DNA from: Solobacterium sp.
GTDB lineage: Bacteria; Bacillota_I; Bacilli_A; Erysipelotrichales; Erysipelotrichaceae
Assembly (NCBI GenBank): GCA_024680365.1
Contig: JAILCN010000028.1
Span: forward strand, 1 to 61,537
Direction: 5' to 3'
Length of the DNA stretch: 61,537 nt
Shown here in pieces: positions 1 through 61,537 of this stretch (positions within the stretch are counted from its first letter, which is position 1; each line of letters opens with the position of its first letter). The translations under genes were made by a program, and so were the position numbers. A model generated the notes under the pieces. That model ran no database searches, had not been told where the DNA came from, and worked only from the letters and a program-made list of their open reading frames with translations.

Positions 1-81
1 GATGGTTCATTCCTCGGCTATGTGCCGGGCTATATTGATGAAACGAGCATGGAGGGGATCCTTGCCGATGCAAAGAAGTGA
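1..81 (+). CDS. C-terminal end of an upstream gene, partial (...[26 protein letters not shown])
   Basis: Open from window edge in frame 1, stops at 79-81 overlapping the start of the next gene. Confidence 0.5.
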
Positions 82-709
82 AACAGAAAACAGATGGATC
101 GAAGACGCGAAAGAATACGCCAAACAGCTGTTTGCCCTGACCGGCGCAAGTCATGACTTCGCTCATACGATGCGGGTATTCAGCAGTGCGGTGCAGATCG
201 CTTCATACGAACCGGAATGTGATCATACCGCTGTCATGCTTGCGGCTCTGCTGCATGACGCGGACGATCACAAGCTGTTCGCAGACAGCGGACAGGAGCA
301 TGCCCGTTCCTTTCTGGAAAGCAGAGAGATCCCGGCAGAGCTGCAGGAGAAGATCCTGACAGCTATCCGCTCCGTATCATTTTCGAAGAACCGGGGCAGA
401 AGGCCGGAAACGATCGAAGGAAAGATCGTGCAGGACGCGGACCGGCTGGACGCGATGGGAGCAGTCGGCGTCGCCCGCACGTTTGCCTACGGCGGTGAAC
501 ACGGACGCAGCCTTGATGATTCGATCCGTCACTTTCATGAAAAGCTGCTGCTTCTGAAAGATGAGATGAATACAGAGACCGGGAAGCAGATGGCGGAAGA
601 GCGGCATGCCTTCCTGCTTGCATTCCTGGAAGAATATGAAAAAGAGATGAACGATATGACACAGCTGAAACCTGATCATCTTTTCGATCCGGGAGGGGAA
701 AAACTATGA
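71..709 (+). CDS. HD-domain phosphohydrolase
   Basis: [10 protein letters not shown]...[11 protein letters not shown] motif pattern; ATG at 71 gives a start overlapping the previous stop. Confidence 0.75.
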
Positions 710-1566
710 AGATCCTGGTCATTGGCGGCACCCGCTTCTTCGGGATCCCGATGGTTGAAAAACTTCTGGAAGCAGGACATGACGTGACGATCGCGACAAG
801 AGGCAGAAACAGCGATCCGTTTGAAGACAGAGCTGCCCGCATGATACTGGACAGGAATGACGCAGAAAGCGTGAAGAGGACAGCCGGAACGGAAACGTGG
901 GATCTGATCATCGACAAAGTTGCCTATGCGTCCAATGATGTCCGCAGTCTGCTGGAAAACGTGAAATGCCGCAGATATATTCAGATGTCCAGCTGCGCGG
1001 TTTACCGCAGTGAACATGCGGACATCAGAGAAGCAGAGTACGATCCTGCCCGGGAGCCGCTGATCTGGATGAGCAGAAGTGAAGATTATGCTCTGGGCAA
1101 ACGGCAGGCAGAAAGGGCAGCGCTGGAGTATCTGAAGCCGGAACAGTGCGTCTTCGTCAGATATCCGGTCGTTCTCGGTGAGCACGACTACACAAAGCGT
1201 CTGCGTTTCTACATCGATCATGTCAGAGAGGGAAAGCCGATGCAGATCGATGACCCTGAGGCGCAGATGTCCTTCATTCATGAAAAAGAAGCAGGTGAGT
1301 TCCTTGCCTTCCTGGCAGATCATCCGCTCAGCGGCGCTGTCAACGGAAGTTGCTGCGGCACCATCAGCACGGCAGAGATCATCCGGGAAGCAGAACGTAT
1401 GTACGGCAGACAGGCCCTGATGCAGGAAACAGGCGATCCGGCACCGTATAACGGAAGTCACGGAACTGTCACTTACAATACCGAAAAGGCAGAAGCAGCC
1501 GGATTCCGGTTCAGTAATCTGCATGCATGGATACATGACCTGATCAGAACAGACAGAGAGATTTAA
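706..1566 (+). CDS. NAD-dependent epimerase/dehydratase family protein
   Basis: N-terminal Rossmann motif [32 protein letters not shown] overlap with upstream gene. Confidence 0.8.
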
Positions 1567-1638
1567 ATCAAATCGCTTTTTCTTCTGCCGCAAAGTGCTA
1601 TGATTGACATATTCTTTTGCAGGGGGAGGGAAAAGGAT

Positions 1639-3009
1639 ATGAAACGTCTGGAAACTGATCTGCTGCACGGTGTGATCTGGCAGCAGATCCTTCTGTTCTT
1701 CTTTCCGGTACTGTTCGGTTCCGTGATCCAGCAGCTGTACAACACGGCAGATGCGATGATCGTCGGCAACTACATCGGGAAAGAAGCGCTGGCGGCAGTC
1801 GGCGGTTCGACCGGCACCATGATCCATCTGATGATCGGTTTTATCACCGGCATCGCTTCCGGCGCGACCGTGATCATCGCCCAGTACTACGGCTCTCATG
1901 ATGACGACGGCGTGCGCAGAGGCGTCTGCTCGGGCATGGCGCTGGCATCGGCGCTCGGTGCGGTGATGATGAGCATCGGTATCATATTTGCTCCGGGTCT
2001 GTTACGACTGATGAACGTTCCGGCAGATATTCTTACGCCGGCTGTGATCTATCTGCGCATCTTTCTGTGCGGCCTGATCCCGTCTCTGATCTATAACACC
2101 GGCGCAGCCATCCTGCGGGCAGCAGGGGATTCCCGACGGCCGCTGCTGTTTCTGATCTTTTCGTGCTTTTCCAATATTATCCTGGATATTCTGTTTGTTG
2201 CATTCTGGAAGCTCGGGGTTGCCGGCGCAGCGCTGGCAACGGTCCTCTCACAGTGCCTGAGCTGTGTGATGACGCTGGCTGTCCTGTACAGAACAGAAGA
2301 ATCCTGCCGTCTGGATCCGAAGAACTTTACAGTGGATCTGACGCTTCTGAAACGGATCGCTGCGATCGGTCTGCCGGTCGGCATCCAGGCAGTCTTCTAC
2401 GGAGCTGCGAATCTGGTCATCCAGGCATCCATCAATTCCTGGGGAACAGATACCGTTGCGGCATATACCGCCTTCGGCAAGATCGACGCTTTGTTCTGGA
2501 ATGTTTCGGCGGCGATGGGAACGTCGCTTCTGACGTTCTGCGGACAGAACTTCGGAGCCGGTGATATCAAACGGGTCAGACAGGGGATCCGGGAAGGCGT
2601 CATTCTGTATCTGATCATGACAGGGCTGGTCACAGCCGTGTGCATGGGCTGGTGTGAATTCATCTGCGGACTGTTTACCAGCGATGCGGACGTCATCCGC
2701 ATCGGCATGGGGCTGATCCGCTACATGGCGCCGTACTGGGCATGCTTCGTCTTTACCGAAGTATTCTCTTCCTCGATCCGGGCCTGCGGCGATTCCTTCA
2801 TGCCGATGGTCATGACATTCTTCGGCATCGGCGTGTTCCGCATCCTCTGGATCCTGTTTGTTCCCGCGCAGGATCTGTTTGTGACCGTGCGCTGCTATCC
2901 GATCTCCTGGATCCTGACAAGTCTGCTGTTCCTGGCATATTACCTGCAGGGCGGCTGGCTGAAGCGTTCTCTGAAGAAGCGGGAAATGCTGATCGGCGTA
3001 CAGGCATGA
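1639..3009 (+). CDS. MATE family efflux transporter
   Basis: MATE features (QQLYNTADAMIVGNYIGKEALAAVG); about 12 hydrophobic segments; purine-rich RBS before ATG 1639. Confidence 0.9.
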   Translation: MKRLETDLLHGVIWQQILLFFFPVLFGSVIQQLYNTADAMIVGNYIGKEALAAVGGSTGTMIHLMIGFITGIASGATVIIAQYYGSHDDDGVRRGVCSGMALASALGAVMMSIGIIFAPGLLRLMNVPADILTPAVIYLRIFLCGLIPSLIYNTGAAILRAAGDSRRPLLFLIFSCFSNIILDILFVAFWKLGVAGAALATVLSQCLSCVMTLAVLYRTEESCRLDPKNFTVDLTLLKRIAAIGLPVGIQAVFYGAANLVIQASINSWGTDTVAAYTAFGKIDALFWNVSAAMGTSLLTFCGQNFGAGDIKRVRQGIREGVILYLIMTGLVTAVCMGWCEFICGLFTSDADVIRIGMGLIRYMAPYWACFVFTEVFSSSIRACGDSFMPMVMTFFGIGVFRILWILFVPAQDLFVTVRCYPISWILTSLLFLAYYLQGGWLKRSLKKREMLIGVQA

Positions 3010-3083
3010 TAAAAAAGATTCTGCTTTCTCCTGTTTCAGAAAGACAGGATGAAATCAGCCATATCAAGATAAATGTAAAAAAG

Positions 3084-3120
3084 AAAAACATGGTTGAAAA
3101 TCACCATGTTTTTTCTTTTT
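3084..3120. terminator. Probable bidirectional Rho-independent terminator between convergent genes
   Basis: AAAAACATGGT / ACCATGTTTTT 11 bp stem (3084-3094/3103-3113) with A-tract on one side and T-tract on the other. Confidence 0.8.
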
Positions 3121-3174
3121 TGAAATAATTGTGTGCATTTGCAAAAACAGCTTGTTTTTTTTGTTTGTGCATTT

Positions 3175-4044
3175 TCACAATTTCTTTGTCCATGGAACGC
3201 GTCCTTCGACCGGAGGTTCTTCATAAAAACGCGCTGTTCTGTCCCGGTCTGTATCGTTCCACTTGTCAAAGCCGAGCGGGCTGATATGAGGTCCGTATGA
3301 GCAGTGGTCAAAGACGCACAGACCATAGTCGCGCCATGGTCTTGCGAGATAGATGCTTTCCGGCGTTACCCCTTCGGCACATGTGAAGCAGCATTCATGA
3401 AAGCGGAAGCCTTCTGTCTGCGAAAGGGCATGGGCAGGAGCCGCCGCGTAGCCGACATCACGCACGTCATAGATCGAACGGATCTCGCAGTGTTCAAACA
3501 GGGCGTCCGCGCAGCCGAAGATGAAATCCACAGTTCCTTCGATCAGACAGTCTTCATATACCTGCCGGCAGAGCTTTTTCTGGCGCAGATCGTCAGTCAG
3601 AAAGCCGTCATAACGCTCGATCAGGTCGTCCGGAAGCGGTCCGGCGAACAAAGTATCCTGGGTTGAGACCAGGCGGCAGCGGCGCATGGTGAAGTCATCG
3701 CCGTAAACCGTCAGCGCGACTTCCTGTCCTTTTGTTTCCGGATGACCGGCGTCATTGATGATCGTCAGGTCTTCCATGGTCACATGGTCGCTGACGACAG
3801 CCGTCGTCCAGGTACGGAAGGTGTTGAATTCCAGGCCGTCAGAAGCAATTTTCTTCGCGTAATCATCCCAGATGATCACGGTCTTATCCATGCCGGCGCC
3901 GCGGATCGTGACCGACGGAACGCTGATCTTGCATTTGATGCGGTATATTCCTTCCGACAGTTCCAGTACGCTGCCTGGCGTCATGTTATCAAGGACTGTC
4001 TGCAGTCCGGCTTTCATTTCTGTTTGCATTTTCATTACCTCCAT
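3175..4044 (-). CDS. Pectinesterase (pectin methylesterase, CE8)
   Basis: Right-handed beta-helix pectinesterase signatures (VALTVYGDDFTMRRCRLVSTQDTLFAG, GTVDFIFGCADALFEHC, ARPWRDYG); no signal peptide. Confidence 0.9.
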   Translation of the reverse strand: MEVMKMQTEMKAGLQTVLDNMTPGSVLELSEGIYRIKCKISVPSVTIRGAGMDKTVIIWDDYAKKIASDGLEFNTFRTWTTAVVSDHVTMEDLTIINDAGHPETKGQEVALTVYGDDFTMRRCRLVSTQDTLFAGPLPDDLIERYDGFLTDDLRQKKLCRQVYEDCLIEGTVDFIFGCADALFEHCEIRSIYDVRDVGYAAAPAHALSQTEGFRFHECCFTCAEGVTPESIYLARPWRDYGLCVFDHCSYGPHISPLGFDKWNDTDRDRTARFYEEPPVEGRVPWTKKL

Positions 4045-4078
4045 CTGTTCTGAATGGTACTTCTAAAGTATACAGAAC

Positions 4079-4093
4079 GATTTTGTCTATGTG
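4079..4093. promoter_or_regulatory. Candidate operator copy A (GATTTTGTCTATGTG)
   Basis: Shares TTTGTCYATGT with 4137-4150 and with the reverse complement near 29170. Confidence 0.4.
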
Positions 4094-4136
4094 TTAAACA
4101 CTTCTTAAAAAGTCGGATTCGACCATATTTTGAATT

Positions 4137-4150
4137 GGTTTGTCCATGTA
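4137..4150. promoter_or_regulatory. Candidate operator copy B (GGTTTGTCCATGTA)
   Basis: Shares TTTGTCCATGTA with the reverse complement upstream of the second GH28 gene. Confidence 0.45.
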
Positions 4151-4188
4151 CATTAAGTCTGCTGATTCGGATAATAGAATTACAAAAA

Positions 4189-4202
4189 TGTAAGCGGTTA
4201 CT
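4189..4202. promoter_or_regulatory. CcpA cre-like catabolite repression site
   Basis: TGTAAGCGGTTACT matches the TGWAANCGNTNWCA consensus at 13 of 14 positions; upstream of the pectin transport operon. Confidence 0.6.
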
Positions 4203-4255
4203 GTGAAAAACGGACCGCGTGATAGATGGGAGTCCGATTCAGGATCAGGGGATGT

Positions 4256-4822
4256 ATGAACAAGAAACGAACATTTAAGGAGTACCGCACAATCGATCTG
4301 GCAATCTGGGCGGTGATCCTGCTGGTCTGTGAATTTATTACTGTGAAAGCAGCGAATGTATGGTTTCCGGGTGTTCCCTATACAGTATCGGTCGCGGCTT
4401 CTGTCGTATCGATCGTTTACATGAGATGGGGATACTGGGGCTGTTTTCATGCGTTTATGGCCGGAACGGCGTTCTGCATGGCTTCCGGCGCGGAACTGAA
4501 ATATTATCTGATCTACTGTCTGGGCAATCTGCTGTCTGTCCTTGCCGTACCGGTGCTTCTGAAGGTCGGCAAGGAAAAGATGAGGGCAGGAATGTCCGGA
4601 GTTGTTTTTGCGCTTGCGGTACTGCTTCTGATGCAGACCGGAAGGGCACTGGCTGCGCTGCTGTTCGGGGCTGGCCTCGGCAGCGTGACCGGCTTTTATA
4701 CGACGGACAGCATCTCACTGCTGTTCACAGGTGTGGTAATCTGGATAGCCAAAAGGCTTGATGGAGTATATGAGGATCAAAAGCATTACTTGCTTCGCCT
4801 ATCCGCTAAGGAGAAAGCATGA
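4256..4822 (+). CDS. Uncharacterised multi-pass membrane protein, first gene of the ABC transport operon
   Basis: Several hydrophobic helices; start MNKKRTFKEYRTIDLAIW; followed by permease genes. Confidence 0.65.
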   Translation: MNKKRTFKEYRTIDLAIWAVILLVCEFITVKAANVWFPGVPYTVSVAASVVSIVYMRWGYWGCFHAFMAGTAFCMASGAELKYYLIYCLGNLLSVLAVPVLLKVGKEKMRAGMSGVVFALAVLLLMQTGRALAALLFGAGLGSVTGFYTTDSISLLFTGVVIWIAKRLDGVYEDQKHYLLRLSAKEKA

Positions 4823-4836
4823 AAAGGAGGTTTACA

Positions 4837-5892
4837 ATGAAGGCTAAGGCGGCAGATTTTCTCATTTTTGACAAAGAAACAGGGGGGTACAGAGTCGATC
4901 CTGAGCAGGCCGTGCGTGATGACGTAGAGAAGCACTACTGGCATCACGTCATGCTGACTGTGGCTAAGGACTGGCGCCTGTATCTGATGCTCGTGCCGAT
5001 GCTGCTGGTATTCCTGTTTTGGCGTTATTTCCCGATGTATGAGTTGCTGGGATGCTTCAAGGTATCGGACAACGTTCTTCCGGTATCGGAACAGCTCTTC
5101 TCCGGCTTCTCCTACTTCAAACGACTGCTGTTTGCAGGAGACGGCCTCTCTACAGATTTCTGGAGAGCGCTGAGAAACACATTCCTGTTAAGCTTCTACG
5201 GCCTGTGCTTCGGATTCCCGATCCCGATCATTCTGGCATTGTTCTTCAACGAGATCCGTTCGAATTTCGCTCGAAGCATTTACCAGGTGCTGACGTATCT
5301 TCCGAAGTTCATGTCGACAGTCGTCATGGCATCGCTCGTAACGATGCTTGTCAAGCAGGGATCCCTGACAACCAGTATGGGTATTGTCTCGAAATTCCTT
5401 GCCAGTCTTAAGCTGATCGATCCGGCGGTTGCCAATGCTGGTCTGCTCAACAATCCGGCATACTTCCGTTCCATTTATCAGATCAGCGGTATCTGGGAGG
5501 GCGCAGGCTACGATTCCATCGTATTCTTCGCGGCAATCATCGCGATCTCCCCGACCAGCTACGAAGCAGCGCAGATTGACGGCGCTGACAAGATGGCGCA
5601 GATGCGTTATGTCGTTCTGCCCTGCATTCTGTCAACGATCGTTATCATGCTGATCACCCGAATCGGTCATCTGCTGAACGTAGGTTATGAAAAAGTATTA
5701 CTGCTGTATAACACAAAGACATACGTTACAGCTGATGTCGTTTCAACATTCGCACACCGCAACGGTATGGGCAACGGTGCCGGTACAGGCATCGCGGCCG
5801 CCGCGGAAATGATGAACAACGTTATCGGTATGCTCCTGGTCATCGGTGCAAACAAGATCGCCAAGAAAGCATCCAACACGTCGCTCTATTAA
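4837..5892 (+). CDS. ABC transporter permease (LplB family)
   Basis: BPD-transport permease pattern EAAQIDGADKMAQMRYVVLPCI; RBS AAGGAGG before ATG 4837. Confidence 0.9.
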   Translation: MKAKAADFLIFDKETGGYRVDPEQAVRDDVEKHYWHHVMLTVAKDWRLYLMLVPMLLVFLFWRYFPMYELLGCFKVSDNVLPVSEQLFSGFSYFKRLLFAGDGLSTDFWRALRNTFLLSFYGLCFGFPIPIILALFFNEIRSNFARSIYQVLTYLPKFMSTVVMASLVTMLVKQGSLTTSMGIVSKFLASLKLIDPAVANAGLLNNPAYFRSIYQISGIWEGAGYDSIVFFAAIIAISPTSYEAAQIDGADKMAQMRYVVLPCILSTIVIMLITRIGHLLNVGYEKVLLLYNTKTYVTADVVSTFAHRNGMGNGAGTGIAAAAEMMNNVIGMLLVIGANKIAKKASNTSLY

Positions 5893-5904
5893 TGAGGTAA
5901 TTTC

Positions 5905-6795
5905 ATGAAAAGAAAACTTGAAATAACTGAACTGATCTTCAAGATCCTCAGCTACACATTTCTGACAGTGTTTGCGCTGTGCTGTCTGTATCCGTTTGTT
6001 TATGCGGTCAGTGCTTCCATAAGTGGCCGTTCAGCAGTCGAATATGGATCCGTCGTTCTGTTCCCGAAGGATATCCAGTTTGATGCCTTCAAGAGAATGT
6101 TCAATGACAACATGTTCTGGAATTCTTATTCCAACACATTATTCCTGACGCTCTTCGGAACTCTGTGGTCAATGGTCGTTGCGATCCTCGGCGGCTATGC
6201 CCTGTCCAAGAAGAGACTGCTGTTCAGAACATTCTTCAACTTCTTCCTGGTATTCACGATGTGGTTCTCCGCAGGTATCGTTCCTCAGTATCTGAACTAC
6301 CTGGCTACAAAGGACGTGTTCAACGCCATGGGCATTATGGATGACAAGTGGCTTGTTGTCATCGCAATGGGTATGGCTGCCATGAACATCATCCTGCTGA
6401 GAAACGCGTTCGAAGGTGTTCCTTCAGAAATTGAAGAAGCTGCCATCGTTGACGGCGCTTCCGAAATGCAGGTTCTGAAACAGGTCTATCTGCCGATGTG
6501 CAAATCCACGATCGCAACAGTTGCACTGTTCTTCGGAATTTCCAGATGGAACGGTTACTTCTGGGCAAGACAGATGATCTCCAACACAAACGAACATCCT
6601 CTGCAGGTATTTATCCGATTACGTCTGGAACAGTATACAGACCCGGAAACAATGGCCGGCTGGAACGAATCGTTTGCGTCAGACTCAGTCATCTATGCAC
6701 TGATCGTCTGCTCGATCGTACCGATCCTGATCATTTATCCATTCATTCAGAAATACTTCGCCAAGGGCGTTAACGTCGGCGGCGTCAAAGAATAA
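5905..6795 (+). CDS. Carbohydrate ABC transporter permease (YtcP/LplC family)
   Basis: EEAAIVDGASEMQVLKQVYLPMCKSTIAT permease EAA loop; YPFIQKYFAKGVNVGGVKE C-terminus. Confidence 0.9.
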   Translation: MKRKLEITELIFKILSYTFLTVFALCCLYPFVYAVSASISGRSAVEYGSVVLFPKDIQFDAFKRMFNDNMFWNSYSNTLFLTLFGTLWSMVVAILGGYALSKKRLLFRTFFNFFLVFTMWFSAGIVPQYLNYLATKDVFNAMGIMDDKWLVVIAMGMAAMNIILLRNAFEGVPSEIEEAAIVDGASEMQVLKQVYLPMCKSTIATVALFFGISRWNGYFWARQMISNTNEHPLQVFIRLRLEQYTDPETMAGWNESFASDSVIYALIVCSIVPILIIYPFIQKYFAKGVNVGGVKE

Positions 6796-6832
6796 TATGC
6801 TTATCAGAAAATAATTTACGGAGGGAAAAAAT

Positions 6833-8983
6833 ATGAAAAGCGTAAAAAAATTAGCAGCTGCGTTCCTCAGCCTTGCTCTGCTTGCTGGCTGCGGACCTTC
6901 GATCAATATTGATGACAATCCGAGCGGCGGAGGAAACTCCGGCGGTTCCGGCGGAAGCGGCGAAGCTTCCGGCAAGACACTTGACTATGCGGACGGCACA
7001 GTTCTCCGCATGGCTACAGGCTACAACTCCAAAAAGACAGGTCTGAGCTTCGATGCTGAAACAGCAGGCGAAGGCATCACACTGGCTGACGGCAAAACTT
7101 ACAACACAGGCGACCTCAAGCCGACCTGGCAGGAAATGGAAAATGTCCTGAAGATCAAGATCGAAGACAAATATCAGGGCAACAGCTCCACAAAAGAATT
7201 TGAATACTGGAAAGAGCGTCTTTCCGAAGTTGATATAGTTTCCGGTACAGCTGCGCTGCTGACAGAAAACGGCGAAGCAGGAAGCATTGTCAACATCGCT
7301 GAATATCTCGACTCTATGCCGAACTTCAAGGCATACCTCGACAAGAACCCGATCGTCCGTCTGTCTATCACCGGCAACACAGACACAGGCGCTATCTACT
7401 TCAGCCCGTATTTCGACGGTGTCAACGATATTGAAAAGATGCCTCTGATGCGTGTTGACTGGGTCAAGAAGCTCCTCGACGGCGACGGCGAATTCAAACC
7501 GTCCGCTTCCAAGCCGCTGGCAGCAGCTGTTTATCAGCCGTATATGCCGACATCCGGAAAAGTCGAAGTTGACGTTGTCAAAGCTGACGGCTCCGGTGCT
7601 GAAAAGGTCACAAAAGACTATGATACAGCTGGAAACATCGTTGACAAGATGAACGCTGCCGGATCACTGGACGGCGCTGCAGCAGTCAACATGCTCCGCA
7701 AGTACATCGATGAAGCATACGCTGGATACTATGGAACAAACCGTTCCGACCTGTTCGTTGGTCAGAATGCTGCATGGGATGCAGACGAACTCGTTGCTCT
7801 GCTCCGCTGCGTCGTTGCCAACCCGCAGACACTCAACGGCACTGACACAATTCAGGGTCTGTTCTCCAGAGAAGAAGACAACAACGCAAGACGCTGCGAC
7901 ATGTTCCGTTTCGCCGGCACACTGTTCGGTGTCCGCGGTCTTGAATCCAGACAGGATTTCCTCTTTGTCGGCACAGATGGAAAACTCCATGATGCAAGAC
8001 AGGAAGTCTCCACATTCGAAGCTCTCGAACGCATGAACGCAATGGCTAAAGAAGGCCTGATCTCCAAGGCATTCGTTGACATGTCCACAGAAAACACAAA
8101 GACATATCTCGAAAACGACCTGGGCTTCATGCACTATGACTACAACCAGACACAGACGATCTATAACGAAACGATCCTTCAGAAGGATCAGGGCGAAAAG
8201 TACATGGCTGTTATGGTTCCGGTTGCCCGCTGGTATGACGGATCCAACGCTGACGGTGTCTACATGCACTTCACAGAGTCCTGGCGTTCTGTTAAGACAG
8301 ACGGTTGGGGAATCTCCAAAGCTGGTGTCGGCAGCGACACAAACAAGCTGAATGCAGCTCTCGCACTGATCGACTTCGCTTACTCTCCTAAGGGAATGGT
8401 TCTGCTGAGCTACGGTCCGGATGCCTTCATCAAGACAAAGGGCGACGGAAGCTATGAAACATTCGACTTCAACGGAACACAGCAGCCGGTCATCTCCGAT
8501 GCGACAAAGAAGTCTCTCTGGGAACTCGCAGACGGCAACTATACAAACTTCGCAAGATGGTATCTCGGTTCCACACTGTCCTTCGTCAAGAACCAGGCAT
8601 TTGAATATCAGTGCACATGCGATGCAGGTCAGGAAGGTGCAGGAAACATCTCCAAGGCGATCGGCCTCGGCGTGATCAAGCATCCTGAACTCGGTCTTGC
8701 AAGCAACAGCTGGTATACATCTGTTCCGACAGTTCTCCCGACAACAACAGTCGAGAACTCCACGATCAACGGCTACACAGAGCTGTCTCAGAATTTCTCC
8801 TCTTCCAAGGGTGACGACAGCCTGCTCGTCCAGCTGATCGCAAAGGGCTACACAGATGCAACAATGAAAGATGCGAAGTCCACAGCTGACACAATCGCAA
8901 ATGCATGGAAGGGCGCACAGTACCTCGCACTCAAGCAGGACGCATGGGATCGTGCAGTTAACTTCTACAACTCCCACAAATAA
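6833..8983 (+). CDS. Extracellular solute-binding lipoprotein of ABC transporter
   Basis: Lipobox LALLAGC with Gly/Ser-rich linker; follows two permease genes. Confidence 0.9.
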   Translation: MKSVKKLAAAFLSLALLAGCGPSINIDDNPSGGGNSGGSGGSGEASGKTLDYADGTVLRMATGYNSKKTGLSFDAETAGEGITLADGKTYNTGDLKPTWQEMENVLKIKIEDKYQGNSSTKEFEYWKERLSEVDIVSGTAALLTENGEAGSIVNIAEYLDSMPNFKAYLDKNPIVRLSITGNTDTGAIYFSPYFDGVNDIEKMPLMRVDWVKKLLDGDGEFKPSASKPLAAAVYQPYMPTSGKVEVDVVKADGSGAEKVTKDYDTAGNIVDKMNAAGSLDGAAAVNMLRKYIDEAYAGYYGTNRSDLFVGQNAAWDADELVALLRCVVANPQTLNGTDTIQGLFSREEDNNARRCDMFRFAGTLFGVRGLESRQDFLFVGTDGKLHDARQEVSTFEALERMNAMAKEGLISKAFVDMSTENTKTYLENDLGFMHYDYNQTQTIYNETILQKDQGEKYMAVMVPVARWYDGSNADGVYMHFTESWRSVKTDGWGISKAGVGSDTNKLNAALALIDFAYSPKGMVLLSYGPDAFIKTKGDGSYETFDFNGTQQPVISDATKKSLWELADGNYTNFARWYLGSTLSFVKNQAFEYQCTCDAGQEGAGNISKAIGLGVIKHPELGLASNSWYTSVPTVLPTTTVENSTINGYTELSQNFSSSKGDDSLLVQLIAKGYTDATMKDAKSTADTIANAWKGAQYLALKQDAWDRAVNFYNSHK

Positions 8984-9007
8984 TAACTGAACAATCAGAC
9001 AAAAAGA

Positions 9008-9041
9008 CCTCGCCCGGGAGGGCAACAGATCCCGGGTGAGG
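9008..9041 (+). other. Strong intercistronic stem-loop downstream of binding-protein gene
   Basis: CCTCGCCCGGG / CCCGGGTGAGG 11 bp stem (one G-U), no T-tract downstream. Confidence 0.7.
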
Positions 9042-9153
9042 CATACAAAAAAGAATCACAGTGCTATATCCCCTTGCACTGAAGTCATAAAAGGGGACGG
9101 AAAGGAGAGTATGGGAGCAGTCCTACAGAGGCTATGTCTCATACAGAGTCACA

Positions 9154-9744
9154 ATGTATAAGAAACAGTTGACTGTACAGCGTATCTTATGCTTAGCCGC
9201 AATTATTGTAAGTGCAATTGTCTTTGCTTATGCGCTTGGAATCATGACTGACCTTTATAACTGCCTGTATGACACGATGCGCAATCCGAGAAACATCCAT
9301 GATACAGATGTTGCCGGTTCGATCGTGTACTACAACATGCAGGCGTTTAACAAGGTGTTCCTTAATTACAGCATCGTTCTGCTGGTAATAGCTGCTTTTC
9401 TGTTCATCACAAATACGCATTCACGCCGTAAGTACTACATTGGCAACTATGCCGCAATCGGTGTATTCGCAGCAGCTTCGATCTATCTGACCGTGTTTGC
9501 TCACATTTATATTCAGGCATTCAGGGCTCAGTGGCTCAAGGTTGACTTCGCGGCGCTGAAAGCACATTCCGAAATGTGGGGTACCTACTATACGGAATCC
9601 ACATTCTGGTTTGACGTTCATTACTTCGTATTTGCACTTCTGCTGATCGTTGCCGGACTTCTCGTCTGGAACGCAGTCTGGAAGTATCGTCTGATGAAGG
9701 AAGAGAATCAGCTGATTGAAGATGGAAGGAGAGTTCTGGAATGA
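9154..9744 (+). CDS. Uncharacterised membrane protein in ABC operon
   Basis: About 4 hydrophobic segments; ATGA overlap with next gene. Confidence 0.65.
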   Translation: MYKKQLTVQRILCLAAIIVSAIVFAYALGIMTDLYNCLYDTMRNPRNIHDTDVAGSIVYYNMQAFNKVFLNYSIVLLVIAAFLFITNTHSRRKYYIGNYAAIGVFAAASIYLTVFAHIYIQAFRAQWLKVDFAALKAHSEMWGTYYTESTFWFDVHYFVFALLLIVAGLLVWNAVWKYRLMKEENQLIEDGRRVLE

Positions 9745-10235
9745 CGACTCAGGATGAACGCACGATCGCTCGAGACCGGATGAGATTCATTAAGAATACA
9801 CAGTCCTCCAGGCTTTGCTATCTGGGTATTCTGTTCGATGTCTTCTTCTTTGTAAATATCTACAAGTCAGATGTCGGAACATACTATTACAATTACAAAA
9901 TTGGTCTTTCAATCGTTTACAATCTGATCTTCCTGCTGGCAGCCTTCCTGGCTTCCGAGGGAGTCAAAAACTACAAAAAAGAATATTCGTATTCACTGTT
10001 CATTCTCGGTATTCTGCAGTTTGTCCGCATCTTCATTATTCCGATGCAGGCACACAGCGCGAAGATCGAGGTCGATAACGCACTCGTCGGTGTTATGGGC
10101 AACGGCCAGTTCACACTTGTCTGCGCATATCTGATCATCTCAGGTGCTGCGCTGCTGATTGCGGGTCTGATCAACCTGAAGAAGTATAAAGAACTGAGCG
10201 AACACCTGAAGTCGATCGGTCAGGAAATGGCATAG
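9741..10235 (+). CDS. Uncharacterised membrane protein in ABC operon
   Basis: About 4 hydrophobic segments; tightly packed between membrane protein and ATPase genes. Confidence 0.65.
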   Translation: MTTQDERTIARDRMRFIKNTQSSRLCYLGILFDVFFFVNIYKSDVGTYYYNYKIGLSIVYNLIFLLAAFLASEGVKNYKKEYSYSLFILGILQFVRIFIIPMQAHSAKIEVDNALVGVMGNGQFTLVCAYLIISGAALLIAGLINLKKYKELSEHLKSIGQEMA

Positions 10236-10246
10236 GAGATTGAGTT

Positions 10247-11323
10247 ATGGCAACGTTGAACTTACAGCATATCGATAAAATTTACGATAATAATGTACAG
10301 GCAGTCTATGACTTTAATCTGGATGTCAAAGACGGAGAATTGATCGTTCTCGTCGGACCTTCCGGCTGCGGAAAATCCACAACACTGCGTATGGTCGCAG
10401 GTCTGGAAGATATCTCGAACGGAAAGCTTCTGCTTGACGGCAAGGATATTACAGACGCTCCTGCAAAGGACAGAGACATGGCGATGGTATTCCAGAGCTA
10501 TGCGCTGTACGGCCATATGACGATTTATGAAAACATGGCATTCTCTCTGACACTGAGAAAAGAGAATCCGAATGTCATCCATAAGAAAGTTCTGGCAGCG
10601 GCTGAGATCCTCGGCCTGACAAGCCAGCTGAACAAGAAGCCGGCACAGCTTTCCGGCGGACAGAGACAGCGTGTTGCGATGGGACGTTCCATCGTCAGAA
10701 ACCCGAAAGTCTTCCTGTTCGACGAACCGCTGTCCAACCTTGACGCGAAGCTGCGCGGATCCACACGTCGTGAGATCCTGCTTCTCCACAAGCGTCTGAA
10801 GGCTACGATGCTCTATGTTACACACGACCAGACAGAAGCTCTGACGCTCGCTGACAGGATCGTATGTATGTCAATGGGACATGTACAGCAGGTCGGTACA
10901 CCGCTCGAGCTGTACGATTCCCCGGCAAACATCTTTGTCGCAAGCTTTATCGGCCTGCCCCCGATGAATTTCTTCGATGTCGTTGTCAACAAAGGCAAGC
11001 TCGAAGGCGAAGGCTTCACAGTTGCTCTGGACGCTGAAGAACAGCACACACTCGCTGCATACCAGGGCAAGCAGATCGTTCTCGGCGTACGTCCTGAGAA
11101 TATTTCGCTTGGCAATGATATCGGCATCACAGTCGCAATGAATGAAAACCTTGGTATGAACACTCTCGTTTCCGGACACATCGGAGACAAAGGACCTCAT
11201 ATCACAGCCAAACTGAAGGGCTGGTTCGATTACAGCGCCGGCGATCCGGCAGTCTTCACATTCGACAAGAAGCACTTCTTTGACAAGGAAACAACAAATG
11301 CGATCCGCGGAGGTAATGTATGA
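10247..11323 (+). CDS. ABC transporter ATP-binding protein (MsmK/UgpC-type)
   Basis: Walker A GPSGCGKST, signature LSGGQRQRVAMGRS, Walker B VFLFDEPLSNLDAKLR. Confidence 0.92.
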   Translation: MATLNLQHIDKIYDNNVQAVYDFNLDVKDGELIVLVGPSGCGKSTTLRMVAGLEDISNGKLLLDGKDITDAPAKDRDMAMVFQSYALYGHMTIYENMAFSLTLRKENPNVIHKKVLAAAEILGLTSQLNKKPAQLSGGQRQRVAMGRSIVRNPKVFLFDEPLSNLDAKLRGSTRREILLLHKRLKATMLYVTHDQTEALTLADRIVCMSMGHVQQVGTPLELYDSPANIFVASFIGLPPMNFFDVVVNKGKLEGEGFTVALDAEEQHTLAAYQGKQIVLGVRPENISLGNDIGITVAMNENLGMNTLVSGHIGDKGPHITAKLKGWFDYSAGDPAVFTFDKKHFFDKETTNAIRGGNV

Positions 11324-11877
11324 ATAACAAGAAAAACGGCGGACTGAAGGAAGTTTGGAGAAAGATACTTGTCGCTCTCAAGCGCAAGCCGTTCAATATT
11401 CCTCTTGTAGCTCTTGTAATTACATTCCTTTATTACGCACTGCATCTTTCGTCTATTTCAAATACGACAGCGAAGATCCAGGGCACAGGAATGGGTCTGG
11501 CAGGATTCTGCACAATGCTGTTCTCGATCCTGTCCTACATGGCTTTCATCAATACATTCCAGTACCGCAAACCTGTGAACAAGCCGATGCTTGTTGTCCT
11601 GTTTGCAATGTTTGGAATTATCGCGTTTGCGGATTTCTTCTACCTGAGACAGATCTATGCAGCGATCTCACGTGAAGTAAACCCGATCATTGTCAACAGC
11701 AATACAGCCTATATCGCTTACGCTGAATACTATCTGCGTATGCATCTGATTCTTCTCGCTGTTACGATCGTTCTGATCTGCCTTCTTCCGGTCTACACGA
11801 AGATGCTCCGCAAGATCAAGACATCGATTGAAGTCGAAGACAACGGATCAATGGGCAGTATCGAGTTATCCGAATAA
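11320..11877 (+). CDS. Uncharacterised membrane protein in ABC operon
   Basis: About 4 hydrophobic segments; ATGA overlap with ATPase gene. Confidence 0.65.
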   Translation: MNNKKNGGLKEVWRKILVALKRKPFNIPLVALVITFLYYALHLSSISNTTAKIQGTGMGLAGFCTMLFSILSYMAFINTFQYRKPVNKPMLVVLFAMFGIIAFADFFYLRQIYAAISREVNPIIVNSNTAYIAYAEYYLRMHLILLAVTIVLICLLPVYTKMLRKIKTSIEVEDNGSMGSIELSE

Positions 11878-11891
11878 TGAAATTCAGAACA

Positions 11892-11932
11892 TACAGTCCG
11901 GACAGGAAGCGAAGCTGACTGTCCTGGCTGTA
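11892..11932 (+). other. Intercistronic stem-loop
   Basis: TACAGTCCGGACAG / CTGTCCTGGCTGTA, 13 of 14 positions pair (one G-U), loop GAAGCGAAGCTGA, no T-tract. Confidence 0.6.
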
Positions 11933-11949
11933 TGGATACAGGTACATAC

Positions 11950-12576
11950 ATGAAGAAAAAGAAACTCAGAAAACCGGAAATCGAAAAAGAAACAGATTAC
12001 TATGATCTGAAATCAGACGCAGTACGTGATCTTGTGGAAGCGAATGAAGAGAATTCGCCTGTTGTATCACAGGAAGAACTCCGCAAGTATACTTCCCAGT
12101 CAAAATTTCATGTTGCGCACTGGATCAAGATGCTGGGAATCAAGTTCTGGTTTGCCGGTGCAGTATGTTTCTTCTTCATCTGGGGACTCAGCATTTATGT
12201 GGCGGATGTATTTGATCTGCTGCTGATCACCGCGATCGCCATGGGCATGGTAACAGATCTTCTGACCAATCCCGCGCTCCGTTTCTTTGAAAAAACGAAG
12301 GGTGAGAATGAACGGTGGATCATGGTGAACAAGAGGGGATACTTCAGTTTTGTACTGAATATTCTCTATGCAGGAGTCGTCGTGTTCTTCGTGTATACGT
12401 TCTATTTTGTGATCAATGCTGCTTTCGCTGCGGCAAGCGGCGAGACGGAACGGGTCGTACTCGGTGTTGAACCGATCCTGTTCGGACTGTTCTATCTCGG
12501 CTTTGACCTGCTGTTTACAGAAATGAAAAACTATATCAGGAATCTCATTGCCAGCGCGAAAGCAGGAAAACTATGA
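11950..12576 (+). CDS. Uncharacterised membrane protein in ABC operon
   Basis: Lys-rich N-terminus MKKKKLRKPEIEKETDYYD then several hydrophobic helices; exact start uncertain (11932 alternative). Confidence 0.6.
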   Translation: MKKKKLRKPEIEKETDYYDLKSDAVRDLVEANEENSPVVSQEELRKYTSQSKFHVAHWIKMLGIKFWFAGAVCFFFIWGLSIYVADVFDLLLITAIAMGMVTDLLTNPALRFFEKTKGENERWIMVNKRGYFSFVLNILYAGVVVFFVYTFYFVINAAFAAASGETERVVLGVEPILFGLFYLGFDLLFTEMKNYIRNLIASAKAGKL

Positions 12577-12592
12577 GCAGGAAAGAATCCCT

Positions 12593-14137
12593 ATGACGAA
12601 ATCTTTGTACATCGGCAGCAGTTCAGCCTGTTTTGAACTGGAAAATACTGCTGCATACTACAGCGGGAAAGAATATACAGTTACTCTCGACGGGGAAGAA
12701 GTTTTTTCCGGCTGTGAAAACGTATTTTCACTTTTCGGCCTTTCACCTGAAACAGCTTATGAAGCTGTGATCCGTACAGGTGAAACAGAAGAAAAAGTCA
12801 CTTTTACAACTGCTTCCGAATCCTGCTGTGTCAGTGTAAGAGACTTCGGAGCCAGAGGTGACGGCAAACATGAGGATACGGCGGCGATCCAGGCAGCGAT
12901 CAACATGCTGCCGGACGGAGGAAGGCTTGTCTTTCCTGCAGGCACTTATCTGACATTCCCTCTGTCATTAAGAAGTCACATAACCATCGAACTGGAAAAA
13001 GACGCAGTGCTGCTCGGCTCCACAGAGCGTGAGCGCTATCCGATCATTCCGGGCGTTGCCAATGGCATTCCGTTCGCTGGATTTGAGGGAATTGAAGAAG
13101 ATTCCTATCAGTCGCTGCTGTTTGGTGCGTATGTCAGTGACATCGCGGTCGTTGGCCAGGGAAAGATCGACGGCAATGGACAGAACGGAGACTGGTGGAA
13201 GGAATTCAGGAATTTTCCTGCAAAGCGTCCGCGCGACATCTTCCTGAACAGGTGTGAGGATATCACTCTGCATGGAATTACCGTGTGCAACAGTCCTTCG
13301 TGGCATATTCACCCGTATTTCTCAAACAGAGTATCCATTCTCAACTGTCTGGTCTCTGCACCGAAAATTTCTCCGAATACGGATGCGATCGATCCGGAGA
13401 GCTGCAAAGATGTTGATATCATCGGCTGCCGTTTCTCGGTCGGCGATGACTGCATCGCAGTCAAATCGGGCAAGATCGATATGGCCAGGAAGTACAAAGT
13501 ACCGGCTGAAAATCATACCATCCGCAACTGTCTGATGGAATTCGGACATGGTGCGCTGACGCTCGGAAGCGAGCTGTCTGCCGGTATCAAAAATGTTTCA
13601 GTAACACAATGCCTGTTCCGTGAAACGGACAGAGGTCTGCGGATCAAGACAAGACGCGGAAGAGGCAAAGACAGCATTATCACGGAGGTGCTCTTTGACA
13701 ACATCCTGATGGACAGAGTCAAGACGCCGATCGTGATCAACATGTGGTACAACTGCGTAGATCCGGATGCGCATTCGGAATACGTGTGGAGCCGCGAAGC
13801 TCTGCCTGTTGACGACAGAACACCGCATCTCGGACATTTCAGATTCCGCAATATGGTGTGCACGGGAACCGAAGCGGCTGCCTGCTACATCGATGGTCTG
13901 CCGGAAAGCCCGATCGAAAAAGTTGAACTTGAGAATATTCAGTTCACCTATGCCGAAGACGCAAAACCGGCTGTTCCTGCCATGATGGAATTCGCAAAAC
14001 CGCAGTGCCGCATGGGCTTATATATCAACAATGTAGGAGAGATCTCAGTCAGCAATGTCAGACTTGAAGGCGTTGACGGAGAACCTCTGATCGCGCAGAA
14101 CTACGAAACGCTTACAACAAAGGAGTTTGATGCATGA
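12593..14137 (+). CDS. Glycoside hydrolase family 28 (polygalacturonase-like)
   Basis: VRDFGARGDGKHEDTAAIQAAI, NTDAIDPESCKDVDIIGCRFSVGDDCIAVKSG, GHGALTLGSE; no signal peptide. Confidence 0.92.
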   Translation: MTKSLYIGSSSACFELENTAAYYSGKEYTVTLDGEEVFSGCENVFSLFGLSPETAYEAVIRTGETEEKVTFTTASESCCVSVRDFGARGDGKHEDTAAIQAAINMLPDGGRLVFPAGTYLTFPLSLRSHITIELEKDAVLLGSTERERYPIIPGVANGIPFAGFEGIEEDSYQSLLFGAYVSDIAVVGQGKIDGNGQNGDWWKEFRNFPAKRPRDIFLNRCEDITLHGITVCNSPSWHIHPYFSNRVSILNCLVSAPKISPNTDAIDPESCKDVDIIGCRFSVGDDCIAVKSGKIDMARKYKVPAENHTIRNCLMEFGHGALTLGSELSAGIKNVSVTQCLFRETDRGLRIKTRRGRGKDSIITEVLFDNILMDRVKTPIVINMWYNCVDPDAHSEYVWSREALPVDDRTPHLGHFRFRNMVCTGTEAAACYIDGLPESPIEKVELENIQFTYAEDAKPAVPAMMEFAKPQCRMGLYINNVGEISVSNVRLEGVDGEPLIAQNYETLTTKEFDA

Positions 14138-15282
14138 CAGACTACACCAGAATTGATGCCTATGTACTCCGCCTTGTTGAAGAATCCACACCGGAAAGAA
14201 CGATGTGGAATCTGGAAAAGCTGCGGGAAGGCAAAAAAGGTACCTGGAACTATATTGACGGGTGCATGCTGACAGCACTCATGGAAATGACCCGGATCAC
14301 CGGCGATGAACGCTATGCGGATTTTGCCGAACAGGTCACAGATTTCTATGTTCAGGAGGATGGTTCCATCCTCACCCTGGAGCCGGATAAGGCGAACCTG
14401 GACGATATCAACGAAGGAAGAGTTCTGTTTGAGATGTACCGCAGGACAGGAAAAGAAAAATACCGTCTTGCGGCAGATGTTCTGTATCAGCAGCTGCAGG
14501 TGCAGCCAAGAACATATGAAGGCAGTTTCTGGCACAAAGCCATTTACCCCAACCAGGTCTGGCTGGATGGTATCTATATGGCTCAGCCATTCTATGCGCT
14601 GTACAATGTGAATTTTGGCAGCGGAGACTGCACAGACACGGTCAGTCAGATCCTGACCGTACAGAAAAGAATGCGTGATTCTGAAAAGGGCCTGTATTTC
14701 CATGGCTATGACGCATCGAAGACAGCCTTCTGGGCAGATCCGGAAACCGGCTGTTCCCGGAATTTCTGGCTCAGGTCGCTCGGATGGTTCGCTGTCGCAA
14801 TGGCGGACCTGATGGAGATCCTGCCGGACGGAGATCAGAAGGAAAAGCTTGTTCCGGTATTCAGAGGTCTGATGGAATCGATGCGCACGTATGCCGATGC
14901 AGAAACAGGCATGTACTGGCAGGTCCCTGACAGACCGGGTGAAGAGGGCAATTACCTGGAGACAAGCGGCAGTGCCATGATGGCCTACGCAATGCTGAAA
15001 GGCAGCCGTCTTTCCATTCTGGATGAATCTTACGCAGTCCTTGGAGAAAAAACTTTCAACGGCATCATGAACCGGTATCTGACATTCACAGAGAATGGTC
15101 TGAATCTCGGCGGCATCTGTCTGGTGGCAGGACTTGGTCCGGAAAACAACAGGCGCCGTGACGGCTCTTATGAATACTACATTTCTGAGCCTGTCGTGGA
15201 AAATGATGCCAAAGGTGTTGCGCCGTTTGTACTGGCGTACACCGAAGTGAAACGAAGAGGACAGGAGGGAAGCAATGAATGA
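14134..15282 (+). CDS. Glycoside hydrolase family 105 (unsaturated rhamnogalacturonyl/galacturonyl hydrolase)
   Basis: GLYFHGYDASKTAFWADPETGCSRNFWLRSLGWFAVAMADLMEILP typical of YteR/YesR family. Confidence 0.9.
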   Translation: MTDYTRIDAYVLRLVEESTPERTMWNLEKLREGKKGTWNYIDGCMLTALMEMTRITGDERYADFAEQVTDFYVQEDGSILTLEPDKANLDDINEGRVLFEMYRRTGKEKYRLAADVLYQQLQVQPRTYEGSFWHKAIYPNQVWLDGIYMAQPFYALYNVNFGSGDCTDTVSQILTVQKRMRDSEKGLYFHGYDASKTAFWADPETGCSRNFWLRSLGWFAVAMADLMEILPDGDQKEKLVPVFRGLMESMRTYADAETGMYWQVPDRPGEEGNYLETSGSAMMAYAMLKGSRLSILDESYAVLGEKTFNGIMNRYLTFTENGLNLGGICLVAGLGPENNRRRDGSYEYYISEPVVENDAKGVAPFVLAYTEVKRRGQEGSNE

Positions 15283-16054
15283 TGTTGTTTATGTCGGCAA
15301 GCATCTGCTGACATATTCCGTCACAAAACACCTTCATCAGACATGGGAACTTGTGTACTGCACAAGCGGCAGCGGCAAGTTTGTCTTCTCTGATCAGGTG
15401 CTCCCGTATTCGGAAGGAAGCATCACGATCATTCCTCCGATGATTCCGCATTCAAACCTGGGAGACGAAGGGTTTACCAATATTCATGTAACGATGAAAG
15501 ACTGCACGCTGAACATTGATCATCCGGTGGTGATCAACTGCCCGGACAACAAGTATGTGTGTGATGCTTTCTGTGCATTGTATTACTACTATTCAATCAA
15601 TCAGTCGGTCAGTGCTTCACTGATTCCGATCTATTCTCAGCTGATCATTACAATGATTGAAACTCTGGAAAAAGGGCAGAAAAAATACAGTGATATCATT
15701 CAGCAGATCACAGACAGTATTCTGAATAACTATTCAGATCCGAACTATGATCTGAATGAAGCGCTTGAAACACTGCCGTTCAGTACAGAGTATCTGAAGC
15801 GGATCTTCAAAAATGAAGTGGGCGTAACGCCAAAGCAGTTCCTGACTCAGAAGCGGCTGGAAAATGCTGCAAAGAATCTGGCAATCAGCGGCGACGGCAT
15901 GAACATTTCACAGATCGCGCGTCAGAGCGGGTTCAGTGATCCGCTGTATTTCTCAAAACTGTTCAAAAGCAGATACGGGGTATCGCCGAAAAACTATCGG
16001 AGTGATACGACCTATGAAGCTGCTGATTCAGACAGTTCAAAAGTATTTTTGTAA
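15275..16054 (+). CDS. AraC family transcriptional regulator
   Basis: C-terminal double HTH ...FSTEYLKRIFKNEVGVTPKQFLTQKRLENAAKNL...ISQIARQSGFSDPLYFSKLFKSRYGVSPKNYR. Confidence 0.92.
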   Translation: MNDVVYVGKHLLTYSVTKHLHQTWELVYCTSGSGKFVFSDQVLPYSEGSITIIPPMIPHSNLGDEGFTNIHVTMKDCTLNIDHPVVINCPDNKYVCDAFCALYYYYSINQSVSASLIPIYSQLIITMIETLEKGQKKYSDIIQQITDSILNNYSDPNYDLNEALETLPFSTEYLKRIFKNEVGVTPKQFLTQKRLENAAKNLAISGDGMNISQIARQSGFSDPLYFSKLFKSRYGVSPKNYRSDTTYEAADSDSSKVFL

Positions 16055-16099
16055 AGATCATGCAAAGTCATACATACATACGCTAGGAGGCGATATTCT

Positions 16100-17179
16100 A
16101 TGGCATATATAACACTGAAGAACATCAATAAGATCTATCCTAACGGATATCATGCAGTCCACGATTTCAATCTGGAAATCGAAAAAGGTGAATTTATCGT
16201 ATTTGTCGGTCCTTCCGGCTGCGGAAAATCCACAACACTGCGTATGATCGCCGGCCTTGAGGATATTTCGAATGGTGACTTCCTGATCAACGGAAACCGT
16301 GCAAATGAACTTGGCCCGCGTGAGCGTGAGGTGGCGATGGTTTTCCAGAGTTACGCTCTGTACCCGCAGATGACAGTATTTGACAATATCGCTTTTGGCC
16401 TGACACTGCAGGGTGTTGATGAAGAAGTAATTGAAGAAAAAGTTAAAAAGACAGCAGCGATCCTCGGACTTACAGATTACCTGGACAGACTGCCGCGTGC
16501 GCTTTCCGGCGGACAGCGTCAGCGTGTCGCGATCGGACGTGCGATCATCCGCAAGGTCGGTATCTTCCTGATGGACGAACCGCTTTCCAACCTTGACGCG
16601 AAGCAGCGTGTTACGATGCGTTCTGAAATTGCCCAGATCCATAAGGAAACAGGCGCTACAACGATTTATGTTACCCACGACCAGACAGAAGCTATGACAC
16701 TGGCTGACCGGATCGTCGTCATGAAGGACGGCTATGTACAGCAGATCGGTACACCGTATGATCTGTACTTCAACCCGGCTAACGTATTCGTAGCAGGATT
16801 TATCGGAGAACCTCCGATGAACTTCGTCAAGAGCATCGTAACAAAGGGAACGATCAAGTTCGGCGACAACACAATTGACATCTCCAAGAGACTTGGAGCA
16901 AAAGCAGCTGAGTATGAAGGCAAGGAGATCGTATTCGCATTCCGTCCGGAAGCGATCGAGCTGGTGCCTGAACACGAAGGCGCAAAAGTCAGAGCTGATG
17001 TTGAACTGACAGAAATGCTTGGTGACAACACCAACGTCTATATCACAACAGGTGAAGACAAGGCGATCCTGAAGGTCGACCCGCATGACACACCTGAAGC
17101 AGACAGCGTCGTCGAATTTACGATTCCGGACAGAAGCATGTACCTGTTTGATGCTGAAACGGAAAAAGTAATTGAATGA
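16100..17179 (+). CDS. ABC transporter ATP-binding protein (MsmK/UgpC-type), second copy
   Basis: Walker A GPSGCGKST, LSGGQRQRVAIGRAI, FLMDEPLSNLDAKQR. Confidence 0.92.
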   Translation: MAYITLKNINKIYPNGYHAVHDFNLEIEKGEFIVFVGPSGCGKSTTLRMIAGLEDISNGDFLINGNRANELGPREREVAMVFQSYALYPQMTVFDNIAFGLTLQGVDEEVIEEKVKKTAAILGLTDYLDRLPRALSGGQRQRVAIGRAIIRKVGIFLMDEPLSNLDAKQRVTMRSEIAQIHKETGATTIYVTHDQTEAMTLADRIVVMKDGYVQQIGTPYDLYFNPANVFVAGFIGEPPMNFVKSIVTKGTIKFGDNTIDISKRLGAKAAEYEGKEIVFAFRPEAIELVPEHEGAKVRADVELTEMLGDNTNVYITTGEDKAILKVDPHDTPEADSVVEFTIPDRSMYLFDAETEKVIE

Positions 17180-17195
17180 GGGCAGGAGACGATAT

Positions 17196-18038
17196 ATGGA
17201 TATTCGTTATTCAGCAAGCCCCAATGATGTAAAGCGCTATACGACCGAAGAACTCCGCAATGAGTTCCTGATCACAGACCTTTATGTCGCTGATACTGTC
17301 AAGGCAACCTATTCCCATGTAGACCGCATGGTCATTCTCGGCATCATGCCGGTACATGAGAAAGTGTCCATCGACAAGGGCATTGATATCTGGGCAAACT
17401 TCGGAACAGAGTACTTCCTTGAACGCCGTGAAGCAGGTTTGTTCAACCTGGGCGGCAAGGGTGCAGTCACAACGGACGGCGTCCGTTATGAACTGGGCTA
17501 TGAAGACTGCCTTTACATCAGCAAAGGTGTGAAAGAAGTGTATTTCGAAAGCGATGATCCGGAAAATCCGGCGAAATTCTATGTCGCTTCCACACCGGCT
17601 CACAAAGAATGCAAGACAACGTTCCTGTCATTTGACAACGCGAATCATCGTCCGACAGGCGAAGAAAAATTCGCAAACAAGCGTGTCATCAACCAGTTTA
17701 TCCACCCGGATGTACTGGAGACATGCCAGCTTTCCATGGGACTTACGCAGCTGGCGGAAGGCAGTGTCTGGAACACGATGCCCAGCCATACGCATGAAAG
17801 ACGCATGGAAGTATACACATACTTCGAGATTCCTGAAGATCAGGCTGTGATCCATCTGATGGGACAGCCGAAAGAAACAAGACATCTCGTCATGAAGAAC
17901 TTTGACGCCGTTATCTCACCGTCATGGTCGATCCACAGCGGATGCGGCACGTCAAACTACACATTTATCTGGGCAATGGGCGGCGAAAATCAGGCGTTCG
18001 ACGATATGGACAACCTGAAGCCCAATGAGCTCTTATAG
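17196..18038 (+). CDS. kduI: 5-dehydro-4-deoxy-D-glucuronate isomerase
   Basis: KduI family pattern (MDIRYSASPNDVKRYTTEELR..., WNTMPSHTHERRMEVYTYF, SPSWSIHSGCGTSNYTFIWAMGGEN). Confidence 0.93.
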   Translation: MDIRYSASPNDVKRYTTEELRNEFLITDLYVADTVKATYSHVDRMVILGIMPVHEKVSIDKGIDIWANFGTEYFLERREAGLFNLGGKGAVTTDGVRYELGYEDCLYISKGVKEVYFESDDPENPAKFYVASTPAHKECKTTFLSFDNANHRPTGEEKFANKRVINQFIHPDVLETCQLSMGLTQLAEGSVWNTMPSHTHERRMEVYTYFEIPEDQAVIHLMGQPKETRHLVMKNFDAVISPSWSIHSGCGTSNYTFIWAMGGENQAFDDMDNLKPNELL

Positions 18039-18050
18039 GAGGTCTGAACT

Positions 18051-18848
18051 ATGGATATGAACAAATTCCGCCTTGACGGCAAAGTTGCTCTGATCACCGG
18101 AGCTGTATACGGCATTGGATTCGCAATTGCAGAAGCATATGCCGCAGCAGGCGCAAAGATCGCATTCAACTGCCTGAACGAAGAATCACTGCAGAAAGGT
18201 CTTGCAAATTACAAGGCTGCCGGTATTGACGCAAAAGGATATATCGCTGACTGCTGTGATGAAGCTCAGGTTGCTGAACTTGTCAGAAAGATCGAAGAAG
18301 ATCTCGGAACAATTGACATTCTTGTCAATAACGCGGGCATCATCAAACGTATTCCTATGACAGAGATGAGTGCTGCTGATTTCCGTCAGGTCGTTGATGT
18401 TGACCTGAATGCTCCGTTCATCTGTGCAAAGGCTGTGATTCCCGGCATGATCAGGAAGGGACACGGCAAGATCATCAACATCTGCTCGATGATGTCCGAA
18501 CTCGGCAGAGAAACAGTATCCGCATATGCAGCTGCCAAAGGCGGTCTGAAGATGCTGACAAAGAATATCTGCTCAGAATATGGTGCATACAATATTCAGT
18601 GCAACGGCATCGGTCCCGGATACATCGCTACACCGCAGACAGCTCCGTTAAGAGAAAGACAGCCTGACGGTTCCAGACATCCGTTTGACCAGTTTATTGT
18701 CGCAAAGACACCGGCAGAGCGCTGGGGAACTCCGGAAGATCTGCAGGGACCTGCAGTATTCCTGGCATCTGATGCGTCAGATTTCGTCAATGGACATATT
18801 CTGTATGTTGACGGCGGAATCCTTGCATACATCGGAAAACAGCCGTAA
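18051..18848 (+). CDS. kduD: SDR oxidoreductase, 2-dehydro-3-deoxy-D-gluconate 5-dehydrogenase type
   Basis: SDR motifs (TGAVYGIGFAIAEA, NNAG, YAAAKGG); adjacent to kduI. Confidence 0.88.
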   Translation: MDMNKFRLDGKVALITGAVYGIGFAIAEAYAAAGAKIAFNCLNEESLQKGLANYKAAGIDAKGYIADCCDEAQVAELVRKIEEDLGTIDILVNNAGIIKRIPMTEMSAADFRQVVDVDLNAPFICAKAVIPGMIRKGHGKIINICSMMSELGRETVSAYAAAKGGLKMLTKNICSEYGAYNIQCNGIGPGYIATPQTAPLRERQPDGSRHPFDQFIVAKTPAERWGTPEDLQGPAVFLASDASDFVNGHILYVDGGILAYIGKQP

Positions 18849-19627
18849 TGAAGCAGATCAGCTTTCAGGCACACGACGCGGAAGTCCGCTGTTATCTGCA
18901 GGAAGACTATGAGACATTAAAAGCGCACAGGATCCGTCCGGCACTCGTGCTGTGCGCGGGCGGTGCATACCGCTGGCGTTCTCCCCGTGAGAAGGATCCT
19001 GTCGCATTTGAATTCCTCTCGATGGGCTATCAGGTATTCATCCCTGAATATTCCTGCGGCGAGAAAGCCTCCGGCTACAGGCCGTTAAAAGAACTGGCGG
19101 AAACAGTCCGGATCATCCGTGCCCGTTCGGAAGAATGGCATGTTGATCCGACGAAGATCGCAGTCATGGGATTCTCCGCAGGAGGACATCTTGCGGCAAG
19201 TCTGGCAGCGCTGTGGAATGATCCGGACTTCGGATTTGACAGCAGCGTGCGTCCGGACGCAATGATCCTGTGCTATCCGGTCATCAGCACAAAAGAATAC
19301 TCCCACAGTGAATCAGTGAAATGGCTGACCGGAGGAAGCAGGGAACAGGCAGACAAACTGCATATTCCGGATCATGTGACTGCGGATTTCCCGCCGGCGT
19401 TCATCTGGCACGGCGGTGAAGATGAAAGCGTACTTCCGGAGAACAGCATGATGCTGGCAGCGGCGCTGCGCAGAAACGGCGTGCCGTTTGAATATCACTT
19501 ATTTGAAAAAGGCGTACATGGAATATCCACATGTACTCAGGAAGTCGAGACACCCGACGAATCATGCCGGCAGTGGATCGGTCTGTGCAAAATGTGGATC
19601 AACCGCAGATTTGAGTACGTGCCATGA
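18848..19627 (+). CDS. Alpha/beta hydrolase (BD-FAE / acetyl-xylan-esterase-like), possible pectin oligomer deacylase
   Basis: GFSAGGHLAASLA nucleophile elbow, LVLCAGGAYRWRSPREKDP; no signal peptide. Confidence 0.75.
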   Translation: MKQISFQAHDAEVRCYLQEDYETLKAHRIRPALVLCAGGAYRWRSPREKDPVAFEFLSMGYQVFIPEYSCGEKASGYRPLKELAETVRIIRARSEEWHVDPTKIAVMGFSAGGHLAASLAALWNDPDFGFDSSVRPDAMILCYPVISTKEYSHSESVKWLTGGSREQADKLHIPDHVTADFPPAFIWHGGEDESVLPENSMMLAAALRRNGVPFEYHLFEKGVHGISTCTQEVETPDESCRQWIGLCKMWINRRFEYVP

Positions 19628-19635
19628 GCATAACC

Positions 19636-19668
19636 GTGAAGGTACGTATGTATCTTCACTTTTTGTTT
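19636..19668 (+). terminator. Internal Rho-independent terminator/attenuator within pectin gene cluster
   Basis: GTGAAGGTAC-GTAT-GTATCTTCAC 10 bp stem followed by TTTTTGTTT. Confidence 0.7.
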
Positions 19669-19695
19669 AATAATTGCGTAAGGAGAAAAAGGAAC

Positions 19696-21210
19696 ATGAA
19701 GAAGTTAAATTATGCTGTTCTGAAAGAATCCGGATATAACGGATATATTCTGGAACAGGCGCCTGAAAAGGTACTGCAGTTCGGAGAAGGCAACTTCCTC
19801 CGTGCATTCGCCGACTATTGGTTTGACGTATCCAATGAGAAAGCAGGCTGGAATGGAAAGTGCGTTCTTGTCACACCGATCAGCGGTGCGCTGCATGACA
19901 TCATCAACGATCAGGAAGGTCTTTACACACTCTATCTGCGCGGCCGTGAGAACGGTGAAAAGGTTGACCGCAAGCGTGTCATCTCCGTCGTTTCCCGCTG
20001 TCTGAATCCGTATGACAGTGAAGATTTTGACGCCATGCTGGAAGTTTCAAAGAGCCCGGATCTTGAATATGTCGTATCCAATACAACAGAAGCAGGCATC
20101 GTTTATGATCCCGCCTGCCAGCTGAACGACCGTCCGGCATCCTCCTTCCCCGGCAAACTGACACAGTGCCTGTATGCAAGATGGAAAGCCGGACAGAATG
20201 GTCTGGTCATTCTCTCCTGCGAGCTGATCGACAACAACGGCAAAGAACTGCTGAAGTGCGTCAACCAGTACATTGACCAGTGGGGACTGGAAGAAGGCTT
20301 CAGAAAGTATGTCAATGAAGACTGCACATTCTGTTCCACACTCGTAGACCGCATCGTTCCGGGACGCATCCGCGATCCGCAGGAAGTTGCCCGTCTGGAA
20401 GAAGAAAACGGCTACAGCGACGCGCTGATCGATGTCGGCGAAGTATTCGGCGTATGGAATATTGAAGGACCGGCATGGCTGGAAGAAAAGCTGCCGTTCA
20501 AAAAGGCAGGTCTCAACTGCCCGGTCGTACCGGATGTCACACCGTATAAGAAGCGCAAAGTCCGCATCCTCAACGGCGCCCACACCGGCTTCGTGCTCGG
20601 TGCATATCTTGCCGGCTTTGACATCGTCCGTGAGTGCATGGAAAACGAGACCGTTCTCGGCTTCATGAACAAGATGCTTTACGACGAAGTCATCCCGACT
20701 CTGCCGCTTGACAAGGACGACCTGTACGCATTCGCAGGCGCTGTCCAGGACCGCTTCAACAACCCGTTCGTCAACCACGAACTGATGAGCATTTCCCTCA
20801 ACTCCACATCGAAGTGGAAGGCAAGAGATCTGCCCAGCTTCCTGGAATATGTCGAGGAAAAGGGTGAACTGCCTGTCTGCCTGACGACCAGCTTCGCAGC
20901 TTACATGGCATTCTATTCCAATGACATTCAGGAACTGAATGAAAAAGGACTTGTCTGCAGAAGACCTGCGGGCAACACATATACGATCAATGATGACCGC
21001 TTCGTTCTGGAATTCTTCTATGATCACAGAAATGATGATGCGAAGACGCTGACACACGCGGTCATGACTGATGAGCGCATGTGGGGCATGGACCTGACAA
21101 CTGTTGCCGGCTTCGAAGAAGCTGCCGCAAAGGCTCTGGAAATGATCCGTACAGAAGGCGTTCTGAAAGCATACGCATGCGCGCTTGCGAAGGGAGAAGC
21201 AAATGCTTGA
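19696..21210 (+). CDS. uxaB: Tagaturonate reductase (mannitol dehydrogenase family)
   Basis: VLQFGEGNFLRAFADYWFD, LTTSFAAYMAFY; RBS AAGGAG upstream of ATG 19696. Confidence 0.88.
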   Translation: MKKLNYAVLKESGYNGYILEQAPEKVLQFGEGNFLRAFADYWFDVSNEKAGWNGKCVLVTPISGALHDIINDQEGLYTLYLRGRENGEKVDRKRVISVVSRCLNPYDSEDFDAMLEVSKSPDLEYVVSNTTEAGIVYDPACQLNDRPASSFPGKLTQCLYARWKAGQNGLVILSCELIDNNGKELLKCVNQYIDQWGLEEGFRKYVNEDCTFCSTLVDRIVPGRIRDPQEVARLEEENGYSDALIDVGEVFGVWNIEGPAWLEEKLPFKKAGLNCPVVPDVTPYKKRKVRILNGAHTGFVLGAYLAGFDIVRECMENETVLGFMNKMLYDEVIPTLPLDKDDLYAFAGAVQDRFNNPFVNHELMSISLNSTSKWKARDLPSFLEYVEEKGELPVCLTTSFAAYMAFYSNDIQELNEKGLVCRRPAGNTYTINDDRFVLEFFYDHRNDDAKTLTHAVMTDERMWGMDLTTVAGFEEAAAKALEMIRTEGVLKAYACALAKGEANA

Positions 21211-22675
21211 TTTTATCCGGATCAACGAAACGGATAATGTAGCCGTTGCGCTGCATCCGATCCCGGCCGGAACGGTTTTCCTCGGCGTTGAGATCAAAGA
21301 AGACATCCCGCAGGGACACAAGGCGGCTCTGACTGATATTCCTGAAGGCAGCATGATCATGAAGTACGGACTTCCGATCGGCCATGCCACAAAGGATATC
21401 GCCAAAGGCACCTGGGTGCATACTCACAACATGGCTACGAATCTGTCCGGTGAAGTAGAATATAACTACTGCCCGTCAAACGTTCAGCTGAAGCCGCTGG
21501 AACCGCGCACGTTCCAGGGATTCCGCCGGGCTGACGGCAAAGCGGCGATCCGCAACGAGATCTGGATCATCCCGACAGTCGGCTGCGTCAACGACGTTGC
21601 CAAAGCGCTTGTCCGCGACAACCAGGATCTTGTGACCGGATCGATCGACGGCATCTATACATTTACTCATCCGTTCGGCTGCTCGCAGACCGGACATGAC
21701 CATGCGCAGACAAGAAAGCTTCTTGCGGCGCTGACAAGACATCCGAATGCAGGCGCTGTCCTGGTCCTGAGCCTTGGCTGCGAGAACCTGACGCATGAAC
21801 AGTTCCTGGCTGAACTGGGTGACTATGATCCCGAACGGGTCCAGTTCCTGACATGCCAACACGTCGAGGATGAACTCGAAGCAGGCAGAGAATGCCTCGA
21901 GAAATGCGCTGCTTTCGCGGCAAAATTCCAGAGAGAAGAAATTCCTGTCAGCGAGCTTGTCGTCGGCATGAAGTGCGGCGGCTCGGACGGACTGTCCGGC
22001 ATCACTGCCAATCCGACAGTCGGACGTTTCTCCGATATCCTGACATCCATGGGCGGCACGACAGTGCTGACGGAAGTACCGGAAATGTTCGGTGCGGAAA
22101 GCTTCCTGCTGAACCGCTGCGTCAATGACGCGGTATTCCAGAAGGCATCCGACATGCTCAACGGATTCAAGAACTATTTCATTTCCCATAATGAAGTTGT
22201 CTATGACAATCCTTCACCAGGCAACAAACAGGGCGGCATCACCACTCTGGAAGACAAGAGCTGCGGCTGTGTCCAGAAAGGCGGTACAGCACCGATCCGC
22301 GACGTCATCGGCTATGGCGACGCTGTGACAACAAAGGGACTGAACCTGCTGTACGGACCTGGCAACGATCTTGTTTCCGCGACAGCCCTGACAGCTGCCG
22401 GAGCTCATATGATCCTGTTTACGACCGGCCGCGGAACACCGTTCGGCGCACCGGCTCCGACGATGAAGATCGCGACAAATACACCGCTGGCAACAAAGAA
22501 ATCCAACTGGATCGACTTCAATGCCGGAGTTGTTGCGGACGGCGAAAAGACGCTCGATGAAGCGGCGGCAGACCTGCTTGACCAGGTGATCCGCGTCGCT
22601 TCCGGTGAAAAGACATGCACCGAGCGCAAAGGCTTCCGGGAGATCTCGATCTTCAAGGACGGCGTTGTACTGTAA
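21203..22675 (+). CDS. uxaA: Altronate dehydratase
   Basis: SAF-like N-terminus and FGCSQTGHDHAQTRKLLA, MKCGGSDGLSGITANP, GNKQGGITTLEDKSCGCVQKGG. Confidence 0.92.
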   Translation: MLDFIRINETDNVAVALHPIPAGTVFLGVEIKEDIPQGHKAALTDIPEGSMIMKYGLPIGHATKDIAKGTWVHTHNMATNLSGEVEYNYCPSNVQLKPLEPRTFQGFRRADGKAAIRNEIWIIPTVGCVNDVAKALVRDNQDLVTGSIDGIYTFTHPFGCSQTGHDHAQTRKLLAALTRHPNAGAVLVLSLGCENLTHEQFLAELGDYDPERVQFLTCQHVEDELEAGRECLEKCAAFAAKFQREEIPVSELVVGMKCGGSDGLSGITANPTVGRFSDILTSMGGTTVLTEVPEMFGAESFLLNRCVNDAVFQKASDMLNGFKNYFISHNEVVYDNPSPGNKQGGITTLEDKSCGCVQKGGTAPIRDVIGYGDAVTTKGLNLLYGPGNDLVSATALTAAGAHMILFTTGRGTPFGAPAPTMKIATNTPLATKKSNWIDFNAGVVADGEKTLDEAAADLLDQVIRVASGEKTCTERKGFREISIFKDGVVL

Positions 22676-22698
22676 GATTTCAGAAAGGAGAGTGCTGT

Positions 22699-23553
22699 AT
22701 GCAGCTGGGTATACGTCTTCATGATGTAAACGCGTCTCTTGACGCGGAACAGAAAACCATGGAAGCGCGGGCCGCAAAGGCAAAAGAAGAAGGGTTCACA
22801 TGTGTTCATCTGGCATTTTCCAAAGTGATGGCAGGCATCACATTTGATCACTGCGCGCTGACTGAGGGACTGGCACAATACACCAAACGGGTATTCGCGA
22901 AGAATGATCTGGATGTCGCTGTGCTGGGATGTTACCTCAACCTGGCGCATCCCGATCCGGACAAACTGAAGGAGATCCAGGCGAAGTACTACGGCAATAT
23001 CCGGGTGGCTTCTCTGCTTGGAGCTTCCGTTGTCGGTACGGAAACAGGCGCTCCGAACGCCCAGTATAAAATGGATGCCAATACGCATTCCAAAGAAGCT
23101 CTGGAAACATTCATCAAAGGACTTGCGCCGGTCGTGGAATGCGCTGAGAAATACGGCGTCAGCATGGCGATCGAACCGGTCTGGAAACATATCGTATACG
23201 ATGCCCGCAGAGCCAGAACAGTGCTGGATGCGATCGGCAGTCCGAATCTGAGGATCATCTTCGATCCGGTCAATCTGCTGTATCCGGGCAACATTGACGA
23301 ACGGGCAAAAGTCTTTGATGAGACGATGAACCTTCTCGGCGATGACATCGCAGTCGTACACCTGAAGGATTTCATTCCGGAAGGGGACGATCTGAAGAGC
23401 GTTGCGGCAGGACACGGTCTGATGGATTATACAGAGATCCTGCGGTTTATGAAGACCCGCAAGCCGTTCATCCAGGCAACACTGGAGAATACAAGCAATG
23501 AGAACGCGGTAAGCTCGCGTCTGATGCTTGAAGATATGTACAGACAATTGTAA
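22699..23553 (+). CDS. Sugar phosphate isomerase/epimerase family TIM-barrel protein
   Basis: AP-endonuclease-2-like pattern (IIFDPVNLLYPGN, VVHLKDF); RBS AGAAAGGAG. Confidence 0.75.
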   Translation: MQLGIRLHDVNASLDAEQKTMEARAAKAKEEGFTCVHLAFSKVMAGITFDHCALTEGLAQYTKRVFAKNDLDVAVLGCYLNLAHPDPDKLKEIQAKYYGNIRVASLLGASVVGTETGAPNAQYKMDANTHSKEALETFIKGLAPVVECAEKYGVSMAIEPVWKHIVYDARRARTVLDAIGSPNLRIIFDPVNLLYPGNIDERAKVFDETMNLLGDDIAVVHLKDFIPEGDDLKSVAAGHGLMDYTEILRFMKTRKPFIQATLENTSNENAVSSRLMLEDMYRQL

Positions 23554-23604
23554 ACAAAGCTTTATCGATCAGCTGTATTGTTGACAGAATACGAGGATAA
23601 GAAC

Positions 23605-24630
23605 ATGAGAGTAATTACATTTGGAGAACTGATGGTCCGCCTGCAGCCGTTCAACTATGAACGCTTTGTACAGGCAAACACACTTGAATTTACATTCGGC
23701 GGCGGTGAAGCGAACGTTGCGGTCTCCCTCGCCAACTACGGCATGGACGCTGCGTTTGTGACAAAGCTTCCGGCTCACGCGATCGGTCAGGCAGCCGTCA
23801 ACAGCCTGCGCAGATACGGCGTTGATACGACAAAGATCGTCCGCGGCGGCGAACGCGTCGGTATTTACTACAATGAAAAGGGTGCTTCCCAGCGCGGCAG
23901 CGTATGCATTTACGACCGTGCCAACAGTGCGATCCAGCTTGCCCAGCCGGAAGACTTCAACTGGGATGAGATCTTCGTAGGCGCTGACTGGTTCCATTTC
24001 ACAGGCATCACGCCGGCGCTTGGCGAGAACGTTGTTGAGATCTGCCGTCAGGCATGCAAGGCAGCCAAGGCAAAGGGGATCAAGATCTCCTGCGACCTCA
24101 ACTACCGCGGCAAACTGTGGACACGCGAACAGGCAAGAGCAGCCATGACAGACCTCTGCCAGTATGTCGATGTCTGCATCTCCAATGAAGAAGACGCAAA
24201 AGACGTCTTCGGCATTGAAGCGGAAGCGACGAATATCTACGGCGGTCAGCTGAACCATGACGGCTACAAGTCCGTTGCAAAGCAGCTGGCAGACAAATTC
24301 AATTTCGAGAAAGTTGCGATCACGCTGAGAGAATCTCACAGCGCGTCTGACAACGGCTGGAGCGCGATGCTGTATGACGCTGCGTCCGATGAATACTGCT
24401 TCTCCAAGAAGTATGAACTGCGGATCATCGACCGTGTCGGCGGCGGCGACAGCTTCGGCGGCGGACTGATCTATGCGCTGCTCAGCGGCAAAACCACACA
24501 GGAAGCTGTTGAATTCGCAGTTGCGGCATCCGCTCTGAAACACACGATCGAAGGCGACTACAACATGATGACAGTCGCAGAAGTTGAAAAACTCGCCGGC
24601 GGCGACGGATCCGGACGCATTCAGCGCTGA
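23605..24630 (+). CDS. kdgK: PfkB family sugar kinase, probable 2-keto-3-deoxygluconate kinase
   Basis: ITFGELMVRLQP...FGGGEANVAVSLANYG and RVGGGDSFGGGLIYALL. Confidence 0.85.
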   Translation: MRVITFGELMVRLQPFNYERFVQANTLEFTFGGGEANVAVSLANYGMDAAFVTKLPAHAIGQAAVNSLRRYGVDTTKIVRGGERVGIYYNEKGASQRGSVCIYDRANSAIQLAQPEDFNWDEIFVGADWFHFTGITPALGENVVEICRQACKAAKAKGIKISCDLNYRGKLWTREQARAAMTDLCQYVDVCISNEEDAKDVFGIEAEATNIYGGQLNHDGYKSVAKQLADKFNFEKVAITLRESHSASDNGWSAMLYDAASDEYCFSKKYELRIIDRVGGGDSFGGGLIYALLSGKTTQEAVEFAVAASALKHTIEGDYNMMTVAEVEKLAGGDGSGRIQR

Positions 24631-24641
24631 GGACCCGGCTT

Positions 24642-25751
24642 ATGACAGAACAGGAGAAAACCACTATGATGCATCATAATCCTCTGCTGAATGAATACAC
24701 AGGAAAACGGTTTATTACCTTCGGTGAAGTAATGATGCGACTGACCCCGCCGAACTATGATAAGATTCGGGTAGCGACGAATTTTGAGATCAGCTACGGC
24801 GGCAGTGAAGCCAATATCGCGCTGGCCCTTGCCAACCTGAAAGTAGACAGCACATTCTTCAGTGTTGTTCCGGACAATTCACTCGGCAAGAGTGCGATCC
24901 GCATGCTGCGCAGCAACGACGTACACTGCACCCCGATCATTCTTTCCACGCCGCAGCAGACGCCGACCAACCGGATGGGCGTCTACTATCTGGAGACCGG
25001 CTACGGCATCCGTCCTTCCCGCGTTACCTATGACCGCAAGCACAGCGCGATCTCGGAATTTGATTTTTCCGGGATCAACGAGGAAGCTCTGCTGGAAGGC
25101 TATGACTGGCTGCATCTGTCCGGCATCACGCCGGCCCTGAGCCCGAGCTGCGCGGAATTCACGCTGCGTCTGATGAAGAAGGCAAAGGAAATGGGACTGA
25201 CCGTCAGCTTTGACGGAAACTTCCGTTCCCTGCTTTGGACATGGGAAGAGGCAAGAGACTACTGCACGCAGTGTCTGCCATATGTCGACGTGCTGTTCGG
25301 CATTGAACCGTACCATCTGTACAAAGATGACAGCGATCCTTCCAAAGGAGACTGGAAAGACGGCGTATCCATGCATCCGAGCTATGAGGAGCAGGATGAG
25401 ATCTTCCAGGTCTTTGTAAAGAAATATCCGAATATCAAATGCATTGCCCGCCATGTCCGCTATGCGCATTCAGGAAGTGAAAACAGCCTGATGGCTTACA
25501 TGTGGTATCAGGGACATACGTTTGAAAGCCGCAAGTTCACATTCAATATTCTTGACCGTGTCGGCGGCGGCGACGCCTTCGCGAGCGGTCTGATCTATGC
25601 CATGATGAACGACTACAAACCGATGGACATGGTGAACTTCGCGGTCGCTTCCAGTGTCATCAAGCACACCATTCACGGTGACGGAAATATCGTCGACGAT
25701 GTCGAAACGATCCGCAACCTGATGAATATGAATTATGATATCAAGAGATGA
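24642..25751 (+). CDS. PfkB family sugar kinase, second KDG-kinase-like protein
   Basis: ITFGEVMMRLTP...YGGSEANIALALANL and RVGGGDAFASGLIYAM; start could be internal (24666). Confidence 0.85.
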   Translation: MTEQEKTTMMHHNPLLNEYTGKRFITFGEVMMRLTPPNYDKIRVATNFEISYGGSEANIALALANLKVDSTFFSVVPDNSLGKSAIRMLRSNDVHCTPIILSTPQQTPTNRMGVYYLETGYGIRPSRVTYDRKHSAISEFDFSGINEEALLEGYDWLHLSGITPALSPSCAEFTLRLMKKAKEMGLTVSFDGNFRSLLWTWEEARDYCTQCLPYVDVLFGIEPYHLYKDDSDPSKGDWKDGVSMHPSYEEQDEIFQVFVKKYPNIKCIARHVRYAHSGSENSLMAYMWYQGHTFESRKFTFNILDRVGGGDAFASGLIYAMMNDYKPMDMVNFAVASSVIKHTIHGDGNIVDDVETIRNLMNMNYDIKR

Positions 25752-25764
25752 GAGGGCAAACAGT

Positions 25765-27198
25765 ATGAAACCATTTATGGACAAGAATTTCCTTCTGGAA
25801 ACAGAGACTGCACAGCATCTGTTCCACGACTACGCTGACAAAATGCCGCTGGTAGACTATCACTGCCACATTTCCCCGAAGGAGATCTATGAGAACCGCC
25901 GCTTCAGCAATCTTGCGGAAGTTTGGCTGGGCGGAAAGAATCCTGATGGAACCTATTTCGGCGACCACTACAAGTGGAGAGTCATGCGTTCCAACGGTGT
26001 TCCGGAAGACTACATCACCGGCGACAAGCCTGACTTCGAGCGTTTCATGAAATTCGCGGAAGCGCTGGAAATGGCGATCGGCAACCCGATGTATCACTGG
26101 TGCAACCTGGAACTGCACAAATACTTCGGCATCGAGGAACCGCTGACCGTTGACAATGCGAAAGAGATCTGGGACAAGTGCAACGACATGCTGCAGAACG
26201 ATCCGAAGATGACTGTCAGAGGTCTGGTCGAGCAGTCCAATGTTGCGTTTGTCGGTACGACAGACGATCCTGTCGATTCTCTGGAATGGCACAAGAAGAT
26301 CAAAGAAGACGATACGATCAAAGTCAAGGTATGTCCGTCCTTCCGTCCTGACAAAGCCATCAACATCAACAAGGAAGGCTTCTGCGATTACATCGCGCTG
26401 CTGGCGAAGAGCGTCGGAAAAGAAAAGCTGGAGACAGCCGACGAAGTGATCGCTGCTCTGCTGGAGCGTCTGGAATTCTTCGCTGAGATGGGCTGCCGGG
26501 CAAGTGACCACGGTCTGGACTATATCCCGTACCGCAAGGGCACACCGGAAGAAGTCAACGCTGTCTATGCAAAAGTCATGAACGGCGAAACGATCACAAC
26601 AGAAGAAGCTGAGATCTATCAGACAGCAGTTCTCGTTGCGCTGGGCAAGGCGTATCACCGCCTCAACATTGCGATGCAGCTGCACTTCTCCTGCCACAGA
26701 AATGCCAATGAGCGCATGTACAGAAGACTGGGACCGGATACAGGTTTCGATATGATCGCGCAGAACAGCTGCGGTCAGAGCATCGCTGACCTGCTCTCCG
26801 AACTGGATCAGAACGGCGAATGCCCGAAGACGATCCTCTATTCCCTGAACCCGGTCGACAATGAACTGCTCGGCACGATGCTTGGCTGCTTCCAGGGCGA
26901 TGAAGTCCCGGGCAAGATCCAGCTCGGTTCCGCATGGTGGTTCAACGACACGAAGAGCGGCATGGAAGATCAGATGCGCGCGCTTGCGAACCTCGGTCTT
27001 CTCGGCAACTTTGTCGGCATGCTGACAGACTCCCGCTCCTTCCTCTCTTATGCGCGTCATGACTACTTCCGCCGCATCATGTGCAACATGATCGGCAGCT
27101 GGGTGGAAAACGGTGAATACCCGAACTACGAAGCTTCTCTGAAGAAGATCGTAGAAGGCATCAGCTACAACAACGCTGCCCGTTATTTCCATCTCTGA
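25765..27198 (+). CDS. uxaC: Glucuronate (uronate) isomerase
   Basis: FMDKNFLLETETAQHLFHDYADKMPLVDYHCHISPKEIYENRRF and LLTDSRSFLSYARHDYFRRI family signatures. Confidence 0.95.
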   Translation: MKPFMDKNFLLETETAQHLFHDYADKMPLVDYHCHISPKEIYENRRFSNLAEVWLGGKNPDGTYFGDHYKWRVMRSNGVPEDYITGDKPDFERFMKFAEALEMAIGNPMYHWCNLELHKYFGIEEPLTVDNAKEIWDKCNDMLQNDPKMTVRGLVEQSNVAFVGTTDDPVDSLEWHKKIKEDDTIKVKVCPSFRPDKAININKEGFCDYIALLAKSVGKEKLETADEVIAALLERLEFFAEMGCRASDHGLDYIPYRKGTPEEVNAVYAKVMNGETITTEEAEIYQTAVLVALGKAYHRLNIAMQLHFSCHRNANERMYRRLGPDTGFDMIAQNSCGQSIADLLSELDQNGECPKTILYSLNPVDNELLGTMLGCFQGDEVPGKIQLGSAWWFNDTKSGMEDQMRALANLGLLGNFVGMLTDSRSFLSYARHDYFRRIMCNMIGSWVENGEYPNYEASLKKIVEGISYNNAARYFHL

Positions 27199-27212
27199 TC
27201 TGTATTTACCTG

Positions 27213-27242
27213 ACCGCTGGAAACAGCGGTCTTTTCTTTTTT
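27213..27242 (+). terminator. Rho-independent terminator of uxaC
   Basis: ACCGCTG-GAAA-CAGCGGT then CTTTTCTTTTTT. Confidence 0.9.
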
Positions 27243-27245
27243 CGG

Positions 27246-27276
27246 AAAAGAAAAACCAGATCTCTGTGATCTGGTT
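27246..27276 (-). terminator. Rho-independent terminator of HIT gene
   Basis: AACCAGATC-TCTGT-GATCTGGTT with T-tract on minus strand. Confidence 0.85.
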
Positions 27277-27713
27277 CAGAGTGCTGCTTTGATCTTTTCG
27301 ATCATCTTCGCGTATTCTTCTTCGCTCAGATATTTCTGACCGGGATTCATCGCGAAGACGCCGCCCCATTCAAATTCATCTTTGTACTTCGGTACCAGAT
27401 GCATGTGCAGATGGCAGCCGGTGTCGCCGTATGCGCCGTAGTTGATCTTGTCCGGATGGAATACTTTATGCAGCGCTTTCGCTGCTCTGTTGACGTCCGC
27501 GAAGAAGCGGTTCCGGTCATCATCACTCAGATCGACCATTTCACTGACATGATCCTGGTACGCGACGATGCATCTTCCCGGATGGCTCTGTTCCTTGAAG
27601 AGGATCAGCTGGCTGACGTCAAGATCACAGATCTTGATGCCGAATGCCGCAAGCAGTTCTCCTCCCTGGCAGTAGCCGCAATTTTCACCTTTGATTGTCG
27701 GATTCATTTTCAT
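27276..27713 (-). CDS. HIT family protein
   Basis: HLHMHLVPKY histidine triad. Confidence 0.9.
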   Translation of the reverse strand: MKMNPTIKGENCGYCQGGELLAAFGIKICDLDVSQLILFKEQSHPGRCIVAYQDHVSEMVDLSDDDRNRFFADVNRAAKALHKVFHPDKINYGAYGDTGCHLHMHLVPKYKDEFEWGGVFAMNPGQKYLSEEEYAKMIEKIKAAL

Positions 27714-27725
27714 TCACCTTTCTTG

Positions 27726-28478
27726 TTATATCCTTCTCAGGAAGTCTTCAATAAACCATGATTCAAATTCATGTGCCTTGTCGTTGGGGTGGGTATTGGA
27801 AGGGTAATTCACAGCCTGCTTCAGCTTGACCATCTGTTTGACTTCCTCGGAGATCTTCGGATTCTGGGAGCGGATCATGACCGGCGTATGTCTGTCGCCG
27901 TTCATATCGATATACGGAATGCCGTATTTCTCCGCGATCTCGATCTGGGCAGTCCGGTATGCTTCCCGGTCGCAGCCGTTGGAGACGAGAATGCCGATAT
28001 GCGCGAAGGGACGGTTGACGATCAGCCACTTCAGCACGACGTTCCATGCTCCGTAATAGGTATGCACGGTATCGTCATCGATCGTGCCGAGCGGGATGAT
28101 GCCGCGCGGGTCTTCACCGTCACCGCCTTTGCCGTGTTCATGATGGGAATCGTTGATGCCCAGATACAGGGTGATATAGTCACTGTCCGCAGGAATGTTC
28201 TGATAATACCATTCTGCTTCCGGATCGGTGAGACTGTTGTGGAATGTGCCGTCTTCCGGGAAGGCGATCGTTCTGCCGCCCATGAAGAAGGATACGATCT
28301 CCATGTCATTCCGGTTGCCGATCAGATACGGATAGGCATAATTCTTTCCCTGATAACGGCCTTCTTCAATGACGCTGCCGGTCACGCCGGCAGTGAAGCT
28401 GTCGCCGCAGACAGCCCACTTTTTTCCGTATAATGGATTCCCCTGGTACATAGCTTTCCTCTTTTCGTTATTTTTCAA
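27726..28478 (-). CDS. SGNH/GDSL hydrolase family protein
   Basis: WAVCGDSFTAGVTG block I, LGINDSHH, HPNDKAHEFE block V. Confidence 0.8.
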   Translation of the reverse strand: MKNNEKRKAMYQGNPLYGKKWAVCGDSFTAGVTGSVIEEGRYQGKNYAYPYLIGNRNDMEIVSFFMGGRTIAFPEDGTFHNSLTDPEAEWYYQNIPADSDYITLYLGINDSHHEHGKGGDGEDPRGIIPLGTIDDDTVHTYYGAWNVVLKWLIVNRPFAHIGILVSNGCDREAYRTAQIEIAEKYGIPYIDMNGDRHTPVMIRSQNPKISEEVKQMVKLKQAVNYPSNTHPNDKAHEFESWFIEDFLRRI

Positions 28479-29100
28479 ACAGCATGCATCCGGACTGTCC
28501 GGGCATGTCGCAGATCATCTGATCCTTTCTGCTGGATCTGTGTTTTATCAGAGCGAACAGAAGCAGGAAATCGCCGGCTGACATCATGATGAGAAGTGCC
28601 GCCGCAAGCATCAGTGAGAATGATCCGCAGGTGATGCCGATGATAAACGGCACGATCGCCGCAAGCACAACAGCCAGGATATTGCCTGCCATATACGCCT
28701 TTTTCGGAATCGGAACAAGGCAGTTGACGGAAGGCGCAAAGGTATCCTTCATGATGCCGAATTCAATGGCTTTGTAGTCAATATGCCCGAAGATGATCCA
28801 TACGACTGCCCGGATCAGCTCTTTGGCTGACAGCATCAGGATGATGTATACAAGGAACATCAGACTGTCCTTCAGGGAACGGAAGCCGATCCCTGCCTGC
28901 GGACTCAGCAGCATGTACAGCACCAGTCCCAGTCCGCATACCGGCACGGCAAGCGTCAGGGAAAATCTGTTTGCCCGCTCATTGCCGACAGCCATGGAAA
29001 ACTGGCGGTAACCCTGTTTGCGGAGTCCGGAGCTCATCTCCTGAAATGCCTTCATGCGTTCCTGATCAACTGTTTTCGCATCTTTTTTCTGTTTATCCAT
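28468..29100 (-). CDS. DUF3267-like membrane protein with degenerate metalloprotease motif
   Basis: KELIRAVVWIIFGHIDYKAIEFGI...CLVPIPKKAYMAGNILAVVLAAIVPF; start MDKQ at 29100 after GGGAG. Confidence 0.6.
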   Translation of the reverse strand: MDKQKKDAKTVDQERMKAFQEMSSGLRKQGYRQFSMAVGNERANRFSLTLAVPVCGLGLVLYMLLSPQAGIGFRSLKDSLMFLVYIILMLSAKELIRAVVWIIFGHIDYKAIEFGIMKDTFAPSVNCLVPIPKKAYMAGNILAVVLAAIVPFIIGITCGSFSLMLAAALLIMMSAGDFLLLFALIKHRSSRKDQMICDMPGQSGCMLFEK

Positions 29101-29167
29101 GTGTATTACTCCCGGCATCCTTTCTGAGGGATGCCTGCTTCTTTCAGTATATCTTTGATCATGCCTA

Positions 29168-29183
29168 AAATACATGGACAAAA
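29168..29183. promoter_or_regulatory. Candidate operator copy C (AATACATGGACAAAAC)
   Basis: Reverse complement carries TTTTGTCCATGTA, shared with 4137-4150 and nearly with 4079-4093. Confidence 0.45.
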
Positions 29184-29246
29184 CCGAGCAGTTTGGCAGG
29201 ATCAGCACACTTCCTATTGTAGAATAGAAGAGACGGAGGTGATCAT

Positions 29247-30536
29247 ATGCCCAAAGAATACTTCCCGGACGGAACAGAGATCAGTTCCTGGTTCTATGAC
29301 ACCAGCGTGCCGTCTCTTTCACAGCTTGGAAAACAGTATTCGTTCCGTGAAAACGGTATTCAAAGTGACGGAACGCTGCAGACCAGAGCGATCCAGCATC
29401 TGATCGACAAGGCGGCTGAAGAAGGCGGCGGCGTGGTCGTGATCGAAGAAGGCACATACCGCAGCGGTGCTCTGTTTTTTCCCGACGCTGTCAGTCTGTA
29501 TCTGAAGGCAGGAGCTGTTCTCAAAGGCAGTGATGATATCTCGGATTATCCGCTCTGCACGACGCGGATCGAAGGACAGACATGCACATATTTTCCGGCT
29601 CTGATCAACGTGACCGGTGCGAAGGGATTTGTACTGGCCGGGGAAGGAACGATCGACGGCAGCGGCGAACGCTTCTGGCGGGAATTCTGGCTTCGCAGAG
29701 AATGGAATCCGGACTGTACGAACAAAGACGGACAGCGGCCGAGACTGCTGTATATTTCCGGCAGTGAAGACGTGCTGATCAGCGGCGTTACGTTTCAGAA
29801 CGCAGCCTTCTGGACGACGCATATCTACAAATGCAGAAGAGTGAAATACATCGGCTGCCGGATGCTTTCGCCGCATGAAGGGATCAAAGGACCGAGCACC
29901 GACGCGATCGATATTGACGCGTGCAGCGACGTGCTGGTGAAAAACTGCTATATGGCGGTCAACGACGACGCGGTCGCGCTCAAAGGCGGCAAAGGACCCT
30001 GGGCAGACCGGGATGAGACCAGCGGAGGCAATGAGAGGATCATTATTGAAGACTGTGAATACGGCTTTGTGCACGGCTGCCTGACGTTCGGTTCAGAGTC
30101 TCTGTATGACCGCAACATCATCCTGCGCCGCATCACCGTATCCACCGGCTACAACCTGCTGTGGATGAAATTCCGGCCGGATACGCCGCAGTGCTACGAA
30201 TACGTGCGGATGGAGGATGTCAGAGGCAGATGTGCGAATTTCCTGAACATCAATCCCTGGATGCAGTTCTTCGACCTGCAGGGAAGGGAGGATCTGCCGC
30301 CTTCCGAAGGCAGACACGTGACCATCCGGAACTGTACGTTCAGCTGTGATACGTTTTTCAATGTCAGGGAAGACGCGGCGCATTATCATTTATCTGACTT
30401 TACGATGGAGAACATCGATGTCACAGCTACCGATATAACCTTCAAGCCTTCGTTTATTGAAGACTTCAAGGCAGAAAATATTTCACTGAAACAGAAAGAA
30501 GGAACGGAGTATCCGGACGCTGTCACAACGCTGTGA
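29247..30536 (+). CDS. Glycoside hydrolase family 28 (polygalacturonase-like), second copy
   Basis: STDAIDIDACSDVLVKNCYMAVNDDAVALKGGKG, EYGFVHGCLTFGSES; no signal peptide. Confidence 0.9.
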   Translation: MPKEYFPDGTEISSWFYDTSVPSLSQLGKQYSFRENGIQSDGTLQTRAIQHLIDKAAEEGGGVVVIEEGTYRSGALFFPDAVSLYLKAGAVLKGSDDISDYPLCTTRIEGQTCTYFPALINVTGAKGFVLAGEGTIDGSGERFWREFWLRREWNPDCTNKDGQRPRLLYISGSEDVLISGVTFQNAAFWTTHIYKCRRVKYIGCRMLSPHEGIKGPSTDAIDIDACSDVLVKNCYMAVNDDAVALKGGKGPWADRDETSGGNERIIIEDCEYGFVHGCLTFGSESLYDRNIILRRITVSTGYNLLWMKFRPDTPQCYEYVRMEDVRGRCANFLNINPWMQFFDLQGREDLPPSEGRHVTIRNCTFSCDTFFNVREDAAHYHLSDFTMENIDVTATDITFKPSFIEDFKAENISLKQKEGTEYPDAVTTL

Positions 30537-30608
30537 AATGCGTCAAACGGGTCGTAAGTATCGTTCTGTTTCCTGTATAATGAACATGGAAGAAAGGGGA
30601 CCATTATC

Positions 30609-31976
30609 ATGAATCTGTTTAAACCGGTCGATATGACCAAAGGGGAGCCTGTAAAGGTCATCATTTTGTTTACGATACCGATGCTGATCGGCAATGTCGC
30701 CCAGCAGCTGTATAATACCGTCGACAGTATTATCGTCGGACGTTTTGTCGGCGACAATGCTCTGGCAGCGGTCGGCAGTGCCGGCCCGATCCTGAACCTG
30801 ATGCTGGTCCTGTTCATGGGTATTGCGACCGGAGCGGGGATCATGGTATCCCAGTACTACGGCGCGAGACAGCGCGATGAACTGTCGCGGACGATCGGCG
30901 CCTGCATCACGAGCACCATCGTCGCTTCGATCGTGATCATGGCGATCGGACCCTTCATCGCAAGACCGCTTCTCAACCTGCTGAATACGCCGGAATCGAT
31001 CATTGAGTGGTGCAACCAGTATCTGACCATCATCTTCCTCGGCGCTGCCGGAGGCGGTCTGTACAACATCCTCAGCGGCGTCCTGAGAGGCCTTGGCGAT
31101 TCTGTCAGCGCCCTGATCTATCTGCTTGTTGCGACCGTGCTGAATATCATCCTCGACTATGTATTCGTTGCGATCATGGGGATGGGTGTTGCCGGCGTTG
31201 CCTGGGCAACGATCATCGCCCAGTTCGTTTCCGCTGCGCTTTCCCTCTGGAAGCTGACCCGCATGCAGACGATCTTCGATCTGAAAAAGGAATATCTGAT
31301 CCCGGAATCCTTCTATATCAACAAGCTGGTTCATCTCGGTCTGCCTTCCGGCGTGACCCAGGCGATCTTCTCCATGTCCATGATCGTCGTACAGTCGCTG
31401 ACCAACAGCTTCGGCGAACTGTTCATCGCAGCCAACGTTATCGTCATGCGAATTGACGGCTTCGTCATGCTGCCGGCATTCTCCTTCGGTGCTGCCATGA
31501 CCACATTTGCCGGTCAGAACATCGGCGCGAAGCAGATGAACCGGGTGCTGGACGGCGCAAAGAAGGGGACCCTTGCCGCCATGGGCATCTCGGCAGTTCT
31601 GACCGGACTGATCCTGGTGCTCGGCAAGCATCTGATGGCGATCTTCACCGATACCGAAGAACTGATCACCTTAAGCAACAACATGATGCGCATCATCGCG
31701 GTCGGCTATATCCTGATGGAAGTGACCCAGTGTCTTTCCGGTATCATGAGAGGTGCCGGCGACACCGTGACGCCGATGTGGATCTCGATCATCTCCTCCG
31801 TCGCGCTGCGTATTCCGCTTGCCTACGGTCTGGTATGGCTTTCCAAAACACCTGAGCTGCCGCAGGGCAACTGCGCAATGATGTACGTATCCATGCTGAT
31901 CAGCTGGACGTGCGGCGCTCTGATGACATTCTTTATGTATCAGAAAGGAAACTGGAAGCGCAGAGCGATCTTCTGA
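30609..31976 (+). CDS. MATE family efflux transporter
   Basis: QQLYNTVDSIIVGRFVGDNALAAVGS; about 12 hydrophobic segments. Confidence 0.92.
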   Translation: MNLFKPVDMTKGEPVKVIILFTIPMLIGNVAQQLYNTVDSIIVGRFVGDNALAAVGSAGPILNLMLVLFMGIATGAGIMVSQYYGARQRDELSRTIGACITSTIVASIVIMAIGPFIARPLLNLLNTPESIIEWCNQYLTIIFLGAAGGGLYNILSGVLRGLGDSVSALIYLLVATVLNIILDYVFVAIMGMGVAGVAWATIIAQFVSAALSLWKLTRMQTIFDLKKEYLIPESFYINKLVHLGLPSGVTQAIFSMSMIVVQSLTNSFGELFIAANVIVMRIDGFVMLPAFSFGAAMTTFAGQNIGAKQMNRVLDGAKKGTLAAMGISAVLTGLILVLGKHLMAIFTDTEELITLSNNMMRIIAVGYILMEVTQCLSGIMRGAGDTVTPMWISIISSVALRIPLAYGLVWLSKTPELPQGNCAMMYVSMLISWTCGALMTFFMYQKGNWKRRAIF

Positions 31977-31992
31977 TCTTCTTAAGGATCAG

Positions 31993-32017
31993 CGGCAGAT
32001 GAACGTCTGCCGTTTTT
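31993..32017 (+). terminator. Rho-independent terminator
   Basis: CGGCAGA-TGAACG-TCTGCCG then TTTTT. Confidence 0.85.
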
Positions 32018-32042
32018 GTATAATGGAACAGGAGGGCACACG

Positions 32043-32954
32043 ATGAATAAGACACAGTGCGCAGCCGCCGCGGTATTGCTTCTGTGCGCGTGCAGCACGG
32101 AGAAGAAACCGTCCGGAAGAGCGGAAGATGATGTGAACGGAATGCTGCCTGTCCACAGCTATACGCTGAAGGATTGCCGGGAAGTCAGCGGCAGACAGGG
32201 CGTCTGCACAGACGGTGAATCCTTCTGGGTCAGCGGTTCTGCTTCCCTGACAAAATATGATCATGACTGGAATGTGATCGCTGAAAACACCGATCCCTTT
32301 CAGGGGTATGAGAGAGCAGTCAATCATATCGGTGACATTGACGTGTATGACAATGAGCTGTATATCGGCGCGGAATATTTCATGGACGGCGTCGGTTCAG
32401 AGATCCAGATCGCTGTGTATGACGCGGATACCCTCACACTGAAGCGTACATTTCCGTTTGATGAAAGCAGCGGTCAGCTGGAATGCTCAGGCATTGCGGT
32501 GGATCCGGACACAAAGACTGTCTGGATGTGTTCCTGGGTCGGCGAAGAAAGCGGCCGGTATCTCTACCGCTATGATCTCAGGACCGGCGCGTATCTTGGC
32601 AAGGTGCATATGCAGATGCCGCCCCAGTGGATCCAGGGCATCGCGTATTACAACGGCAGTTTCTACCTGAGCGCGGATGACGGCAGCGCGGATGATCACG
32701 AACCAGATCATCTCTACCGGACTGTGATACGGGAAGGAAGCACATACTGCACCGTTGTTCTGGAGCGCACCTTTGACGACGTCATGCGCCAGGGAGAGAT
32801 CGAAGGACTGTCCTTTGACCGGAAAAACAGTCAGCTGCTTCTGCTGTACAACCGCGGCGCGAGGATCGTCCTCGGCATGCCGAAAGGCTTCTACGAAGGA
32901 TACGACCGTGAAATATCAGAAGTGTACCGGTATGATATGAAAATCAGAAAGTAA
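32043..32954 (+). CDS. Lipoprotein with probable beta-propeller domain, unknown function
   Basis: Lipobox-like LLLCACS; repeated DG..W / ...YRYD segments. Confidence 0.6.
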   Translation: MNKTQCAAAAVLLLCACSTEKKPSGRAEDDVNGMLPVHSYTLKDCREVSGRQGVCTDGESFWVSGSASLTKYDHDWNVIAENTDPFQGYERAVNHIGDIDVYDNELYIGAEYFMDGVGSEIQIAVYDADTLTLKRTFPFDESSGQLECSGIAVDPDTKTVWMCSWVGEESGRYLYRYDLRTGAYLGKVHMQMPPQWIQGIAYYNGSFYLSADDGSADDHEPDHLYRTVIREGSTYCTVVLERTFDDVMRQGEIEGLSFDRKNSQLLLLYNRGARIVLGMPKGFYEGYDREISEVYRYDMKIRK

Positions 32955-32966
32955 AAGGGGAAGAAC

Positions 32967-33242
32967 ATGGAAAAAAGAATACTGTCAACACTGCCGGCAT
33001 ATCCGGGATACCGGGTCAAAGAAGATCTGGGCATCATCTGGGCGTTTGATGATGATTTCCGGGTGCTCAGAAATCTCTGGCAGATGAATGAATCAATGAC
33101 AAGAGCATATGACAATCTCTGGAAAAAAGCAGAGCAGAAAGGCGCGAACGCGGTCCTCGGCATCAACCTGTGCCTGGCGCCGGAAAAGAGCATCCCGATC
33201 CTGCAGGGAACCGCGGTAATACTGGAAAAAGAAGATGATTGA
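32967..33242 (+). CDS. Small YbjQ/UPF0145-like protein
   Basis: YPGYRVKEDLGIIWA...AEQKGANAVLGINL pattern. Confidence 0.5.
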   Translation: MEKRILSTLPAYPGYRVKEDLGIIWAFDDDFRVLRNLWQMNESMTRAYDNLWKKAEQKGANAVLGINLCLAPEKSIPILQGTAVILEKEDD

Positions 33243-33259
33243 AAAATCGTCTTTTTTTG
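33233..33259 (+). terminator. Rho-independent terminator
   Basis: AGATGATT-GAAA-AATCGTCT then T-tract. Confidence 0.8.
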
Positions 33260-33329
33260 TCTTCCTTTCACAAAAAGAAGCACTGTTTCTGATAGAATGA
33301 AACCGACAACAGAAACGGAGAATAATCAT

Positions 33330-34433
33330 ATGAGTAAAGTTACAGAGATCAGCAGAGAGAGCTGGATCAAAAGCACGTTCCCGGAATGGGGCACATGGCT
33401 GAACGAAGAGATCGAAAACACGCAGATCCCGGAAGGCAATGTCGGCATGTGGTGGCTGGGATGCACAGGCATCTGGTTCAAGACACCGGCCGATACCAAC
33501 ATCACGATCGACCTCTGGGCAGGCAACGGCAAGCGGACACACGGTGACGGAAAGATCAAAGTCGGACACCAGATGGCGAACATGGCCGGCGTCAGAAAGA
33601 TGCAGCCGAACCTCAGAGCAGTCCCGTTCGTGATCGATCCCTTCGCAGTGAAGCATGTCGACGCGGTCCTTGCGACGCATTATCATCAGGACCATATGAG
33701 TGCTGAATTCGCTGCCCATGTGATCCAGAGCGGCATGACGACAACAGACGCAGACGGAAAAGAGATCCCGGTACCGTTCATCGGACCGAAGAAGTCAGTC
33801 GAAACATGGATGAACTGGGGCGTTCCGGAAGACAGATGCATCACGGTCAAGCCGGGCGATGTCATTAAGATCAAGGATCTGGAGATCGTTGCCCTGGATT
33901 CCTTTGACAGGACATGCATCGTCACCACCGATTCACAGGGTCCGGACAGAGAAGAACTGTACGGCAAGTGCCCGACAGACATGGACGAAAAAGCAGTCAA
34001 CTACCTGGTGAAGACGCCGGGCGGCAATATCTATCACAGCGGTGATTCTCACTACTCCATCTACTTCGCGAAGCACGGCAAAGACTATAACATCGATGTC
34101 GCTTTCGGTTCCTTCGGCCTCAACCCGGTCGGTATCCAGGACAAGATGGAAGCGACAGATATCCTGCGCATGGCGGAAGCCCTGAAATGCAAAGTTGTGA
34201 TCCCCATCCATTACGATGTCTGGACAAACTTCATGGCGGATGTCAATGAGATCAAAGTGCTGTACGAGATGCGCAAAGACCGTCTCGACTACGCGTTCCA
34301 TCCGTTCTTCTGGGAAGTCGGCGGCAGATACATGTATCCGGCGGACAAGGACAGAAGAGCGTACCATCACGACAGAGGATTTGACGACTGCTTCGATTAC
34401 GAGCCGAATGTACCGTTCCGCTCTGTGCTGTGA
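33330..34433 (+). CDS. ulaG: Metallo-beta-lactamase fold protein, L-ascorbate-6-phosphate lactonase (UlaG) family
   Basis: [33 protein letters not shown]. Confidence 0.88.
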
Positions 34434-34450
34434 TCTGACGGAGAAATACT

Positions 34451-35920
34451 GTGAGCATCCTTGTGCTTGATATCGGCACAACGAGCATGCGCGGCATTCT
34501 GTATGAAAAAGACGGAACGCCTGAGTATCTTGCCAGAAGGGAAAGCCATCTGATCTTTCTCGGTGATGCGCTGATCGAGGAGGATCCTTCTGACTTCAGA
34601 GAAGAAGCGCTCTCCATCATCCGCGAGATCACGGATCACTGCCGTGCTGAGGACATTGAGGCAGTTGCCATGACGTCCCAGCGCTCCAGCATCATCGCGG
34701 TCGATGAAGAAGGCAGTCCGCTGCTTCCCTGCATCATGTGGCAGGATACGCGCAACCGCAGCATCTGTGCTGAATTATCGAAATACAACGATCATCTGTT
34801 TCAGCTGACCGGAGCGGAAGTCAGCACGGTCTTTTCAGGCAGTAAAATGACCTGGATCCGGCAGAATGAAAAAGAGATCTACGCGAAAACACACAAATTC
34901 CTGAATATTCCCGAATATGTCTGTTTCTGCATGACCGGCGAATATGTATCAGATCATACCTACGCGAGCAGGACCGGACTCATGAACCTGCGGACAGGAG
35001 AATGGGATCCGGAAACGCTTGCCCTGTATGACGTGGATCCCGCGAAGCTGTGCCGTCTGGTGCAGCCGGGGGAAACAGCGGCTCTGATCACGGACGCGTT
35101 TGCGGAAGCCAGCGGTCTGCCCAAAGGGACTCCGCTGATCCACTGCGGCGGCGATCAGCAGTGCGCGGCGGCCGGCCAGGGCGTCATTGAAGAAGGCAGC
35201 GTATCGATCACGATCGGCACCGGCGGCTTTCTCATGGCTGCCTGCCGGAAACTGCCGGACGTGCTGCCCAGCGGTCTGATCTTCAACCGGAGCTGTGTGC
35301 CCGGTGAATACGTTATGGAAACCAATGTCCTGAGCTGCGGTGCTGCCTTTGACTGGTGCGCGCGGCAGCTGTACGGAATGGACAGGATCGATTACGCGTT
35401 CCTGGAAAAAGAACTGAATAAAGAAAACTTCGTCTCAAGCTGTCTTGTCGTGCCGTATTTCAGCGGCCGCGGTGCACCCGCATGGGACCCGCAGGCAAGG
35501 GCAGTGTTTGCCGGCATTACAACGGCCACCCGCAGAAGCGAGCTGTTCAAGAGCATCATGGAAAGCGTCTTTATGGAAATGGCTTCCCAGCTGGATTACT
35601 TCCGCAGGACGACGCCGGTAAATCAGATCTGTGCATCCGGCGGTGTCTGTGCAAGCGATGCACTCTGTCAGCTGCTGGCAGATGTCTGCGGCACGCCTGT
35701 CTATATCACCGAAGACCCGGAAGCCACAGCCTTCGGCGCTCTGATGACAGCACTGGCCGGCAGGGGAGAATACGCTTCCCTGGAAGAAGTCTGGGAAAAG
35801 CTCGGCAGACATGAGAGGATCTGTTTCCAGCCGGATGAAGAACGACACCGTCAGTATCTTCTGAAACAGAAAGAAATGAACGCGCTGTACGAAAGCGTGA
35901 AGAGAGGTAATACACAATGA
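34451..35920 (+). CDS. FGGY family carbohydrate kinase
   Basis: LDIGTTSMRGILYEKDG, GTGGFLMAACRKLP, ICASGGVCASDALCQLLADVCG. Confidence 0.88.
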   Translation: MSILVLDIGTTSMRGILYEKDGTPEYLARRESHLIFLGDALIEEDPSDFREEALSIIREITDHCRAEDIEAVAMTSQRSSIIAVDEEGSPLLPCIMWQDTRNRSICAELSKYNDHLFQLTGAEVSTVFSGSKMTWIRQNEKEIYAKTHKFLNIPEYVCFCMTGEYVSDHTYASRTGLMNLRTGEWDPETLALYDVDPAKLCRLVQPGETAALITDAFAEASGLPKGTPLIHCGGDQQCAAAGQGVIEEGSVSITIGTGGFLMAACRKLPDVLPSGLIFNRSCVPGEYVMETNVLSCGAAFDWCARQLYGMDRIDYAFLEKELNKENFVSSCLVVPYFSGRGAPAWDPQARAVFAGITTATRRSELFKSIMESVFMEMASQLDYFRRTTPVNQICASGGVCASDALCQLLADVCGTPVYITEDPEATAFGALMTALAGRGEYASLEEVWEKLGRHERICFQPDEERHRQYLLKQKEMNALYESVKRGNTQ

Positions 35921-36963
35921 GAGCGGAAAAGAAAGTGATCGGAAAACTGACCAAATGCTATGCCGTCGCGCAGTTTCGCTATGACGGCGAAAAGCATCTG
36001 ATCTGTGCCGCTGAGAAACAGGATCCCTGCTATGCCTTCACAACTGACGGCGTACAGACGGATACCCTCTGGGAAGGACCGGGCGGCGTCATGACGCTGC
36101 TGGAATACCCGGGGGAGGAAGGCATCCTTCTGGCAACGCAGAAGTTCTATTCCCCCAACGATTCAGCGTCTGCGAAGATCGTCTGGTACGCGAAAGAAGA
36201 CGGCGAATGGAAGTGCCGTGTCTTATGTGATCTGCCGTTTGTGCACCGCTTCGGCATCGTGACAAACGGAACGAAAAACTATCTTGTCGCCTGCACGCTC
36301 AAATCAGCCCATGCCTTTAAGAACGACTGGACATGTCCGGGAAGGATCTGGGTGGCAGAACTGCCGGAGAACATCCGTGAGTATGACGCGGATCATCAGC
36401 TGCAGCTGTTCCCGCTGGAAAGCGGTCTGTATAAGAACCATGGCTTTGCGGTCCATGAGAGAGAAGACGGATCATCCTTCGCTGTCGTCGGCACCGAAAA
36501 CGGTGTGTATCTTGTCATTCCGCCGCGGAACGAGGAAGCCGGATGGACCTGCGAAAACATCCTGCCGGTGCCGGCCAGCGACGTTCTGTATCTCGACTTC
36601 GACAATGACGGCGAGCGTGAACTGCTTGTTCTCTCACCGTTCCACGGTGATACTGTCTCGATCTACAAAAAGACCGGCAATACGTTTGTCAGAGTCTGGG
36701 AAAGAGAGAAGAAGATGCCGTTCATCCATGCCATCTATGGCGGCAAGGTAAACGGTACATGGAACGCCTTCGTCGGAAACCGGGAAGCGGACCGGGAGCT
36801 GATCCGCATCTTCTATGCCGATGGAGAGTACCGTGTTGAAGTCCTTGATCAGGGAGCAGGTCCTGCCAACTGCATGTTCTTCAAAGAAGGTGACGAGATG
36901 AAGATCATCGCAGCAAACCGGGAGACCGATGAGATCGCCCTGTATGCGCTGAAAGAGGACTGA
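35917..36963 (+). CDS. Uncharacterised protein, probable beta-propeller (FG-GAP-like)
   Basis: Repeated blade-like segments incl. LYLDFDNDGERELLVLSPFHGD; ATGA overlap with FGGY kinase. Confidence 0.6.
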   Translation: MRAEKKVIGKLTKCYAVAQFRYDGEKHLICAAEKQDPCYAFTTDGVQTDTLWEGPGGVMTLLEYPGEEGILLATQKFYSPNDSASAKIVWYAKEDGEWKCRVLCDLPFVHRFGIVTNGTKNYLVACTLKSAHAFKNDWTCPGRIWVAELPENIREYDADHQLQLFPLESGLYKNHGFAVHEREDGSSFAVVGTENGVYLVIPPRNEEAGWTCENILPVPASDVLYLDFDNDGERELLVLSPFHGDTVSIYKKTGNTFVRVWEREKKMPFIHAIYGGKVNGTWNAFVGNREADRELIRIFYADGEYRVEVLDQGAGPANCMFFKEGDEMKIIAANRETDEIALYALKED

Positions 36964-36966
36964 ATG

Positions 36967-37815
36967 ATGGAATATACACTTGCACTGTATGAGAAAGCCA
37001 TCCCGGCCGGGATGACATTCCAGGAGATGTTTGAGATCACCAGGGAATGCGGCTTTGACCGCTTTGAGATCAGCATCGATGAAACGGACGCCAGACTGTC
37101 CCGTCTGGATATGACGCCGCAGGAACAGGCGGAGCTTGGCCAGCTTGCCCGGAAGATGGGAACGCCGATCCGCACGATGTGCCTGAGCGGCCACCGGAAA
37201 TATCCGTTCGGCTCCCATGATCCGGAAATAAGGAAACGCAGTATGGAGATCATGCGCAAGGCAGTGGACTTCTCCGTCAATGCCTCCGTCAGCGTGATCC
37301 AGCTTGCCGGCTACGACGTCTACTATGAAACAGGCGACGCGGATACGGAAAAATGGTTCGCTGAGAACCTTGCGAAAGCAGCGGACTACGCCGCTTCCAG
37401 AGGCGTCGTGCTTGCTTTTGAAACGATGGAGACGCCGTTCATGGACACCGTGGAAAAGGCAATGAAATACGTGGATCAGATCGGTTCGCCATGGCTTGGC
37501 GTCTATCCTGACATCGGCAATCTGAAGAATGCCGCGGTCCTGTACGGACAGGATGTCGTCGAAGACATGAAGAAAGGTGCCGGACACACTTTCGCGGTCC
37601 ATCTGAAGGAAACCGTGCCGGGCGTTTACCGGGATATGAACTACGGGACCGGCGGACATACCGAATATGTTCCGTGCATCAAGGCAGCTCTGGATATGGG
37701 CGTACGCATGTTCACCGGTGAATTCTGGTATCAGAAAGGTCAGGATCACCGGAAGGTGATCAGTGAATCAAATCAGTTCCTGCGGGAAAAGATCAGGGAG
37801 GCACAGAATGCTTGA
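36967..37815 (+). CDS. ulaE: L-ribulose/L-xylulose-5-phosphate 3-epimerase (UlaE family)
   Basis: [46 protein letters not shown]. Confidence 0.88.
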
Positions 37816-38503
37816 AGAACTGAAAAAAGAAGTATGCGATGCGAATCTTGAACTGGTCAGAAAAGGCATCGTCATCTATACATGGGGCAATGTCTCCGGC
37901 ATCAGCGAGGACAGAAAGTATGTTGTGATCAAACCGTCCGGCGTCGACTATGACGGCATGTGTCCGGAAGACATGGTCGTCGTGGATCTGGAAACAGGTG
38001 AAAGAGCAGAAGGAAAATGGAAGCCTTCCTCCGATACCGCAACGCATCTGGAACTGTACCGGAAGTATCCTGCCATCAAAGGCATCGTGCATACCCATTC
38101 CATCAACGCTGTCGCGTTTGCCCAGGCCGGCATTCCCATTCCCGCTCTCGGCACGACCCACGCCGATTACTTCTACGGTGACATTCCCTGCACACGCGAA
38201 CTGACGCAGGAAGAAGTCGAGGAAGCGTATGAAAAGAACACCGGCAAAGTCATCATCGAAACGATTGAACATCTGAAATATGATCCGATGGCAGTGCCCG
38301 GCATCATCGTGAAGAACCACGGACCGTTCACCTGGGGCACTTCTCCTGCCAACGCCGTCTACAACGCGGTCGTCATGGAGACAGTCGCGGAGATGGATCT
38401 GAGAACACTGATGCTCAATCCCGATGCTTCCATCGCGAAGTATGTGCTGGACAAGCACTATATGCGCAAACACGGTCCAAACGCTTATTACGGTCAGAAA
38501 TGA
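37808..38503 (+). CDS. L-ribulose-5-phosphate 4-epimerase (AraD/UlaF family)
   Basis: [51 protein letters not shown]. Confidence 0.93.
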
Positions 38504-38510
38504 TCTTCAG

Positions 38511-38540
38511 GAAGACAGTCAGAAGCTGTCTTCTTTTTCT
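38511..38540 (+). terminator. Rho-independent terminator
   Basis: GAAGACAG-TCAGAAG-CTGTCTTC then TTTTTC. Confidence 0.8.
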
Positions 38541-38586
38541 TTCCGGTTTTTGCATTATAATGTTGGGAGACAAGGAGAGAAGCAGA

Positions 38587-38895
38587 ATGTCAAAACTGAC
38601 TGAGCGAATCACTGAGATGGAAGACTGTCTCGATACCTGCGCGGCTGCGTCCAGACAGCTTCAGGAAGCGCTTGACGCGTATGAAAAAAGCCGCAGACAG
38701 TACGCGAAACTGCAGGCCTATTATGAAGGCGGACAGTGGCAGAAGGATTTTGAAGCAGATGAGAAGGGAAAGGTGCCGCAGGACCTCAAGCGCGGTGTAC
38801 TTTCCGAAGACGCGGTCTATGATCTGCTTTCAGAGAACAAAGAACTGACGGTACGGATGCTGAAAGCAGTCCAGGCAAACATCGAAAAACTGTAA
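38587..38895 (+). CDS. DUF4298-like small protein
   Basis: Heptad-rich ITEMEDCLDTCAAASRQLQEALDAYEKSRRQYAKLQAYYEGGQWQKDFEADEKGKVP...LKRGVLSEDAVYDLL. Confidence 0.7.
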   Translation: MSKLTERITEMEDCLDTCAAASRQLQEALDAYEKSRRQYAKLQAYYEGGQWQKDFEADEKGKVPQDLKRGVLSEDAVYDLLSENKELTVRMLKAVQANIEKL

Positions 38896-38914
38896 CGAAA
38901 AACGGAGAAGGAAT

Positions 38915-39421
38915 ATGCGGATCAGAAAAACGAGGGAAGAGGATATCAGCCGGATCATGGAGATCTACCGACATGCAAGACAATTTATGGAAGATACCGG
39001 GAATCCGAACCAGTGGGGACCGACAAACTGGCCGCCGGAAGCACTGATCCACAATGACGTCAGGGAAGGAAACAGCTATGTGTGCGTGAATGACGACGGC
39101 ACTGTCATCGGCACGTTCTACATGATCTATGGAAAAGATATCGACCCGACATATCTGCAGATCGACGACGGTGCGTGGAAGGACGACAGCGCGTACGGCG
39201 TCGTGCATCGGATCGCTTCCGATCATTCCGAACACGGCATCGGCATGTACTGTCTGCAGTGGGCGTATGAACAGTGCGGACATCTGCGGATCGATACCCA
39301 CGGTGACAACCAGGTCATGCAGAATCTGCTGAGAAAGCTTGGCTTTGTTTACTGCGGCATCGTCTATGTCCATGAGGACAAAGCGCCGCGCATGGCATTT
39401 GAGAAAAGTGAAAGGATTTGA
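38915..39421 (+). CDS. GNAT family N-acetyltransferase
   Basis: MRIRKTREEDISRIMEIYRHARQFM...LRIDTHGDNQVMQNLLRKLGFVYCGIVYV. Confidence 0.88.
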   Translation: MRIRKTREEDISRIMEIYRHARQFMEDTGNPNQWGPTNWPPEALIHNDVREGNSYVCVNDDGTVIGTFYMIYGKDIDPTYLQIDDGAWKDDSAYGVVHRIASDHSEHGIGMYCLQWAYEQCGHLRIDTHGDNQVMQNLLRKLGFVYCGIVYVHEDKAPRMAFEKSERI

Positions 39422-39427
39422 TTTAAC

Positions 39428-40195
39428 ATGAAAAAAAGATGGATCGCTGCTGCGGCAGGTTCCGTGATCGGGATCCTCGCCGCAAGAAAGTATGGAATGA
39501 ACGTGATGCAGTACCTGCATGCGCGCAAAGCGCTCAGACACCCGGGAAACGCGGCGGAATATGGCCTTGACAACGTGCAGACTGAAGCGGACAGCTTCCT
39601 GAAGGGAAAGACGATCGCCTGGCTGGGCTCCTCTGTCACCTTTGGCGCAGCTTCCGGCGGTGTGTCCTTTGCGGATGTGATCACCAGGAAAACAGGCGCC
39701 CGGATGATCAAAGAGGCGGTTTCCGGAACGACGCTGGTCGATGAAGATGATACGTCCTATGTTGCGCGGATGCACAATATTCCCGCGAATGAGACGATCG
39801 ATCTGTTTGTGGTGCAGCTTTCCACCAACGATGCTTCCCGCGGAAAACCGCTGGGTGAGATCAGTGAAGCGCGCCCGTTTGACACGAAGACAGTCACCGG
39901 CGCGATCCAGGAGATCCTGACATACGTCAGAGAAACATGGAACTGTCCGGTCATGTTCTACACGGGATCCTGGTATGAAAGCCCGGAATACGAAGCGATG
40001 GTAAAGCGGCTGTATGAGCTGCAGGAAACATACGGATTCGGCATCGCCGACCTGTATACGGACAAAGCGTTCAACGACATTACAGACGAACAGAGAGCGC
40101 TGTATATGTTCGATCCCATTCATCCGGTCAAAGCAGGCTATCTGCTGTGGTGGGCGCCTCAGATCGAAAAACAGATCATTGCGTATCTGAAGTGA
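39428..40195 (+). CDS. SGNH/GDSL hydrolase with N-terminal hydrophobic segment
   Basis: IAWLGSSVTFGAASGG block I, QLSTNDAS, DPIHPVKAGY. Confidence 0.82.
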   Translation: MKKRWIAAAAGSVIGILAARKYGMNVMQYLHARKALRHPGNAAEYGLDNVQTEADSFLKGKTIAWLGSSVTFGAASGGVSFADVITRKTGARMIKEAVSGTTLVDEDDTSYVARMHNIPANETIDLFVVQLSTNDASRGKPLGEISEARPFDTKTVTGAIQEILTYVRETWNCPVMFYTGSWYESPEYEAMVKRLYELQETYGFGIADLYTDKAFNDITDEQRALYMFDPIHPVKAGYLLWWAPQIEKQIIAYLK

Positions 40196-40198
40196 AAC

Positions 40199-40230
40199 AA
40201 TTCCCGGAGATCCGGGAATTTTTCTTTTTT
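40199..40230 (+). terminator. Rho-independent terminator
   Basis: AATTCCCGG-AGAT-CCGGGAATT then TTTCTTTTTT. Confidence 0.9.
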
Positions 40231-40294
40231 CCGGGAGAAAAGCAGGTATGATAGAAACAGAAGAAACTGAATTGAATATCATCTGGAGGGTTTT

Positions 40295-42109
40295 ATGAAA
40301 ATACTGTTTGTGACCAGCGAATGCGCACCGTTTTCAAAGTCAGGAGGACTTGCAGATGTCGCGTTTTCCCTGCCGCCTGCGCTGCGGAAAGAAGGCAATG
40401 AGCTGCTCATCATTACGCCGTATTACAAGTGCGTCAAAGACCGTTTCGCGGATCAGATCACCTTTGTCAGAGACCTGCGCGTCAGACTCGGAGAAAGAGA
40501 CCTGTACTGCGGTCTGCTGAAAGGGAAGCTGTCCGGGGTCCCGGTCTGGTTCATCGACAATGAGGAACTGTTCCTCAGGGATAAGCTCTATGGCTATGAC
40601 GATGACAAGTTCCGCTTTGCCTGGTTCTCAAAGGCAGTCATTGACGTACTGGGATACCTGGACTTTGTGCCGGAGATCCTGCACTGCAACGACTGGGAAA
40701 CAGCGCTGTGCATCCTCTATCTGAAGGATGATCAGGCAAAACGGGCGGAGTACCGCAATATCCGGACGGTCTATACGATCCACAACATCGCCTACCAGGG
40801 ACAGTTCGGCTATGAAGATCTGACGAATACATTCGCTCTCGATCCGGGCTGGTATGAAGGTGCGCTGGCATATGAATACCAGGGCAGACATGACGTCAAC
40901 CTGATGAAAGGCGCGATGCTGATGGCAGACGCAGTATCCACTGTTTCGCCGACCTACGCGCGTGAGCTGCATACGCCGAAGTTCGGCCGCGGCCTGCAGG
41001 GGGTATGCGATCTGATCGAGTCGAAGATGTACGGCATCCTCAACGGCATCGATCCCGACCACTATGATCCCGGCAAAGACAAGCGCATACCGGCTGGTTT
41101 TACCGCGGAAGACAAACAGGGAAAAGAAGTGTGCAAGGAATACATCCAGGAAGCGTTCGGCCTGAAGAAGGAAAAAGCATGGCCGCTGTTCGCAGTCGTT
41201 GCCAGACTGGTGGAACAGAAGGGCGTTGAACTGATCCGTGAACTGCTTCCGGAAATGATGAAGAAAGGCATTCAGCTGGTGATCTTCGGCCAGGGCGAAC
41301 AGAAATATGTGGATTACTTCAATGCCTGCAGAGAACAGTATCCCGGTCAGCTCGGCTTCTCTGACAAATACACGGAGGAGATGGCGGCGAAGGTATTTGC
41401 CGGCGCTGACTTCTATCTGATGCCGTCTTCCTTTGAACCGTGCGGACTGTCGCAGATGATGGCAATGCGCTACGGCACTGTGCCGATCGTTCACGAGACC
41501 GGCGGCCTGAAAGACACCGTCCGTCCGTACTCCGACTTTGACGGCATCGGCGACGGCTTCTCGTTCAGCGAATACAATGCAAGAGCGCTGATGCTGGCAG
41601 TGGACGCAGCGGTGAAGGTATACTTCGGTGAACACGATGTCTTTGAGATCCTGAAAGACAGATGCATGCGCAAGGACTTCTCATGGGCCAAATCCGCACA
41701 TGCCTACCTGAAGATGTATTCTGATATCTGCGGTCACGGTTCCGATCCCAACGTTACCTTTACCGATGCCTTTGACGCTCTGAAGGTCGTCTATGAAGAT
41801 CTGGAAGAAACACGCAGCGCCTATCTTGCAAAACAGGATGACAGCTATCACAACGTCTGTCAGGTCCGCATCGAAGGACCTGGTGAGGGAACGTTCTATC
41901 TCCGCTTTACAAAGGACGGAATGGAGATGCAGCCGTACAGCTATGAAGGTGCGGATGTTTCCATCAGTGCCAGTTTCGACAATCTGTACAACATGGCAAT
42001 CGGCACTGTCTCGGCAGACCGGCTCTTCGTCAACGGTCAGATGAAAGTCGAAGGCAACATCTCCAAAGGCGCCGAGATGAGATATCTGATCGGCAAAAAC
42101 CATCTCTGA
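40295..42109 (+). CDS. glgA: Glycogen synthase (GT5) with extra C-terminal SCP2-like domain
   Basis: MKILFVTSECAPFSKSGGLADV, LMPSSFEPCGLSQMMAMRYGTVPIVHETGGLKDTV; ~120 aa extension ending GADVSISASFDNLYNMAIGTVSADRLFVNGQMKVEGNISKGAEM. Confidence 0.92.
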   Translation: MKILFVTSECAPFSKSGGLADVAFSLPPALRKEGNELLIITPYYKCVKDRFADQITFVRDLRVRLGERDLYCGLLKGKLSGVPVWFIDNEELFLRDKLYGYDDDKFRFAWFSKAVIDVLGYLDFVPEILHCNDWETALCILYLKDDQAKRAEYRNIRTVYTIHNIAYQGQFGYEDLTNTFALDPGWYEGALAYEYQGRHDVNLMKGAMLMADAVSTVSPTYARELHTPKFGRGLQGVCDLIESKMYGILNGIDPDHYDPGKDKRIPAGFTAEDKQGKEVCKEYIQEAFGLKKEKAWPLFAVVARLVEQKGVELIRELLPEMMKKGIQLVIFGQGEQKYVDYFNACREQYPGQLGFSDKYTEEMAAKVFAGADFYLMPSSFEPCGLSQMMAMRYGTVPIVHETGGLKDTVRPYSDFDGIGDGFSFSEYNARALMLAVDAAVKVYFGEHDVFEILKDRCMRKDFSWAKSAHAYLKMYSDICGHGSDPNVTFTDAFDALKVVYEDLEETRSAYLAKQDDSYHNVCQVRIEGPGEGTFYLRFTKDGMEMQPYSYEGADVSISASFDNLYNMAIGTVSADRLFVNGQMKVEGNISKGAEMRYLIGKNHL

Positions 42110-42121
42110 ACAGATCAGCTG

Positions 42122-42155
42122 AAGACTTCGCATTCTCTGCGGAGTCTTTTTTCTT
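42122..42155 (+). terminator. Rho-independent terminator
   Basis: AAGACTTCGC / GCGGAGTCTT stem then TTTTCTTT. Confidence 0.85.
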
Positions 42156-42218
42156 TGGTACTTCGCACAAAAGGGATATAATGTATTCGTTTCCTGCGGG
42201 GGACATGAAAGGCAGAGT

Positions 42219-42965
42219 ATGATTTATATTTGTTCAGATATCCACGGCCTTTACGACCGGTATGAAAAGCTCCTGAAGGAGATCGATCTTCAGGACAGTG
42301 ACACCCTGTATATCCTCGGTGATATGATCGACAGAGGACCGGACGGCATCAGGATCCTGATGGATATGATCGACAGACCGAATGTGATCGGCTTTCTCGG
42401 CAACCACGAACACATGATGATGATGTACCTGTTTGGCTATGACACGGTATCCTGGCTGCTTCCGTTCAACGGCGGAAAAGAAACGCTGAAGGCTTTTGAG
42501 AAGCTCTCGATCGATGACAAGCGGAAGATCCTGGAATATCTGGACAAGATCTGCGTCGTAAAATACCTGACCGTTGCCGGTCACAGATACTGCCTGACTC
42601 ATGTCGGCATCTATGACAAACAGGAAGACCTGTACTGCAATTTCACCGCGAAGGGAACGAACGTGAAGATGCTGCAGGATCTGGTCTGGGGTGAAAAACA
42701 GTATGCCCTCGGCATGATCGGCACCTGCCCGGAAGAACTGTGTCCGACGACCTATCTGACCGGACACATCATGACCAGACGGTACGCCGATGATCCGATG
42801 GAAGCAGATGATGAGATCGTGACTGCCGTCTTCTCAAACGGCTGCCGGTATGTCGATCTTGACTGCGGCTGCGCGCTTGGCGACGGCATGGGAAAACTGG
42901 CCTGCGTCACCATCGATGAAGAGACCGGCGAGCTGGATCTTGAGAACGCTTTATACATTGACTGA
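42219..42965 (+). CDS. Metallophosphoesterase (serine/threonine phosphatase family)
   Basis: YICSDIHGLYDRYEKLL, LGDMIDRGPDGIRIL, GFLGNHEHMM. Confidence 0.93.
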   Translation: MIYICSDIHGLYDRYEKLLKEIDLQDSDTLYILGDMIDRGPDGIRILMDMIDRPNVIGFLGNHEHMMMMYLFGYDTVSWLLPFNGGKETLKAFEKLSIDDKRKILEYLDKICVVKYLTVAGHRYCLTHVGIYDKQEDLYCNFTAKGTNVKMLQDLVWGEKQYALGMIGTCPEELCPTTYLTGHIMTRRYADDPMEADDEIVTAVFSNGCRYVDLDCGCALGDGMGKLACVTIDEETGELDLENALYID

Positions 42966-42989
42966 ACAGGTGAAAGCCTGTTTTTTCTA
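42965..42989 (+). terminator. Rho-independent terminator
   Basis: AACAGG-TGAAAG-CCTGTT then TTTTC. Confidence 0.7.
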
Positions 42990-43024
42990 TGTTATGATGT
43001 GAGTACCTGACGGAGGTTTCATGT

Positions 43025-43549
43025 ATGGGTTTATTTGACAAGCTTCTGGAAGAAGCAAACAAAGTAGTAAAAGAGGTAGCAACAGAAGAGAACAAAGAGA
43101 AAGCGCAGGAATTTCTGAATGTTCTCGGCAAAAAGCTGAACGACGCAGCCGGTGAGATCAAAAACACACTGGAAGATCTGAAAGAAGAAACACAGTCATC
43201 GTCTTCTGCTTCCGCGGATCTGTATGAGCCGGACGGCGATGACAGAGATGTGAAGGACAAGATCATGGATGTTCTTTACGAAGACTTCTCCCAGTACCGT
43301 GTCAGATGCGATGTTTCCCCGGCAGAGTTCGGCGGAACAGGCCGCTTCATGAACTATTCCATCGCTGTATTTGATGAAGAAACACCGAAGCTGCTGATCA
43401 TGCTGATCGGCAAGACAACGACTTCACACCGTGAATACAGATGGAGCAGGGAAGTGGCTGAAGCAAAAGGCATTCCGTTCATCAATTTCATTCGTCACTA
43501 TCCGAACCGCATTGACTATATCAGACAAAGATTACACAAATATCTGTGA
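43025..43549 (+). CDS. Uncharacterised protein upstream of RT element (Lys/Glu-rich N-terminal helix, alpha/beta C-terminal domain)
   Basis: RBS ACGGAGG; MGLFDKLLEEANKVVKEVATEENKEKAQEF...PKLLIMLIGKTTTSHREYRWSREVAEAKGIPFINFIRHYPNRIDYIRQRL. Confidence 0.8.
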   Translation: MGLFDKLLEEANKVVKEVATEENKEKAQEFLNVLGKKLNDAAGEIKNTLEDLKEETQSSSSASADLYEPDGDDRDVKDKIMDVLYEDFSQYRVRCDVSPAEFGGTGRFMNYSIAVFDEETPKLLIMLIGKTTTSHREYRWSREVAEAKGIPFINFIRHYPNRIDYIRQRLHKYL

Positions 43550-43555
43550 TCTTCT

Positions 43556-43705
43556 GGAGGAAAGAAAGAAAAATGCTGTACGCAGCGCCTGCGGAGGCCG
43601 CAGCCTGACCCGTAAAAAGACTTTGCAGGCAGTCAGGTCAGGTACCGGCTGGTATCGCAAGCACAGCTTGCTTCAAAGCAGTTTTTCTTTCTTCTTTTTC
43701 TTTCT
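43556..43705 (+). ncRNA. Candidate structured RNA element immediately upstream of the reverse transcriptase gene
   Basis: Closing helix 43562-43577 / 43677-43693 (AAGAAAGAAAAA-TGCT with AGCA-G-TTTTTCTTTCTT, single bulged G), and internal hairpins 43589-43603, 43604-43637, 43641-43656, 43657-43671. Confidence 0.6.
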
Positions 43706-44941
43706 ATGGACAAAACAAGTCTGATCGATCAGCTTTCTGATCCCGCTGTATGGAATGCATTTCTGGAAGACCGCAGCAAACGTTCGCGCCTGAGTGAGCG
43801 CGATCTGAAAGAACTGCGGGTTTTCGTCGGGGACCAGGCATACCGCAGGATTACATCAGACATGCATTTCGGACTGCCAGAAAAGAAAAGCATCGTGAAG
43901 ATGGGATCATCGAAGAAACGGATCGTGTACAGCTACGGCAGGGATGAGACATGGATCCTGAAGCTGCTGACATGGCTTCTGGAACAATATGGATCATCGT
44001 TCGCTGATTCCTGTTATTCATTCCGCAGAGAGCGGACCGCAAAGGATGCGTTCGTGAGGATCAGAACAATTCCTGATCTGGATCGGCTGTACGCGGTCAA
44101 GGCGGATATCCATGATTACTTCAATTCCATGGATACTGATATCCTCTGTGACAAGCTGGCGGAGATTATGAAAGAGGATCCAAAGCTGCTTTCCTTTCTG
44201 CATGAGCTTCTGCATCAGGATGCCTGTGTAGAACACGGAATGATCGTGCCGGAGAAGCGGGGCGGCATGGCCGGTGTTCCGGTGTCCGCTTTCTTCGCGA
44301 ATGTATATCTGACAGAGTTGGATAAACGATTTGAAACAAAAGGAATTCCATACTTCCGCTATTCAGATGACATCCTGTTCTTTGCAAAGACAGAGGAAGC
44401 GGCAGAAGAGGGATTCCGGATGATCGAAGACTATCTGGCAGAGGTGCGCCTGACGATCAATCCGGACAAAGTATCTGTTTCAAAGCCAGGGGAAAGCTGG
44501 GAGTTTCTCGGCCTGAAATATGCCGGCGGACAGTTTGACCTGTCGGATGTCACGGTTGAAAAAATGAAGGGGAAAATACGCCGCAAGGCAAGAGCGCTGT
44601 ACCGCTGGCGCTGTGAAAAAGGCGCATCGTTCCAGCGGGCGGCTTCGGCAATGATCCGCTCCTTTGACCGGCAGTTCTACGATCTCAGCGGCGACAGTTC
44701 CTTCTGCTGGACGCGCTGGTTCTTTCCGCTGATCACCGTTTCATGCGGGCTGAAGCAGATCGACGAATGCATGGTGGAATACCTGCGCTATCTGTCCAGC
44801 GGGCGGCACTACAAAGGCAACTACAGGATCACTTACGAAGAGCTGAAAAAGCTTGGCTACACACCGCTGGTCAGTGAATATTACAGATGGATCAGAGACT
44901 GCGAAAGTCTGCGGGAGGCAGACGGACAGGATCAGACATGA
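43706..44941 (+). CDS. Stand-alone RNA-directed DNA polymerase (reverse transcriptase), group-II-like
   Basis: RT motifs: KKRIVYSYGRDETWILKLLTWLLE, CYSFRRERTAKDAF, VKADIHDYFNSMD, GGMAGVPVSAFFANVYLTELD, FRYSDDILFFAKT, WEFLGLKYAGG; no HNH endonuclease domain seen. Confidence 0.88.
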   Translation: MDKTSLIDQLSDPAVWNAFLEDRSKRSRLSERDLKELRVFVGDQAYRRITSDMHFGLPEKKSIVKMGSSKKRIVYSYGRDETWILKLLTWLLEQYGSSFADSCYSFRRERTAKDAFVRIRTIPDLDRLYAVKADIHDYFNSMDTDILCDKLAEIMKEDPKLLSFLHELLHQDACVEHGMIVPEKRGGMAGVPVSAFFANVYLTELDKRFETKGIPYFRYSDDILFFAKTEEAAEEGFRMIEDYLAEVRLTINPDKVSVSKPGESWEFLGLKYAGGQFDLSDVTVEKMKGKIRRKARALYRWRCEKGASFQRAASAMIRSFDRQFYDLSGDSSFCWTRWFFPLITVSCGLKQIDECMVEYLRYLSSGRHYKGNYRITYEELKKLGYTPLVSEYYRWIRDCESLREADGQDQT

Positions 44942-44974
44942 TACAATGAAAGAAAGCTGCAGAGGAGACATATC

Positions 44975-45418
44975 ATGGCAGAAAAAACGACAAGTGTCCA
45001 GATCGTTCTGGCACAGCACTGCAACGGAAACAAAATACCCCGTCTGTTCGGCGGTCAGCTGATGGCCTGGATCGACGTGACCGGCGCCGTCGCCGCAAGA
45101 AGATACGCGAAGCACGAAGTGACGACTGTCTGCGTTGACAACCTCAATTTTCTGAAACCGGCGTATCTGAACGATATCATCGTTCAGGAAGCGTGGGTGA
45201 CATGGACTGGAACGACATCCCTGGAAGTCCGGGTGGATTCCTATGTGGAACATGAGGGAAATGAAAAGGAAATGATCAACCAGGCATACTGCGTATTTGT
45301 GGCGCTGGATGAAAACGAGAAACCGGTACCGGTTCCCGAGCTGATTCCCGAGACGCAGGAAGAAATGGATGAATACGCAAATGCGGTCGAACGTAAATTT
45401 ATCCGCATGCAGAGGTAA
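44975..45418 (+). CDS. Acyl-CoA thioesterase (hotdog fold, YkhA/YciA-like)
   Basis: LFGGQLMAWIDVTGAVAARRYAKHEVTTVCVDNLNFLKPAYLNDIIV. Confidence 0.88.
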   Translation: MAEKTTSVQIVLAQHCNGNKIPRLFGGQLMAWIDVTGAVAARRYAKHEVTTVCVDNLNFLKPAYLNDIIVQEAWVTWTGTTSLEVRVDSYVEHEGNEKEMINQAYCVFVALDENEKPVPVPELIPETQEEMDEYANAVERKFIRMQR

Positions 45419-45419
45419 A

Positions 45420-46184
45420 ATGAGAAAAAGATACACATTCCTGACAATTCTTGCCGCAGGCATTCTTTTTACAGCCTGCACAAAGAAAAACAGCGAAACA
45501 GGCTGGAGATCCATCAGCCAGGAAGAAGCGCACCGCATCCTGGAAGAGGAAAGCGGATATATTCTTCTTGATGTCAGAACAAAAGAAGAGTATGACGAAA
45601 AACATATTCCGAAGGCTGTCAACGTGCCCAACGAAACGATCCGGAATACACGTCCTGAGGAACTTCCCGATCTGAATCAGAAGATCCTCGTCTACTGCCG
45701 CAGCGGCAGCCGCTCAAAGGATGCCTCGCAGAAACTTGCCGATCTGGGTTATACCAATGTGCTGGAGATCGGCGGTATTAAAACATGGGCGTATGACACC
45801 ATCTCTTCGCTGGAAGAGGAGGCTGTGAGCAATGAACCCATCCTGATGCTGGATAAGGCGGAGACCGCGGAAGTCAATGGTGTAAAGATGACGGTCACCG
45901 GGTATGCAGACGGTCAGCTGCAGGCCAGGATCCAGAACAGCGGAACGGAAGTATTTACCTACGGCGAGCCGTTTGCCGTGAAGCAGAAAATGGCGGACGG
46001 CACAGTCCGGGAACTTGCCTGGGAAGAGGAGCGGATGTGGATCATGATCGCCTATGAACTGCCGCCTTCCGGAACTGCGGACATCACCTGCAGCCTGGCT
46101 GGTCTGGAAAAGCTGGACGCCGGAGAATACTTCCTGGTCAAGAACGGGATCGAAGCTCCGTTTGAGCTTGTGTACAGTGAATGA
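45420..46184 (+). CDS. Rhodanese-domain lipoprotein
   Basis: Lipobox GILFTAC; YILLDVRTKEEYDEKHIPKAVNVPNE...ILVYCRSGSRSKDASQKLADLGYTNVLEIGGI. Confidence 0.9.
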   Translation: MRKRYTFLTILAAGILFTACTKKNSETGWRSISQEEAHRILEEESGYILLDVRTKEEYDEKHIPKAVNVPNETIRNTRPEELPDLNQKILVYCRSGSRSKDASQKLADLGYTNVLEIGGIKTWAYDTISSLEEEAVSNEPILMLDKAETAEVNGVKMTVTGYADGQLQARIQNSGTEVFTYGEPFAVKQKMADGTVRELAWEEERMWIMIAYELPPSGTADITCSLAGLEKLDAGEYFLVKNGIEAPFELVYSE

Positions 46185-46192
46185 GTGAAAGG

Positions 46193-46221
46193 AAATCTGT
46201 CAAAACGGCAGATTTTTTTCT
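46193..46221 (+). terminator. Rho-independent terminator
   Basis: AAATCTGTC / GGCAGATTT stem then T-tract. Confidence 0.85.
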
Positions 46222-46296
46222 TTTCCGTCTCCGCATCATCTATAATGAAATCAGAGGATAGTTTCAACAACATACAATCATCATACAGGAGGTCTT

Positions 46297-47364
46297 ATGA
46301 CAAAGTTTAATGACGGGAAAATGTGGGCTCTCGTCAAAGAAAAGCCCGAAGAAGGTCTTTGGATGAAGCGTGTTCCGATCCCGAAGGTCGGAACCAACGA
46401 CGTCAAGATCAAGATCCTGAAGACTGCGATCTGCGGCACGGATGTTCACATCTGGCAGTGGAACAAATGGGCGCAGCACACGATCGATATCGGCAGGGTC
46501 GTCGGTCATGAATACGTCGGCGTGATCGTCGAAGCCGGACCCGGCGCCCGCGGTTTTAAAGTCGGCGATTTTGTCTCCGGCGAAGGACACATCACCTGCG
46601 GCAAATGCCGCAACTGCAAAGAAGGACACAAGGAAAACTGCAAGAACGCGGAAGGCGTGGGCGTCAACCGCGACGGCGCATTCGCAGAATATCTGGTCAT
46701 TCCCTATGTCAACGTCTGGCCGTGCAGTCCCGATATCCCGCAGGAAATGTACGCCATCTTTGATCCGTTCGGCAACGCGACGCATGCGGCGCTGTCCTAC
46801 GACGTGCTTGGCGAAGACGTACTGATCGCCGGTGCCGGACCGATCGGCTGCATGGCAGCTGCCATCGTCCGCTTTGCCGGTGCCCGCCACGTTGTCGTCA
46901 CTGATTTCAATCCGTACCGTCTGGAAATGGCAAAGAAGCTCGGTGCGACGACCGTGGTCAATCTGAAAGACGAAAAGCTGGAAGACGTCATGAAGCGGAT
47001 CGGCATGCAGGAAGGCTTTGATGTCGGCCTTGAGATGTCCGGCTCGCAGGCAGCCCTCAACAGCATGATCCACAACATGAAGCACGGCGGCAACATCGCT
47101 TTGCTGGGACTGCTGGAAACAGATACCGTAGTCGATATGGAGACCGTGATCTTCAACGGTCTGAACCTGAAGGGCATCTACGGACGCAAGGTCTGGGATA
47201 CCTGGTACAAGATGACGACGATGCTGCAGGCAGGACTTGATATTTCTGAGATCATTACCCATCATTTCGATATCCGTGATTTTGAAAAAGGCTTTGAAGC
47301 GATGATTTCCGGTCAGTCAGGAAAGGTGATCCTGGACTGGACACACATCAACGAGGAGAGATGA
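46297..47364 (+). CDS. tdh: L-threonine 3-dehydrogenase
   Basis: [29 protein letters not shown], zinc-site [17 protein letters not shown]; followed by kbl. Confidence 0.92.
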
Positions 47365-47366
47365 AC

Positions 47367-48563
47367 ATGAACAAACAGGAAGCACTTGCATATTATTCCA
47401 GCCAGGTGGAAGAGATCCGGCAGGCAGGGCTGCTGAAAGGAGAACTGCCGATCGCCTCTTCCCAGGGCGCTTATGTTACGCTGAGCGACGGCAGAAAGCT
47501 GCTCTGCATGTGCGCGAACAACTATCTCGGCCTGGCCGACAGTCCGCGGCTGATCGAAGCCGCAAAGAAAACGTATGACGAACGCGGCTACGGCGTTGCT
47601 TCGGTGCGCTTTATCTGCGGCACGCAGGACATTCACAAACAGCTGGAACAGAAGATCTCCGGTTTCCTGAAGACCGAGGATACGATCCTGTATTCCTCCT
47701 GCTTTGATGCCAACGGCGGCCTCTTTGAAACGCTGCTGAATGATCAGGACGCGGTGATCTCGGATGAGCTGAACCACGCTTCGATCATTGACGGCATCCG
47801 CCTGTGCAAGGCAAAGAGATACCGCTATAAAAACAACGACATGGCTGATCTTGAGGCAAAGCTGAAGGAAGCGGATGAAGCAGGCGCAAGGATCAAGCTG
47901 ATCGCGACAGACGGTGTCTTCTCCATGGACGGCATCATCTGCAATCTCAAAGGCATCTGCGATCTGGCTGACAGATACAATGCTCTGGTCATGACAGACG
48001 ATTCCCATGCGGTCGGCTTTGTCGGAAAGACAGGCCGCGGCACGGCGGAATACAACGGCGTTGAGGGCAGGGTGGACATCATTACCGGCACTCTCGGCAA
48101 AGCGCTCGGCGGCGCATCCGGCGGCTATACGTCAGGACGGAAAGAGATCATCGATCTGCTCCGGCAGAGAAGCCGTCCGTACCTGTTCTCCAACTCTCTG
48201 GCACCGGCGATCGTCGGCGCCGGCATTGAACTGTTCAATACGCTGGAGGAAAGCACCGCACTGCGCGACCATCTGGAAGAGATCACAGTCTACTACCGCA
48301 GAAAACTGGAAGAAAACGGCTTCGACGTGATCCCCGGCACGCATCCGTGCGTTCCGGTCATGTTCTATGACGAAAAAACAACGGCAGAGTTTGCAAAGCG
48401 CATGGTGGAAAAAGGTGTTTACGTAGTGGCGTTCTCCTATCCGGTCGTGCCGAAAGGAAAGGCGCGGATCCGCACCCAGCTGTCAGCTGCCCATACGAAG
48501 GAAGATCTTGATTTCGCCATGAAATGCTTCTGTGAAGTCCGCAGTGAGATGGGACTGAAATAA
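47367..48563 (+). CDS. kbl: Glycine C-acetyltransferase (2-amino-3-ketobutyrate CoA ligase)
   Basis: [61 protein letters not shown]. Confidence 0.93.
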
Positions 48564-48665
48564 GATTTTGACAGAAGTGAAGAAATATGGAAAAAACCGG
48601 CCTGTTTGTAGTATGATTTGAGTAACAAAAAACTGTATTCATGAAATGAAAATCAGGAGGATAAC

Positions 48666-49964
48666 ATGAAAACAATTACGTATGAAATTACCAACCCGTT
48701 GGGAATGCACGCACGTCCGGCTGCTTTTGTCGCGCAGGCATGTGTAGCACTTCCTTCCCAGATCGTCATTAAGTGCAACGGCAAAAAGGCAAACGGCGAC
48801 AACGTTCTTCAGATCCTCGCGCTCGACGCTCAGCAGGGTTCCGTTCTTGAGATCTCCGCTGAAGGCGGCGATGAAGATGCTGCACTGGCTGCTGTCAAGG
48901 GCGAACTCGATCAGAGACTCAAGAGATACTCTGAGGTTCCTGTTCTGAAGATCGCGTTCTTCGGCGCAAAAGACTATGACAGAATCTTCTTCTCCGAACT
49001 GGCAAGAGACATCGGTGAAGGTTCCTACAACTGCGATATCAAATACTTCAATGCACGTCTCACACCTGAAACAGCAGGTCTGGCAAAGGGATTTGACGCT
49101 GTCTGCATCTTCGTCAACGACGAGTGCCCGAGAGCAGCTGTTGAAAAACTTCATGACTGCGGCGTCAAGCTGATCCTTCTGCGCTGCGCAGGATTCAACA
49201 ACGTTGACCTGCAGGCTGCGAAAGAATGCGGCATCCGCGTTGCCCGCGTTCCTGCTTACTCACCGTATGCAGTTGCGGAACACGCTATGACACTTGCCAT
49301 GACGGCAAACCGCCGCATGCACAAGGCTGTCAACAAAGTAAAAGACAACAACTTCGCTCTGAGCGGACTGCTCGGTGTCGACCTACACAATAAAGTTGCC
49401 GGCATCATGGGAACAGGAAAGATCGGCCAGTGCATGGCTCATATCTGCAAAGGCTTCGGCATGACAGTCATCGGATGGGACGCATTCCCGAACCAGAAGC
49501 TCGTTGATGAAGGCCTCCTGACTTATGTTGATAAAGACGAACTGCTCCAGAAGGCAGATCTGATCTCCCTGCACGCACCGCTGATCATGGGCCCGAACGG
49601 CACATATCATCTGATCAACGCGGAAGCGATCGCAAAGATGAAGGACACAGCGATCCTCGTTAACACAGCCCGCGGCGGACTGATCGACAATGAAGCTCTG
49701 ATCGATGCGCTGAAGGAAGGCAAGTTCCACGCTGTCGGTCTCGACGTATACGAAGGCGAAGACGCGAACGTTTACACAGACCACTCCGACGACTACCTGG
49801 TCAACGACATCACAGCAAGACTGCAGATGTTCCCGAACGTTGTTCTGACATCCCACCAGGCATTCTTCACAAGAGAAGCTCTGCAGGCAATCGCTGCTGT
49901 TACTCTTGAAAACGCACGCAACTTCAACCAGGGTGTTGATCTCGGCGCAGCTGAGTGCAAATAA
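48666..49964 (+). CDS. HPr domain fused to D-2-hydroxyacid (D-lactate type) dehydrogenase
   Basis: N-terminal HPr signature NPLGMHARPAAFVAQA; from about aa 92 D-LDH fold with LLRCAGFNNVDLQAAKE, GIMGTGKIGQ, VNTARGGLIDNEAL, LTSHQAFFTREAL. Confidence 0.93.
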   Translation: MKTITYEITNPLGMHARPAAFVAQACVALPSQIVIKCNGKKANGDNVLQILALDAQQGSVLEISAEGGDEDAALAAVKGELDQRLKRYSEVPVLKIAFFGAKDYDRIFFSELARDIGEGSYNCDIKYFNARLTPETAGLAKGFDAVCIFVNDECPRAAVEKLHDCGVKLILLRCAGFNNVDLQAAKECGIRVARVPAYSPYAVAEHAMTLAMTANRRMHKAVNKVKDNNFALSGLLGVDLHNKVAGIMGTGKIGQCMAHICKGFGMTVIGWDAFPNQKLVDEGLLTYVDKDELLQKADLISLHAPLIMGPNGTYHLINAEAIAKMKDTAILVNTARGGLIDNEALIDALKEGKFHAVGLDVYEGEDANVYTDHSDDYLVNDITARLQMFPNVVLTSHQAFFTREALQAIAAVTLENARNFNQGVDLGAAECK

Positions 49965-49985
49965 TCAGACCTAAAATCTCCATCC

Positions 49986-50017
49986 AAAGCATGTCTTCAC
50001 AGGCATGCTTTTTTTAT
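49986..50017 (+). terminator. Rho-independent terminator
   Basis: AAAGCATGTC / GGCATGCTTT then TTTTT. Confidence 0.9.
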
Positions 50018-50035
50018 GATTTCCTTAATATAGTT

Positions 50036-50095
50036 AGGTACCTTGACATTGTACCTGCACCAGTTATAATGAGGGTGTACTAATAGTAAGGTACC
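50036..50095 (+). promoter_or_regulatory. Sigma70-type promoter with overlapping inverted-repeat operators
   Basis: TTGACA (50043-50048), 16 nt spacer, TATAAT (50065-50070); AGGTAC-N9-GTACCT straddles the -35 and another GGTACC lies at 50090-50095. Confidence 0.7.
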
Positions 50096-50113
50096 AAAAC
50101 AAAAGGAGGTTTT

Positions 50114-50713
50114 ATGAACGAAGAGAACAGAAAAGAATACTGCCCGCACTGCGAAAACCATTGTCCTGCCGATCATCCCGGATGCGGAAGAGGTGTCAGA
50201 TATTTTGAAGAAGATATGGAAGAAGACTTCAGAGAAGAAAGACATCACGGCCGTCCGCATGACCCGGAAGAAGGGGAAAGACACTTCTGCGGCAGAAGAC
50301 ACGGACATCCGCACCATCCGCATCCCGAATGGGCAGGTGATCCGGAAAGCCTGGAAGGCCTGTTTGTCCGCTGTGTGCGCAGGATGCATCATCAGCACGG
50401 CCGCTTCGGCTCTACCCAGGACCGCATCATCCGGATCCTGGATGAAAACGGCGGCACGATGGGTCAGAAATCCCTGCAGGAGCTGATGCGTGTCAGGCCC
50501 GGCTCGATCAGCGAGATCCTGACAAAGATGGAAGAGAAGGGGCTGATCGAAAGAAAAAAGGATGCCGATGACAGACGGGCATCGCTGATCACCCTTACGA
50601 CGGAAGACCGTCCGGAAACACCGCAGACATCCCTGTTTGATGTACTGACTGATGAAGAAAAGGAGAACCTGAAGCAGCTTCTGAAAAAGGTGCTGGAACA
50701 GGAAAACGGGTAA
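50114..50713 (+). CDS. MarR family transcriptional regulator with His/Cys-rich N-terminus
   Basis: CPHCENHCPADHPGC...HHGRPHD...GRRHGHPHHPHPEW then wHTH ...GGTMGQKSLQELMRVRPGSISEILTKMEEKGLIERKKDADDRRASLITLT. Confidence 0.85.
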   Translation: MNEENRKEYCPHCENHCPADHPGCGRGVRYFEEDMEEDFREERHHGRPHDPEEGERHFCGRRHGHPHHPHPEWAGDPESLEGLFVRCVRRMHHQHGRFGSTQDRIIRILDENGGTMGQKSLQELMRVRPGSISEILTKMEEKGLIERKKDADDRRASLITLTTEDRPETPQTSLFDVLTDEEKENLKQLLKKVLEQENG

Positions 50714-50716
50714 AGA

Positions 50717-50750
50717 AAAGCATCCTAGTCTTTTATGACCAGGATGCTTT
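50717..50750. terminator. Terminator hairpin between convergent MarR and XRE genes
   Basis: AAAGCATCCT / AGGATGCTTT 10 bp stem; XRE stop codon lies inside it. Confidence 0.65.
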
Positions 50751-50958
50751 CAATGCTGACGTGCCACAGCTGTGACAGGACAAGCAGATTGGCGATGTCG
50801 GGAAGCGTTTGTCCCCACTGCCATTTGTAGATGGCCTGGGGTGAGGAGAATCCGAAGATCTCCTGCAGATTCTTCACGGACATTCCGCTCTGTTCCCGCA
50901 GCTGGCGGATCCGTTTACCAGTTTCTCTGGTATCGATCACAGGGTAGTGCATTTCCAT
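50725..50958 (-). CDS. XRE family HTH transcriptional regulator
   Basis: GKRIRQLREQSGMSVKNLQEIFGFSSPQAIYKWQWGQTLPDIANLLVLSQLW; start MEMHYP at 50958 after GGAGG. Confidence 0.88.
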   Translation of the reverse strand: MEMHYPVIDTRETGKRIRQLREQSGMSVKNLQEIFGFSSPQAIYKWQWGQTLPDIANLLVLSQLWHVSIESILVIKD

Positions 50959-51073
50959 ATACAGTCCTCCTTCCGGCATAAGCGCATACGCAAAAAAGCC
51001 TTTTCCTCCATTACACCTTCTGGACTGTATAGGCGGAGTTTTCTCTCTCCGCACGCTTATCATAGCACAAATT

Positions 51074-51108
51074 AAAAAGGATCTGTTAAACCGGAAGTTT
51101 AACAGATC
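51074..51108 (-). terminator. Rho-independent terminator of DUF2828 gene
   Basis: GATCTGTTAAAC-CGGAA-GTTTAACAGATC perfect 12 bp stem, CTTTTT downstream on minus strand. Confidence 0.8.
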
Positions 51109-52550
51109 TTTAAATATGCTTCAGAATGCAGGATCTTCATCATGTATTCATACGGCGTACTGACATCATCATCCGCCAGATGTTCAAAGACTGAGGCGGA
51201 CTGGCCGGATACCAGCAGGATATTCTCTGTATCACAGGATGCGTGGAATGTATTCCGGCGGGCATTCAGATTCCAGAAGACAACTTTCGGAAGAACATAG
51301 CCATGGGAGGCAAACAGTTTTTTCATGGCGTCTGAAAACAGCTGGTTCAGTCCGTAAGTACAGACATCGATCTCCATGTCAGAGAGGATCACCAGAGAAT
51401 CCGGCATGTCTTCCTGCGGCACATGATGACGGACAGCTGCGGAAAGGATCAGCCGGAAGGCAGCTTCGAGATCAGTGTTCATATCCCAGTCCGCCGTACG
51501 TACAGATTCAATTTTCTCAAAGAGGGAGCTGCCTCTGATCTCAACAAGCTCAGGACGTCTGGAGAATGTCATGAAGCGGTTGCGGAAGATGCCCTGATTG
51601 CGCTGGGCAAACCAGATCGCCAGTGAGACAGAAGCGGCAAGCGGTCTGCCGTACATGGAACCGGATACATCTGCCATGACCAGGCATTTTCTGCTTCCCC
51701 GCACAAAGTCAGGCATCGCGTCCCACTGTGCTTCCAGCACAGGATCTTCCTGACGGATCCGGTACAGATACTGTTCCGCGATATCATACGGATACAGCAC
51801 GCGGCTGTTCAGAGAAGAACGCTGTTCCCTGACATCCTGCAGCCAGTTTTCAAACCGCTGCGGATCATGACGCTGGAAGGCATTGCGGTACAGCTTCATC
51901 GCGTATGACGGAACAGATGGATAGGAGATCTGCTCATATGCCTGAGCAGACAGGAAACATTCCGTGACATTGATATAGTTCCGCAGGGCGGACAGTGTTT
52001 TCCGGTATGTCCGTTCGCTCATGCCGAGCGCTTCCGCCAGACAGCGGGCGGTCTGTACTGTCTCACGGGAAGAGGCGTTGACAGACGGCAGCCATTTGCC
52101 AAGCAGGGAAACTGCTTTGCCGGCAGCCATCTGTTTCTGATCTTCTCTGAGCTGTGTTCTGATCAGCCGGATCACATCATCTTTTAACGGTGTCTTCAGC
52201 AGACAGAGCAGATCATCCCATCTCCCGTATTCCGGGATGTACTGCAGGTTTCTGCGCAGCAGCTTCGGTCTGAAGACCGCCAGGGTCTGAAAGAAGATGC
52301 GGGCGGTGCGCCGTTCGCCCAGTCCGCTGCGGATATCTCTTGTGTAGAAGGCAAGCTTCAGAGCTGCAGTTTCATCTTCCTGCAGTGCTCTGAGGAACAG
52401 CCGGGCAATGTCCTCCGGCTTTCTCTCTCTGAGGGCGCCGGCCATGAAGAAGGCATCTGTCATGGCAGAGCCTGATGTGTTGTGCGCGTATGCGCCGTTT
52501 TCTGTAACAGATCTCATCTGTTCATTTCTGATCGCATGAAGCAGTGTCAT
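51099..52550 (-). CDS. DUF2828-like / TROVE-related protein with VWA domain
   Basis: N-terminal helical repeat-like region; VWA MIDAS-like VMADVSGSMYG and SLVILSDMEID; GGAGG RBS before MTLLHAIRNEQ. Confidence 0.75.
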   Translation of the reverse strand: MTLLHAIRNEQMRSVTENGAYAHNTSGSAMTDAFFMAGALRERKPEDIARLFLRALQEDETAALKLAFYTRDIRSGLGERRTARIFFQTLAVFRPKLLRRNLQYIPEYGRWDDLLCLLKTPLKDDVIRLIRTQLREDQKQMAAGKAVSLLGKWLPSVNASSRETVQTARCLAEALGMSERTYRKTLSALRNYINVTECFLSAQAYEQISYPSVPSYAMKLYRNAFQRHDPQRFENWLQDVREQRSSLNSRVLYPYDIAEQYLYRIRQEDPVLEAQWDAMPDFVRGSRKCLVMADVSGSMYGRPLAASVSLAIWFAQRNQGIFRNRFMTFSRRPELVEIRGSSLFEKIESVRTADWDMNTDLEAAFRLILSAAVRHHVPQEDMPDSLVILSDMEIDVCTYGLNQLFSDAMKKLFASHGYVLPKVVFWNLNARRNTFHASCDTENILLVSGQSASVFEHLADDDVSTPYEYMMKILHSEAYLKIC

Positions 52551-52673
52551 AGATGCCTCCTTTCCCGGCAGAATACCAGGCGCATGATCGCTTTTCCTCA
52601 ACAGATGTATTTGCTGTGAGCGCCTGCATAAGCAGTATGCATCAGGAAGCATCTTTCTGCACTAAACCTCTCG

Positions 52674-52701
52674 TTTAAAAAAGCTGTGGTCATCACAGCT
52701 T
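52674..52701 (-). terminator. Rho-independent terminator of L-serine dehydratase gene
   Basis: Minus strand AAGCTGTG-ATGAC-CACAGCTT then TTTTT. Confidence 0.85.
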
Positions 52702-53898
52702 TGTGTCAGAATGATAGATCTTTGCCAGTCCGCCGTGCGAAGTCTCACGGTATTTTTCATCCATGTCGCGGCCGGTCCGGTACATCGTGGCGACGACATC
52801 GTCAAAGGAGATCTTTCTGGTCGTATAGAGGAAGCGGGAGAGGTTGACCGCGCTGATCGCACGCATCGCCGCGACCGCGTTTCTTTCGATGCACGGGATC
52901 TGTACCAGTCCGCCGACCGGATCGCAGGTCAGTCCCAGACTGTGTTCCATGGCAATTTCCGCTGCGTATTCGATCTGATCGATATTCAGCTGATACAGAG
53001 CCGCAAGAGCAGCTGCCGTCATCGAACAGGCGCTTCCGATCTCTGCCTGACAGCCGCATTCCGCACCGGAAATGCTGGCGTTGGTGCGGATCACGTTGCC
53101 GACAAGCGCAGCGGCAGCGAGAGCATCCAGGATCTCATTTTCCGGGAACCCGCGGTCTTTCTCCATGTAATACAGCACCGCCGGCAGAACGCCGCAGCTT
53201 CCGCAGGTGGGCGAAGTCACGACAATGTTTTCATCCGCGTTCTCTTCACTGACCGCATAGGCATATGCCGCGATCATCCGGTTCATCGTCACATCCGCGC
53301 TTTCGTTATAGCAGCGCTTTTCATACAGTGTCTTTGCTTTTCTCGCGACATTGAGTCCGCCCGGCAGGATGCCTTCCGCCTTCAGACCTCTTTCCACAGA
53401 ATCTTTCATCGCTTCCCAGACTTCTTTCATGAAAGGGATCAGACTGCTGCCTTCTTTCCTGCGGATGAATTCGGTCAGTGTGATGTTCTCCTTTTTGCAG
53501 GCATCAATGATCTCGGAAAAGTTCTTCTGGGGATAGATCTCTCTTTCATCGTCAGAGATCTTGTTTTCAATGCGGATCGCGCCGCCGCCGATGCTGAAGA
53601 TGCGTGCTTCGGCGATCTTTTCCTGATTCCGGAACGCTTCAAAAAACATCGTATTGGGATGCGGAAGATCCGTCTCTTCATAGTTGTAAATGATCTCAGC
53701 GTCAGGGATCGCGGAGCGGATCGCTTTGCCGGTCCCGTGTCCCTTGCCGGTGAAGGCAAGTGAACCATACAGGGTAACGCGGATGATGTCCGCGTCCGGA
53801 TACCAGCCGCCGAACAGCTGGGCAGCCCGGTAGGGACCGACCGTATGGGAACTGGAAGGCCCGTGTCCAATCTTATATACACTTCTGATACTTTTCAT
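52693..53898 (-). CDS. sdaA: L-serine ammonia-lyase (single-chain, beta+alpha)
   Basis: MKSIRSVYKIGHGPSSSHTVGPYRAAQLF and VTSPTCGSCGVLPAV, ISGAECGCQAEIGSACSM, EHSLGLTCDPVGGLVQIPCIERN. Confidence 0.95.
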   Translation of the reverse strand: MKSIRSVYKIGHGPSSSHTVGPYRAAQLFGGWYPDADIIRVTLYGSLAFTGKGHGTGKAIRSAIPDAEIIYNYEETDLPHPNTMFFEAFRNQEKIAEARIFSIGGGAIRIENKISDDEREIYPQKNFSEIIDACKKENITLTEFIRRKEGSSLIPFMKEVWEAMKDSVERGLKAEGILPGGLNVARKAKTLYEKRCYNESADVTMNRMIAAYAYAVSEENADENIVVTSPTCGSCGVLPAVLYYMEKDRGFPENEILDALAAAALVGNVIRTNASISGAECGCQAEIGSACSMTAAALAALYQLNIDQIEYAAEIAMEHSLGLTCDPVGGLVQIPCIERNAVAAMRAISAVNLSRFLYTTRKISFDDVVATMYRTGRDMDEKYRETSHGGLAKIYHSDTKL

Positions 53899-53977
53899 CT
53901 TAAAACCTCACAGAACAGCTCCTTCATTGTATCATAAGGGCCGTGTTTCTTTTGGCAAGCCGTGCAATAATAATACC

Positions 53978-55009
53978 ATGAAACAGGATGACAGAAGATC
54001 TGCCGTACAGATGACAGCGCTGCTCAGCATCATGCATATGATCACTGACTTTTTGTGCGCGCTGACAATGACGGCAGGCGTGGTTTCTCAGACGATGGGA
54101 CTCAATGAGCTTGTCCTTTACAATTTCTGTGCGTTTGCCCTGCAGATGCCGTTTGGCATTGCCGCGGACCGGCTGAGTGCATATGACGGCGGCAGGGAAC
54201 GGACAGCCCGGCTGACTGTTCTTGCCGGTGTGGTCCTGACCCTGGCAGGATGCTTTCTTGGTCCCGCAGTGCTCGGCACTGGCAACGCGCTGTTTCATGT
54301 CGGCGGCGGCATGATCACGATCCGCCGGGATGACGCCTGTGGTTTCAGGGGCAGGGGACTGGGCGTCTTTGTTGCGCCCGGTGCTGTCGGTCTTGCCTGC
54401 GGAGCGATCCTCGCGGATCCTTCAAAGATGTGGCTGCCGGCTGCTGTGCTGGTGGTTCTTGTATTCTGTGTACTCATGGAAAAAGGACAGAGTGCAGGCA
54501 TTCAGAGCATCGATCCGGACGTTCTGCTTTCCAGAAGTGTCTGGATCTCTGCTGCTCTGCTTTCGGCGGTCGTCGTGATCCGCTCCGCTGCCTCACTTGC
54601 CATGCAGTTTCCCTGGAAGAGCGCTCCGTATACGATCATCCTTGCGGCCTGCGCGTCTGCCCTCGGCAAGGCGGCAGGGGGCTTTGTTTCGGCCTCGCTC
54701 GGATACCGCAGAGCGGCAGCGGTGTCCCTGCTAGCCTCAGCTGTCTGTTTCATTGCCGGAGCGAATATGATCTGCGGACTTGCCGGTCTGCTGTTCTTCA
54801 ATATGACAATGCCGATGACGCTGTACGGCCTGAAACAGAAGATGCCCTCCATGCCTGGTTTTGCCTTCGGCATTCTGACGTTCGCGCTGTTCATCGGCTA
54901 TCTGCCGGCTGTCAGCGGCCTGTTTGACGCTGTTTCCTCAGTTGTGCTCGGCGCAGGGGCTTCCCTTGTTTCACTGGTGCTTCTGCTTGCGGAAGGGAGA
55001 AAAGAATGA
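53978..55009 (+). CDS. MFS-like membrane transporter, uncharacterised
   Basis: About 10-12 hydrophobic segments; start MKQDDRRSAVQMTALLSIMHMITDF. Confidence 0.6.
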   Translation: MKQDDRRSAVQMTALLSIMHMITDFLCALTMTAGVVSQTMGLNELVLYNFCAFALQMPFGIAADRLSAYDGGRERTARLTVLAGVVLTLAGCFLGPAVLGTGNALFHVGGGMITIRRDDACGFRGRGLGVFVAPGAVGLACGAILADPSKMWLPAAVLVVLVFCVLMEKGQSAGIQSIDPDVLLSRSVWISAALLSAVVVIRSAASLAMQFPWKSAPYTIILAACASALGKAAGGFVSASLGYRRAAAVSLLASAVCFIAGANMICGLAGLLFFNMTMPMTLYGLKQKMPSMPGFAFGILTFALFIGYLPAVSGLFDAVSSVVLGAGASLVSLVLLLAEGRKE

Positions 55010-55368
55010 AACAGGGACTGATGGTATTCGGTGTTCCGCTGATCATGACGCTGCTGATCGAAATGAGCGGTGCATACACGCTTGGCGTCCGCCGCAGAGA
55101 TGACCTGACACTGGTAGCGGCAGTCAATCTGCTCACCAATCCGCCGGCTGTTTTCCTTGCCATGATGATCTCGAATGTCCTGCAGGGATCACCAAGGCAT
55201 CTGGTGGTTTACGGAGTGCTTGAACCGTTAATCGTATTTATTGAATATCTGTATTATGATAGAGACATGGAAACATCCATGCATCCTCTGTTTCTTTCCG
55301 TTATATTAAACATTCTTTCTGTTACTGGAGGTATCATATGCGCAAAACTATTCTGGCAGACATTGTGA
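55006..55368 (+). CDS. Uncharacterised membrane protein
   Basis: ATGA overlap with preceding gene; 3-4 hydrophobic segments. Confidence 0.65.
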   Translation: MKQGLMVFGVPLIMTLLIEMSGAYTLGVRRRDDLTLVAAVNLLTNPPAVFLAMMISNVLQGSPRHLVVYGVLEPLIVFIEYLYYDRDMETSMHPLFLSVILNILSVTGGIICAKLFWQTL

Positions 55369-55541
55369 CCGTCTTTGTCCTGTTCATTCTTTTTATCGCA
55401 GAAGTGCGTGCAGATCTGATCGATCCGCCTCTGCCTGTCAGCAGTGATCTGCCTGCTTATGTCATCGCGGCTGCTGTCGCGTTTCCGGTCCTGATCGCTG
55501 TTCTGCTGATCCACGGCATCCGGAAAAAGAAGATCAAATAA
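55338..55541 (+). CDS. Small two-TM membrane protein
   Basis: GGAGG RBS before ATG 55338; overlaps upstream ORF by 31 nt; TM-loop-TM pattern. Confidence 0.55.
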   Translation: MRKTILADIVTVFVLFILFIAEVRADLIDPPLPVSSDLPAYVIAAAVAFPVLIAVLLIHGIRKKKIK

Positions 55542-55546
55542 ACTTT

Positions 55547-56236
55547 ATGAACACACAAAGCAAAGACACTCATCTCCTCCTTCCGGATGAAATCAGAACG
55601 TATACGGAAGGTCTTTCGTATGTGAAGGATGTCGTCGGCCGCAGCGGCGACAGCGTCTTCCTGTTTGAAGACAGGTATGTTCTGAAAGTCTCCGAAAAGA
55701 CAGACGGTCTGAAGCGGGAAATGGAGCGGACTGATTTTCTGGCAGAACACGGGATCCCCGGCTGCCGGAGCATCTGTTTCGCGGAAGAAGGCGGCAGAGC
55801 ATATTATCTGCGCACCTGTCTGCGAGGCATCAGTCTGATCGACAGGCGGTATCTGCGTGATCCTGAACTGCTGGCAGAGAAATGCGCGGAAGCGGTAAAC
55901 GTCCTGAAAAGCCTGGACGGTGCAGACTGTCCGTTCTGTTCGCCGGACAGCAACGGCAGCGACTTTATTCATGGTGACCTGTGTCTGCCGAATCTCTATT
56001 TCAATGAACAGGGTAAATTTATCGGTTTTATCGATCTTGACGGCTGCGGCAAAGGCGACCGCTGGTATGACTATGCCTGGCTGATCTGGTCATGGCGGTA
56101 CAATCTGAAAACAACTGCATATGACAGCATACTGCTGGAAAAACTTGGCATCCGGTTTTCTGAAGAGCAGTATGAACGCTATATTCCTGCCGGCTGCAGG
56201 GGCAGCCGGAGCGCTGAGGAAAAGGAGGAGAAATGA
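55547..56236 (+). CDS. Aminoglycoside phosphotransferase (APH(3')-like) family kinase
   Basis: DFIHGDLCLPNLYFNEQGKFIGFIDLDGCGKGDRWYDYAWLIWSWR (HGDxxxxN and DxD-like motifs). Confidence 0.82.
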   Translation: MNTQSKDTHLLLPDEIRTYTEGLSYVKDVVGRSGDSVFLFEDRYVLKVSEKTDGLKREMERTDFLAEHGIPGCRSICFAEEGGRAYYLRTCLRGISLIDRRYLRDPELLAEKCAEAVNVLKSLDGADCPFCSPDSNGSDFIHGDLCLPNLYFNEQGKFIGFIDLDGCGKGDRWYDYAWLIWSWRYNLKTTAYDSILLEKLGIRFSEEQYERYIPAGCRGSRSAEEKEEK

Positions 56237-58404
56237 AGAAAAAGAGGAAGACAAGCATCATCATCCAGGTGACGGTCCTTTTTCTGGCTGGTGTGATCGC
56301 GACCGGCTTCCTTTCCTATTTCACCCAGTACAGAAATGCCTCCGGCTCCGTTCAGGCGCAGACAGAAAACAGAGCCAGAATGGTCGCGTCAGAAGTGCGC
56401 ATGGCACTGAATGAATATCCGGCCTATGAATGGCTGGCAAAGTACTGGCGCGACAACGCGGAGTCACTGGAGATCGAGTACGATGTTTCGTATGCGACCG
56501 GCCGCAAGACAAAAGAAAAATGCCTGCGTCTGGAAGCGGCGCATCCCGGCATGGATCTCAGGTACCTGACGGAAAGAGAGATCATGATGATGCCGAAGGA
56601 AGACCGGAAATGTTACGCCGAGATCGCGTATTCCTGGCTGATCAACCGGATCAATCAGATCAAGCGTTCCCAGGAGATCGATTATCTCTTCTGCGTCATT
56701 ACTGATTCCTCCTACAAGACGCAGTTCTTCCTGTTCAGCGCCGCCGACGCGAATTCAAAACGCGGAACAAATTATGAAGAAGTCTATACGCTTGGCACGA
56801 CTGTAACAGTCAATGAGAGCCAGGAGGAGGCAATGCGGCACGCCCGCATGTTCAATTCCCATCTCGCTGAGGCAGGAAACTATGTCGATTATTATGCATA
56901 CCTGATGGATGTCGGCAGAGAGACTGCGCTCATCGGTCTGACGTTCAACGTTTCCGCGCTCAAGAAGTCCATCACGTCTTCGGCGCTGAGCCAGATAGAA
57001 TTCTCTGCCCTGTATCAGCTGTTCCTGTTCGCGCTGTGCCTGATGACGGTGTATCTGGCAGTGCTGAAGCCGCTGAAAGCAGTGCAGGCAGACATCCGGC
57101 TGTACAAAAACACCAAAGACAGCAATAAGGCAGTCACAGCTCTGCAGAGCATCAGGGCATACAATGAGATCGGCACTCTTTCAGAGGACATGATCAGTCT
57201 GATCCGGGAAATTGATGATTATATCAAGAGGATCGAAAACATTACGATCGAAAAAGAACGGATCACAGCAGAACTGACGCTGGCAACAAAGATCCAGTCC
57301 GACGTGCTTCCGAATATTTTCCCGGCATTTCCGGAGAGAAATGAATTTGACATCTACGCGCTGATGGATCCGGCAAGAGAAGTCGGCGGTGACTTCTATG
57401 ACTTCTTCCTGATCGACGATGATCATCTCTGCGTCATCGTTGCGGATGTTTCCGGCAAGGGGATCCCGGCTGCGCTGTTCATGATGAGCGCGAAGATCAT
57501 TCTCGACAACAACGCGATGATGGGCAAGTCTCCGGCTGAGATCATGAGAGATACCAACACGGCTGTCTGTGCCGGCAACCAGGAAGAAATGTTCATCACT
57601 GTCTGGCTTGGCATCCTGGAGATCTCCACCGGAAAACTGACTGCCTGCAATGCCGGTCATGAATATCCGGCGATGAAGAAGAAGGGCGGCAGGTTCGAGA
57701 TGCTGAGAGACAAACACTGCTTTGTTGTCGGCGGCGTTCCGGACGCGGTCTACCGTGAATATGAGATCCAGATGGAACCGGGTGATTCACTCTTCCTGTA
57801 CAGCGACGGTCTGCCGGAAGCGATGGACAGGGACAAGCAGCTCTTTACGACCGACAGGATGATCGATGCCCTCAACGCGTATCCGGATGTTTCGCCGATG
57901 GTGCTGCTGGAAAAAGTCAGCTGGGCAGTTTCCGACTTTGTGAAGGATTCCACCCAGTATGATGATCTGACGATGCTGTGTCTTGCCTATGCAGGACCGC
58001 AGAACACGATCACTGTGGATGCGGATCTGAAGAATCTGGCAGCGGTGACGGACTTTGTCAGCGGAAAGCTGGAAGCGATGGATGTGCCGCCGAAAGCAGT
58101 CATGCAGACGGATGTCGTGATCGACGAAATCTTCAGCAACATCGCCAAATATGCCTACGGTGACAAAGCCGGAAAAGCTTCGGTGACGGTCAGAGAAGAA
58201 GAGGACGGCTTCCAGCTGATCTTTGAGGATCATGGCGTGCCGTTTGATCCGACGCAGCAGAAAGAACCAGATCTGACGCTTCCTGCCGAGGAGCGGGAGA
58301 TCGGCGGCCTGGGCATCACGATGGTCAGAAAGATGATGGATGGCCTCTCCTATGAATACCTGGACGGGAAAAACATCCTGACAGTCACAAAAAAGTGCAA
58401 ATGA
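56233..58404 (+). CDS. Sensor-type SpoIIE/PP2C phosphatase fused to C-terminal HATPase (anti-sigma kinase-like) domain
   Basis: Two N-terminal TM helices; PP2C ...AREVGGDFYDFFLIDDDHLCVIVADVSGKGIPAALFM...DDLTMLCLAY; C-terminal VVIDEIFSNIAKYAYG...FEDHGVPFDP...GGLGITMVRKMMD. Confidence 0.9.
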   Translation: MKKKRKTSIIIQVTVLFLAGVIATGFLSYFTQYRNASGSVQAQTENRARMVASEVRMALNEYPAYEWLAKYWRDNAESLEIEYDVSYATGRKTKEKCLRLEAAHPGMDLRYLTEREIMMMPKEDRKCYAEIAYSWLINRINQIKRSQEIDYLFCVITDSSYKTQFFLFSAADANSKRGTNYEEVYTLGTTVTVNESQEEAMRHARMFNSHLAEAGNYVDYYAYLMDVGRETALIGLTFNVSALKKSITSSALSQIEFSALYQLFLFALCLMTVYLAVLKPLKAVQADIRLYKNTKDSNKAVTALQSIRAYNEIGTLSEDMISLIREIDDYIKRIENITIEKERITAELTLATKIQSDVLPNIFPAFPERNEFDIYALMDPAREVGGDFYDFFLIDDDHLCVIVADVSGKGIPAALFMMSAKIILDNNAMMGKSPAEIMRDTNTAVCAGNQEEMFITVWLGILEISTGKLTACNAGHEYPAMKKKGGRFEMLRDKHCFVVGGVPDAVYREYEIQMEPGDSLFLYSDGLPEAMDRDKQLFTTDRMIDALNAYPDVSPMVLLEKVSWAVSDFVKDSTQYDDLTMLCLAYAGPQNTITVDADLKNLAAVTDFVSGKLEAMDVPPKAVMQTDVVIDEIFSNIAKYAYGDKAGKASVTVREEEDGFQLIFEDHGVPFDPTQQKEPDLTLPAEEREIGGLGITMVRKMMDGLSYEYLDGKNILTVTKKCK

Positions 58405-58432
58405 AAAAACGGTCCGGAAATTCCGGGCCGTT
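58404..58432 (-). terminator. Terminator (strongest on minus strand, pgi)
   Basis: AACGGTCCGG / CCGGGCCGTT 10 bp stem with T-run on minus strand. Confidence 0.8.
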
Positions 58433-58450
58433 GTATATGTCTGGAAGAGA

Positions 58451-60031
58451 TCAGATGTTGAGCAGATCGCTGTAGACAGCCAGAGCGCCGTCTGTCTGAT
58501 GTGCGAGAACTTTCTTGGCGAGAACTTTGCCGAGCTGGACGCCTTCCTGGTCGAAGCTGTTTACGTTCCATGCGAAGCCCTGGAACATGACCTTGTTTTC
58601 GAAGTGAGCAAGCAGGGAACCGAGGGAAGCCGGTGTCAGCTGATCACCGATGATGATGCTGGAAGGACGGCCGCCGTCGAACTTCTTGTTCAGGTTTGCG
58701 TCATCCTTGCCGCAGGCAAAGGCAACGATCTGAGCAGCGACGTTCGCGCAGAGCTTCTGCTGGGAAGTGCTGCCTTCGATCACGACGTCTGTTCCGATCT
58801 GGGAATTTCTGTAGCCGATGAACTGCAGAGGGATAATTGTCTTTCCCTGATGGAGCAGCTGATAGAAGGAGTGCTGTCCGTTTGTGCCCGGTTCGCCGAA
58901 GATGACCGGTCCGGTCGGATAGTCAACAGGTTCGCCGAAGCGGTTGACGCTCTTGCCGTTGGATTCCATATCCAGCTGCTGCAGGTGAGCAGGGAAGCGG
59001 CTGAGAGCCTGGGAATACGGCAGAACTGCTGTGTTCTCCATGCCGAGAACATTTCTTTCATAAACGCCGATCAGCGCGTCGAGCATTGCCGGGTTTTTGA
59101 ACAGATCTTTTTCGAGTGAGAGCTTGTCAGCTGCAGCTGCGCCGTCGAGGAACTGTGCGAATACTTCCGGTCCGAACGCGAGTGAGAGAACGCCGCATCC
59201 GACTGCAGAAGAGGAAGAATAACGTCCGCCGATGTAGTCGTCCATATAGAACGCATCCAGGTATCCTTCGTTCTTTGCGAGCGGTGAAGTTTCGCTGGTG
59301 ACAGCGACCATATGCTTCGCAGGATCCAGTCCTGCTTCTTTCAGAGCGTTCTTGACGAATGCTTCGTTTGTCAGTGTTTCCAGTGTTGTTCCGGATTTGG
59401 AAACAAGAACGAACAGGGAATGCGCCACGTCGATGGAATTCAGAACGGCAGCCGCATCATCCGGGTCTACGTTGGAGATGAACTTTGCTTCCATCTTCAG
59501 TGTGCTGTTCTTTCTTGCCCAGTTTTCCAGAGCGATGTAGATCGCACGGGGACCGAGGTCGGATCCGCCGATACCGATCTGAACGACTGTTGTGAACTTA
59601 TCGCCGTCAGCGTTTGTGATCTCGCCGTCATGAACTTTCTTCGCGAAGGCAGCGATCCTTTCCTGCTGCTTTACATAGAATTCACGCTTGTTGACGCCGT
59701 CCGCAATGACATCTTTGCCGAGCTGTCCGCGGCAGAGCTGATGGAGAACAAGACGCTTTTCACCGGTATTGACGACAGCGCCGTTGTAGAGTTCTTCAAA
59801 CTTCTCAAGCAGCTGTGCTTCTTCCGCCAGTTTCGCAAGGTCAGCCAGGATCTTGTCATCAACTGCTTTCGCAGCATAGTTGAAACAAAGACCTTCTGCC
59901 ATCGGTACGAAGTATTTCTTCACGCGTTCTGCACCGTTTTCACCAGCCATGACTTCCGGCAGGCAGACAGGCGCATCTGCTTTGAGTTCCTTGAAAGCAT
60001 TCAGCTCATCAAGGTTCTTCCAATTGATCAT
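58451..60031 (-). CDS. pgi: Glucose-6-phosphate isomerase
   Basis: TTVVQIGIGGSDLGPRAIYIALE, LVSKSGTTLETLTNEAFVK, GGRYSSSSAVG, NGQHSFYQLLHQGKTIIP. Confidence 0.95.
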   Translation of the reverse strand: MINWKNLDELNAFKELKADAPVCLPEVMAGENGAERVKKYFVPMAEGLCFNYAAKAVDDKILADLAKLAEEAQLLEKFEELYNGAVVNTGEKRLVLHQLCRGQLGKDVIADGVNKREFYVKQQERIAAFAKKVHDGEITNADGDKFTTVVQIGIGGSDLGPRAIYIALENWARKNSTLKMEAKFISNVDPDDAAAVLNSIDVAHSLFVLVSKSGTTLETLTNEAFVKNALKEAGLDPAKHMVAVTSETSPLAKNEGYLDAFYMDDYIGGRYSSSSAVGCGVLSLAFGPEVFAQFLDGAAAADKLSLEKDLFKNPAMLDALIGVYERNVLGMENTAVLPYSQALSRFPAHLQQLDMESNGKSVNRFGEPVDYPTGPVIFGEPGTNGQHSFYQLLHQGKTIIPLQFIGYRNSQIGTDVVIEGSTSQQKLCANVAAQIVAFACGKDDANLNKKFDGGRPSSIIIGDQLTPASLGSLLAHFENKVMFQGFAWNVNSFDQEGVQLGKVLAKKVLAHQTDGALAVYSDLLNI

Positions 60032-60180
60032 AAATTATAACTCCTCCTGTTTTCTCTCTCTATTATGACACAGAAATGAATGATGCACGCATTCATTTTG
60101 GCTGGTTTTGAGAAGAGAAAAAGGTTCTGCTATAATGAGGTCAGAGAAGAGAACCATGGTTCTCAGGAGGAAAAAATCAT

Positions 60181-60513
60181 ATGAGCATCTGTGTCAATCT
60201 GAGGTATACCGGCAAAGACGGTAATGCGAGAAAATTCGCGGAAGAAATGATGAGCAGCGGAACCGTCCAGGCGATCCGGGAAGAAGCGGGGAATATCCGC
60301 TATGAGTATTATTTTCCCCTGGAAGATCCAGAAACCGTGCTGCTGATCGATGAGTGGGAGAATCAGGAAGCGATCGATGTGCATCATGCCAGCCCGATGA
60401 TGAAAACGCTGGCGGATCTGCGCAATAAATACGATCTGCATATGACAGTGAACCGCTATCTGTCAGACGAAGAAGGTCTGCCGGAATCCGATCTCAAATT
60501 TATCAGGAAGTGA
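60181..60513 (+). CDS. Antibiotic biosynthesis monooxygenase (ABM) family protein
   Basis: NIRYEYYFPLEDPETVLLIDEWENQEAIDVHHASPMMKTL. Confidence 0.85.
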   Translation: MSICVNLRYTGKDGNARKFAEEMMSSGTVQAIREEAGNIRYEYYFPLEDPETVLLIDEWENQEAIDVHHASPMMKTLADLRNKYDLHMTVNRYLSDEEGLPESDLKFIRK

Positions 60514-60572
60514 ATTTCCCGATTCTTTCCTCTGTTGTGATATGATGAACAGCAGAAAAGAGGACTTTGCAT

Positions 60573-61537
60573 ATGAAACAAAAAGCAGGAACGACCAGCC
60601 GCGATCTGACAGAAGGAAATATCGCAAAGCAGATCCTGCTTTTTTCTCTTCCCCTGATGCTCGGCAACGTCTTTCAGATGCTCTACAATACCGTCGACTC
60701 GATCGTTGTCGGCAACTTTGTCGGTACCCAGGCACTGGCGGCAGTCGGTTCAACGACGATGATCGTCAATCTCTTTGTCTTCTTCTTTAACGGCTTCTCG
60801 ATCGGCGCCAGCGTTGTCATCGGCAACCTGTTCGGCGCCAGGAATATGAAGAAACTGCATGACGCGGTGGAAACGGTCATGACAGCGTCGTTTATCCTCT
60901 GCGTTCTGTTTACTGCTGTCAGCGTGGCTGGCGTTGTGCCGATGCTGAAATTCATGGCGACCCCGGAAGACGTCTTCCCGGAAGCAGTGACCTATCTGCG
61001 GATCTATTTTGCCGGACTGTCAGGCCTTCTGATCTACAACATCGGCAGCGGCATCCTGCGGGCGGTCGGCGATACGACAAGGCCTCTGTATTTTCTGATC
61101 CTGACCAGCGTCGTCAATATCATCCTCGACCTGGCGTTCGTGCTGCTGTTCCATCTTGGCATTGCCGGCGTTGCGCTGGCAACAGTCGTCGCGCAGATGA
61201 TCTCAGCGCTGCTGATCCTGTATCTGCTGACTAAGACAAAAGATATCTACCGCTTTACATGGAGCGATATGCATATTGACTTCGGCGTGCTGAAGAACGT
61301 GTTCTCAGTTGGTCTTCCGGCTGCCATTCAGTCGGTGATCACTGCGTTCTCCAACATCTTCGTACAGTCCTATATCAACTTCTTCGGTTCCGGCGTCATG
61401 GCTGGCTGGAGCTGCTACAACAAGATCGACATGTTTATCATGCTGCCGATGAACAGTATGGCCCTGGCGGCGACGACGTTCGTTTCCCAGAACATCGGCG
61501 CGAACAAGATGAAGCGGGTCAGGGAAGGCACCAAGAC
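60573..61537 (+). CDS. MATE family efflux transporter (3' truncated by window end)
   Basis: MKQKAGTTSRDLTEGNIAKQILLFSLPLMLGNVFQMLYNTVDSIVVGNFVGTQALAAVGS, open to window edge; absent from ORF track because no stop. Confidence 0.92.
   Translation, partial: MKQKAGTTSRDLTEGNIAKQILLFSLPLMLGNVFQMLYNTVDSIVVGNFVGTQALAAVGSTTMIVNLFVFFFNGFSIGASVVIGNLFGARNMKKLHDAVETVMTASFILCVLFTAVSVAGVVPMLKFMATPEDVFPEAVTYLRIYFAGLSGLLIYNIGSGILRAVGDTTRPLYFLILTSVVNIILDLAFVLLFHLGIAGVALATVVAQMISALLILYLLTKTKDIYRFTWSDMHIDFGVLKNVFSVGLPAAIQSVITAFSNIFVQSYINFFGSGVMAGWSCYNKIDMFIMLPMNSMALAATTFVSQNIGANKMKRVREGTK

Follow-up and report, generated by a model that had tools for sequence, protein, structure and literature searches.

We found that a single gene of Solobacterium sp. 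encodes an HPr domain fused to a complete D-lactate dehydrogenase (D-LDH), and that this HPr domain keeps the histidine used by Enzyme I and has asparagine at the position of the serine used by HPr kinase (HPrK). The gene lies in a 61,537-nucleotide stretch of DNA, the whole of which is referred to here as the window. Both halves are members of known families; the novelty lies in their being joined, in the conservation of the fusion and in the way it is probably wired. Our literature search, in which coverage of subscription journals was thin and an earlier mention is possible, returned no HPr-LDH or other HPr-dehydrogenase fusion, and the HPr-D-LDH fusion is apparently undescribed. Its composition suggests that, in the bacteria that carry it, the state of sugar transport exerts direct control over lactate production. 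If this is true, placing HPr in a fermentative dehydrogenase would connect sugar uptake with the lactate branch directly and at the post-translational level. Among the carriers is the rumen lactate producer Kandleria vitulina. Low methane yield in sheep has been linked with the lactate that Sharpea and Kandleria form, and a D-LDH gene was strongly expressed in Sharpea of low-methane sheep (Kamke et al., PMC5069950).

The gene and its features occupy the following positions within the window:

48607 to 48617, forward strand: probable extended -10 promoter element TGTAGTATGAT, from a sequence scan and its recurrence upstream in relatives
48655 to 48660, forward strand: Shine-Dalgarno sequence AGGAGG, the fusion gene's own
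48666 to 49964, forward strand: HPr-D-LDH fusion gene, a single open reading frame of 432 amino acids with an ATG start; Pfam PTS-HPr, 2-Hacid_dh and 2-Hacid_dh_C domains; orthologs full length
48666 to 48911, forward strand: HPr domain, residues 1-82; PF00381, gapless alignment with solved HPr, HPr topology in the structural model
48708 to 48710, forward strand: His15 codon, the Enzyme I phosphorylation site of HPr; from alignment, invariant in 37 of 37 fusions
48714 to 48716, forward strand: Arg17 codon, active-site partner of His15; invariant in 37 of 37 fusions
48801 to 48803, forward strand: Asn46 codon, at the position of the HPrK target Ser46; from alignment (Asn 31, Asp 5, Ser 1 among 37)
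48912 to 48944, forward strand: linker, residues 83-93; variable in sequence (17% mean identity), near-constant in length
48945 to 49943, forward strand: D-LDH part, LdhA type, residues 94-426 (start at about 94); phmmer, and Foldseek with 5z21 as best match
49671 to 49673, forward strand: Arg336 codon, substrate-binding arginine; 47 of 47
49758 to 49760, forward strand: Glu365 codon, catalytic glutamate; 46 of 47
49854 to 49856, forward strand: His397 codon, catalytic histidine; 47 of 47
49986 to 50011, forward strand: intrinsic terminator, an 11-pair stem followed by a T run

The first-pass annotation of this DNA had described residues 1-90 as HPr with the histidine targeted by Enzyme I and had proposed a search for PF00381 and 2-Hacid_dh domains; both domains were found above their gathering scores, and the description of the HPr half is upheld. 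Pfam PTS-HPr matched residues 4-78 (E = 1.2e-20; 73.7 bits against a gathering score of 23), and the NCBIfam model TIGR01003 (PTS_HPr_family) scored the HPr half at 66.5 bits against a cut-off of 47.9. In a phmmer alignment with HPr of Bacillota, which required no gaps, the fused domain showed the His15 and Arg17 of the active-site loop that characterize the HPr family, and Asn46 took the place of the Ser46 that characterizes the HPrK-regulated HPr of Bacillota.

That annotation had also placed a complete D-2-hydroxyacid dehydrogenase from about residue 92, which agrees with the Pfam matches to 2-Hacid_dh (residues 122-423, E = 4.3e-29) and 2-Hacid_dh_C (residues 208-399, E = 1.2e-48), both above gathering scores. 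The best phmmer matches of this half were D-LDHs of Fusobacterium, E. coli, Salmonella and Pseudomonas (E = 1e-87 to 1e-93), and Foldseek likewise returned D-LDH structures, so that its nearest relatives are the characterized or solved D-LDHs that define the LdhA type. The NAD motif GTGKIG is present, as are Arg336, Glu365 and His397, which we take to have the catalytic roles assigned in known D-2-hydroxyacid dehydrogenases; an NAD motif and the same catalytic residues occur in the LdhA-type enzymes of Fusobacterium (5z21) and E. coli (5z1z), which are 44-46% identical to the fusion in structural alignment. We conclude that the second half is a complete LdhA-type D-LDH, which is predicted from its sequence to reduce pyruvate to D-lactate with NADH and differs from its stand-alone LdhA-type relatives in having an N-terminal HPr domain. 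The literature searched contained no confirmation of the D isomer as the product of Kandleria or Eggerthia. An AlphaFold2 model of the fusion (mean pLDDT 86.5; pTM 0.73) reproduced the HPr topology at a pLDDT of about 90 and did not give a confident docking of HPr onto LDH. Fusion-specific residues occupy only five positions of the LDH half, so that a new regulatory interface is not obvious there.

Comparison of 37 fusions revealed mean pairwise identities of 52% for HPr, 17% for the linker and 76% for the LDH part, which indicates that the HPr half evolves faster than the LDH half. Within this variable domain, Gly13, His15, Ala16 and Arg17 are invariant (37/37) and Pro18 is kept in 35 of 37. 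Because His15 and Arg17 persist amid such variation, and because Enzyme I is encoded by every fusion genome checked, phosphorylation of the fused His15 by Enzyme I is strongly implied. The serine recognized by HPrK had been described as apparently lost in the first-pass annotation, and this is correct for the window protein and for 36 of the 37 fusions, in which residue 46 is asparagine (31) or aspartate (5); it does not extend to a fusion from a MAG labelled Selenomonadaceae (L057:679-1986), which has Ser46 within GKSILQL and is the sole such fusion found. The L057 fusion branches first in the HPr tree and, with weak support, inside the LDH tree. A separate observation concerns Cys26 (48741-48743) at the end of HPr helix A, which is kept in 36 of 37 fusions, is alanine in the canonical HPr of the same genome and is possibly a redox or structural residue.

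On phosphorylating HPr, Enzyme I yields pyruvate from PEP, and D-LDH uses up pyruvate and NADH. We propose, with about an even chance of being right, that the fusion is a D-LDH that carries its own PTS input domain, in which Enzyme I would set the state of His15 from PEP/pyruvate and sugar flux and HPrK and CcpA would be bypassed. Enzyme I would phosphorylate His15 of the fused domain, and with His15 intact the phosphorylation state of the domain should reflect PEP/pyruvate and sugar influx, such that the ratio of phosphorylated to unphosphorylated His15 would be signaled to the very enzyme that removes pyruvate and NADH. Since residue 46 is not serine, HPrK should be unable to mark the fused domain, which would lie outside the CcpA catabolite-repression branch and could be read by Enzyme I even when canonical HPr is serine-phosphorylated. 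We infer that His15 phosphorylation affects LDH activity, and the direction of the effect is likewise inferred: the likeliest, although a guess, is that the unphosphorylated form, which would prevail under fast PTS uptake and low PEP/pyruvate, favors LDH and that the phosphorylated form damps it. Against the proposal count the lack of a confident HPr-LDH docking in the structural model, the poorly conserved linker, the small number of fusion-specific LDH positions and the absence of a conserved PTS neighborhood. A broader version of this proposal, which we hold slightly more tentatively, is that a PTS phosphorelay switches D-LDH in cis as a one-protein flux sensor from uptake to lactate without HPrK or CcpA, and that the roles of HPr are split among a canonical form with His15 and Ser46, a Crh-like form with Ser46 only and the LDH-fused form with His15 only.

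The conservation data also bear on an alternative in which HPr serves mainly as a dock that holds D-LDH at Enzyme I or at PTS IIA proteins, so that local pyruvate is drawn off with no phospho-switch. The hydrophobic patch through which HPr binds partners (positions 47, 48 and 51) is preserved as Val, Leu and Leu in at least 34 of the 37 fusions, the substrate of LDH is released by Enzyme I, and the linker is flexible and of near-constant length. However, docking alone would not need invariant His15 and Arg17, and we regard it as unlikely, although the best placed of the alternatives to a phosphorylation-dependent input domain.

The first-pass annotation had further proposed that the fusion be surveyed across taxa, and the fusion proved to be recurrent. 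A scan of one genome per species identified full-length fusions in 36 public records, with one nearly full-length protein in each of L033-L068; these 36 ranked ahead of the first stand-alone enzymes, and an additional record (L069) ends at a contig edge and is uninformative. The named carriers are Kandleria vitulina (L068), Eggerthia catenaformis (L047) and Eubacterium pyruvativorans (L065), and the others are MAGs labelled Erysipelotrichaceae, Lachnospiraceae, Oscillospiraceae, Selenomonadaceae or other Bacillota. Carriers are mostly gut and rumen Bacillota, with many of the MAGs originating from ruminants. In the order to which the window belongs, the fusion was present in one piece in 25 of 60 sampled genomes, the window's own included, and was split over two contigs in one more; across the phylum, an even draw placed it in 11 of 396 genomes. 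Two complete-looking genomes, G036 in every family search and G241 in the fusion search, yielded zero first-look candidates, which perhaps reflects a data gap or another genetic code. Full-length orthologs at 60-94% identity occur in many independent genomes, isolates as well as MAGs, which rules out a frame or assembly artefact and chance.

Phylogenetic analysis placed the 37 fused HPr domains in one clade (99/96), separate from the canonical, Crh-like and other paralogs of HPr. The dehydrogenase tree likewise resolved the fusions as one clade (100/100), which adjoins stand-alone D-LDHs of Gemmiger, Lachnospiraceae and Atopobiaceae and within which no HPr-less or stand-alone enzyme was seen. 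Because both halves form single clades, we conclude from these trees that, within the sample, the fusion formed once and was then retained. A separate HPr gene beside the stand-alone D-LDHs was considered as a forerunner, and none was detected in L070-L112.

The window's genome encodes Enzyme I (G000:C112), canonical HPr (G000:C20) and HPrK (G000:C230), as do the sampled fusion-bearing relatives, and Enzyme I was also found in the genomes of L041, L047, L057, L065 and L068. The presence of canonical HPr rules out that the cell has no HPr other than the fusion. It also weighs against the possibility that the HPr domain is a spare phosphocarrier, which would relay phosphate from Enzyme I to particular IIA proteins insensitively to HPrK, with LDH as a mere carrier. 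Retention of His15 and Arg17 together with loss of Ser46 is what would be expected of a phosphocarrier that HPrK cannot throttle, but the fusion has no link to any particular PTS operon, and the choice of LDH as partner in every case would call for another reason; we therefore consider this explanation improbable, more so than docking.

Genome content is informative about the metabolic role of the fusion. NAD-dependent L-LDH, scored at the family cut-off, was found in none of the 14 fusion genomes that belong to the genus, and it is present in 5 of 26 fusion genomes versus 24 of 33 genomes without the fusion (Fisher p = 6.3e-5, in a comparison that spans two families, takes no account of kinship and includes several incomplete MAGs). 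These results suggest that fusion-bearing genomes tend to have the fusion in place of L-LDH, as would be expected if it were their chief enzyme for converting pyruvate to lactate. The first-pass annotation had suggested that PTS flux could be coupled to lactate formation; such coupling through a fused input domain is plausible, and it is consistent with a lactate-sink role because of this tendency.

The single-domain HPr paralogs of relatives comprise 29 canonical proteins with His15, Arg17 and Ser46, 12 Crh-like proteins with Tyr15, an altered residue 17 and Ser46, and six with His15, Arg17 and Lys46. The Crh-like proteins (L150, L152-L155, L157-L162 and L169) form one well-supported clade (99/96), and the Lys46 proteins (L156 and L163-L167) form a clade of their own. 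Six fusion-bearing genomes, including that of Kandleria, also encode a Tyr15-type HPr, and the fused HPr is identical to the canonical HPr of the same genome at 22 of 88 residues. The 12 paralogs without His15 have lost Arg17 as well, which indicates that joint retention of the two in fusions is not automatic. This finding, together with the invariance of Gly13, His15, Ala16 and Arg17, makes it very unlikely that HPr is a structural leftover that is no longer phosphorylated and only aids folding or oligomerization, even though the HPr half is the faster evolving and its HPrK site is already gone. Judged by these residues, the two phosphorylation sites of HPr seem to have been shared out among paralogs, and the copy fused to LDH has retained only the Enzyme I site. 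Crh of Bacillus keeps Ser46 and lacks His15. Like the fusion, it is thus an HPr relative that keeps one of two phosphorylation sites, but the fusion is its mirror image, with His15 kept and Ser46 lost.

The fusion resembles HPr itself (PtsH; PF00381, TIGR01003) in fold and in its His15/Arg17 active site, and it differs in being the N-terminal domain of an enzyme, in having Asn46 and in forming a clade distinct from the canonical HPr that these genomes also encode. In a 2008 phylogeny of the PTS chain, HPr occurred singly or fused with Enzyme I and usually IIA domains (PMC2405797). Such multiphosphoryl transfer proteins (FPr/FruB and DhaM types) also incorporate HPr into a longer, multidomain polypeptide (PMC2405797), whereas the fusion pairs it with a metabolic enzyme and, according to Pfam, has neither Enzyme I nor IIA domains. 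HPr domains also serve as input modules of a non-PTS protein in the sigma54 activators of Clostridiales (PMC6615313), in which the output is transcription rather than catalysis. Free HPr of E. coli binds and regulates PykF, PfkB, NagB and Adk (PMC8167557). This regulation is the nearest functional precedent for the fusion, since it too targets central metabolic enzymes, but there HPr acts in trans and in the fusion it is covalently attached. The earlier proposal that central carbon enzymes are regulated through contact with HPr becomes cleanly testable with the fusion, because sensor and enzyme are one molecule.

We also examined the surroundings of the gene. The extended -10 element TGTAGTATGAT recurs 5' of the fusion gene in L033, L034, L035 (with one change) and L044. 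Searches for cre and Rex operators upstream of the fusion gene gave best matches scarcely above those in shuffled sequences, with no site in common. The upstream neighbors encode a zinc-binding dehydrogenase (46297-47364) and an aminotransferase-fold protein (47361-48563), which we read from their sequences as a probable threonine dehydrogenase and 2-amino-3-ketobutyrate CoA ligase, and the downstream neighbor encodes a MarR regulator (50114-50713). No conserved operon or PTS neighborhood was found around the fusion loci, with the commonest neighbor family occurring in five loci. Neighboring genes do not travel with the fusion, and therefore the fusion gene is most likely a separate transcription unit. 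Farther downstream, the reverse strand encodes a 517-amino-acid protein with DUF2828 and DUF7788 domains (51099-52652). Farther upstream, on the forward strand, is a reverse transcriptase (43706-44941) that matches the UG26 class of defense-associated reverse transcriptases from end to end (E = 1.5e-154). The gene before it (43025-43549, forward strand) encodes a 174-amino-acid protein that matches the associated RTasCOG2852 family weakly but along its full length (E = 2.4e-5); by these matches, the pair looks like a complete UG26 candidate defense system.
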